Shown: in pieces, positions 1 through 35,072 of the stretch
Layout of the letters: each line of letters opens with the position of its first letter
How positions within the stretch are numbered: position 1 is the stretch's first letter
Notes under the pieces: generated by a model
The model's input: the letters and a program-made list of their open reading frames with translations, nothing else
What the model was told of the DNA's origin: nothing
Database searches by the model: none
Made by a program: the position numbers and the translations under genes
Assembly (NCBI GenBank): GCA_003669055.1
Contig: RAYB01000049.1
Coordinates: 1-35,072, forward strand
Direction of reading: 5' to 3'
Source of the DNA: a bacterium 1XD21-70
GTDB taxonomy: Bacteria; Bacillota; Clostridia; Lachnospirales; Lachnospiraceae
DNA length: 35,072 bases

Positions 1-180
1 TGTCTATTTGCTCACCTGCTGCGTTGGATTTTCTAGCCGTAGCCACCGCTGCGCCGTCGAAAATCCGCCTTGCAGATAAACAAATATCCTGCGGAGTTTC
101 GCCAGATATAATGTGGTCAAGACACTAGCAACCAATATGCCCGAATATAGACGGCTAAGAACGCCACAAGCGTTGCATAA
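1..180. repeat. Repeat-like non-coding segment at left edge
   Basis: No convincing gene was found here. Inverted arms GGATTTTC (26-33) and GAAAATCC (59-66) form a stem around a GC-rich loop, and weaker flanking arms (about 1-10 and 71-82) extend the fold. Short open frames run on both strands but none has a ribosome site. The arrangement resembles a dispersed intergenic repeat or a structured RNA. The window edge cuts it, so its true extent is unknown. Confidence 0.35.
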
Positions 181-231
181 AAACGCCGGAAGACATTGAT
201 TTCACTCAACCTCCCCGGCGTTACGTTTTTT
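180..231 (-). terminator. Rho-independent terminator, possibly bidirectional
   Basis: Stem AACGCCGG (182-189) pairs with CCGGCGTT (215-222) around a 25-nt loop. On the minus strand the stem is followed by a short U run, about 55 nt after the stop of the NlpC/P60 gene. On the plus strand it is followed by six T (226-231), so it could also stop transcription from the left. Confidence 0.65.
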
Positions 232-286
232 CAGCTCCCCTGCCTGGCTTTTTCTATGTTTATTCTGTTTGAACCAACTCTGTCCC

Positions 287-952
287 TCAGCCAAACATGC
301 TGATAATCTTCACCGGGGCGCGGTAATTCCAATTAGAAATCTTGATCCCGGTACTATAAGTGGAAGCATGTACAATCTGGCCGTTGCCGATATACATTGC
401 CACATGGTTAATACGGGAGCCGTTGCCATAAAAGATCAAGTCCCCTGGCTGCATCTGGTTTGCACTGATTGCCTTCCCCTGCGTTGCCTGGGTTACCGAA
501 GAACGGTTCATGCCAATGCCCGCCCCGTTCTGCATCACATATTTCACGAACCCGGAACAGTCAACACCGGTGCGGGGGTCATTCCCCCCTGCCCGGTACG
601 GGCCTCCCACAAACTGCAATGCATAATTTACCACATTCTTCCTGGACTCCGCAGCCTGTGCTGCCGCATCCCGGGCTGCCTGAGCCTCTGCCTCCGCCTG
701 CGCCTGTGCCCTTGCCCGCGCCTGCACTTCCAGATCCGGGCCGGAATCCGCCAAATCGCCGGCCTCCGAAGATGCTTCCATCACCGGGGAATTATCTGCC
801 CCCCCATTGTCCGTTGTATCCTCTATCTCTTCTTCTGTAATTTCGTTTGCCTCCACCACGATTGGCTCCGCATAGGAAAGAATCGGCGTTCTCCACATCA
901 TCACTCCAGCAGTCATCATCATCGCAGTCAGATATAATCCGGCTTTTCTCAT
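287..952 (-). CDS. Secreted NlpC/P60 peptidoglycan hydrolase
   Basis: A 221-aa exported protein expected to cut peptide stems of peptidoglycan. An N-terminal signal peptide (about residues 1-28, ending near SYA) is followed by an acidic stretch and an Ala/Gln/Arg-rich helical linker (about 75-105). The C-terminal NlpC/P60 domain shows the catalytic Cys in VDCSGFVKYV and the His in INHVAMYIGNG. The ribosome site GGAG lies 7 nt before the ATG. It is a single-gene unit with its own near-consensus promoter and a downstream hairpin terminator. WalR-like half-sites in the leader suggest control by a cell-wall stress regulator. The family is sure; the exact bond cut (for example DL-endopeptidase) is not shown. 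Confidence 0.92.
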   Translation of the reverse strand: MRKAGLYLTAMMMTAGVMMWRTPILSYAEPIVVEANEITEEEIEDTTDNGGADNSPVMEASSEAGDLADSGPDLEVQARARAQAQAEAEAQAARDAAAQAAESRKNVVNYALQFVGGPYRAGGNDPRTGVDCSGFVKYVMQNGAGIGMNRSSVTQATQGKAISANQMQPGDLIFYGNGSRINHVAMYIGNGQIVHASTYSTGIKISNWNYRAPVKIISMFG

Positions 953-1001
953 TCCTTTTCTCCAATCCTCGACATCTGTTTTTTAATAATCGATTTCCAA
1001 A

Positions 1002-1027
1002 TGTTACGCAAATGTTAAATTTGTTAC
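1002..1027 (+). promoter_or_regulatory. WalR-like box just downstream of the promoter
   Basis: Read on the plus strand, TGTTAC (1002-1007), five bases, then TGTTAA (1013-1018) fits the published WalR/YycF pattern TGTWAH-N5-TGTWAH. A third half-site TGTTAC lies at 1022-1027. The box sits between the transcription start and the gene and is inverted relative to it. In Bacillus that placement goes with repression. That this organism has WalR is assumed. Confidence 0.5.
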
Positions 1028-1033
1028 ACTTGC

Positions 1034-1062
1034 ATTATACAATTAAAACATTTCCTCGTCAA
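1034..1062 (-). promoter_or_regulatory. Sigma-A promoter of the NlpC/P60 gene
   Basis: On the minus strand TTGACG (1057-1062) and TATAAT (1034-1039) are separated by exactly 17 nt. The predicted start is near 1027, giving a leader of about 75 nt. Confidence 0.85.
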
Positions 1063-1104
1063 CCCAATTGAAGAAAAATTTACAATTTCTTAAAATTTTC
1101 TATC

Positions 1105-1140
1105 AAAAAATCAGGGCTGCAGCAATGCTACCGCCCTGAT
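1105..1140 (-). terminator. Terminator overlapping the 3' end of the DUF1700 gene
   Basis: On the minus strand ATCAGGGC (1133-1140) pairs with GCCCTGAT (1110-1117), followed by a run of T. The 5' arm is inside the last codons of the upstream gene, so the stop codon lies in the loop region. Confidence 0.85.
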
Positions 1141-1634
1141 CCACCTCGTATCAGCCACATAACCAACACCACTACCCCAATCACCGGCAGCAGCGGAATC
1201 ACTATGCTCAAAATGCCTCCGATTACCATCAGCACCAAGGTGACTGCCATAATGGCAACCACCAGCCCCAAAAGCTTCCAGTACCATTTATTTAAGTCAT
1301 AATAATGAATGCCGCCCGGCCGGTAGCTCCCGCCCGTCCTGCTCCTACTGTTTCCGGAAAAAGCATCCGGGGACACATTCCCCTGTTCGGAATAGCCGCC
1401 AAAACGGCCGTCCCCATATGCCTCCTCCCCGGCACCCGGCGTCGTGTCAATGATCGTGCGGGCAATCAGGCGGGGGCTTCCCAGTTCCTCCATAATATCA
1501 TTCTCCGAACGGCCTTTTTCCATCTCTGTGCGGATATACTCTTCATAATACCTTAAGTTTTCCCGCATAGCATCCGGCGGCACCTTGCCGGCAAGGGCTT
1601 TCGTAAGCCCTTGCAGAAATTCCTCTTTATTCAT
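1128..1634 (-). CDS. DUF1700 (HAAS-type) membrane protein
   Basis: A 168-aa protein of unknown biochemical role. Residues 1-65 (MNKEEFLQGLTKALAG, then a helical segment ending in ELGSPRLIARTI) match the HAAS/DUF1700 N-terminal domain. A Gly/Ser/Arg-rich linker follows, then two hydrophobic helices (about 115-140 and 143-162), so the N-terminal domain should be cytoplasmic. Family members are often paired with PadR regulators, but none is adjacent here. The gene starts 10 bp after fbp with its own GAGGAG ribosome site, which implies co-transcription with fbp. Its terminator overlaps the last codons. Confidence 0.75.
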   Translation of the reverse strand: MNKEEFLQGLTKALAGKVPPDAMRENLRYYEEYIRTEMEKGRSENDIMEELGSPRLIARTIIDTTPGAGEEAYGDGRFGGYSEQGNVSPDAFSGNSRSRTGGSYRPGGIHYYDLNKWYWKLLGLVVAIMAVTLVLMVIGGILSIVIPLLPVIGVVVLVMWLIRGGSGR

Positions 1635-1644
1635 CCTTATCTCC

Positions 1645-3588
1645 TCAAGTCCCCAATCTTTGTTCCTTTATATCTCCCCTGCGGTAGGCAGCCACCAATT
1701 CCTTCAGATCCTCGATCCGGCTCCTCAGTTCCACCCCCCGGTCGGTGTCTGCCACCATGACGCGGTTTTTCATCTTCTCTACAATCGACACTTTGGGCGT
1801 GCTCTCCTTTTTCGGGTCAAAAGGCTTGTGCTCTGCCAGCGCCAGATGATGCGAATTGTAAATCAAGGTGTAGCCTGCAATCCCGGTATGCCTCTGGTAT
1901 GCCTTGGAAAGGCCGCCGTCTATGATAAACAGCCTCCCCCCCGCCTTTACCGGCGTCTCGCCGTCTTTAATCTTCACCGGCACATGCCCGTTAATAATGT
2001 GGGTTCCTTCCCCGGAAAGCCCAAATTCGGCCAGGATGCGCTCACAGACCTCCGCCTTCTGGCTCAGCTGGTAATAAGGGTTCATCCGTTCCCGGTGGGT
2101 TGACTTATCCTCCACAAAATAATGCTCGAACGTCGTCATTTTCTCCTTGCCAAACACAGGCGACTTGGCCCCGCACCACAGATACCACATCAAATCTACG
2201 GCATCCCGTTTCTCCGGGTCCCCCTCCTTCAAGAAGTACGCCTTGTGCACCTCCTCCGCGATGTAATCCATCAAAGCTTTTCCGCTTAAATATTCCCCGT
2301 CGCAGTTCATCGCCTCAAAGCTTCCGTCTATCTTCATCGGAATGCACCCATGGTACAAGAGGTTCCCATTATAACATTTGTAGAGTGCGCCGTTGGAATA
2401 CAGGAAACGGATATGTTTATGCAAAAGCCCGCTGTGCTTAAAGGAAAGAACCAGCGTGTGCAAAAGTTCCTGTTCCTCCCTTGTCAGTTTCAGCGGATCC
2501 GCCGGGTCAACCGTCGGGAATTCCATATCCAGCATCGGGTACTCCTTCCCTGCCACCATCACCGTTTTGTTTTTAAAATCCACGTTCTCCAACAGCAGCC
2601 TGTCTTCCATCTCGTATTCCGGATGACGCTTGATGATCTGCCCCTCCACCTTGAACTGGATCACCGCAATCGCCTTGTGCATCTTTGCCACCAGGCCCGG
2701 ATCCACCACATCATAGATATTCTCATCAAGGATCTTGGGCGTGAAACGGGTGCAGGGGTCGTCCTTGTAAACCCGGGCCGCATACATTGAAAGCGGCCTC
2801 AGGTTAATCCCATAGCCATCCTCCAGCACATCAAAACTGTTATAGCTGATAGCAATCCTCAGCACATTGCAGACACAGGCCTCGTTGCCGGTAGCCGCCC
2901 CCATCCAGGATACATCATGGTTCCCCCATTGGATATCCACGTCATGGAAATCCATCAGTTCTTCCATTATAATGTCCGCCCGCGGCCCCCGGTCAAAAAT
3001 ATCCCCGATAATGTGCAGGCTGTCGATAGTCAGGTTCTGGATCAGGTTGCACAATGCCACAATAAACTCCTCTGCCACCTGTGTATCAATCACACTGCGG
3101 ATAATCTCATTGTAATACACCCGCTTGTTGTCATCATTATAGTCCACATGGAGAAGTTCATCTATAATATAGGCAAATTCCTTCGGCATCTTTTTACGCA
3201 CCTTGGAGCGGGTATATTTGGAGGAAACCTCTTTACATATCTGTACCAGGCGGTATATCGTGATCCGCTGCCAATCCTCCGTAGCCTTCCCCGCCTGCTT
3301 AAACTTGGCTAAGTTCCTCTTTGGGTAGTAAATCAGGTTGGCCAATTCCACCTCTTCCTCATCCTGGATAATATACCCGAAGGTATCCCGGATCTTCTCC
3401 CGGATAATCCCGGACGCGCTGCGGAGAAGATGGATAAATGCCTCATGCTCCCCATGCAGGTCACTGAAAAAATACTCCGTCCCTTTTGGCAGGCCGCAGA
3501 TCGCCACTAAGTTGATAATCTCACTGGAAGCTGCTTTCACGCTAGGATAATCCCTGCCCAACAACTGCAAATATGCCAAATCCCTCAT
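1645..3588 (-). CDS. fbp: Fructose-1,6-bisphosphatase, class III
   Basis: This gluconeogenic enzyme hydrolyses fructose 1,6-bisphosphate to fructose 6-phosphate in the cytosol. The 647-aa length suits the Firmicutes class III family. Calcineurin-type metal motifs are in order: SDLHGEHEA (about 42-50), GDIFDRG (195-201) and GNHD (222-225). A GHVPVK motif and a C-terminal TDRGVELRSRIEDL segment follow. The open frame extends 26 codons further upstream, but the ATG at 3588 has GGGAGG 6 nt before it and gives the usual start MRDLAYLQLL, so it was chosen. It is followed after 10 bp by the DUF1700 gene. Confidence 0.95.
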   Translation of the reverse strand: MRDLAYLQLLGRDYPSVKAASSEIINLVAICGLPKGTEYFFSDLHGEHEAFIHLLRSASGIIREKIRDTFGYIIQDEEEVELANLIYYPKRNLAKFKQAGKATEDWQRITIYRLVQICKEVSSKYTRSKVRKKMPKEFAYIIDELLHVDYNDDNKRVYYNEIIRSVIDTQVAEEFIVALCNLIQNLTIDSLHIIGDIFDRGPRADIIMEELMDFHDVDIQWGNHDVSWMGAATGNEACVCNVLRIAISYNSFDVLEDGYGINLRPLSMYAARVYKDDPCTRFTPKILDENIYDVVDPGLVAKMHKAIAVIQFKVEGQIIKRHPEYEMEDRLLLENVDFKNKTVMVAGKEYPMLDMEFPTVDPADPLKLTREEQELLHTLVLSFKHSGLLHKHIRFLYSNGALYKCYNGNLLYHGCIPMKIDGSFEAMNCDGEYLSGKALMDYIAEEVHKAYFLKEGDPEKRDAVDLMWYLWCGAKSPVFGKEKMTTFEHYFVEDKSTHRERMNPYYQLSQKAEVCERILAEFGLSGEGTHIINGHVPVKIKDGETPVKAGGRLFIIDGGLSKAYQRHTGIAGYTLIYNSHHLALAEHKPFDPKKESTPKVSIVEKMKNRVMVADTDRGVELRSRIEDLKELVAAYRRGDIKEQRLGT

Positions 3589-3717
3589 CTTATCCTCCCA
3601 TACATTCTGCCGGCCTTCTCCTGCCGACGACAATTCTTTCCTGAACCTAGAACTATAGTACCACACTTTCCCATGATTTCACACTAAAATTTTTAAACTT
3701 TATCTGCAAAAAACTGC

Positions 3718-3746
3718 TTGCCAAATACCTCCTTTTCGCTTATAAT
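3718..3746 (+). promoter_or_regulatory. Promoter of tRNA-Val
   Basis: TTGCCA (3718-3723) and TATAAT (3741-3746) are spaced by 17 nt. The -10 box lies 9 nt before the mature tRNA 5' end. Confidence 0.85.
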
Positions 3747-3755
3747 AATGGCCAT

Positions 3756-3828
3756 GGAGATATAGCTCAGCTGGGAGAGCATCTGCTTGACGTGTAGAGG
3801 GTCGTAGGTTCGAGTCCTATTGTCTCCA
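3756..3828 (+). tRNA. tRNA-Val (anticodon GAC)
   Basis: A full cloverleaf is visible. The acceptor GGAGATA pairs with TGTCTCC and the D stem GCTC pairs with GAGC. The anticodon stem TCTGC/GTAGA encloses loop TTGACGT with anticodon GAC, which reads GUC. The T arm is GTAGG-TTCGAGT-CCTAT, and the discriminator base is A. The 3' CCA is not encoded. It is a single tRNA with its own promoter and terminator. Confidence 0.95.
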
Positions 3829-3833
3829 TCCAT

Positions 3834-3876
3834 CCGGTAAAATGTGCTTTTATTATGTACATTTTATCGGATTTTT
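3834..3876 (+). terminator. Terminator after tRNA-Val
   Basis: CCGGTAAAATGT (3834-3845) pairs with ACATTTTATCGG (3859-3870), 12 pairs with one G-T, and is followed by ATTTTT. It separates the tRNA from the MBL-fold gene, though some read-through could feed that gene because no separate promoter is obvious. Confidence 0.85.
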
Positions 3877-3902
3877 AAATATTACCAGGAGGTTACCTGC
3901 TT

Positions 3903-4709
3903 ATGGAACAGCTATATGTATTCGGAACCGGCAATGCCGCCGTCACCCACTGCTACAACACCTGTTTTGCCATCCGTGACAGCTCCGGCAATTTTTTTAT
4001 GGTAGATGCCGGAGGGGGCAACGGCATCCTGCGGATCCTTGAGGACATGCAGGTGCCTTTTGAGAAGATCCACCACATCTTTGTCACCCATGAGCACACA
4101 GACCATCTCCTTGGCATCATTTGGATGGTCCGCTTTATTGCCACGCGCATCCGTTCCGGTTCTTATCAGGGGGACTTATCTATCTACTGCCATGAGCAGC
4201 TTATCCCCACCATAGATACCTTCTGCCGCCTGACGCTCCAAGGCAAATTATATCAGACAATCGGCGACCGCATCCATTTAGTTGCCGTCCATGACGGGGA
4301 GAGCCGCCGCATCCTGGATTATGACGTGGTTTTTTTTGATATCCGCTCCACCAAAGCACGGCAGTACGGCTTTACCACTGTACTGTCCAACGGCCGCCGC
4401 TTAACCTGTGCCGGGGACGAACCCTATAACCCCATCTGCCGCCCCTATGTAGAACATAGCAGCTGGCTGCTCCACGAGGCATTTTGCCTGTACAGCGAAC
4501 GTGAACGCTTTAAACCATATGAAAAGCACCACAGCACCGTAAAAGATGCCTGTGAACTGGCCGCACAGCTTTCCATCCCCAACCTGGTCCTATGGCATAC
4601 GGAAGACAAATCCATTCTGCGCCGCAAAGAACTTTACCTGGCAGAAGGCCGCCGGTTTTATGGCGGGAACCTGTTCGTCCCGGATGATAAGGAGGTCATC
4701 GAGTTATAA
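3903..4709 (+). CDS. MBL-fold metallo-hydrolase, RNase Z-like
   Basis: A 268-aa cytoplasmic metallo-beta-lactamase-fold protein. The metal motif THEHTDHLLG (residues 62-71) is typical of the ribonuclease Z-like branch. A further metal Asp is probably in CAGDEPYN, and a late His in LWHTEDKS completes the site. AGGAGG lies 10 nt before the ATG. It ends before a strong hairpin terminator. The substrate cannot be read from sequence: tRNA 3' processing, a phosphodiesterase or another hydrolase are all possible. The neighbouring tRNA is suggestive but may be coincidence. Confidence 0.8.
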   Translation: MEQLYVFGTGNAAVTHCYNTCFAIRDSSGNFFMVDAGGGNGILRILEDMQVPFEKIHHIFVTHEHTDHLLGIIWMVRFIATRIRSGSYQGDLSIYCHEQLIPTIDTFCRLTLQGKLYQTIGDRIHLVAVHDGESRRILDYDVVFFDIRSTKARQYGFTTVLSNGRRLTCAGDEPYNPICRPYVEHSSWLLHEAFCLYSERERFKPYEKHHSTVKDACELAAQLSIPNLVLWHTEDKSILRRKELYLAEGRRFYGGNLFVPDDKEVIEL

Positions 4710-4781
4710 AATTATAAAAAGCATGGTTTCAATTTCCGGGAAATGCCATGGAGAAACCCATATGAATTATGATAAACAGGC

Positions 4782-4812
4782 TGTGGGCTCCTGATTGGGA
4801 GCCCACATTTTT
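4782..4812 (+). terminator. Terminator after the MBL-fold gene
   Basis: TGTGGGCTCC (4782-4791) pairs with GGAGCCCACA (4798-4807) around TGATTG, followed by TTTTT. The stem also lies 10 nt beyond the stop of the convergent GH130 gene, so it may serve both, but the U tract on the minus side is poor. Confidence 0.85.
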
Positions 4813-4821
4813 GGACATGCA

Positions 4822-5835
4822 CTACCGGATCCCGATCTCCTTATCGCTCTCCGTCAGCCTGCTATGCCCCTTGATATAATCCATCACCTCATCCGCCCTG
4901 GTAAACGCCAGCCCGACATAGCTGTCCGCCGCCCCATAATAAATGGCAATCCGTCCGTCCGCCGGGTCACATACAGCAGCACAGGGGAAGCACACATTAG
5001 GCACAAAGCCCCGCTCCTCATACCATTCCTCGGGTGTCAGAAGGAAATTCTCACAGCGGTATTTCACGACAGACGGATTATCTATATCCAGAACCGCCCC
5101 TCCAATGCTGTACACATAACCGTTGCAGGTTCCCGTCACCCCGTGGTAGAACAGAAGCCAGCCCTCATCCGTCTCAATCGGCGCCGCGCCGCCGCCGATC
5201 TTTAGCACCTGCCACCATTCCTCGCCCTTGCCCATCACATGGCGGTGTTTCCCCCAGTACACCATATCCGGGCTCTCGCTGAGGAAAATGTCTCCAAACG
5301 GGGTATGGCCGCTGTCACTGGGCCGGGACAGCATCATAAAATTCCCATGGATCTTCCTGGGAAACAGCACCGCATTCCGATTAAAAGGAAGGAACGGATT
5401 TTCCAGCCGCTCAAACACCTTAAAATCCTTTGTCTTTGCCATTCCGATGGCCGCCCCATAGAAATCCTGGCACCAGATCACATAATAGGTATCCTCCACC
5501 TTCACCAGCCGCGGGTCATAGGCATACTTCGGCATAAATTCCTTTCCGTCCCCATCTACAAAACGAATCTTTTCCTCATCAAAATCCCAGTGGATCCCGT
5601 CCCCGCTCCTTCCCAGATATATGGAAGGAACCCCGTTGACCTGCTCCCCCCGGAACACCCCGATAAACCCGTCCTCATAAGAAACCACTGCCGAATTGAA
5701 AATCCTGGCAACCCCCTTTACCGGATTCCTCCCGATCACCGGATTCTCCCGGTACCGCCACACCGGCGCGTCCTTTGGCATTGCCTCCGGCTCCTGCCAC
5801 GGCATATTTTTGATTGCTGGCGCAATAATCTTCAT
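4822..5835 (-). CDS. GH130 beta-1,4-mannoside phosphorylase
   Basis: A 337-aa cytosolic enzyme expected to phosphorolyse beta-1,4-mannosides (mannooligosaccharides or mannosyl-glucose), releasing mannose 1-phosphate. The five-bladed GH130 signature FNSAVV appears near residue 46. The catalytic acid is probably D107 in YDPRL. The phosphate-binding set of phosphorylase-type members looks complete: R160, R171, K212 and H231, which argues against a hydrolase. GGGAGG precedes the ATG by about 10 nt. It lies downstream of the GH36 gene on the same strand, across a 300-bp repeat-filled gap, and probably shares its transcript. The precise acceptor (Glc, Man or GlcNAc) is not decided. Confidence 0.88.
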   Translation of the reverse strand: MKIIAPAIKNMPWQEPEAMPKDAPVWRYRENPVIGRNPVKGVARIFNSAVVSYEDGFIGVFRGEQVNGVPSIYLGRSGDGIHWDFDEEKIRFVDGDGKEFMPKYAYDPRLVKVEDTYYVIWCQDFYGAAIGMAKTKDFKVFERLENPFLPFNRNAVLFPRKIHGNFMMLSRPSDSGHTPFGDIFLSESPDMVYWGKHRHVMGKGEEWWQVLKIGGGAAPIETDEGWLLFYHGVTGTCNGYVYSIGGAVLDIDNPSVVKYRCENFLLTPEEWYEERGFVPNVCFPCAAVCDPADGRIAIYYGAADSYVGLAFTRADEVMDYIKGHSRLTESDKEIGIR

Positions 5836-5869
5836 CCTGAAATCCTCCCACTCATTCTTTTTCCCATGC

Positions 5870-6105
5870 TTATTTTGTCTCTTGCTTCCTTTGTCTCTTG
5901 CTTCCTTTTCTTTTGCTCCCTTTGCCTTATTTCTTTTGCTCTTACTTCCTTTCCGCTTGCTCCCTTTGTCTTACTTCTTTTGTCCCTTGCTTCCTTTGCC
6001 CCTTGCTTCCTTTGCCCCTTACTTCCTTTGCCCCTTGCTTCCTTTGCTCCTTGCTTCCTTTGCCTCTTACTTCCTTTGCCCTTGCTTCCTCCTGCCCCCT
6101 TGCCT
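5870..6105. repeat. Degenerate 16-bp tandem repeat, about 14 copies
   Basis: The gap between the GH36 and GH130 genes is filled by copies of TTGCTTCCTTTGCCCC, with variants such as TTACTTCCTTTGCCTC. Copies from about 5988 to 6084 are in exact 16-bp register; those to the left vary from 13 to 16 bp. The minus (transcribed) strand is almost pure purine. The period is not a multiple of three, and open frames through it are artefacts of low complexity. Confidence 0.9.
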
Positions 6106-6137
6106 CAAACCTTCCCTGCTCCTGGCATCCGCCTTTT

Positions 6138-8369
6138 TCACACCCGCACAAAACGAATCATAATACTCCTGAAATCCCCCTCCATCCGGGGAAGCAGCAG
6201 TCCCCCATACATCAGGAACGCCCCCTTATGAACCTGTCCTGCCATGGCCTTCCCTGCCATTTCCTGACATGTCCCCACTTCCTCCAGCCGGTACTCCGCC
6301 TCCGGATCCAGCCCCTTCAGCCGGAGCCTCCGGCTGTGCCAGTTCGGCTCCGCCAGTACCTGCACATATGTCATCAACGCCTCGCCCTTATCCTTGGCGA
6401 CCACCTGCCAGCAGTCATACCGATGGTTCTCCCTCCAGGAGGCAATCCGGTAATAATCCCCTTCCCGCACAAGAGGCTGGAATCGGTGGTACATTTTTAC
6501 CTGCTCCTCAATCTGTAATTTCTCCTCCTCCGACAGCTTGGTAATATCCAGTTCATAGCCAAAGGTTCCCGCCATAGCCACATGCCCCCGGGTTTGAAAC
6601 GGCGTCACCCTGCCCACAATATGGTTCGGGCAGGCACTCACATGGGCACCCATGGTACTCAAAGGATACAAAAGCGCAGTCCCCTCCTGGATCGCCAGCC
6701 GCTCCACAGCATCCGTATCATCCGAGCACCAGATCTGAGGGCTGTAATACAGCATCCCCGGATCAAACCGGGCGCCGCCACTGGCACAATTCTCCAATAA
6801 CAGTTCCGGGAACTCCTTCATCAGCCGCTCCTGGAGTTCATACACCCCCAGCACATACCGATGGAACAGCTCCCCCTGGTGTTCCCGCCCCAGAAAGGCA
6901 CTCCCCACATCCGTCATCTGCCGGTTCATATCCCATTTCACATAAGAAATCGGTGCACTCCGCAGAATCCTGGCCACTGACTCATACACATAATCCACTA
7001 CCTCCGGCCGGGACAAATCCAACACATACTGCGCACGGCTCTGCACCGGCTCCCTCCCCGGAATATGGATTGCCCAGTCCGGCCGGGTCCGGTACAGCTT
7101 GGAATCCGGGGAAACCATCTCCGGCTCAAACCAGATGCCAAAATCCAGTCCCAGAGCCTTCACCTGCTCCACCAGATGCAAAAGCCCGCCCGGCAGCTTC
7201 TTCTCATTCACCTCCCAGTCCCCCAGGGAACCCTCGTCAATATTCCGGTCTCCAAACCAGCCGTCATCCATGACCAGCATCTCAATGCCCCGCTTCTTCG
7301 CCTCCCTGGCAATCTCCAAAAGCTTCTCCGTATCAAAATCAAAATAGGTAGCTTCCCAGTTGTTGATCAGAATCGGCCGTTTCCTGTGAAGGTACGGGCT
7401 GCGGATCAGATGCCCCCGGTACAGGTCATGGAAAATCCGGCTCATTTTCCCCAGCCCCTCATCCGAATACACACACACCACCTCCGGCATGACAAAAACC
7501 TCCCCCGGCTTCAGCACCCACTCAAACCCCTCCGGATTGATCCCCATGAGAAGCCTCACACTGCCAAACTGGCTCACCTGGGCCTCTGCCACAAAATTCC
7601 CCGAATAGACAAAATGCATGGCCCAGACCTCTCCCTGATCCTGCCCTGCCCCCCGTTCCATCACTGCCAGGAACGGATGGTCCTGATGCCCCGACTCCCC
7701 CCGGAAAGAAGACACCATCTGCTTTCCAAAGGCCAGAGGCCGCCGCACCATATGGCGCTCCCTCGCCCAGGATCCAGCCAGGGTCAGCAGGTCCCCCTCC
7801 TCCATGTCCATATCCATACAGGCTGACAATGCCCGCTCCAGATACAAAGGCTTATCCCCCTCATTGACCAGCCTGGCACTGCGAACCACCGCCTCACTGT
7901 CTGCAAACACACTATAGCGCAAAACCACCTTCAGTCCCAGCACCTTGTCTCTGCAATCCAGTTCCAGGGTCATCCCGGCTCCAGCCTCACCCTCCCCGCA
8001 GAAGACAGACGGCAGCCCCGGAAGTTTAGGCTTCCCCTCAAGGATCCGATACCCTTCATAATGAAGTTCACAGCCCCGGAAACCCTCCTCGCTTCTCACA
8101 TTCAGGCAGCTGTCCCGGTAATCCCCCACCCCCCAGGAAGAATACTCCGCCGGAAACATATCTGCAAAAGAACACTTCTCCCGCAGATTCTTCGACGGCA
8201 CAAAAGGCGCCTCCTCTGTCCTCATCAGGCAGCCGCACCGGTTATCCCCCATCCTCTTCCCAAAATACACATGTCCCACATACTTCCCGTCTGCAATGCC
8301 GATCACATACTCCACATTCCCTGCTGCCAACCGGAACAGGCCTTCCCTTTCCAGATACTCAATTCCCAT
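6138..8369 (-). CDS. GH36 alpha-galactosidase
   Basis: A 743-aa enzyme that removes terminal alpha-galactosyl residues from raffinose-type sugars or galactomannan oligosaccharides. The N-terminal beta-sandwich region (to about 320) is followed by a TIM barrel with VMDDGWFGDRN (367-377), the nucleophile D480 in YVKWDMNR and the acid/base D550 in CSDDTDA. NNWEATYFDF and ENCASGGARFD are further family marks. There is no signal peptide, so it acts in the cytosol. AGGAGG lies about 9 nt before the ATG. Pairing with a mannoside phosphorylase suggests that it strips galactose from imported galactomannan fragments before phosphorolysis. Confidence 0.95.
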   Translation of the reverse strand: MGIEYLEREGLFRLAAGNVEYVIGIADGKYVGHVYFGKRMGDNRCGCLMRTEEAPFVPSKNLREKCSFADMFPAEYSSWGVGDYRDSCLNVRSEEGFRGCELHYEGYRILEGKPKLPGLPSVFCGEGEAGAGMTLELDCRDKVLGLKVVLRYSVFADSEAVVRSARLVNEGDKPLYLERALSACMDMDMEEGDLLTLAGSWARERHMVRRPLAFGKQMVSSFRGESGHQDHPFLAVMERGAGQDQGEVWAMHFVYSGNFVAEAQVSQFGSVRLLMGINPEGFEWVLKPGEVFVMPEVVCVYSDEGLGKMSRIFHDLYRGHLIRSPYLHRKRPILINNWEATYFDFDTEKLLEIAREAKKRGIEMLVMDDGWFGDRNIDEGSLGDWEVNEKKLPGGLLHLVEQVKALGLDFGIWFEPEMVSPDSKLYRTRPDWAIHIPGREPVQSRAQYVLDLSRPEVVDYVYESVARILRSAPISYVKWDMNRQMTDVGSAFLGREHQGELFHRYVLGVYELQERLMKEFPELLLENCASGGARFDPGMLYYSPQIWCSDDTDAVERLAIQEGTALLYPLSTMGAHVSACPNHIVGRVTPFQTRGHVAMAGTFGYELDITKLSEEEKLQIEEQVKMYHRFQPLVREGDYYRIASWRENHRYDCWQVVAKDKGEALMTYVQVLAEPNWHSRRLRLKGLDPEAEYRLEEVGTCQEMAGKAMAGQVHKGAFLMYGGLLLPRMEGDFRSIMIRFVRV

Positions 8370-8455
8370 GCTATCTATCCTCCTGACTTTAAATAGGCTA
8401 TTTATGGTTTAACCCTCTGTCCCATCACTTACAAACCACTTTAATTAAGCTTTAA

Positions 8456-8483
8456 ATTAAATTAAATATTTTAACAATATCAA
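8456..8483 (-). promoter_or_regulatory. Possible second promoter P2 of the GH36 gene
   Basis: On the minus strand TTGATA (8478-8483) and TTTAAT (8456-8461) are 16 nt apart. The predicted start is beside an AAGCTT-centred imperfect inverted repeat. In AT-rich DNA such matches arise easily, so this is tentative. Confidence 0.4.
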
Positions 8484-8613
8484 TCCATTATTTTCCCCTA
8501 TTCCCTCTTCATACTCCTGCCTTATCCACCGTTTTTGCTGCCGCTCTCCCTCCTCATCCCCATAAAACGCTGCCGATTCTTTCAGGCAACCATTTTTACT
8601 TAAGTTTAGTTTA

Positions 8614-8642
8614 ATTATAATATTAATTTACATTAATTACAA
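8614..8642 (-). promoter_or_regulatory. Promoter P1 of the GH36-GH130 unit
   Basis: On the minus strand TTGTAA (8637-8642) and TATAAT (8614-8619) are 17 nt apart. The predicted start is near 8607, next to the palindrome ACTTAAGT, a plausible operator position. Confidence 0.65.
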
Positions 8643-8765
8643 TATAAAAATAAAGCTTTTTCCCATTTTTGTTAATTTGCACTATTTCTATGGCTATTTC
8701 TCGTTGTTATCACCAAATCCGGCGTCCACTTCCCCCATCCCCCTGCCTTCCCCATATACCCAAAA

Positions 8766-8807
8766 CAAAAAACAGCAAAACAAGGGTTTTACCCCCTGTC
8801 CTGCTGT
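8766..8807 (-). terminator. Terminator of the HSP90-like cassette
   Basis: On the minus strand ACAGCAGGACAGGGG pairs with CCCTTGTTTTGCTGT, including G-T pairs, followed by TTTTTT. The 5' arm is inside the last codons of the helical-repeat protein gene, so stop codon and terminator overlap. Confidence 0.8.
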
Positions 8808-10093
8808 CCGCCCAGAAAACACTCCTCATACGTCCTTTTCATTGTCCCATATTCAAACCGCTTCCGAGCCAAATCCATTTTCTCTCCCAGAAGATCTGCC
8901 TGCCGTTCAAAATACGATGCCGCCTCTAGGCAAGTCCACTCTCTGCCTGCGCCCTCTGCCTCCCCACCGTTTCTCTGGCATTCCCGGCCTCTCTGCTCCT
9001 CCCCTTCTCCCCGGCTCGCAAAAACCTCCGTCTTCCCGGGCTCCCCATCTTCCCGCTCATCCCCCAGGCTCAGCCGCACTGCCTTTGTCCCCTGCCTCTC
9101 AAGCATCCGGAAATAGCAGTACCAGCACAGAGACCAATACAGGCTGTCCAGCGGAGTCTCCTTCCCCTCTCTTCTGTCCCGGTCATTCTTCTCAGCCAGG
9201 CGCAGCCGTTCCTCCATCCGCGACCAGTCCCCGGCAAGAGAATGGAACAGCACCTTTTTCGCGTCCTTACCCTCACCAGCCTCCGGTTCTTCAAACACTT
9301 GCCTCCACCCTTTCCACAACCGGGCAAACATCCGGCTGTGCCCCGTATTCAGACAATCCTGGAGCACCAGGGACTTCAGTTCTTCCTCATTCGCCTGTGA
9401 GCATTTGTCAAAACACCAATGGTATTTTACTGGGAGCGATCTTTCACAGATTTTCGCGGCCATTTCCAGGATCCCTTCCTCATCCTCATGCAGCACGTAA
9501 TATTGCAGCATTGGCTTCCCATAAAAGCACACGTAGCAGTTAAACCTGCCGTTCACCTTTTTAACCTCTTCCTTCGCCTCTCCTGCCAGTTCCTTATCCC
9601 TGTTCAGAAACGCCAGCCTCATCACCTGGGCATAATTCGCATAATTTCTGCCGCCCTTCCATTCCCGCAGATTCCGGAAAATCCCCAGCATAATCTCAAT
9701 CTTTTCATCGTCAATCTGGGGATACTCCCGATAAAAATCCAGAATCTGCGCTGCCATATCCACCCGTCTGAACCCGGAACCGTCATCCTTTTTTTCCAAG
9801 CCCAAAGCATAGTCCCGGTGAAAAAGTTCTGCCAGCTTAAACGCCCTGGGAATATCGCTCACCCTCTCCCGGCGAACCATCCAAAAAAGCTGCGCCATAT
9901 CACAAAAATAGACCTCCCATTCCTCCTTCTCCCGTGCGTACAGCAGAACCTTCTCCATCAGCGGCGCCAATGCCCCTATATTGTCATCCCAGCTTTCATA
10001 GCTGCTCCCCGCAGTCAGCTTATTGACCCGGTCAATCATTTCCCACAGCCTGCCGTCTTTCACCCGCTCTCTTTTCAGTTCTCTCAGAATCAT
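8789..10093 (-). CDS. Helical-repeat protein of unknown function, HSP90 cassette
   Basis: I do not recognise the family of this 434-aa protein. It is soluble, almost wholly helical by composition, and rich in Trp, Cys, Arg and Glu. Repeating helical pairs, such as EEWEVYFCDMAQLFWMVRRE and DKELAGEAKEEVKKVNGRF, resemble TPR or similar solenoid repeats. A Glu/Gly-rich low-complexity stretch (about 325-375) precedes a last helical segment. It has no signal peptide or membrane segment. Its ATG overlaps the HSP90-like stop (ATGA), with GGAGGG 5 nt upstream, so translation is coupled. The likely role is a partner or client adaptor of the HSP90-like protein, inferred from position only. Confidence 0.65.
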   Translation of the reverse strand: MILRELKRERVKDGRLWEMIDRVNKLTAGSSYESWDDNIGALAPLMEKVLLYAREKEEWEVYFCDMAQLFWMVRRERVSDIPRAFKLAELFHRDYALGLEKKDDGSGFRRVDMAAQILDFYREYPQIDDEKIEIMLGIFRNLREWKGGRNYANYAQVMRLAFLNRDKELAGEAKEEVKKVNGRFNCYVCFYGKPMLQYYVLHEDEEGILEMAAKICERSLPVKYHWCFDKCSQANEEELKSLVLQDCLNTGHSRMFARLWKGWRQVFEEPEAGEGKDAKKVLFHSLAGDWSRMEERLRLAEKNDRDRREGKETPLDSLYWSLCWYCYFRMLERQGTKAVRLSLGDEREDGEPGKTEVFASRGEGEEQRGRECQRNGGEAEGAGREWTCLEAASYFERQADLLGEKMDLARKRFEYGTMKRTYEECFLGGQQDRG

Positions 10094-11922
10094 ACATTCC
10101 CTCCCAGTCCATACTCCATCAGCCGGATCAGTCCCGTATTCAAAACCTCCTTCTCCTTCTCTCCCAGGGTATAATGCCCTGCCAGCATGGCGTGGACATA
10201 CAAAACCTGCACCATATTTGCCGCCAGTTCCTCATCCTCCGCAGCCGCCAGCCGCCGAATCAGGGGATTTCTGCCGTTTATATACAGCTTCGTCCCATAC
10301 CCCGGTTCAAAACTCCCCATCATCCCGATCTCCCCAAGGTCAAAACCCTCCAAAAATCCGGAAAAACCTCCCTCCCCCAGGGCATGGTCCAGAAATCCCT
10401 CCCCGCCCGGCACATATAAGGCAGGCACCTCTGCCGGTTCAAACTGCTTTAACACCGCCCCGCAATGAAACGTTCCCAGGGCACGCCCCGCCTTTGCCAT
10501 AAGCGGCTCCATTTCCCTCTTTATAGCAGGTGTGGGCTCCTCCAGAAGTTCCCCGTAAGAAGCTTCGCCAAACACCTCCACCCGGATTCCCCGCTGATAA
10601 CGCTTCAGAAGCTGCAAAAGCTTAGTATCGTAAATATATCCCGCATTAATCAATACCCCATCCCCGTTTCCCACCAGCGGGCAGGCCCGCCGGTAATCAT
10701 CCAGCTCTGTACAGTAATACACCGGCATCCTCTTCGCCGCCTCCACCACCTGGAACCCCGTCAGATTGCCCTTGCTCGTCATAAAAGTCAAAAAGGGGAA
10801 AAACAGCTGATAGATCTGTTCATTTTCCACTGCCAGGGACTTGATGGCCACATTATGTGTCATGGTAAGCTGCTTTAACTTATTCACATCATACTGGGAA
10901 AGAGCCACAAAATAGTCAAAGATGCACTTCTCAATCTCGTTCCTGGCTCTGGCCAGCCGGTTGTCCGATACAAAGCCCTCCCGTGACGCTATGGGCGTCA
11001 GGTTCTTTGCATTGAGGATACATCTGGTAAAAAACGCCCACCGGGGAATCAGTTCCCTCCCGTCCTCCGTAATCAGCATATCCTTCAAAAAGATCTTATG
11101 CCTTCCCTCCGCCGCCGCACTGGTCTGTCTCCCCGAAATAAACGCATACCCCTTCATCTCCTCTCCGGAAATGGGAACCACGCCGAAAAATTCCTCCCCA
11201 AACATCTGCTCCCCAAACCGCAGGATCTCCTCATTGCTGCAAAAGGACTGCCGCCAGGGGATAAATCCGTCGTTCACCCTCCGTACTCCGCCATCCCCCT
11301 CAAACTCCACCGGAACCTGAATCAGAAAGCCGTAGTCCTTCAAAAGGCTGATCACCTTCTCCTCACTGTACCTAGACGCCATCCGCCCCTTCAGCACCAG
11401 CGTCACCTCGGTGCCCGGTTCCTGATTCCCTGGCGCCTCCGTCACCTGATACGTCCCGTCACTGCGCCCCAGCCACCGGTAAACCTTTGCTTCCCGAACC
11501 GAACGGCTCCTCACCAGAATCTCATCCGCCACCAGAAAGCAGGAGAGCAGCCCAATGCCGAACTGCCCGATAAAACTCCCTCTTCCCACCTCTCCCCGCT
11601 TGGAAGACTGGCCGATCACTGACAAAAACGTATGGAGTTCCTCCCGCGTAAGCCCGATCCCATTATCTGCAAACACCAGCCTGGCCTGGCGGCCGTCCTC
11701 CTGATGGTAAACAATCCGGATTCTGCCTCCAGTAAATCCCGGCTCCTCCCCCCGCCTGGCTTCAATAGCATCCACTGCATTCTGCAAAAGTTCCCGCAAA
11801 AACACATCCCCGCTGGAATACAAATTCTCGCTGAGCAAGCGTATGATCCCTTTTAGATCCACCTGGAAGCTGTATCCTCCATCATTGCTGCCCTTTGGTG
11901 TTCCCTCATTTTCCCCTCTCAT
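10090..11922 (-). CDS. HSP90-family ATPase, divergent HtpG-like
   Basis: A 610-aa GHKL ATPase chaperone-like protein. The ATP site shows NAVDA (N48), DNGIGLT (D86) and GQFGIG (119-124). The catalytic Arg of the middle domain is probably R314 in ASREGF. The C-terminal LYINGRNPLIRRLA resembles the HtpG dimer region. The sequence differs from classical HtpG (NAVDA instead of NASDA, shortened charged segments) and resembles the separate group annotated simply as 'HSP90 family protein'. The longest frame begins two codons upstream at 11928, but GGGAG is then only 1 nt from the ATG. From 11922 the spacing is 7, so that start was taken. It lies 12 bp after the DUF4272 gene and overlaps the helical-repeat gene by 4 bp. 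Confidence 0.88.
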   Translation of the reverse strand: MRGENEGTPKGSNDGGYSFQVDLKGIIRLLSENLYSSGDVFLRELLQNAVDAIEARRGEEPGFTGGRIRIVYHQEDGRQARLVFADNGIGLTREELHTFLSVIGQSSKRGEVGRGSFIGQFGIGLLSCFLVADEILVRSRSVREAKVYRWLGRSDGTYQVTEAPGNQEPGTEVTLVLKGRMASRYSEEKVISLLKDYGFLIQVPVEFEGDGGVRRVNDGFIPWRQSFCSNEEILRFGEQMFGEEFFGVVPISGEEMKGYAFISGRQTSAAAEGRHKIFLKDMLITEDGRELIPRWAFFTRCILNAKNLTPIASREGFVSDNRLARARNEIEKCIFDYFVALSQYDVNKLKQLTMTHNVAIKSLAVENEQIYQLFFPFLTFMTSKGNLTGFQVVEAAKRMPVYYCTELDDYRRACPLVGNGDGVLINAGYIYDTKLLQLLKRYQRGIRVEVFGEASYGELLEEPTPAIKREMEPLMAKAGRALGTFHCGAVLKQFEPAEVPALYVPGGEGFLDHALGEGGFSGFLEGFDLGEIGMMGSFEPGYGTKLYINGRNPLIRRLAAAEDEELAANMVQVLYVHAMLAGHYTLGEKEKEVLNTGLIRLMEYGLGGNV

Positions 11923-11934
11923 ATCCATACTCCC

Positions 11935-13224
11935 TTACGTATTTGTCACCACTTCATCCCATTCTGTGATTCCGTCTGCCCCGACAAGCCAATTAAGGGC
12001 ATAATGCCATTCATAGATGATATCCCCATTCAGGCCCATCAGTTCCTTGCGGTGAATCCTGGCATCCACACATGCCCAGTGATAGCGAAAAACCAAGTCC
12101 TGCATGTCCAGGATTTCCTCCTTGCTTCTCAAAACAGATTTCTCCATCAGGCTTTCAAAGGTATGGTTCCACATGACCTCCCCAAGTTCTGCGGCATCAC
12201 AGATCTCTGTAGGCTCCTTCATTTCAACCATGGACAGCGCCCAGAGAAAAACGGCACAGCACTCATATCTCCAGCCGAATTTATTGTGGCTGGCGGCCTC
12301 TGGGCTTCCCTGCCCCATATATTCTTTTTCCTCCGGTGACAGGTACCCAAAAACCTGATACCGTTCTTCCAGTTCGGCAAGCTGGCCTGCTGCCTCTTTC
12401 CCGCACTCCTTAGACTGCCCGCAGGTATAAACCTCCGCCTTGACACAGGCGGCAAAGACACAGGCAAGGCGCCGGATAATCTCTGCTTTATCCGGCACGC
12501 AGCATTCCTCCTCAAAAACCGCACAATTTAAATGCTCGATATAAGGAATGTTCTTTTCCTTTAAAACGGCAACCGAACGGCGTTTTCTCTCCCGGTCAGC
12601 CTCCTGCTCCTTTGCCTCCCGCCCAAGCAATGTACTGCTTGCCTCAGGATAATACTCACTAAAATCACTCTTTCCGTCAATCGATATCAAAAGCCTCCCG
12701 TCAGAATGGAACAGGTACATGTTGGGGTAAAGGACAAACGCGCTGAGCCTTTTTGCTATTTCGTAAATCCCTCCCACAATAAAACGGGTTCTCTTTTCAT
12801 TTTCATCTACCGCAAAGCTAATACCGATAATACAGTTAAACAGACGGATCTGGCAGAGCGCCGCCTCTTTCACCTTATCATCCTCCAAAGGGGCTCGGGC
12901 AAAGAATTGCGCCATTCCCTGTGCCTGGATCTGTGTTTCTTCCGGGTCAGCCACCATATGGAACCGGATGCCGGTTCCATCCTTAAGCCAAATGGCAAAC
13001 TCATCCTCATCCGGAAAGAAAGCCCTTTCCATTTCCTCCGAAAATACTTCCTTCGCCTCCTTTGGCACGATATCCACACCTTTTCTGCAGGCATACAACG
13101 TCAGAACGGCCTCCTGCATCTGTGCCTTTTGCTCCCCTCCCTGATTTTGCAGCTTTTGGTTTTTTGCTTCCCGGGCATCCCCCCGTTCTCCCTTATCCCT
13201 ATTCTTTCTTCCAAATATTCTCAT
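11935..13224 (-). CDS. DUF4272-domain protein, first gene of the HSP90 cassette
   Basis: A 429-aa cytoplasmic protein. A charged low-complexity start (1-36) is followed by an alpha/beta region (about 37-195) I cannot assign, then a helical C-terminal half (about 213-429) that I recognise as DUF4272. Marks are RKRRSVAVLKEKNIPYIEHL, GWRYECCAVFLWALSMVEM, RSKEEILDMQDLVFRYHWAC and a terminal YEWHYALNWLVG. The function of the family is unknown. It is the promoter-proximal gene of a tight three-gene unit. Its ATG at 13224 is served by GGGAGAGG, and it overlaps a possible 18-codon leader ORF in another frame. Confidence 0.75.
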   Translation of the reverse strand: MRIFGRKNRDKGERGDAREAKNQKLQNQGGEQKAQMQEAVLTLYACRKGVDIVPKEAKEVFSEEMERAFFPDEDEFAIWLKDGTGIRFHMVADPEETQIQAQGMAQFFARAPLEDDKVKEAALCQIRLFNCIIGISFAVDENEKRTRFIVGGIYEIAKRLSAFVLYPNMYLFHSDGRLLISIDGKSDFSEYYPEASSTLLGREAKEQEADRERKRRSVAVLKEKNIPYIEHLNCAVFEEECCVPDKAEIIRRLACVFAACVKAEVYTCGQSKECGKEAAGQLAELEERYQVFGYLSPEEKEYMGQGSPEAASHNKFGWRYECCAVFLWALSMVEMKEPTEICDAAELGEVMWNHTFESLMEKSVLRSKEEILDMQDLVFRYHWACVDARIHRKELMGLNGDIIYEWHYALNWLVGADGITEWDEVVTNT

Positions 13225-13255
13225 TTTCCTCTCCCTGCCTTGCCAGGCTTACCAT
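13199..13255 (-). other. Possible 18-codon leader ORF overlapping the DUF4272 start
   Basis: MVSLARQGEENENIWKKE is encoded out of frame with the DUF4272 gene and ends 26 nt inside it. GGGAGG lies 8 nt before its ATG, a better ribosome site than that of the main gene. The site is partly held in a small hairpin, CTCCC-GAAAA-GGGAG (13265-13279). It could control translation of the cassette or be chance. Confidence 0.3.
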
Positions 13256-13363
13256 AAAAGCATCCTCCCTTTTCGGGAGTGTGTCCCCAATGCACAAATT
13301 CTTCCATTCCATTATTTATTTTTCATAAAAACTGCCCTCTGGAATCTGCCCATTCTGCTTTTT

Positions 13364-13392
13364 ATTGTACCAAACCACCTATTCCCTTGCAA
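13364..13392 (-). promoter_or_regulatory. Promoter of the DUF4272-HSP90 cassette
   Basis: On the minus strand TTGCAA (13387-13392) and TACAAT (13364-13369) are 17 nt apart. The leader is about 135 nt and contains the small hairpin and leader ORF described separately. No CIRCE or other heat-shock operator was recognised. Confidence 0.65.
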
Positions 13393-13473
13393 CCCTGATT
13401 CTTTCTGATTCTCCCTTCCTCTGAAACTATCGCTTTTTCTGTGTGCCCATCGAACAGAACCTTTAAAAATGCA

Positions 13474-13507
13474 CAAAAAAAGAAGTCTTTTTTAACCAAA
13501 GACCTCT
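13474..13507 (-). terminator. Terminator of the LacI-family gene
   Basis: On the minus strand AGAGGTCTTT (13498-13507) pairs with AAAGACTTCT (13481-13490), with one G-T, and is followed by seven T. It insulates the HSP90-like cassette from the regulator upstream. Confidence 0.9.
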
Positions 13508-13542
13508 CTTTTTATCCCTGTTATTCTCATGGCAAATCGCAT

Positions 13543-14550
13543 TCAGCCGATCTGCTGCACACTTTCCTTCACTACAACCGCCCCCGACACCAACCGCATA
13601 TCCGCCGGTGCGTTCCCGTGCTCCGCAAGGGCTGCCACAATCTTGATCGCACACCGCACCATCTCCTTGATATCCACCTCATAGCTGGTAATGCTGATAT
13701 CGCACAGCCCTTCATAAAGATAATTATCAAACCCCACAATCGAGATGTCCTCCGGGATCCGGTACCCCCTGCTTTCCAAAAGGTTTACCAGTTCACTGGC
13801 CGTCAGGTCACAATTGCAGGCAAAAGCCGTCGGCATCCGTTCCGGCAGGCGGATATTCCCGATCTGCCCTTCCATGGTGCGGTCATCCACCACCCAGTCC
13901 GGATTCACCTCCAGCCCATTCTCCAAGAGTGCCTTCCTGTACCCGAAATACCGGTCTGTAATGCTGTTGCTGGCCAGCAGCGTCCCCACATAGGCAATTT
14001 CTTTATGCCCCTGCCCTATCAGGTAATTTACCATCTTATACATGCCGTAATAATTATCCGCCATCACCGAGGGGCAATGCAGCCCCTGCATCATAAAATC
14101 AACCATCACGACAGGGAAATCCGGCTGCCCGTCCAAAAACTCCATATATTCCCTGCTGACCTCCCCGATCACGATCAGCCCCTGGATCTGCTGCTCTATT
14201 GCAAACAGCGGCAGTTCCAGCGCCGCCTCGCGCTCATGCCGCAGCACCTCAAACAAGATCACGCAGCTATGCAGACCGGCAATCAGCGACAATTCCTGAT
14301 ATACCTTCCAATAATACGAGGGATACGGTCCTAGGTACTTCTCCCCGATGATCACCCCCACATTGAGGATCCTTTTGTTGCTGGCCGCGGATGCCCCCCT
14401 GGCCTGGTAGCCCATCTCTGCCGCTGCCTGCTTGATCCGTAGCCGCAGTTCCTCACTGACCCCCTTCTGACCCGCCAGCGCATTGGACACCGTCACCGTG
14501 CTTACCTGTAGCTTCTCTGCAATATCTGATAACCGCACTGACTTTTTCAT
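13543..14550 (-). CDS. LacI-family transcriptional regulator
   Basis: A 335-aa DNA-binding regulator. The LacI-type helix-turn-helix and hinge helix are at the start (VRLSDIAEKLQVSTVTVSNA, then VSEELRLRIKQAAAEMGYQ). A periplasmic-binding-protein-like effector domain follows, with DISIVGFDNYLYEGL typical of sugar-binding members. The frame extends 22 codons further upstream, but that region carries the promoter, and AGGTGGG lies 8 nt before the ATG at 14550. The ligand is unknown. It lies after the TRAP-linked catabolic operon and before the HSP90 cassette. The GH36/GH130 unit is a possible target, but nothing in the sequence proves this. Confidence 0.92.
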   Translation of the reverse strand: MKKSVRLSDIAEKLQVSTVTVSNALAGQKGVSEELRLRIKQAAAEMGYQARGASAASNKRILNVGVIIGEKYLGPYPSYYWKVYQELSLIAGLHSCVILFEVLRHEREAALELPLFAIEQQIQGLIVIGEVSREYMEFLDGQPDFPVVMVDFMMQGLHCPSVMADNYYGMYKMVNYLIGQGHKEIAYVGTLLASNSITDRYFGYRKALLENGLEVNPDWVVDDRTMEGQIGNIRLPERMPTAFACNCDLTASELVNLLESRGYRIPEDISIVGFDNYLYEGLCDISITSYEVDIKEMVRCAIKIVAALAEHGNAPADMRLVSGAVVVKESVQQIG

Positions 14551-14587
14551 CTTAACCGCCCACCTGTTTTTAACATATTTTAATCTT

Positions 14588-14616
14588 ATTATATTAATTT
14601 TAAGTAAATATGTCAA
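14588..14616 (-). promoter_or_regulatory. Perfect consensus promoter of the LacI-family gene
   Basis: On the minus strand TTGACA (14611-14616) and TATAAT (14588-14593) are 17 nt apart, the full sigma-A consensus. The AT-rich spacer contains ACTTAAAATTAA, similar to the ACTTAAG motif near the GH36 promoter, which could reflect autoregulation. Confidence 0.92.
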
Positions 14617-14643
14617 TACATGGAATCACGGCATATCTGATTT

Positions 14644-15420
14644 TTAAGAAGGGACGCCAATCCGGTTCATCCGTTCCCGCACCCCTACACAAGCCTCATA
14701 AAAAATCCCCGTATCCACGGAATAGGACAAATACTGGACTCCGGCATCGCTCCATCTTTTTAAGGTTTCCTGGCTGTCCGTAAACGTCCCCACAAGAATA
14801 TGCTTCTTTTTTGCCCTCACCACAATCTCCTGCATCTGTTCCACCACGGCAGGATGGGTTGTCTGCCCGGGAAGCCCCAAACTCTGGGATAGGTCATACG
14901 GCCCGATAAACAGTATATCCACTCCCGGAACCTCCATAATCTCGTCCAGGTTTTCCAGCGCCTGCTGCCCCTCTAGCTGTATGATCACCAAGGCATGGTT
15001 TGCCATCCGGAAATATTCGTTTTTTTCCAGGGCCGAATATCTGGCTGCCCGTACAAACCGGCAGACCCCGCGCTCCCCCTGCGGATAGAATTTTGCTTCC
15101 CTCACTACCTCCTCCGCCTCCCTGGCATTAGACACCTGCGGCACCTGCACCCCCGCCGCGCCGATATCCAGCACCCGCGAAATATCCTTATATCTGCCCA
15201 CCCGGACAACCGGAAGGACACCGGCCACCTGCGCCGCCCGGATATGGTTCTGCAGGCTTTCCACGCTGACAGGGCCATGTTCCATATCCAATATGACAAA
15301 ATCCATCCCCGCATAGCCTGCCGCTTCCACAAATGCGGGGTCACAGGTCTTCATAAAAGGGCCGATCACATGCCCGTCCCTGATCTTTCGGCAAAACTCT
15401 TCAACCATTGCCATCCCCAT
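14644..15420 (-). CDS. HpcH/HpaI-family class II aldolase
   Basis: A 258-aa metal-dependent pyruvate-type aldolase that splits 2-oxo acids with a hydroxyl at C4, such as 2-keto-3-deoxy sugar acids, into pyruvate plus an aldehyde. The TIM-barrel active site is intact: H48 in DMEHGP, R73 in VVRVGR, E150 in IQLEGQ and D176 in FIGPYDLS, matching HpaI-type catalytic and metal residues. AGGAGG lies 7 nt before the ATG. It is the last gene of the TRAP-linked operon, 68 bp after ridA, across a strong hairpin. It probably performs the final carbon-carbon cleavage. No terminator is visible before the next promoter. Confidence 0.9.
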   Translation of the reverse strand: MGMAMVEEFCRKIRDGHVIGPFMKTCDPAFVEAAGYAGMDFVILDMEHGPVSVESLQNHIRAAQVAGVLPVVRVGRYKDISRVLDIGAAGVQVPQVSNAREAEEVVREAKFYPQGERGVCRFVRAARYSALEKNEYFRMANHALVIIQLEGQQALENLDEIMEVPGVDILFIGPYDLSQSLGLPGQTTHPAVVEQMQEIVVRAKKKHILVGTFTDSQETLKRWSDAGVQYLSYSVDTGIFYEACVGVRERMNRIGVPS

Positions 15421-15441
15421 TCTCTCCCCTCCTCTTTATCC

Positions 15442-15470
15442 GCAGCCATTCGGGCAGCCCGAACGGCTGC
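15442..15470 (-). promoter_or_regulatory. Strong hairpin between ridA and the aldolase gene
   Basis: On the minus strand GCAGCCGTTCGGG pairs with CCCGAATGGCTGC, 13 pairs with one G-T and a 3-nt loop. No T tract follows, so it is not a classical terminator. It more likely protects or sets differential expression of the upstream message. Confidence 0.6.
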
Positions 15471-15488
15471 GTCTGCCGTTTGGCCTGG

Positions 15489-15947
15489 TTACAGTTCAAA
15501 AATGTATTCAATCTCCACAGGGATGTCCCCCGGAAGTTCACTTGCGCCGATCGCCGATCTGGCCCCCACTCCGCAATCCTCCCCGAAAATATCCATCAGG
15601 AACCGGGATGCCCCGTCCGCAACCTTCGGCTGCTGATGGAAGCCCGGAGCGCTTGCCACAAATACAAGGATTTTTACCACGCTTTTAATTTTATTTAAGT
15701 CCCCCAGGTATTCGTCCAGTACACTCAGGGCATTCAAGGTACAGATCACTGCCGCCTCCTGCCCCTTTTCAACCGTGCACTCTTCCCCCAGCCTCCCGGT
15801 AATAACCGGCTGACCGTTCCTGGTTGCACCCTGCCCAGAAAGATACAGCATGTTCCCCACCTGCCTTACCGGTTTATAAATCCCCCCCTTCGGCGGCGCC
15901 GGAGGAAGCTCATATCCCAACTCTTTGATTCTCTCATAAATATTCAT
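15489..15947 (-). CDS. RidA-family enamine/imine deaminase
   Basis: A 152-aa YjgF/RidA protein that hydrolyses reactive 2-aminoacrylate-type enamines and imines released by PLP dehydratases to 2-oxo acids. The key Arg is R130 in GARSAIGASELP, followed by IPVEIEYIFEL. LYLSGQGATRNG (34-45) is also typical. The length of about 150 aa fits the longer RidA subgroup that occurs in catabolic operons. AAGGA lies 9 nt before the ATG. The position directly after a PLP enzyme of the D-serine-dehydratase type supports this role: it finishes the deamination that enzyme begins. Confidence 0.9.
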   Translation of the reverse strand: MNIYERIKELGYELPPAPPKGGIYKPVRQVGNMLYLSGQGATRNGQPVITGRLGEECTVEKGQEAAVICTLNALSVLDEYLGDLNKIKSVVKILVFVASAPGFHQQPKVADGASRFLMDIFGEDCGVGARSAIGASELPGDIPVEIEYIFEL

Positions 15948-15996
15948 AATCTGTTTTCCTTTTCTTTCCTATTCATATTTTTCCAAAAACATCAGT

Positions 15997-17109
15997 TCAG
16001 ACCGTGATTTTCCGGTTACGGGCCTTTACCTCCCATTTTTCCGTGACAACACCGTTTTCCACAACAGGAATCCACGGATACAAGGCACTGGTCGGACAGA
16101 TGTGGGTCGGAATCACATAAACCACGCTCCCGATCTCAGGCAATGGCGCTTCCCGCCCTTCCTTTAGGCAAAACACCCAATGCTCCTCATTCTGAAACTT
16201 TGCCTCATACTCCTCCCCTCCCACAATATAGCCTCTCTCCGAAACCGGGTCCGCAGCAATGCCTTTATACCCCAGGTCCAGGGTGAAGCTGCGTTTTGAG
16301 GGATGGCTGACCACCCTGCTTAAAACCACTGCGGCCGGTATGAAATCCATATCCGGCAGCCTCTTATAATACCCCGCATCCTGCAAAAATGCCGTGCCGG
16401 GAGATAAGAATACATCCGGATATTCGGCATGGCAGGGAAACGAAGGAGTCCCTCCCATCACAAAGACAGGACATTCCAGGTTCTTTTCTTTCAGCCTGTT
16501 TCGGATCTCTTTTAATAACGCTGCCTTTTTTGCCACTGCTTCCTTCCTGGCTTCCAGATCCGAATCATTATGGTTTCCGTCATAGCAATGGAACCCCATC
16601 ATGGCAATGCCCTCCAGGCGGGTGCAGTCCTCATAAAGCTTCTCCGCCGATTCTATCGCCACGCCTGTACGGTCCATCCCCATATTCACATCCAAAAGAA
16701 CCCTTGTGGTAATCCCGCCCTTCAAAGACTCTTCCGACAAAAGGCCTAATTGCCCGTAATCTTCCCCAATCGCCCAGAAACGCTGCTGCGGATATTTCTT
16801 TTCCAGGCTTACAAACCTCCGGATATTAGGCCCCACCAGAGGATAGGCCAGCAAAATATCCTCTACCCCGCAGTCGGCCACCATTTCCGCCTCCGCAATC
16901 GTAGCACATTTAAACCGCCTGATCCCCCTTTCCATCTGCAGCTTTACCATCTCTGCTGTTTTATGGGATTTCACATGCGGCCACAGGCGCTCGGCTGAGC
17001 CGGCAACGCGGATCGCCTTTTCAATATTTCCAATTATGATATCCTTATAATAAACCAGCTGCGGGGTAATGATTTCCGATGTGTCTTTTATATCATACCT
17101 AAAGCCCAT
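15997..17109 (-). CDS. D-threonine aldolase/D-serine dehydratase-like PLP enzyme
   Basis: A 370-aa fold-type III PLP enzyme of the alanine-racemase N-terminal/D-serine-dehydratase-like group. The PLP-lysine motif is WPHVKSHK (43-50). The barrel shows LLDVNMGMDRTGV and GFHCYDGN. The C-terminal domain has the metal pair H-x-C in PTHICPTSALYP, characteristic of D-threonine aldolases and D-serine dehydratases. Members either cleave beta-hydroxy D-amino acids to glycine plus aldehyde or dehydrate them to a 2-oxo acid and ammonia; RidA next door favours dehydration. The frame starts 7 codons earlier (17130), but GAGGGAGG lies just before the inner ATG at 17109. It begins 30 bp after the M20 gene. 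Confidence 0.88.
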   Translation of the reverse strand: MGFRYDIKDTSEIITPQLVYYKDIIIGNIEKAIRVAGSAERLWPHVKSHKTAEMVKLQMERGIRRFKCATIAEAEMVADCGVEDILLAYPLVGPNIRRFVSLEKKYPQQRFWAIGEDYGQLGLLSEESLKGGITTRVLLDVNMGMDRTGVAIESAEKLYEDCTRLEGIAMMGFHCYDGNHNDSDLEARKEAVAKKAALLKEIRNRLKEKNLECPVFVMGGTPSFPCHAEYPDVFLSPGTAFLQDAGYYKRLPDMDFIPAAVVLSRVVSHPSKRSFTLDLGYKGIAADPVSERGYIVGGEEYEAKFQNEEHWVFCLKEGREAPLPEIGSVVYVIPTHICPTSALYPWIPVVENGVVTEKWEVKARNRKITV

Positions 17110-17139
17110 AAGCCCTCCCTCATCAAACAATTTTTCTTC

Positions 17140-18276
17140 TCACATTGATAAGATATAACTCTCATAAAAATCCACTGCATCCTCCAGTTGCTGCCTCTCA
17201 ATATATTCATCCGCAACATGGGCCTGCGCAAGGCTTCCCGGGCCACATAGGATCGCATCAAACCCTTCGGCCAAAAAACATGACATATCACAGCAGGCAG
17301 AAAAATACGTAACCTCCGTTTCCGGCCACCCCAGCCTCCGGTATGCCTGCTGCGCAATTTTCACGCTCCCTGCCTTCGGGTCCGTCATTCCCGGAGCCAC
17401 ATCAATATACTTTTCAATTGTCCAGGAAACATTTTCCGTTTCAAAAATCCGTTTCAGCAGCATTTCCGTTTCTTCCGCCAGTTTTTCTGCGGTATCCCCC
17501 GGTACGGTCCTAAAATCAAGAACCGCCTCCGCATATCCCGGGATCACATTGTCCTTGACCCCTCCCGCCGCTGTTGTCGCTGCAACCGTAGGAGGCGGGA
17601 GGATTGGCTGGATCAGTTTTTGCTTCCTCTGATTCCAGCCTTCCACCTCCACTAAGAACCTTCCCAGGAGGGTAAGCGCGTTGACCCCTTCACAAGGGCG
17701 CCCTGAATGGCACTGCTTTCCATAGATCCCTACCCTCAGGCGCACCACCCCTCTGTGCGCCACATGGATCTCATTTTGTGTCGGCTCTCCGATTACCACA
17801 ATATTCTGCCGCCTTTTTTTGAAATGCTTCACAAAATACTTTGTCCCTGTCCCGTCAATTTCCTCGTCAGCCACGAAAGCCAGAACCAGGTTTTTATTCC
17901 CCAGGGTGTTTTCCCGTTTTACTTTAATCGCAGCAGCCATCATTGCAGCTAAGCCGCCCTTCATATCGCAGGTTCCCCTTCCATAAAAACGCCCTTCTTT
18001 TTCCGTCACCCTAAAAGGTTCTTCCTTCCACCCGCTGCCTGGCGGAACCACATCCAAATGCCCGGTTAAAATCAGGCTGCGGTCCGATGCCCCCATGGAA
18101 GCAACCACGTTTGCGCGGTTCTCTGCCACTTCCTGAACCTCAACGGAAAACCCTTCTTTTTGCAAAATATCTGCGATATATTCCGCCAGGGGCCTCTCGT
18201 TCCCCGGCGCATTAGAGGTATCAAACTTTACCAGCCCCTCCATCAGCTGTACTGCCATCCGGCCATACTCCTTCAT
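17140..18276 (-). CDS. M20-family (ArgE/DapE-like) deacylase
   Basis: A 378-aa dinuclear-metal amidohydrolase or peptidase, cytosolic. Metal and catalytic residues are in order: H73 and D75 in TGHLDVVP, D104 in GRGTCDMKGG, E138/E139 in ADEEIDG, E164 in GEPT, H190 in CHSGRP of the dimer domain, and a late His in SLAQAHVADEY. It belongs to the acetylornithine deacetylase/succinyl-diaminopimelate desuccinylase type, so it likely removes an acyl group from an N-acyl amino acid. It lies 12 bp after dctM with GAGAGG before its ATG. In this operon it is expected to act first on the imported substrate. Confidence 0.9.
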   Translation of the reverse strand: MKEYGRMAVQLMEGLVKFDTSNAPGNERPLAEYIADILQKEGFSVEVQEVAENRANVVASMGASDRSLILTGHLDVVPPGSGWKEEPFRVTEKEGRFYGRGTCDMKGGLAAMMAAAIKVKRENTLGNKNLVLAFVADEEIDGTGTKYFVKHFKKRRQNIVVIGEPTQNEIHVAHRGVVRLRVGIYGKQCHSGRPCEGVNALTLLGRFLVEVEGWNQRKQKLIQPILPPPTVAATTAAGGVKDNVIPGYAEAVLDFRTVPGDTAEKLAEETEMLLKRIFETENVSWTIEKYIDVAPGMTDPKAGSVKIAQQAYRRLGWPETEVTYFSACCDMSCFLAEGFDAILCGPGSLAQAHVADEYIERQQLEDAVDFYESYILSM

Positions 18277-18288
18277 AGTCCCTCTCCC

Positions 18289-19557
18289 CTACATCATATT
18301 CCCCAGGAACATGGTCAGCGGCGGGCAATATGCCACCAGCAAGATCACAATTCCCCCTACGATGAAAAAGGGAATCAGGTCCTTCACGCACTCCTCAATA
18401 GAGATCCCCGCTATATTACAGGATATAAACAGCGTAGTCCCAACCGGAGGGGTAAACAGCCCCATTGCCAGGGAACAAAGCACCACAATAGACATGTGGA
18501 TCGGATCCATTCCCATCCCTATGGCAATCGGCATAAAAATCGGCAGGAAAATATACAAATTAGGAACATTGTCCATAACCATCCCTGCACAGAAGAGGAT
18601 TAAGATCATCACCAGAAGCATCAAGGCATACGGCAGGTTTAACCCCAGCAGGAAATCCGCAATCATCGTCGGGATATTATTGCTTACCAGGATCCACTGC
18701 ATGATCGTCGCTGTACAGACCACCATCATAACCACGGTTGTCCCAATTGCGGAGTCCTTCAAAGCACGGAGGATCTTCTTCATATTAAGGGAACGGTATA
18801 CAAACAGCCCTAAAAGCAGGGAATACACCACACAGATAGAAGCAGACTCCGTAGGAGTTGCTATCCCCAGGATAATGCTCCCCAGCATAAACACCGGGAA
18901 CAGCATCGCCCAGGCTGCATCCACAGACGCTGCAATAACCTCACTTTTTGAGGCACGCTCCTCCCGGGGATAGTTATTCTTCAGCGCCATCCACACCGTC
19001 ACCGCCAAATAAGCAAACCCGATCAGAATACCCGGAATCGCCCCCGCAAGAAACATTTTTGCCACGGAAAGCCCTGTAATATAAGAAATCACAATCATCG
19101 TACTGCTCGGGGGAATGATAATGCCCACCACCGAACTGGTAGCATTGATTGCCGCCGAAAAAGATTTCGGATAGCCCTGGTCATTCATTTCCGGAATCAG
19201 GATTGCCCCTACGGAAGAGGCATCTGCCACCGAAGATCCGGAAATCCCTGCCATAATCATGCTTGTCACCACAGATACGCAGCCCAGCCCTCCCGGAAGC
19301 TGGCGAACCAGGACACTGGCAAAATTGATCAGCTTTTTGGCAATCCCCGACTCTACCATCAAATTCCCCGCCAGGATAAAGAACGGAACAGCCAAAAAGG
19401 AAAATGACTGCGTATTGGAAAAGAACTTCTGCGCCGCAACTGCCAGGGAAATATCATTCGCCTGCATAAACAAAAGAGATGCACTCCCCATGGCAAACGC
19501 AATGGGCACCCCTATTACCATCAAGATGGCAAACGACAAAAACATGACAAAAATCAT
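18289..19557 (-). CDS. dctM: TRAP transporter large permease
   Basis: A 422-aa membrane protein, the transport channel subunit of a TRAP (tripartite ATP-independent periplasmic) carboxylate importer. It is strongly hydrophobic with around a dozen membrane helices. DctM features include VPFFILAGNLMVESGIAKKL, GISGSSVADASSVGAI and a second-half repeat with GLFTPPVGTTLF. The start overlaps the dctQ stop by 4 nt (ATGA), so translation is coupled. Import is driven by an ion gradient and depends on the DctP binding protein encoded upstream. The symbol names the family, not a proven C4-dicarboxylate substrate. Confidence 0.95.
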   Translation of the reverse strand: MIFVMFLSFAILMVIGVPIAFAMGSASLLFMQANDISLAVAAQKFFSNTQSFSFLAVPFFILAGNLMVESGIAKKLINFASVLVRQLPGGLGCVSVVTSMIMAGISGSSVADASSVGAILIPEMNDQGYPKSFSAAINATSSVVGIIIPPSSTMIVISYITGLSVAKMFLAGAIPGILIGFAYLAVTVWMALKNNYPREERASKSEVIAASVDAAWAMLFPVFMLGSIILGIATPTESASICVVYSLLLGLFVYRSLNMKKILRALKDSAIGTTVVMMVVCTATIMQWILVSNNIPTMIADFLLGLNLPYALMLLVMILILFCAGMVMDNVPNLYIFLPIFMPIAIGMGMDPIHMSIVVLCSLAMGLFTPPVGTTLFISCNIAGISIEECVKDLIPFFIVGGIVILLVAYCPPLTMFLGNMM

Positions 19558-20063
19558 TCTCCTTCACCCCCCATCTTTACAATGTCAAACATAATGTACT
19601 TAAATAAATTATATCCCACAACAATGGTAATCCCCACAAACCCAACGAACATGGAACCGTATACCAGCGCTTTGCTGATGCCGGTAAGGACCATAATCTC
19701 CTTGCTCAGGGAACTTGACAGCTTAAAGGAGGCAACCGCCATAAAGACTGAAAAATAAAGCATCACCATGTGCACTGCGATCTCGGCAATATGGCGGAAA
19801 ATCCCCTTAAATTTCTCTTTAATAAAAACCAAGGCTGTATTCCCATTATCCTTCGCAATACTGATTGCGCTCAATGATACAATCCACGGAAAAAGGATAT
19901 TGGTCATCTCCGTGGTGATAACAATCGGAGACTTAAATATATAACGGCAAAGCACCTCTGCGAATACAAAACCCGTCAGGAGAGCCATCATGATTCCTGC
20001 AATAATCCCCAAAGCATTCGTAAAGACATAAATCCCTTTATCAATTTTTTTGAAAACATCCAT
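19554..20063 (-). CDS. dctQ: TRAP transporter small permease
   Basis: A 169-aa membrane protein with four hydrophobic helices, the small subunit of the TRAP importer. FAEVLCRYIFKSPIVITTEM and the central LFPWIVSLSAI segment fit DctQ. The frame extends five codons upstream (20078), but AGGAGG lies 6 nt before the ATG at 20063 and inside the longer version, so the shorter start was chosen. It is placed between dctP and dctM, overlapping dctM by 4 nt. Confidence 0.92.
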   Translation of the reverse strand: MDVFKKIDKGIYVFTNALGIIAGIMMALLTGFVFAEVLCRYIFKSPIVITTEMTNILFPWIVSLSAISIAKDNGNTALVFIKEKFKGIFRHIAEIAVHMVMLYFSVFMAVASFKLSSSLSKEIMVLTGISKALVYGSMFVGFVGITIVVGYNLFKYIMFDIVKMGGEGE

Positions 20064-20099
20064 CCCTGACCTCCTCATCCCTGGAATCTCCCGGCTCCT

Positions 20100-21191
20100 T
20101 TACCGCCCGATTGCCTTTAAGACCTTTTCGTTTGCCTTCCCCGCAAACATGTCATATACCGGCTTAACCGCCTCTGCAAATTCGCCCGTATCCGGAGTGG
20201 TGATCTCCTTAAAGCCGCCCTCCTCCTTAATCATGTCAAGATACCTGGTATCCGCATCCTTTGCATATTCCCTGGAAACCACCTGCGCCTCGGCCGCTGC
20301 CTCTAAGATCAGCTTCTGTGTGTTTTCATCCAGAGAGGCAAACTTGCTGTCACTCATTACAAAGTTAATCCCATAATAGAAAATATTGCAGAGCGCCAAA
20401 TAATCCTGCACCTCATAGAATTTCTGCTGATAAATCGCGTCAATCGGGTTAAACTGCCCATCTACTACCCCCTGGCTCATTCCCAGATACAGTTCCGAAA
20501 ATGCCAATGTTGACACGGAGCAGCCCAGGCTTTCAAAGGTTTTGATGGATGCCTCTTCATTCGGGGATCTCATCTTCAGGCCTGCCATATCAGCCACACC
20601 GTTGATGGCCTTCTTGTTATTGGTAATCTGAGCCATGCCCAGGTCTCCCCAGCCCAGGATTTTATATCCGTAACTTTGTGCCAGTTCTTTTAATGCCTCT
20701 CCCAACTCACCGTCCTGAAGCTTATGTGCCTCCTCAAAGTCCTTGACCAAAAAAGGAAGGGACACTGCGGAAAAAGAGGGATCTACGTTCGACATATTCG
20801 AGCAGCCCGGAAGGGTGAAATCCAGGGTTCCGATTTTAACCATCTCCGTCATCTCCTGCTCCGAACCCAAGGTTCCTGCCGGGAACAATTCGACCGTGAT
20901 CTTCCCTCCGCTCTGTGTCTCCAGATACTCTTTAAAAGCCTTGGCCATCTCCCCTCTTACGGAATCCTCCACGGTATTGTAGCCTAATTGGAATTTCTGT
21001 TCCTTGTATTCCGTGCCGTTTGCCTCTTTTTCTGCTGCTTCTGCCACGGTTTCTTCCCCTGCCTCCTGCTGCGCCGCTGCCTCTGTCGTCTCCGGGGTTT
21101 TGGAATTACCGCACCCCGCCAGGGCTGCAGAAACCATCAATACCGCTGCCGTCATTGCCGCCATTCCTCTTGCCTTCATCACTTTTCTCAT
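20100..21191 (-). CDS. dctP: TRAP substrate-binding lipoprotein
   Basis: A 363-aa extracytoplasmic solute receptor. The lipoprotein signal ends in LAGC with lipidated C27, as expected for a Gram-positive anchor. An Ala/Glu/Thr-rich linker (about 30-60) leads to the DctP fold. MAGLKMRSPNEE carries the conserved Arg that clamps a substrate carboxylate, and QFNPIDAIYQQKFYE lies in the second lobe. AAGGAGAAG precedes the ATG. It is the first gene of the operon behind a near-consensus promoter. The substrate should be a carboxylic acid; the downstream enzymes suggest an N-acylated amino acid or amino-sugar acid. Confidence 0.95.
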   Translation of the reverse strand: MRKVMKARGMAAMTAAVLMVSAALAGCGNSKTPETTEAAAQQEAGEETVAEAAEKEANGTEYKEQKFQLGYNTVEDSVRGEMAKAFKEYLETQSGGKITVELFPAGTLGSEQEMTEMVKIGTLDFTLPGCSNMSNVDPSFSAVSLPFLVKDFEEAHKLQDGELGEALKELAQSYGYKILGWGDLGMAQITNNKKAINGVADMAGLKMRSPNEEASIKTFESLGCSVSTLAFSELYLGMSQGVVDGQFNPIDAIYQQKFYEVQDYLALCNIFYYGINFVMSDSKFASLDENTQKLILEAAAEAQVVSREYAKDADTRYLDMIKEEGGFKEITTPDTGEFAEAVKPVYDMFAGKANEKVLKAIGR

Positions 21192-21291
21192 AATACTTCT
21201 TCTCCTTAATCATAATTTTTATCTCATTTGCATCACTGCAACTTCGATCTGAGCCTATTCTATATAAAATTTTTATATTTTTCTTATCGCA

Positions 21292-21320
21292 ATTATACAT
21301 GAAATAATAATTTTTTTCAA
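21292..21320 (-). promoter_or_regulatory. Promoter of the TRAP catabolic operon
   Basis: On the minus strand TTGAAA (21315-21320) and TATAAT (21292-21297) are 17 nt apart. The leader is about 94 nt. Confidence 0.8.
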
Positions 21321-21344
21321 GTATTAATTCGATTATTTATACTT
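21319..21344 (-). promoter_or_regulatory. Possible activator site abutting the dctP -35 box
   Basis: Imperfect inverted repeat AAGTAT (21319-21324) and ATACTT (21339-21344), with TAAT and ATTA inside. It touches the -35 box on its upstream side, a usual place for an activator such as the divergent DauR-like protein. AT-rich background makes this tentative. Confidence 0.35.
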
Positions 21345-21632
21345 TTTTCTAATTCAATCCTACGGTTTACTTTTTCGTCCTGTTTAAAAGGTGCAAAACT
21401 TGATTTTTAATAGCAAAAATTCATCCGAATTGCATTTATTCATCTAAATCTATTAACCCCGCCCTCCTTTTATTATACTTTTTTTCTGAAAATGTCTGTT
21501 CCCCTTCGTTATATGATAAAATATTTTTTCAATTTGAACTTATTTTCCCATTTGAACTTGTTTTTTTATTTTATCAATGTTAAAATATTATTTATATTAT
21601 ATTTAAACTTTATTCTAAAGGGGAACAGACCA
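21345..21632. promoter_or_regulatory. AT-rich divergent control region
   Basis: No convincing gene is seen. Direct repeats TTTGAACTT lie at 21533-21541 and 21551-21559 (18-bp period). A perfect 13-bp inverted repeat flanks the most AT-rich part: GTCTGTTCCCCTT at 21494-21506 and AAGGGGAACAGAC at 21618-21630. The right arm includes the ribosome site of the regulator gene. The open frame through this region gives Phe/Asn/Leu-rich sequence typical of translated AT-rich non-coding DNA. The promoter of the regulator could not be fixed. Confidence 0.5.
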
Positions 21633-22289
21633 TTGAGCGGCTTATATGAAAACAAAGACACCTTTTTACGCCTTATAAAAATGCTTGCCATCCAATACGG
21701 TTCCAAATCAGAAATCATCCTCCATGATCTGACCAGTACCTATGAGAGCACCATCATAGGCATTGAAAACAATCATCTTACCGGCAGGAAGGTGGGCGAT
21801 TGCGGAAGTAATTTAGGCCTGGAAATACTGCGCCAGGACAGCAGGCAGAAGAACCATGACTCCTTCGGATATATTACCCACTTAAAGGATGGGCGTATTT
21901 TCCGCTCCTCCACCCTGTACATCTATAATGATGAAGGCTCCGTGGAGGGCTGCCTCTGCATCAACACGGATATCACAGAGATGAAAGAACTCGCCTCCCT
22001 TTTTTCCGAACTGTACAGATCCCAATCCTCCCAGGATAACGAGAAGGAAGTTTTTGCAAAAAATGTAGGGGAACTGGTTGATTATTATATCGAAATGCAC
22101 CAGGAACTTTTAGGAAAGAACCCTTCCGAAATGAGCAAGCAGGAAAAGCTTGACGCCATCCGTTACTTTGATGAAAAAGGTGTTTTTCTTATCTCAAAAT
22201 CCGGAAACAAGATTTGCAGATACCTCGGGATCTCCAAAGGAACCCTGTATTCCTATCTGGAAAATGTGCGGGACCCGGAATCCAAATAG
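21633..22289 (+). CDS. DauR/YheO-type transcriptional regulator
   Basis: A protein of about 218 aa with an N-terminal YheO-like PAS domain (QYGSKSEIILHDLT, GYITHLKDGRIFRSST, GCLCINTDIT) and a C-terminal DauR-type helix-turn-helix (DAIRYFDEKGVFLISKSG, then ICRYLGISKGTLYSYLENV). DauR of Pseudomonas controls D-arginine use, so a regulator of D-amino-acid-type catabolism fits the divergent operon. I chose the TTG at 21633, with AAAGGGG 9 nt upstream. The frame stays open to an ATG at 21492 but reads through AT-rich non-coding sequence. The ribosome site is in one arm of a 13-bp inverted repeat. Confidence 0.82.
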   Translation: MSGLYENKDTFLRLIKMLAIQYGSKSEIILHDLTSTYESTIIGIENNHLTGRKVGDCGSNLGLEILRQDSRQKNHDSFGYITHLKDGRIFRSSTLYIYNDEGSVEGCLCINTDITEMKELASLFSELYRSQSSQDNEKEVFAKNVGELVDYYIEMHQELLGKNPSEMSKQEKLDAIRYFDEKGVFLISKSGNKICRYLGISKGTLYSYLENVRDPESK

Positions 22290-22316
22290 GCTACCGGAAA
22301 GTTCGTCCATGCCGCT

Positions 22317-22351
22317 AAAAAAAGAGCCGGCCGCCGCCGACTCCTTTTTTT
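22317..22351 (+). terminator. Bidirectional terminator between regulator and glutamine synthetase genes
   Basis: An A run, GAG-C-CGGC, loop, GCCG-A-CTC and a T run form a hairpin flanked by A and T tracts. It works on both strands and serves the two convergent genes. Confidence 0.85.
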
Positions 22352-22388
22352 ACCTATTTTCTGCACCCACCGGTATCTTGCATACCTC

Positions 22389-24506
22389 CTACACCTCAAA
22401 AATCAAATCCCCGTAACTCGGGAAAGGCCACAGATCTTTATCCACAATCATCTCCAGCCTGTCTGCCGGTGCCCGCAGGGCGGCCATCGCCGGTACTACC
22501 TCGTCATGGTAGGCATGTGCCTGCGCCTTGCCCTCCGCCACCTTTGCACATTTTTCCGTAATGTCGGCAAGTGCGGCCAGAGCCACTTTCATATCCGACA
22601 GCAGCGCCGAAGTCTCTGTCAGCAGTTCCACCTGCACGCTGCTGTCCGCTTCCGGGCAGGCAGCCTTCACCGCATTCAGGGAACCGGCCAGTTCCGTGGC
22701 ATACTTAATCGCTGCCGGGATAATCTGCTTGCTTGCCATATCAATCATCGTCCTGGCTTCAATATTGATCACCTTGGAATAGGCCTCGTACTCCACCTCT
22801 GCACGGGATTGCAGTTCTTCCCTGGTAAATACCCCAAACTCCTCATACAGCTTCACCGCTTTTTCCGTGGTCAGCGCCGGGATCGCCTCTACCATCGAGC
22901 GGATATTCGGCAGCCCGCGCTTCTCGGCCTCCTCAACCCATGCATCGGAATATCCGTTGCCGTTGAAAATGATCCTCCTGTGTTCCTTTAAAAGCCTCTT
23001 GATCAGGTCGTGGACAGCCGTATCGAAATCTGCCGCCTGCTCCAGTTCATCCGCGGCTTCCTTAAATGCCTCGGCGGCAATGGTGTTTAATACCACATTG
23101 GGCGGCGCAACCGAATCCGAAGAACCCACCATGCGGAACTCAAACTTATTGCCGGTAAAGGCAAACGGTGAGGTGCGGTTGCGGTCGGCGGTATCCTGGT
23201 CCAGGTCCGGCAGGGTTGCCACCCCTGTCTTCAAAGTCCCTCCCCTCTTGGAATGTGTCGCCTCGCCGGTGCTGCAAAGCTGGTCAATCACATCCTCTAG
23301 CTGCTCCCCTAAAAATACCGAGATAATGGCCGGCGGCGCCTCATTGGCGCCCAGACGGTGGTCATTGCCCACATCCGCCGCAGACTCGCGCAGCAGGTCC
23401 GCATGGATATCCACAGCCTTCAGGATGCATCCCAGCACCAGCAAAAACTGTACATTCTCATGGGGGGTCTCGCCCGGGCTGAGCAGGTTCACTCCGTCAT
23501 CCGAGGTAAGGGACCAGTTATTGTGCTTGCCGGAACCGTTGACCCCCGCAAACGGCTTCTCATGCAGCAGGCAGGTCAGGCCATGGCGCCCCGCCACCTT
23601 CTTTAAAGTCTCCATCACCATCTGGTTATGGTCCACCGCCAGGTTCGCCTGGTCATAGATCGGAGCCAATTCATGCTGCGCCGGCGCCACCTCGTTATGC
23701 TGTGTCTTCGCGGTCACGCCCAGCTTCCACAGTTCCTCGTTCACTTCCTTCATATAGGAACCAATGCGCTCACGGATCGCGCCAAAATAATGGTCCTCCA
23801 GTTCCTGGCCCTTCGGCGGCATCGCACCAAACAAAGTCCTCCCCGCATAGATCAGGTCCTTCCTCTGCAGATATTTCGCCCGATCCACCAGGAAATACTC
23901 CTGCTCCGGCCCGACCGAGGGGCATACCCGCTTCGCCGTGGTATTGCCAAACAAACGCATAATCCGCAGCGCCTGCACATCAATGGCCTGCATCGAACGC
24001 AGCAGCGGCGTCTTCTGGTCCAGCGCCTCGCCCTTATAGGAACAAAACGCCGTCGGGATGCAGAGAGTCACCCCAATCGCATCTTCCCGCAGAAAAGCCG
24101 GTGAGGTACAGTCCCAGGCCGTGTAGCCGCGCGCCTCAAAAGTGGCCCTTAAGCCGCCGGACGGGAACGAGGACGCATCCGGCTCGCCCTTGATCAGTTC
24201 CTTGCCGGAAAACTCCATGATCACCCGCCCTTCTGTATCCGGCGCAGAGATAAAGGAGTCATGCTTTTCCGCCGTCACACCGGTCAGAGGCTGGAACCAA
24301 TGCGTATAATGCGTTGCCCCCCGCTCAATCGCCCATTCCTTCATCGCATGTGCCACCACATCCGCAATCGACGGATCCAGTTCTGCACCGTCCTCAATCG
24401 TCTTCTTCATCTTCTTAAAGACACTTTTGGGCAGGCGCTCCTTCATCACCACCTCATTAAATACATTTTTGCCAAATATCTCCGTAATCTTTACAATCTC
24501 GCTCAT
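22389..24506 (-). CDS. glnN: Glutamine synthetase type III
   Basis: A 705-aa cytosolic enzyme that makes glutamine from glutamate, ammonia and ATP; a main ammonia-assimilation route. The length of about 700 aa and motifs such as [53 protein letters not shown] and [20 protein letters not shown] identify the type III family. The longest frame begins 65 codons upstream, but that part is unlike the family, and the ATG at 24506 ([19 protein letters not shown]) has AAGGGA 7 nt and GGAGG 12 nt upstream. It is a single gene, with a 264-bp leader/promoter region and a bidirectional terminator. Confidence 0.95.
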
Positions 24507-24770
24507 ATATTTCCCTTCCTCCCCCAAGAGTTTTAAAATCCCTGCCCCTGTGGGGATCATGCCCGTCCACGACAGCAGAAAAGGCGCCCTTCCTTGCCAA
24601 AAGGAAGAACACCCTTGTTCCCTACTAAAAATAAACCATCTTCCGCTAAAATGCAAGCACTTTTTTCTCTTTTTGCCTGATTTGGTTGGTTCCCCTCCCA
24701 TGCAGCCGAAAGGGGCATCCCCCTGCCGGAAAATACCCCTTTTTGCATATTCCTATTACAAATCAGCCGT
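24507..24770 (-). promoter_or_regulatory. Leader/promoter region of the glutamine synthetase gene
   Basis: No gene is seen. A weak promoter (TTGCAT, 17 nt, TATTTT on the minus strand) lies near 24631-24659. The expected leader holds adjacent hairpins GAACA-AGGG-TGTTC (24607-24620) and CTTCCTT-TTGGC-AAGGAAG (24589-24607), sharing one base. No known riboswitch was recognised. Confidence 0.35.
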
Positions 24771-25634
24771 TCACGCCTTGCCGACAGATCCGAACAGTTC
24801 CATCTTCTCTTTCACGGTCTCCTTGATCGCCGCTGCACCGGGAGCCAGAAGCTTACGCGGGTCAAACCCTTTGCCCTGCTGATCCTTGCCTGCCTCGATA
24901 TACTCACGGGTAGCCGCCGCAAAGGACAGCTGGCACTCTGTATTCACATTGATCTTTGCCACGCCCAGGTCTATCGCTTTCTTGATCATGTCTGCCGGGA
25001 TGCCGGTACCGCCATGCAGCACCAACGGCATCTCGCCGGTCTTCTCCTGGATTGCTGCCAGGGTCTCAAAACTCAGCCCTTTCCAGTTCTCCGGGTATTT
25101 GCCATGGATATTGCCGATGCCTGCTGCCAAAAAATCAATCCCCAGGTCTGCAATCATCTTGCACTCATCGGGATCCGCACACTCACCGGCACCCACAACG
25201 CCGTCTTCCTCGCCGCCGATGGAGCCAACTTCTGCCTCAATAGACAGACCCATGGCATGGGCAATGCTCACCAGTTCTTTGGTCTTGGCAACATTCTCCT
25301 CAATGGGGTAATGGGAGCCGTCAAACATAATGGAGGAAAACCCTGCCTTGATGCACTTGTAGCAGCCCTCGTAAGTACCATGGTCCAAATGCAGCGCAAC
25401 CGGAACCGTAATGTTCATCTCCTCGATCATCGCCTTCACCATCTCTGTCACGGTCTTAAAACCGGTCATGTACTTACCTGCGCCCTCGGACACACCCAGG
25501 ATCACCGGGGAATTCAATTCCTGGGCAGTAGCCAGGATAGACTTTGTCCACTCCAGATTGTTGATGTTGAACTGGCCTACTGCATAATGCCCCGCTTTTG
25601 CTTTTTTCAGCATTTCTGTTGCAGATACTAACAT
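24771..25634 (-). CDS. fba: Fructose-1,6-bisphosphate aldolase, class II
   Basis: A 287-aa zinc aldolase interconverting fructose 1,6-bisphosphate with dihydroxyacetone phosphate and glyceraldehyde 3-phosphate. The zinc and catalytic motifs are LHLDHGTYEG (D84, H85), SIEAEVGSIGG, AAGIGNIHGKYP and LVLHGGTGIP, followed by phosphate-binding KINVNTE. The frame starts 16 codons earlier (25682), but GGAGG lies 8 nt before the ATG at 25634, which gives the usual MLVSATEMLKKAKAGHYAVG start. It is probably a single-gene unit. Together with fbp in this window it covers both directions around fructose bisphosphate. Confidence 0.95.
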   Translation of the reverse strand: MLVSATEMLKKAKAGHYAVGQFNINNLEWTKSILATAQELNSPVILGVSEGAGKYMTGFKTVTEMVKAMIEEMNITVPVALHLDHGTYEGCYKCIKAGFSSIMFDGSHYPIEENVAKTKELVSIAHAMGLSIEAEVGSIGGEEDGVVGAGECADPDECKMIADLGIDFLAAGIGNIHGKYPENWKGLSFETLAAIQEKTGEMPLVLHGGTGIPADMIKKAIDLGVAKINVNTECQLSFAAATREYIEAGKDQQGKGFDPRKLLAPGAAAIKETVKEKMELFGSVGKA

Positions 25635-25671
25635 TTCATAATCCTCCATTTCGTCATTTATACTCACCTCG

Positions 25672-25714
25672 GCAGCCCCCATGGGAGACAGGGGCTGCAG
25701 CTTGTACTATTATA
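25672..25714 (-). promoter_or_regulatory. fba promoter -10 and leader hairpin
   Basis: On the minus strand TATAAT (25709-25714) is a clear -10 box, but no good -35 lies 17 nt upstream. The new transcript would begin with the hairpin GCAGCCCC/GGGGCTGC (25672-25698), about 40 nt before the ATG. A stable 5' hairpin of this kind can prolong mRNA life. Confidence 0.5.
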
Positions 25715-25793
25715 ACGCACTTTCCTTTCTTTGGATAGTGGTACTTTTCACAATCTTTTTCCGGATTCTTGTACAGGGCAAAATTTCGTGCCT

Positions 25794-27290
25794 CTATTCT
25801 GCCAGCCCCAGGATCTTTGCCACCATGCCTTCCATCGCCTCTGCGTCGCATTCCCGCTTATGCCGGACCGTGGCATTGCGTATCTCCTCCACTGCCCGCG
25901 GAACCGCCACGCCGGTCACCTTACACAGTTCGTCAATGATCTCAAATTCATCCTTGCCGCCAAGATCCCCGTACACTGCCTCCATGACACTGTGGGAGAA
26001 CTTGTATGGGCTTGCCGTGGATGCGATCACCGTCGGCGTTGTATCCCCTGTCTCGGAGGCATACTTTTGGTATACGCACGAAGCTACCCCTGTATGGGTA
26101 TCTACCATATATCCGGCGGCATCAAACAGCCGCTTGATTTCTGCCGCATTCTCCGCCTCTGTCGCATATCCGCCGATAAAATCCCCCATCTTTTCCTGCA
26201 TCTCTTTTGTAACCGTATAGGCACCGTCCCTGCCAAGCATTTCCATCAAACCGGCATTCGCGCCGGCATCACAGCCCGTGCTCACATAGATCAGCCGCTC
26301 TAAATTGCTGGAAATCAGAATATCCATAGAAGGGGAACTGGTCAGGATAAATTCCCGTTTCTTATCATAGGTTCCTGTCCGGAAGAAATCATATAATACC
26401 TTGTTGTCATTGGAGGCACAGATCAGTTTTCCTACCGGCAGCCCCATCTGCTTTGCAAAATAAGCCGCCAGGATGTTGCCGAAATTGCCTGTCGGCACGG
26501 TAATGTTGATCTTTTCCCCGCTCCGGATTTTTCCCTGGCGAAGAAGGCTTGCATAGGCATAAACATAATACACTACCTGCGGCACCAGCCTTCCGACATT
26601 GATGGAATTTGCCGAGGAAAGCTGGAACCCATGCTCCGCCAAACGCTTCCCGAATGCCTGGTCGCCAAAGATCTTTTTCACCCCGGTCTGCGCGTCATCA
26701 AAATTGCCGTGAATCGCCACAACCGCCGTATTATCCCCTTTCTGGGTCACCATCTGCAATTCCTGTACCTTGCTGACGCCCCCCTTGGGATAAAATACGA
26801 TGATCCGCGTCCCTGGCACGTCTGCAAAACCTGCCATGGCAGCCTTGCCCGTATCCCCGGAAGTAGCCGTCAAAATCACGATCTCATTCTCCACATGGTT
26901 TTTCTTCGCCGCTGTCGTCATCAGATAGGGGAGGATTGACAATGCCATGTCTTTAAACGCAATCGTGCTCCCATGGAACAGTTCCAGGTAATATGCCCCG
27001 TCCGCCTCCCGCAGAGGTGCAATCTCTTCGGTGTCAAATTTGCTGTCATATGCAGAATTAATGCAGTATTTCAGTTCTTCCTCTGTATAGTCCGTCAGAA
27101 ACAGCCTCATCACCTCATAAGCCGTTTCCTGGTAACTCATCCCCGCAAGCTTCTCCATCGGAACCTCCAGCTTCGGGATCCATGAAGGCATATATAACCC
27201 CCCATCCTCTGCCAGCCCATTCAAAATTGCGCGGGAAGCCGTCAGCCCGCTCTCCCCGCCCCTGGTACTCTGATAAGATAATTTCTCCAT
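25794..27290 (-). CDS. thrC: Threonine synthase
   Basis: A 498-aa PLP enzyme of fold type II that converts O-phosphohomoserine to threonine. The start YQSTRGGESGLTASRAIL is typical of the family. The PLP Lys is K113 in HGSTIAFKDMAL. The phosphate-binding loop of the cofactor is ATSGDTGKAA, and NSINVGRLVPQVVYY and TGNFGNILAAY follow. The length matches the long bacterial/fungal type. GAGAGG lies about 10 nt before the ATG. It has its own extended promoter, divergent from the thioesterase gene, and no other threonine gene is adjacent. Confidence 0.95.
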   Translation of the reverse strand: MEKLSYQSTRGGESGLTASRAILNGLAEDGGLYMPSWIPKLEVPMEKLAGMSYQETAYEVMRLFLTDYTEEELKYCINSAYDSKFDTEEIAPLREADGAYYLELFHGSTIAFKDMALSILPYLMTTAAKKNHVENEIVILTATSGDTGKAAMAGFADVPGTRIIVFYPKGGVSKVQELQMVTQKGDNTAVVAIHGNFDDAQTGVKKIFGDQAFGKRLAEHGFQLSSANSINVGRLVPQVVYYVYAYASLLRQGKIRSGEKINITVPTGNFGNILAAYFAKQMGLPVGKLICASNDNKVLYDFFRTGTYDKKREFILTSSPSMDILISSNLERLIYVSTGCDAGANAGLMEMLGRDGAYTVTKEMQEKMGDFIGGYATEAENAAEIKRLFDAAGYMVDTHTGVASCVYQKYASETGDTTPTVIASTASPYKFSHSVMEAVYGDLGGKDEFEIIDELCKVTGVAVPRAVEEIRNATVRHKRECDAEAMEGMVAKILGLAE

Positions 27291-27389
27291 ACTCGTCTGT
27301 TCCTCTCTGTCCTAAATAATCCTGCCCTTTTGCTTTTGCCGCCAAAGGCAGCCCTATAATAACCCTATGGTTTCTTGCTTTTCCCGTAA

Positions 27390-27418
27390 ATTGTAGCATA
27401 CTTTGCTATCTCGTGCAA
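27390..27418 (-). promoter_or_regulatory. Promoter of thrC
   Basis: On the minus strand TTGCAC (27413-27418), 17 nt, then TACAAT (27390-27395). TGC directly before the -10 makes it an extended -10 promoter. Confidence 0.8.
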
Positions 27419-27446
27419 GCGCGGAAAACCCCGGAAAAAAATATGC

Positions 27447-27475
27447 TTGCCTCCTTCCCGGCCCTATCGTATAAT
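27447..27475 (+). promoter_or_regulatory. Promoter of the hotdog thioesterase gene
   Basis: TTGCCT (27447-27452), 17 nt, TATAAT (27470-27475). The predicted start is about 12 nt before the ATG, leaving just room for the ribosome site. It is divergent from the thrC promoter 30 bp away. Confidence 0.75.
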
Positions 27476-27493
27476 AACGAAAAAAGGAACCGA

Positions 27494-27862
27494 ATGAAGA
27501 TGAAAACAATTACCCACCATTATGTGAGAATGGAACAAATGAACCACCACGGCTCTTTGTACTCCGGGGTTTTGACCGATTGGATGACAGAGGCCGCCTT
27601 CTTTGGGGCAGTGCAGGTACTGGGACGCCGGGACAACATGGTTATGTGTGCAGTCCAGGACTTCCGCTTCATCGCCCCGGCAGAATTAGGAAGCGTCATC
27701 TGCTTCCAATATGAACTGGTTAAGACCGGGCGCACCAGCCTGACTATCGCGGTTAACGCCCATAACATGTTAAACCCGGAAGTGCCTTACGCTGCCTGCG
27801 AGGTCGTATTTGTCAATACGGATGAAAACGGAAAAAGCGCCCCCCACGGGATTAGCATGTGA
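27494..27862 (+). CDS. Hotdog-fold acyl-CoA thioesterase
   Basis: A 122-aa single-hotdog protein. MNHHGSLYSGVLTDWMTEAAFFGAV near the N-terminus matches the N-H-x-G-x-L-x-G-G-x-L-x-W-x-x-E-A pattern of the acyl-CoA thioester hydrolase group. QDFRFIAPAELGSVICFQYE and the TGRTSLTIAVNA strand follow. AAGGA lies 5 nt before the ATG at 27494; longer upstream frames overlap the promoter and were rejected. The likely reaction is hydrolysis of an acyl-CoA to free acid and CoA; chain length cannot be told. Confidence 0.82.
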   Translation: MKMKTITHHYVRMEQMNHHGSLYSGVLTDWMTEAAFFGAVQVLGRRDNMVMCAVQDFRFIAPAELGSVICFQYELVKTGRTSLTIAVNAHNMLNPEVPYAACEVVFVNTDENGKSAPHGISM

Positions 27863-27920
27863 CATTTCCCGAAAGCCGAATATCCCTGCGGGCATGCACA
27901 CCCGGCCTCTGCCCGCCAAT

Positions 27921-27957
27921 AAAACAACAGCCGCAGGATCATCCCGTCCTGCGGCTG
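27921..27957 (-). terminator. Shared terminator of phosphoglucomutase and thioesterase genes
   Basis: CAGCCGCAGGA (27928-27938) and TCCTGCGGCTG (27947-27957) form an 11-bp stem. On the minus strand it is followed by TTGTTTTATT, 8 nt after the phosphoglucomutase stop. It may also stop the convergent thioesterase transcript. Confidence 0.8.
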
Positions 27958-27964
27958 CCGTCTT

Positions 27965-29701
27965 TTACAACAGTTTATTCACAACTTCCATCAATGCCTC
28001 TCCCAATGCCGCGGATTTCGCATCGGCATCTTCCAGGGAATTGCCCTTCACACCATAGTAGAACTTAATCTTCGGCTCCGTGCCGGAAGGACGGATGCAC
28101 AGCCATGCATTGTCATTCATATCATAATACAGCACATTGGAGGACGGCAATCCGGTCGGCCTTATCTCTCCGGTTGCCATATCCTTGATGGTGTCCTGCT
28201 TATAGTCGCGTGCAGAAAGCACCTGATAACTGCCAAACCCGGCCGGGGTCTCGCTGCGGAAAGTCTCCATAATCGACTGGATCTTTGCCAGGCCCTCGAT
28301 CCCGGAAAGGCCGATAGACTTCACTGCGTCCTTGTAATAGCCATATTTTTCATACATGGCAACCATCGCATCCCACAGGGTCATATCCTTGGTCTTATAG
28401 TAGGCCGCTGCTTCACACAAAGCAACACTGGCAGACACGGCGTCCTTATCCCTCGCATAGGTGCCGATCAGGCAGCCATAACTCTCCTCCATGCCGAACA
28501 TATAGTGGCCTGCGCCTGTATTTTCTTCTTTCAGGATCTGCTGCCCGATCCACTTAAAGCCGGTCAGGCACTCCACCAGCTTACAGTTGTAAGAGGCCGC
28601 CACTGCGTCGATCAAATTGGTGCTGACGATAGACTTCACCACCTCGCCGTCAGCCGGGATAGCGTTCTTCGCCGCCTTCTGGCTCAGCACATACTCACAC
28701 AGCAGGGAACCGGACATATTGCCTGTCAGGGAAATATATTCACCGGACTTCTTATCCTTCACATATACGCCCAGCCGGTCTGCATCCGGGTCGGTAGCCA
28801 GCACCAGGTCTGCATCGATCTCTTTTGCCATCTTAAGCCCCAAAGCAAAAGCCTCTGCCGCCTCCGGGTTCGGGTAGCTGACAGTCGGGAACTCGCCATC
28901 CGGCAGTTCCTGCTCCGGAACCACATAGACATGGGTAAAACCAATTTCCTTCAGCACACGGCGCACCGGGATATTGCCTGTGCCGTGAAGAGGGGTATAT
29001 ACGATCTTAATCTGATCCTGCATCTGGCCGATGGCATCCTGGTTCACCACCTGCGCCTTTACATTGGCAATATATTTATTATCAATCTCCGCACCAATCA
29101 CATCATATAGCCCCGCAGCCTTGGCATCGGAAGCACTCATGGTCTTCACCGTGGAGAGATCCTCGATCGCCAGGACCTCCTCTGTCACTCCCTTGTCATG
29201 CGGCGGTGTGAACTGTGCGCCGTCTTCCCAATATACCTTATAGCCGTTATATTCCGGCGGGTTATGGCTTGCCGTCACATTGATCCCGGCGATGCACCCC
29301 AGTTCCCGCACCGCAAACGACAGCTCCGGCGTCGGGCGGAGGGACTCAAACTTGTATGCCTTAATCCCGTTAGCCGCCAGCGTGCGCGCCGCCTCATCCG
29401 CAAACTCCGGGGACATCCGGCGGGAATCATAAGCAATGGCAACCCCTTTAAAAGCCCCGCCCTGCTTGATAATATAATTGGCAAGGCCCTGTGTCGCCCG
29501 GCGGACCACATAGATATTCATCCGGTTAATCCCGGCTCCGATAATCCCCCTCAGGCCAGCCGTGCCGAACTCCAGATCCATGTAGAACCTTTCCTTGATC
29601 TCGTTCTCGTCGCCCGCAATCGCCCTCAGTTCCGCTTTTGTCCCTTCATCAAAATACGGATTTGCCAGCCACTCCTCATAAATCTTCATGTAATCCTTCA
29701 T
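27965..29701 (-). CDS. Phosphoglucomutase / phosphomannomutase family
   Basis: A 578-aa alpha-D-phosphohexomutase that interconverts glucose 1- and 6-phosphate (possibly the mannose forms). All four family motifs are present: the phosphoserine loop TASHNPPEYNG (S145), the metal loop ATDPDADRLG, the sugar loop GMEESYG and the phosphate-binding RPSGTEPKIKFYYG. Length and FGTAGLRGIIGAG near residue 45 fit the PgcA-type group of Firmicutes. AGGAGG lies 13 nt before the ATG, rather far; an inner ATG four codons later is an alternative start. The mannose 1-phosphate from the GH130 enzyme could need such a mutase. Confidence 0.93.
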   Translation of the reverse strand: MKDYMKIYEEWLANPYFDEGTKAELRAIAGDENEIKERFYMDLEFGTAGLRGIIGAGINRMNIYVVRRATQGLANYIIKQGGAFKGVAIAYDSRRMSPEFADEAARTLAANGIKAYKFESLRPTPELSFAVRELGCIAGINVTASHNPPEYNGYKVYWEDGAQFTPPHDKGVTEEVLAIEDLSTVKTMSASDAKAAGLYDVIGAEIDNKYIANVKAQVVNQDAIGQMQDQIKIVYTPLHGTGNIPVRRVLKEIGFTHVYVVPEQELPDGEFPTVSYPNPEAAEAFALGLKMAKEIDADLVLATDPDADRLGVYVKDKKSGEYISLTGNMSGSLLCEYVLSQKAAKNAIPADGEVVKSIVSTNLIDAVAASYNCKLVECLTGFKWIGQQILKEENTGAGHYMFGMEESYGCLIGTYARDKDAVSASVALCEAAAYYKTKDMTLWDAMVAMYEKYGYYKDAVKSIGLSGIEGLAKIQSIMETFRSETPAGFGSYQVLSARDYKQDTIKDMATGEIRPTGLPSSNVLYYDMNDNAWLCIRPSGTEPKIKFYYGVKGNSLEDADAKSAALGEALMEVVNKLL

Positions 29702-29835
29702 AAATCAAATACTCCCTCCTGTATACTCCCCGCCAGGCTCCCTCCTGGCAGAGTTGCTGATCCGTCCAGGCGCACCACCACGCCTTTTGCGGATACCTGT
29801 TCATGAAAGTGCTTACGCTACTCCCAATTGTTTTT

Positions 29836-29864
29836 ATTATATAATAAGATGATTCTTGCGTCAA
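29836..29864 (-). promoter_or_regulatory. Promoter of the phosphoglucomutase gene
   Basis: On the minus strand TTGACG (29859-29864), 17 nt, TATAAT (29836-29841). The leader of about 130 nt contains a GCCAGG/CCTGGC hairpin (29732-29749) whose loop region repeats the CAGGAGGGAG motif found again at the real ribosome site. Confidence 0.85.
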
Positions 29865-29899
29865 AAGGTTTCTGACACAAAAACCATCTAAATTATTGC

Positions 29900-30880
29900 T
29901 CATGCATGGAGCCTTTCCAAAAACCGTACCCGTGCCCCCTGCTGCTCTTTTAGGCTGCGCAGCTTTTCCACGTTCCTGACCGGTGTCCAGGCTTTGTTGG
30001 CGTTGTAATAATAATTCAGCTGCTTCCAGTATTTCTCAGGATATAAAAACAGATAGTACAGGCACTTCCGGTCCTCTTCATCCATCGGCAGAACCTTATC
30101 ATACCCCTCGGTCATGGCCAGGCCAAGCCGTTCATCCCACCCGTGCTTTTCCATTACCTTCCTCATAAAATGGTACAAGTCTGCCATCTGTTTTCCCCGG
30201 TGCATCTGGTTGAACTCTATCACCGCCACATCCCCGGCTCCCATCAGGAGATGGTGCTGGTTTAAGTCGCCATGGCAAAGGAACAACCGGCTTTGGTCCT
30301 GCCTGCCTTCCAACAATTCCAGCCCGTTCTGTGCATCCAGCGCCTGCCCATAAAACTCCGAGAAATGCTCCATCACACACAGTTCAAATTCACTCTTTTT
30401 GCGTTTCCCGCTGACGAATGTCCGCACCCGTTTCATTTCCCTGGTATGCCGCTTCATCTCCACGCTCAGCCGCGGCGGCACAATGGAACCCAAATCCCAT
30501 CCCTCCTGCCAGGGGATCTGCCGGAATGCCTGGTGAAGCCGGGCAATCCAGGTGACTGCCGCCAGGATTTCCCGGCTGTCCTTCAGATTGCATTCCCGGT
30601 TCACAAACCAATCCTTCAAGATGTATTTTGTCCCATCCTCAGCAGCAGTGACCAGTTCCCCGGAACGGTTTCTTACATATTGATCCACAGAACCGATCCC
30701 CCTGGCTTTCAATTCCCCCAGAACGGTTTCCTCAAATTCCAGCCTTTTTATGCTGCCGCGATATTCCTTCAGGAGTTTGACCCCGTCAGAACGTTCAAAA
30801 ATCCATGCTCCGCGCCCACGGCGCACCTCCAGGGTCTCTCCTTCATACTGTTCCATTACATCCAAATAATTGTCATTCAA
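29900..30880 (-). CDS. CotS-type spore-coat kinase-like protein
   Basis: A protein of about 326 aa with the aminoglycoside-phosphotransferase/CotS fold. The catalytic-loop equivalent is CHGDLNQHHLL and the metal-loop equivalent is VIEFNQMHRGKQMADLYHFM. The usual Asn after HGD is His and the usual DFD is EFN, so it may be a pseudokinase, as in other clostridial CotS homologs. A conserved ILKDWF near 90 and LFLYPEKYWKQLNYYYN near the end also fit CotS. I chose TTG at 30880, with GGAGGGG 5 nt upstream; an ATG six codons earlier (30898) lacks a good ribosome site. It follows the deacetylase gene closely and may share its transcript. Confidence 0.8.
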   Translation of the reverse strand: MNDNYLDVMEQYEGETLEVRRGRGAWIFERSDGVKLLKEYRGSIKRLEFEETVLGELKARGIGSVDQYVRNRSGELVTAAEDGTKYILKDWFVNRECNLKDSREILAAVTWIARLHQAFRQIPWQEGWDLGSIVPPRLSVEMKRHTREMKRVRTFVSGKRKKSEFELCVMEHFSEFYGQALDAQNGLELLEGRQDQSRLFLCHGDLNQHHLLMGAGDVAVIEFNQMHRGKQMADLYHFMRKVMEKHGWDERLGLAMTEGYDKVLPMDEEDRKCLYYLFLYPEKYWKQLNYYYNANKAWTPVRNVEKLRSLKEQQGARVRFLERLHA

Positions 30881-30949
30881 GCCTACCCCTCCACTCATTT
30901 GCCTAACTGGCTACTTCCAAAGTATGAGTGGAAGCGATAAAATATGCTC

Positions 30950-32329
30950 TTATGGACGAAACTTATAATAAGACTTGCCGGGCGTCATCCCGCCCCGGTA
31001 CGAAGCCAGTTCACTCACTGTCACCAGCTGATACCCCCGTTTAACCAACTCCGGAATCAGCACTTCACTGGCGTCTGCTGTCGCATCATATAAATCATGC
31101 ATCAAAATAATATCCCCGTCTTTCACATGGTCAAGCACCGCCGAAATTGTCGCCGACGCATCTTTAGTCTTCCAATCCAGCGTATCAATCGACCATAAAA
31201 TCGCCGGCATGGAAATGGCTCCTGCCACCCCCATCCCCACATCATTGGTAGCCCCTCCGCAAGGGCGCATCAATACCGGGGTAACTCCCCCTGTATCCGC
31301 CACTGCCTGGTTGGTCAGTTCCAGCTGCCTTTCCAACTCTTCCGGTTTCACCTTTGTCATCAATGTATGGTCATATGTGTGGTTTGCCACCTCACATCCC
31401 TGCTCTACCATCTGCCGGATGACGTCACCATGTTTCCCTACCCGGTTCCCCACCATAAAAAAAGTCGCCCGCCCGCCGCTGGCCTTTAATGCGGCCAAAA
31501 TCCGCGGTGTTGCATTTTTGGATGGGCCGTCGTCATAAGTCAAGGCAACCATCGGCCTCGAAGGGTCAATCTCTCCGGCATAGCAATCCCCATCTTTTTG
31601 TTTTCTTGCCACGGAAACACGGATTCCGTCCACACGCAGCCCCACACCCGGCTTCCCGGCCTCTTCTCCGTTCTTCATCCAGTCAGTCCAGGCGTTCGCC
31701 TGCAAGACACTGTAAAACACGTCATAATGTTCTGCCAGTTCCCCGGTGAGGCGCATGCAGACGGCCTCTAAGGGCATCTCCCCCAAAGCCCCGCCGGCCT
31801 CATTGGCATTCGTTTCCCAGTCCAGCCAGCCGCTTCCGCTTAAATTCACCTGATACTCAATGGTTCCCGACATCCCCACCGGCTGGTTATGTAATGTGGC
31901 ACGGATCGCCGTAATATATCCGCCAACCGGCGCCATCCCATAAGCATTGTCTGCGAAATAGTTGCTCCATCCTTTTCCCTGCACATGGATCCCAAAAAGC
32001 GCCCCCATCTCCGGGACATCCACCCAAGGCCGCTTCACCTCCGCGGTCTGCCGTTCCTCTCCGTCCGGCACCCGCATAGCTGCACTGACTGCCCCTGCCT
32101 TATGGGATTCCCTTCCGGCAGTCCCCCCCGTGCCCTTCCCGCTGATCATCTCCGCGGCCAGCACCACTGTACCCACACAAAGCACGACTGCGCCGATACA
32201 CAGCATCCTCTGCAAAGTCCTTACCTTCTGGGATTGCCTTTGAGCCTTCCTCTTTCGCCGCTCCCTCTGTTTTTGCAGTTCAAAATCCTCTTCTTCCGGT
32301 ACCTCAACATTCTCATTGTCTTTTATCAT
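30950..32329 (-). CDS. Membrane-anchored ChW-repeat polysaccharide deacetylase
   Basis: A 459-aa surface enzyme of the NodB/CE4 type that removes N-acetyl groups from a wall or surface glycan. A charged cytoplasmic tail (1-42) is followed by a membrane anchor (43-60) and a linker. Next come three ChW-like repeats (about 110-146, 157-197, 205-240) with the G-W-x-x-W/Y pattern of clostridial surface proteins. The CE4 domain shows TYDDGP (264-269), NHTYDH (H317, H321), RPCGG (355-359), a WSIDTLDW strand and ILMHD (H411). GGAG lies 8 nt before the ATG. It is probably in one unit with the CotS-like gene. Confidence 0.9.
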   Translation of the reverse strand: MIKDNENVEVPEEEDFELQKQRERRKRKAQRQSQKVRTLQRMLCIGAVVLCVGTVVLAAEMISGKGTGGTAGRESHKAGAVSAAMRVPDGEERQTAEVKRPWVDVPEMGALFGIHVQGKGWSNYFADNAYGMAPVGGYITAIRATLHNQPVGMSGTIEYQVNLSGSGWLDWETNANEAGGALGEMPLEAVCMRLTGELAEHYDVFYSVLQANAWTDWMKNGEEAGKPGVGLRVDGIRVSVARKQKDGDCYAGEIDPSRPMVALTYDDGPSKNATPRILAALKASGGRATFFMVGNRVGKHGDVIRQMVEQGCEVANHTYDHTLMTKVKPEELERQLELTNQAVADTGGVTPVLMRPCGGATNDVGMGVAGAISMPAILWSIDTLDWKTKDASATISAVLDHVKDGDIILMHDLYDATADASEVLIPELVKRGYQLVTVSELASYRGGMTPGKSYYKFRP

Positions 32330-32358
32330 AAATGAATCTCCGATATTTTCTTTTCTCT

Positions 32359-32388
32359 ATTGTAATCCATGCAAATTTATAAAGTCAA
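32359..32388 (-). promoter_or_regulatory. Promoter of the deacetylase gene
   Basis: On the minus strand TTGACT (32383-32388), 18 nt, TACAAT (32359-32364). A perfect 14-bp tandem duplication lies immediately upstream. Confidence 0.75.
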
Positions 32389-32400
32389 TAGGAATCTGGA

Positions 32401-32428
32401 TCCTTTTCCCTAAATCCTTTTCCCTAAA
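32401..32428. repeat. Perfect 14-bp tandem duplication
   Basis: TCCTTTTCCCTAAA occurs twice in direct succession, 12 bp upstream of the -35 box of the deacetylase promoter. It may be a tandem regulator site or a slippage duplication. Confidence 0.8.
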
Positions 32429-32446
32429 CATTCTTCTCCAAGGCAA

Positions 32447-32475
32447 AACCGCCATGTCTTCCTGCCATGGCGGTT
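32447..32475 (-). terminator. Hairpin terminator of the FeoB-associated gene
   Basis: AACCGCCATG (32447-32456) pairs perfectly with CATGGCGGTT (32466-32475). On the minus strand the stem ends in TTTT, 10 nt after the stop. The same stem core, ACCGCCATG/CATGGCGGT, recurs at 34927-34956. Confidence 0.6.
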
Positions 32476-32484
32476 CTGCGGATG

Positions 32485-32646
32485 CTATTCTTTTTCCTCT
32501 TCCCGTCCCGTACACCCCCTGCACCCTGCACAGCCAAAGCTGCCGCAGCCGCAGCCGCTCTTCCCTTCCCGTATATCATTTATCTTTTTCCACACAACAG
32601 CAGCCACCGCTCCCGCAATTCCGACAAAAATCACCACATCAGCCAT
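32485..32646 (-). CDS. FeoB-associated Cys-rich membrane peptide
   Basis: A 53-aa peptide with one membrane helix (about 3-19, VVIFVGIAGAVAAVVW), a short basic stretch and a Cys cluster CGCGSFGCAGCRGC, then an acidic tail. This is the pattern of the FeoB-associated Cys-rich family normally found after feoB in Firmicutes ferrous-iron operons. Here no feoA or feoB lies within the window; the gene stands alone with its own extended promoter and a hairpin terminator. AGAGG lies 9 nt before the ATG. A role in iron uptake or metal binding is inferred from the family. Confidence 0.82.
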   Translation of the reverse strand: MADVVIFVGIAGAVAAVVWKKINDIREGKSGCGCGSFGCAGCRGCTGREEEKE

Positions 32647-32714
32647 TCCTTGCTACCTCTCTTCTATCTTTCCTTGGACATCGCCTTCTGCTTCTGCCAA
32701 TCCTTTGTTTTTCC

Positions 32715-32743
32715 ATTATAGCACAGCCTGCCTGCTCCGTCAA
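32715..32743 (-). promoter_or_regulatory. Promoter of the FeoB-associated gene
   Basis: On the minus strand TTGACG (32738-32743), 17 nt, TATAAT (32715-32720), with TGC in front of the -10 (extended). No Fur-like palindrome was recognised near it. Confidence 0.85.
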
Positions 32744-32802
32744 TGATTTTGATACTTATTATCATTTATAGCATCTCCGTTTTGCCACTCCTGGGCGTAC
32801 CC

Positions 32803-33234
32803 CTACTGGAATATCACCGGATTCTCCAAATACTCTGTCTGAACCACAATATAGGGATACGATTTCTCCACCCCCACGGTCTCTCCCTTCTGAGGGCCTT
32901 TTAATTCGGTATCGATCACAATAGAATTTTCTGTCAGGTAAAGTTCATTGACTGAGATGCTGTATCCTCCGGTAGCCTGCTCGCCATACCCGACCGCTAT
33001 GTAAAGCCCCTGGTCATTGCTATAGGTCAGCTTAAACGGCGCCGCCTTTTTTTCTTCCACCAGGTCTTTCAATTCCCCGGGCAGGTCTGCCTCCCCCACC
33101 ACGGTGCTCTCTAAATCACGCACCTTATCCTGGTTTTCCTTTTCCACACTGCATCCCGTCAGGAAACGTACCATTAATACCCAGAACAGCAAAAAGACCA
33201 CCCATACCATCTTTCCATTCAGCCTTCTGCCCAT
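32803..33234 (-). CDS. PrcB-like lipoprotein
   Basis: A 143-aa exported protein. A hydrophobic signal (about 9-24) ends in the lipobox LTGC with C28. The C-terminal part (about 70-143), with ATGGYSISVNELYLTENSI and SYPYIVVQTEYLENPVIF, looks like the PrcB C-terminal domain found in protease-complex proteins and small clostridial lipoproteins. The frame continues 61 codons upstream, but GGGAGG lies 5 nt before the ATG at 33234, so the long version was rejected. No protease partner is adjacent. The function is unknown; the family assignment is moderately sure. Confidence 0.7.
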   Translation of the reverse strand: MGRRLNGKMVWVVFLLFWVLMVRFLTGCSVEKENQDKVRDLESTVVGEADLPGELKDLVEEKKAAPFKLTYSNDQGLYIAVGYGEQATGGYSISVNELYLTENSIVIDTELKGPQKGETVGVEKSYPYIVVQTEYLENPVIFQ

Positions 33235-33533
33235 AACTACCTCCCATAAGATTTGACTACTACCAGTGTATTCCGGCAAAGGCGAGGTTATGATAACTAT
33301 GCGGAGGATTTTTGATGGATATATTCTTGTTAAATGCCGGGAGATGTCATAAAATGATGGTAACTCATGCGGCTTTTTGGTAATGGGGAGCCCATGATAG
33401 CGTTTCGGAAAGGACAAGCCCGCTATGCTGACCGCAAGACACCCCCTTTTTATCCGGTTCCGGCATTGATGGATACAAAGGAATTAGAGCAGTTTTATTA
33501 CAAGGTATCATCCTTTTCACTTGGGAGGGAATC
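33235..33533 (+). promoter_or_regulatory. Divergent region with a promoter candidate and a small ORF
   Basis: This gap separates the PrcB-like gene (minus) from the aldehyde dehydrogenase gene (plus). A plus-strand promoter candidate TTGTTA (33327-33332), 17 nt, TAAAAT (33350-33355) gives a leader of about 170 nt that includes the 47-codon ORF listed separately. No clear promoter for the PrcB-like gene was found. Confidence 0.45.
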
Positions 33534-33537
33534 ATGA
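33394..33537 (+). CDS. Small ORF coupled to aldehyde dehydrogenase
   Basis: A 47-aa ORF not recognised as any family. It starts MIAFRKGQARYADRKTPPFY and ends KVSSFSLGRES. GGGGAG lies 3 nt before its ATG, somewhat close. Its TGA overlaps the aldehyde dehydrogenase ATG (CATGA), and the ribosome site of that gene lies inside its last codons. This is the arrangement of a translationally coupled upstream ORF. It is basic at the start, without signal peptide or membrane helix. It may be a real small protein, a leader peptide or chance. Confidence 0.4.
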   Translation: MIAFRKGQARYADRKTPPFYPVPALMDTKELEQFYYKVSSFSLGRES

Positions 33538-34913
33538 CAGAGCAAGAAATCCGACAATTGGTAAACAAACAGCGTACCTGGTTTTTCACCGGCGCCACCT
33601 TAAGCGTCAGCTACCGGATCCAGGCACTTAACAAATTAAAGGCCTGCATCTTACGGCATGAAAAGGAGATCCGGGAAGCACTTTCCAGGGATCTGGGAAA
33701 AAGTGCCTTCGAGGGTTACATGTGTGAAACCGGCCTTGTTTTAAGCGAGATCACCTATATGCTGAAACACATCCGCCGGTTTGCCCGGGAAATGGTTGTC
33801 CCCACACCACTCGCACAGTTTCATTCGCGGAGTTACCAAAAGCCGTCCCCCTATGGGGTCGTGCTGGTTATGAGCCCCTGGAATTATCCATTCCTTTTGG
33901 CCATGGAGCCGCTGGTGGATGCCATGGCGGCAGGCAACACCGTGATCGTAAAACCCAGTGCCTACTCTCCCTGCACCAGCGAAATCATCCTCACCCTCAT
34001 AAAGGAATGCTTTGAGGAGAAGGAAGCCGCTGTGGTTACCGGAGGGCGGGCAGAAAACACCTGCCTGCTCCGCCAGCATTTTGACTATATCTTTTTTACC
34101 GGGAGCCAGGCTGTCGGCCGGGAAGCCATGCGCCAGGCTGCCGCCCATCTCACCCCGGTCACCCTGGAATTGGGCGGGAAAAGCCCCTGCGTTGTGGAAC
34201 GGACTGCCAACCTGCGCTTGGCTGCAAGGCGCATTGTATTCGGCAAGTTTCTAAACTGCGGGCAAACCTGCGTGGCACCGGATTACATTTATTGTGACGA
34301 ATCGGTCAAGGACGAACTGATCCGGGAACTGAAAAAGCAAATCCGGAAGCAGTTTGGCAAACACCCCCTGAAAAACAAAAATTACGGGAAAATCATCAAT
34401 GAAAAGCATTTTGACCGTTTAAATGCCTTGATTGACCCTTCTAAGGTGGTGTCTGGCGGCGCTTCTGACAGGCAAACCCTGCAGATTGAGCCTACCATCA
34501 TGGACGGAGTGGCATTTTCCGATGCCGTCATGCAGGAGGAAATCTTCGGGCCGCTCCTGCCGGTGCTGGCCTATGAGTCCTTTGATGCGGCGATCCGCAA
34601 GATCAACTCCCTGCCCCATCCGCTGGCACTCTATGTGTTTACCTCTGACAGGCACGCTGCCAAAAAAATTACCGCCCGTTGCAGCTTTGGCGGCGGATGC
34701 ATCAACGATACCATCATCCATCTGGCTACCAGCGAGATGGGGTTTGGGGGCTTTGGCGAAAGCGGGATGGGGGCTTATCACGGAAAAGCGGGGTTTGAAA
34801 CCTTTTCGCACAAAAAGAGCATCGTAGATAAAAAAACCTGGCTGGATCTGCCCATGCGCTATCAGCCTTACCGAAAGCTTTATGGAGGCCTGGTCCGTTT
34901 CTTTTTAAGATAG
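33534..34913 (+). CDS. Aldehyde dehydrogenase, class 3 type
   Basis: A 459-aa NAD(P)-dependent enzyme oxidising aldehydes to acids. The substrate-binding Asn is N117 in MSPWNYPF, the general base E212 in LELGGKSP and the nucleophile C246 in NCGQTCVAPDY. EEIFGPLLPV and the GGFGESGMGAYHGKAGFETF segment follow. The length of about 460 aa and the short N-terminus are typical of the class 3 (YwdH/ALDH3-like) group. The C-terminal LYGGLVRFFLR is hydrophobic and might touch the membrane. GGGAGGG lies 4 nt before the ATG. The substrate is not indicated by neighbours. Confidence 0.93.
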   Translation: MTEQEIRQLVNKQRTWFFTGATLSVSYRIQALNKLKACILRHEKEIREALSRDLGKSAFEGYMCETGLVLSEITYMLKHIRRFAREMVVPTPLAQFHSRSYQKPSPYGVVLVMSPWNYPFLLAMEPLVDAMAAGNTVIVKPSAYSPCTSEIILTLIKECFEEKEAAVVTGGRAENTCLLRQHFDYIFFTGSQAVGREAMRQAAAHLTPVTLELGGKSPCVVERTANLRLAARRIVFGKFLNCGQTCVAPDYIYCDESVKDELIRELKKQIRKQFGKHPLKNKNYGKIINEKHFDRLNALIDPSKVVSGGASDRQTLQIEPTIMDGVAFSDAVMQEEIFGPLLPVLAYESFDAAIRKINSLPHPLALYVFTSDRHAAKKITARCSFGGGCINDTIIHLATSEMGFGGFGESGMGAYHGKAGFETFSHKKSIVDKKTWLDLPMRYQPYRKLYGGLVRFFLR

Positions 34914-34926
34914 CCGCGGCAGCCAA

Positions 34927-34956
34927 ACCGCCATGTCCCGTCAAGGACATGGCGGT
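34927..34956 (+). repeat. Palindrome after the aldehyde dehydrogenase gene
   Basis: ACCGCCATGTCC (34927-34938) pairs perfectly with GGACATGGCGGT (34945-34956). No T tract follows. The core is shared with the hairpin at 32447-32475, suggesting a dispersed palindromic element. Confidence 0.7.
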
Positions 34957-34972
34957 GCCCGAAGCCCATACA

Positions 34973-34997
34973 GGAAGGCATCCCATGGATGCCTTCC
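34973..34997 (+). repeat. Second hairpin after the aldehyde dehydrogenase gene
   Basis: GGAAGGCATCC (34973-34983) and GGATGCCTTCC (34987-34997) form an 11-bp perfect stem with a 3-nt loop. No T tract follows. Confidence 0.7.
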
Positions 34998-35007
34998 CCA
35001 GACTGTC

Positions 35008-35050
35008 AAAGAACCCCTGTTATGCAGCAGCACAGCAGAGGTTCTTTTTT
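35008..35050 (+). terminator. Terminator of the aldehyde dehydrogenase gene
   Basis: AAAGAACC (35008-35015) pairs with GGTTCTTT (35040-35047), extended by CTG/CAG after one mismatch, and ends in a T run (35045-35050). It is the third hairpin in a row after the stop codon. Confidence 0.75.
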
Positions 35051-35072
35051 AAAGCAGCAATACTCATCGCGA

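What the first reader, a model, noticed from the sequence alone, without database searches (positions are those of the whole stretch)
14644..22289. Candidate catabolic system for an N-acylated beta-hydroxy D-amino acid or amino-sugar acid
One operon joins a TRAP acid importer, an M20 deacylase, a fold-III PLP enzyme of the D-threonine-aldolase/D-serine-dehydratase type, RidA and an HpcH/HpaI aldolase, with a DauR-like regulator divergent. The families fit a stepwise route. The carboxylate enters, the acyl group is removed, the 2-amino-3-hydroxy acid is dehydrated, RidA hydrolyses the enamine, and the aldolase splits a 2-keto-3-deoxy acid to pyruvate plus aldehyde. An N-acetyl-2-amino-2-deoxy-aldonate (N-acetylglucosaminate type) satisfies every step, because it has a D-amino-acid centre and a beta hydroxyl and gives a 2-keto-3-deoxy sugar acid. 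I know no named system with this gene set. The substrate is inferred; catalytic residues and operon structure are seen directly.
Basis: partly seen in the sequence, partly recalled or inferred. Interest (0 to 1): 0.78.

Follow-up and report, generated by a model that had tools for sequence, protein, structure and literature searches.

The report
Clostridial operon for amino-sugar acids
A bacterium of the Clostridia, probably a gut one, carries a set of neighbouring genes that probably imports an acylated amino-sugar acid, strips off the acyl group and the nitrogen, and splits what is left into pyruvate and a small aldehyde, by the same logic as a known marine chitin pathway but built mostly from different enzyme families.

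Summary
The operon is real and the enzyme families were read correctly: TRAP importer, M20 deacylase, fold-III PLP enzyme, Rid protein and HpcH/HpaI aldolase, with a divergent PAS_6/HTH_22 regulator. A near-copy sits in a second species of the genus.

The amino-sugar-acid version of the proposed route gains support. The PLP enzyme has the His-x-Cys metal pair known from dehydratases, not the His-x-Asp of D-threonine aldolase. In relatives it stands beside D-aminoacylases, Rid1 proteins and 2-keto-3-deoxy-sugar-acid enzymes. In one congener the order is M20, D-aminoacylase, Rid1, PLP, 2-keto-3-deoxygalactonokinase, KDPG aldolase. Two of five fetched relatives of the aldolase sit with galactonate dehydratase. 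So M20, PLP and Rid1 appear to take a dehydratase's place.

One claim fails. A named system with this logic exists: the marine ong pathway for N-acetylglucosaminate (2022). The window is not an ong cluster: PLP enzyme (23% to OngC), deacylase, Rid protein, transporter, regulator and last step all differ.

Best reading: a non-phosphorylating counterpart of ong for an N-acyl-2-amino-2-deoxy-aldonate, gluco or galacto. The substrate is inferred; nothing was assayed.

The parts
20100..21191 (-). DctP, TRAP solute-binding subunit (first gene of the operon; lipoprotein-like N-terminus by eye)
   Evidence: ORF; PF03480 280 bits; nearest solved chains are TRAP SBPs incl. sialic-acid SiaP
19554..20078 (-). 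DctQ, TRAP small permease
   Evidence: PF04290; overlaps DctM by 4 bp
18289..19557 (-). DctM, TRAP large permease
   Evidence: PF06808 385 bits; TIGR00786 above cut-off
17140..18276 (-). M20 deacylase (ArgE/DapE-type); proposed N-deacylation step
   Evidence: PF01546/PF07687; TIGR01910 above cut-off; motifs GHLDVV, DMKGG, DEE, GEPT, AH aligned (residue roles recalled)
15997..17130 (-). Fold-III PLP enzyme; proposed D-amino-sugar-acid dehydratase/deaminase. TTG start as listed; an in-frame ATG gives MGFRYD
   Evidence: PF14031+PF01168; PLP lysine Lys54 and metal pair His343-x-Cys345 in TTG-start numbering (Lys59 of AxDTA); AF2 model pLDDT 86, fold
15489..15947 (-). Rid1-type imine deaminase (PF14588)
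   Evidence: catalytic Arg conserved in 15 of 15 aligned rows, window included; nearest solved chains include PA0814 and ACIAD3089, both Rid1 in PMC5619798; only PF14588 match in the genome
14644..15420 (-). HpcH/HpaI class II pyruvate aldolase; proposed cleavage of the 2-keto-3-deoxy acid
   Evidence: PF03328; nearest solved: 2-dehydro-3-deoxyglucarate and 2-keto-3-deoxy sugar aldolases; relatives with galactonate dehydratase in 2 of 5 fetched loci
21492..22289 (+). PAS_6/HTH_22 (YheO/DauR-like) divergent regulator; the true start probably lies downstream of 21492 (L016 homologue 245 aa)
   Evidence: homologues near the PLP gene in L016, L012, L014, L017, L042 (tblastn)
21292..21344 (-). Promoter-like site TTGAAA-17-TATAAT (21320-21292) with an inverted repeat (arms 21319-21328 and 21335-21344) at the -35: candidate operator
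   Evidence: conserved with L016; function not tested
13543..14550 (-). LacI-family regulator downstream, probably its own transcript; not at that place in L016; membership in the system doubtful
   Evidence: PF00356/PF13377; promoter-like site 14616-14588

Best explanation
A catabolic operon for an N-acyl-2-amino-2-deoxy-aldonate (N-acetyl-glucosaminate or N-acetyl-galactosaminate type). The TRAP transporter brings in the carboxylate. The M20 enzyme removes the acyl group. The PLP/metal enzyme eliminates the 3-hydroxyl of the resulting D-configured 2-amino acid. Rid1 speeds hydrolysis of the released enamine/imine to a 2-keto-3-deoxy-aldonate. The class II HpcH/HpaI aldolase splits this, without phosphorylation, into pyruvate and glyceraldehyde. 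The PAS_6/HTH_22 protein is the likely local regulator. Shown by sequence: families, operon, catalytic residues, recurrence of the module, company of sugar-acid enzymes in some relatives. Inferred: substrate, acyl group, order of steps, ligand of DctP, regulation.
For: (1) Metal pair His-x-Cys in 18 of 18 clade rows and in OngC of L025, a homologue of the OngC shown to deaminate GlcN1A; BhcC and the Agrobacterium homologue L034 have His-x-Asp. Chicken D-serine dehydratase uses His/Cys and D-threonine aldolase His/Asp (PMC4401734 passages). Entry titles naming H351A and C353A mutants of D-threo-3-hydroxyaspartate dehydratase point the same way. (2) Company of the PLP clade (18 loci, clade): Rid1 in 14 of 18, a deacylase or dipeptidase in 15 of 18. 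(3) L042, same genus: M20 - D-aminoacylase-like - Rid1 (77%) - PLP (52%) - DGOK - KDPG aldolase - DauR-like. (4) L011: divergent galactonate dehydratase equivalog (647 bits, cut-off 311), then SSF symporter - D-aminoacylase-like - Rid1 - PLP - GntR - ILVD/EDD. (5) Window aldolase relatives: L059 (with TRAP) and L060 (with GntP) carry galactonate dehydratase (648 and 669 bits, cut-off 311); L058 (with TRAP) carries an MR_MLE-type protein whose best hit is the same model but below cut-off (198). The window genome has only a 28-35% homologue of that dehydratase. (6) The ong pathway shows the same chemistry: deacetylation, PLP deamination of GlcN1A to 2-keto-3-deoxygluconate, with a RidA-family gene needed for growth on the substrate (PMC9537276).
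Against: No assay. By whole sequence and fold the PLP enzyme is nearer D-threonine aldolases (Foldseek TM 0.86) than D-serine dehydratase (0.82). His-x-Cys is not special to this clade: 6 further fetched homologues outside it have it (L026, L028, L030, L031, L032, L035), and so does 3LLX, a predicted aldolase or racemase. Some clade members have other company: L019/L021 an enoyl-CoA hydratase, L023/L024 an M19 dipeptidase, with GntP in L023. Two of the 5 fetched aldolase relatives (L056, L057) sit with an SDR and a branched-chain-type ABC transporter and no dehydratase. The ILVD_EDD of L018 passes the NCBIfam IlvD cut-off (665 vs 618), so it may be ordinary biosynthesis. L042 has both M20 and a D-aminoacylase-like gene, so M20 may not be the N-deacetylase. 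Rid1 is not exclusive to this module: it occurs in 12 of 24 genomes of the genus, the PLP in 4 of 24. Firm sugar-acid enzymes are in only 4 of 18 clade loci (window, L016, L042, L011). No source of N-acyl-aldonates was established.
Confidence: 0.56

Rival explanations
1. N-acyl D-serine/D-threonine (or similar small beta-hydroxy D-amino acid) catabolism: M20 releases D-Ser/D-Thr, the PLP enzyme dehydrates it, Rid1 hydrolyses 2-aminoacrylate/2-aminocrotonate; the aldolase acts in a side branch.
For: OngC also deaminates D-Ser and D-Thr; Rid1-3 proteins deaminate 2-aminoacrylate in vitro (PMC5619798 passages); Bacteroidota relatives pair the PLP gene with an M19 dipeptidase, and in L023 with GntP, a family near the D-serine carrier DsdX (DsdX model among the hits of another GntP).
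Against: Pyruvate and 2-oxobutyrate need no aldolase. L042 carries DGOK and KDPG aldolase; L011 carries galactonate dehydratase; glycan-acting genes lie near several clade members.
Confidence: 0.18
2. 3-hydroxy-D-aspartate-type substrate: M20 deacylates an N-acyl-3-hydroxy-D-aspartate, the PLP enzyme gives oxaloacetate plus ammonia (dehydratase) or glycine plus glyoxylate (aldolase), and the HpcH/HpaI enzyme acts on the keto acid.
For: Best NCBIfam hit of the PLP enzyme is BhcC (100 bits); D-threo-3-hydroxyaspartate dehydratase shares the fold and, by its mutants' names, the His-x-Cys pair; TRAP systems often carry dicarboxylates (general knowledge).
Against: Score far below the BhcC cut-off (100 vs 690); BhcC has His-x-Asp, the window His-x-Cys; no BhcA, BhcB or BhcD-type family among the operon genes; some relatives carry six-carbon sugar-acid enzymes.
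Confidence: 0.08
3. The aldolase is only a neighbour: the TRAP-M20-PLP-Rid1 set degrades one substrate and the HpcH/HpaI enzyme, which occurs without it in other congeners, serves another pathway.
For: Close aldolase relatives occur in genomes with no match to this PLP enzyme at E<=1e-60 (G728, G744, G742) and in different gene company. The gap RidA-aldolase is the largest in the operon (68 bp).
Against: Same strand and same order in L016, where a 412-bp gap follows; the aldolase is single-copy at E<=1e-35 in the window genome, with no close galactonate dehydratase elsewhere in it; L042 has functionally equivalent enzymes right after its PLP gene.
Confidence: 0.13

Closest known systems
ong cluster, oxidative chitin pathway of Pseudoalteromonas (OngB/OngC/OngD/KdgK; PMC9537276, PMC12017989)
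   Same: Order of chemistry: import of an N-acetyl-amino-sugar acid, N-deacetylation, fold-III PLP deamination to a 2-keto-3-deoxy acid, a Rid-family protein, then an Entner-Doudoroff-type end.
   Different: Window PLP 23% to OngC of L025, OngC on a very long branch outside the window clade; M20 instead of D-aminoacylase; Rid1 (PF14588) with no BLAST match to OngD; TRAP instead of SSS; PAS_6/HTH_22 instead of MurR/RpiR; direct aldolase instead of kinase plus KDPG aldolase; a genus of Clostridia (it includes 'Clostridiaceae bacterium 1XD21-29') rather than Gammaproteobacteria.
De Ley-Doudoroff (galactonate) pathway, DgoD/DgoK/DgoA (pathway name recalled)
   Same: Some relatives of the PLP gene and of the aldolase sit with galactonate dehydratase, DGOK or KDPG aldolase.
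   Different: The window uses a PLP deaminase in place of a dehydratase and a non-phosphorylating class II aldolase.
D-glucosaminate pathway dga (PTS import, DgaE ammonia-lyase, DgaF aldolase)
   Same: Amino-sugar acid to 2-keto-3-deoxy acid by a PLP ammonia-lyase. A DgaE-family lyase sits with D-aminoacylase-like, Rid1 and DauR-like genes in congener locus L080 (below NCBIfam cut-off).
   Different: dga works on the 6-phosphate (PMC9529869, start of abstract in a listing only) with an unrelated lyase family and PTS import (recalled). An older D-glucosaminate dehydratase (EC 4.3.1.9) is recalled, seen in no call.
D-threonine aldolase / D-serine dehydratase / BhcC (fold-III PLP, PF14031)
   Same: Fold, PLP lysine, metal-assisted chemistry on beta-hydroxy D-amino acids.
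   Different: Window clade has its own motif G[LFI]H[CAG]YDG (L035 outside it has a near form, GWHVYDG) and dehydratase-type metal ligands.

Membership tests
ong pathway (oxidative chitin utilisation) | OngC-clade PLP deaminase | tested here: not met
   23% identity over 254 aa (E 5e-10) to OngC of L025; OngC outside the 18-row window clade in the tree, on a branch of 4.99 so its exact place is unsure
ong pathway (oxidative chitin utilisation) | OngB D-aminoacylase-type GlcNAc1A deacetylase | tested here: not met
   M20 in the window; OngB-like genes in 7 of 18 clade loci, 27-31% to OngB of L025 in the 6 scored
ong pathway (oxidative chitin utilisation) | OngD RidA-family protein | tested here: not met
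   A Rid protein is present but apparently another subfamily; no BLAST match of window Rid to OngD at E<=10
ong pathway (oxidative chitin utilisation) | KdgK kinase, SSS transporter, MurR/RpiR regulator | tested here: not met
   None among the operon genes; HpcH/HpaI, TRAP and PAS_6/HTH_22 instead
ong pathway (oxidative chitin utilisation) | GlcNAc1A is the substrate | not testable with these tools
   needs enzyme assays
D-threonine aldolase (D-TA) | His-x-Asp metal ligands and base His193 (AxDTA) | tested here: not met
   Window has His-x-Cys; AxDTA His193 aligns to an aspartate (Asp189, TTG-start numbering) in the alignment; roles from PMC4401734
Fold-III D-serine-dehydratase-type enzymes | PF14031 and PF01168, PLP lysine, His-x-Cys metal ligands | tested here: met
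Rid1 subfamily imine deaminase | PF14588 match, conserved catalytic Arg, nearest known members Rid1 | tested here: met
   no Rid tree was built, so the subfamily call rests on nearest neighbours
beta-hydroxyaspartate cycle (BHAC) | BhcA, BhcB, BhcD beside BhcC | tested here: not met
   operon families; BhcC score 100 vs cut-off 690
HpcH/HpaI class II pyruvate aldolases | PF03328 with conserved His, Arg and metal-binding Glu/Asp | tested here: met
   DMEHGP, the Arg of VRV, EG and GPYDLS identical in 7 of 7 aligned sequences, window included; residue roles recalled

The most novel reading that the evidence does not exclude
Clostridia of (probably) the gut, spirochaetes and perhaps Bacteroidota have an undescribed, widely re-assembled pathway for N-acetylhexosaminates, probably including N-acetyl-galactosaminate, made of a fold-III PLP deaminase clade plus Rid1. 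In the window it ends in a non-phosphorylating class II aldolase and begins with an M20 enzyme acting as a sugar-acid deacylase. It would give the Rid1 subfamily a first physiological substrate and show that oxidised amino sugars are a nutrient for anaerobes.
Probability: 0.4. Interest if true: 0.66.

Novelty: new variant of a known kind. Interest (0 to 1): 0.5.

Why it matters
Oxidised amino sugars are a hallmark product of chitin-cleaving LPMOs, and the papers I saw show their catabolism by experiment in marine Pseudoalteromonas. If this operon does what its parts suggest, Clostridia also eat them, by an independently assembled route. That raises the question of where such acids arise in their habitat and would make them measurable nutrients. 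It also offers a concrete physiological reaction for Rid1, for which PMC4433059 (2015, passage) says nothing is known about in vivo substrates, and a sugar-acid function for an M20 deacylase.

Tried and rejected
Tried: DctP structure to infer the ligand. The model from 2 sequences had mean pLDDT 40, so no fold search was made with it; nearest solved SBPs include SiaP but many others, so no ligand is inferred. First paper query gave 0 papers; a wide query returned unrelated microbiome papers among the 15 listed of 847. Phylum- and class-wide searches for the PLP clade at E<=1e-60 gave 0 of 397 genomes besides the own one and 1 of 390 besides the own one, a partial frame, so the clade is sparse. 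The 401-aa gene of L042 matched no Pfam, NCBIfam or PDB entry at the thresholds used. Habitat and family of the window's organism: no call names them; 1XD21-29 is in no paper of the library, sister strain numbers are in 3 papers, listed by title as mouse, rat or gut-microbiota studies (listing only), and the taxonomy has no such name, so 'gut' is inference.

Considered and rejected: that the window is an ong cluster (membership tests); that the PLP enzyme is a D-threonine aldolase (metal ligands); that LacI belongs to the operon (own promoter-like site, absent in L016). I first took the transporter of L018/L020 for TRAP from gene sizes; Pfam shows the binding protein of L018 is TctC. I first counted L017's amidohydrolase as a D-aminoacylase; NCBIfam calls it a PRK09237 deacetylase. 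My script took the second lysine of the PHVKSHK motif for the PLP lysine; the alignment with AxDTA Lys59 makes it the first, Lys54.

Rows dropped before the 18-locus counts: L015 (stop inside the PLP frame), L044 (truncated frame), L045 (same contig region as L016), L035 (joins the clade only one node further out, 99/97, on a long branch), and loci with only 26-29% PLP homologues (L026, L028, L030, L031, L032, L033, L034). Near-duplicates kept: L018/L020 and window/L016. Of 8 aldolase places outside the window and G730 I fetched 5; the 3 at 35-36% identity were not looked at. Of 15 Rid places, 5 were in hand and the other 10 were fetched.
Full report
What is there. On the minus strand, 21191 to 14644, lie dctP, dctQ, dctM, an M20 deacylase, a fold-III PLP enzyme, a Rid protein and an HpcH/HpaI aldolase, with gaps of 21, -4, 12, 9, 49 and 68 bp. 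All are above Pfam's gathering scores. A PAS_6/HTH_22 gene lies divergently at 21492-22289. The same order is found in L016, a named isolate (Clostridiaceae bacterium 1XD21-29; genome G730 of the window's genus), at 89-96% protein identity. The stretch upstream of dctP keeps a TTGAAA-17-TATAAT site with an inverted repeat at its -35. A LacI gene after the aldolase has its own 12/12 promoter-like site, overlapping its listed TTG start, and is absent at that place in L016; I leave it out of the system. No call names the window's family or habitat; 'gut' is my inference.

The PLP enzyme. Its Pfam pair (PF14031, PF01168) covers D-threonine aldolases, D-serine dehydratases and BhcC. The metal ligands help to separate them: PMC4401734 (passages read) states that chicken D-serine dehydratase uses a histidine and a cysteine, and D-threonine aldolase a histidine and an aspartate. 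The window has His343-x-Cys345, as do 18 of 18 clade rows and OngC of L025; BhcC and L034 have His-x-Asp. The pair is not special to the clade: six more distant homologues have it too. The base His193 of the aldolase aligns with an aspartate (alignment). Against this, overall sequence and fold are nearer the aldolases (TM 0.86) than the dehydratase (0.82) (model pLDDT 86). I read it as a dehydratase/deaminase.

The clade and its company. In the tree the window falls in a group of 18 rows (support 96/90) with genomes of the same genus and family, spirochaetes, a Latescibacterota and an unclassified metagenome genome, and two Bacteroidota plasmids. Among these 18 loci a Rid1-type gene is in the fetched stretch in 14. 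It is not found in L012, L013, L019 or L021; L013 and L021 are cut by a contig end. A deacylase or dipeptidase is present in 15 of 18: M20 in 6 (window, L016, L009, L041, L042, L043), an Amidohydro_3 D-aminoacylase-like gene in 7 (L010, L011, L012, L014, L018, L020, L042), a PRK09237-type deacetylase in 1 (L017), an M19 dipeptidase in 2 (L023, L024); L042 has two. Homologues of the PAS_6/HTH_22 regulator are in 6 of 18 (window, L016, L012, L014, L017, L042). Sources. The PLP gene and PF14588 each occur once in the 4.31-Mb window genome, 49 bp apart, so adjacency by chance is very unlikely. Rid1 is not exclusive to the module: 12 of 24 genomes of the genus have it, 4 of 24 the PLP gene, and all 4 with the PLP gene have Rid1. 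The clade is rare: 8 of 348 genomes in the family sample, 2 of 391 in the class sample, 1 of 398 in the phylum sample, own genome included each time.

Why a sugar acid. L042, in the same genus, reads M20 (45%), D-aminoacylase-like, Rid1 (77%), PLP (52%), 2-keto-3-deoxygalactonokinase (PF05035, 132 bits), KDPG aldolase (PF01081, 131 bits), DauR-like. L011 reads galactonate dehydratase (divergent; NCBIfam equivalog, 647 bits against a cut-off of 311), sodium:solute symporter, D-aminoacylase-like, Rid1, PLP, GntR, ILVD/EDD. Glycan-acting genes lie near other members: MupG and a PTS in L010, heparinase II/III-like in L009, GH2 in L012, GHL6 in L014, GH28 in L018. The ILVD_EDD of L018 passes the IlvD cut-off, so I give it no weight. 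Firm sugar-acid enzymes are thus in 4 of 18 loci (window and L016 through the aldolase, L042, L011), three lineages; the other 14 show none that I give weight to.

Why this aldolase. Eight places in the genus and family samples match it outside the window and G730; I fetched the five at 56-75% identity. L059 (with TRAP) and L060 (with GntP) carry galactonate dehydratase (648 and 669 bits, cut-off 311). L058 (with TRAP) carries an MR_MLE-type protein whose best hit is that model but below cut-off (198). L056 and L057 carry an SDR and a branched-chain-type ABC transporter (the latter named by eye) and no dehydratase. So a sugar-acid dehydratase is firm in 2 of 5 and likely in a third. The window genome has only a distant homologue of that dehydratase (28-35%) and no match to the L042 kinase (no positive control). 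The simplest reading is that M20, PLP and Rid1 take the dehydratase's place and deliver the same kind of 2-keto-3-deoxy acid.

Comparison with the known. The ong cluster of Pseudoalteromonas (PMC9537276; abstract and five result sections read) imports N-acetyl-glucosaminate, deacetylates it with OngB and deaminates GlcN1A to 2-keto-3-deoxygluconate with OngC. OngD (RidA family) gave no ammonia or product by itself in vitro, but its deletion abolished growth on the substrate; KdgK phosphorylates the product. PMC12017989 (abstract and passages) describes OngB. I fetched an example by annotation and gene order (L025, Pseudoalteromonas shioyasakiensis). The window shares the logic but not the parts: 23% PLP identity, no Rid match, no D-aminoacylase, kinase, SSS transporter or MurR/RpiR. 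It works like ong and is not a member of it. Text searches with glucosaminate/galactosaminate terms, GalNAc1A, GlcN1A and Rid context listed no paper titled or abstracted on such a pathway in gut or anaerobic bacteria; several lists were cut (20 of 120, 15 of 847, 10 of 16, 6 of 15) and the library holds only open-licence papers, so this is a limited negative.

Rid1. The nearest solved chains to the window Rid protein include PA0814 and ACIAD3089, which PMC5619798 lists as Rid1 and shows to deaminate several imines (passages). PMC4433059 states that nothing is known about in vivo substrates of Rid1-3 (passage). The catalytic arginine is kept in 15 of 15 aligned rows, window included.

Open points. 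Which sugar (gluco or galacto; both have the D-amino-acid configuration at C2, general knowledge), which acyl group, whether M20 or a further enzyme is the deacylase, and where the acid comes from. Galactonate-type neighbours lean towards galacto; nothing decides it. All substrate statements are inference. On re-checking I lowered the best explanation from 0.58 to 0.56 and the novel case from 0.42 to 0.40, because a dehydratase is firm in 2, not 3, of 5 aldolase relatives and His-x-Cys is also found outside the clade; two rivals rose by 0.01 each.

Noticed in passing
L080:1-7484 (same genus): SBP - 370-aa gene (Gfo/Idh-like by eye, no NCBIfam match) - DgaE-family PLP ammonia lyase (below cut-off) - D-aminoacylase-like - Rid1 - DauR-like: the same module with an unrelated lyase in place of the fold-III PLP enzyme.
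   Followed up: partly
L042:4107-6104: Upstream of M20/D-aminoacylase: a 401-aa protein with no Pfam, NCBIfam or PDB match and a metallo-beta-lactamase-fold protein; possibly an oxidising enzyme and a lactonase that would make the aldonate inside the cell.
   Followed up: partly
L010:8668-14655: PTS IIBC - MupG (6-phospho-N-acetylmuramidase family) - D-aminoacylase-like - PLP - Rid1: suggests a disaccharide ending in an amino-aldonate taken up by a PTS.
   Followed up: no
L023:6611-11228 and L024:8504-11166: Bacteroidota plasmids carry Rid1 - PLP - M19 membrane dipeptidase, in Parabacteroides with a gluconate:H+ symporter; the substrate may be a dipeptide or amide of a D-amino acid.
   Followed up: no
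L028:117-3329: A 23.9-kb plasmid record of Subdoligranulum variabile holds a divergent PLP (26%), D-aminoacylase-like gene and Rid1 next to what looks by eye like a serine recombinase; the cassette may be mobile.
   Followed up: no
L026 and L031 (haloarchaeal plasmids): D-aminoacylase next to a 27% PLP homologue, with carbohydrate ABC transporter genes nearby: the pairing reaches archaea.
   Followed up: no
L019:9004-11113 and L021:89-2253: Two metagenome-genome members of the PLP clade stand beside an enoyl-CoA hydratase family gene, with no Rid or deacylase seen (L021 is cut by the contig end).
   Followed up: no
window 24771-25682 and L057:242-2080: Class II fructose-bisphosphate aldolase gene (named by eye) lies near the operon in the window and directly beside the HpcH/HpaI gene in congener L057 (96.5% identical), with a different operon attached; perhaps a recombination spot.
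   Followed up: no
window 14616-14588: 12/12 sigma-70-like promoter match whose -35 TTG is called as the LacI start codon by ORF listing.
   Followed up: partly
L015:8977-15271: PLP-clade gene with an internal stop beside an aspartate-dehydrogenase-like, an aldehyde dehydrogenase and a D-glutamate-cyclase-like gene: possibly a decayed or different pathway.
   Followed up: no
L044:1509-9969: Sulfatase, galactonate dehydratase (646 bits, cut-off 311) and a KDPG-aldolase fragment lie about 4 kb upstream of a truncated PLP-clade frame, with an APH-type and a radical-SAM gene between; left out of the counts.
   Followed up: partly
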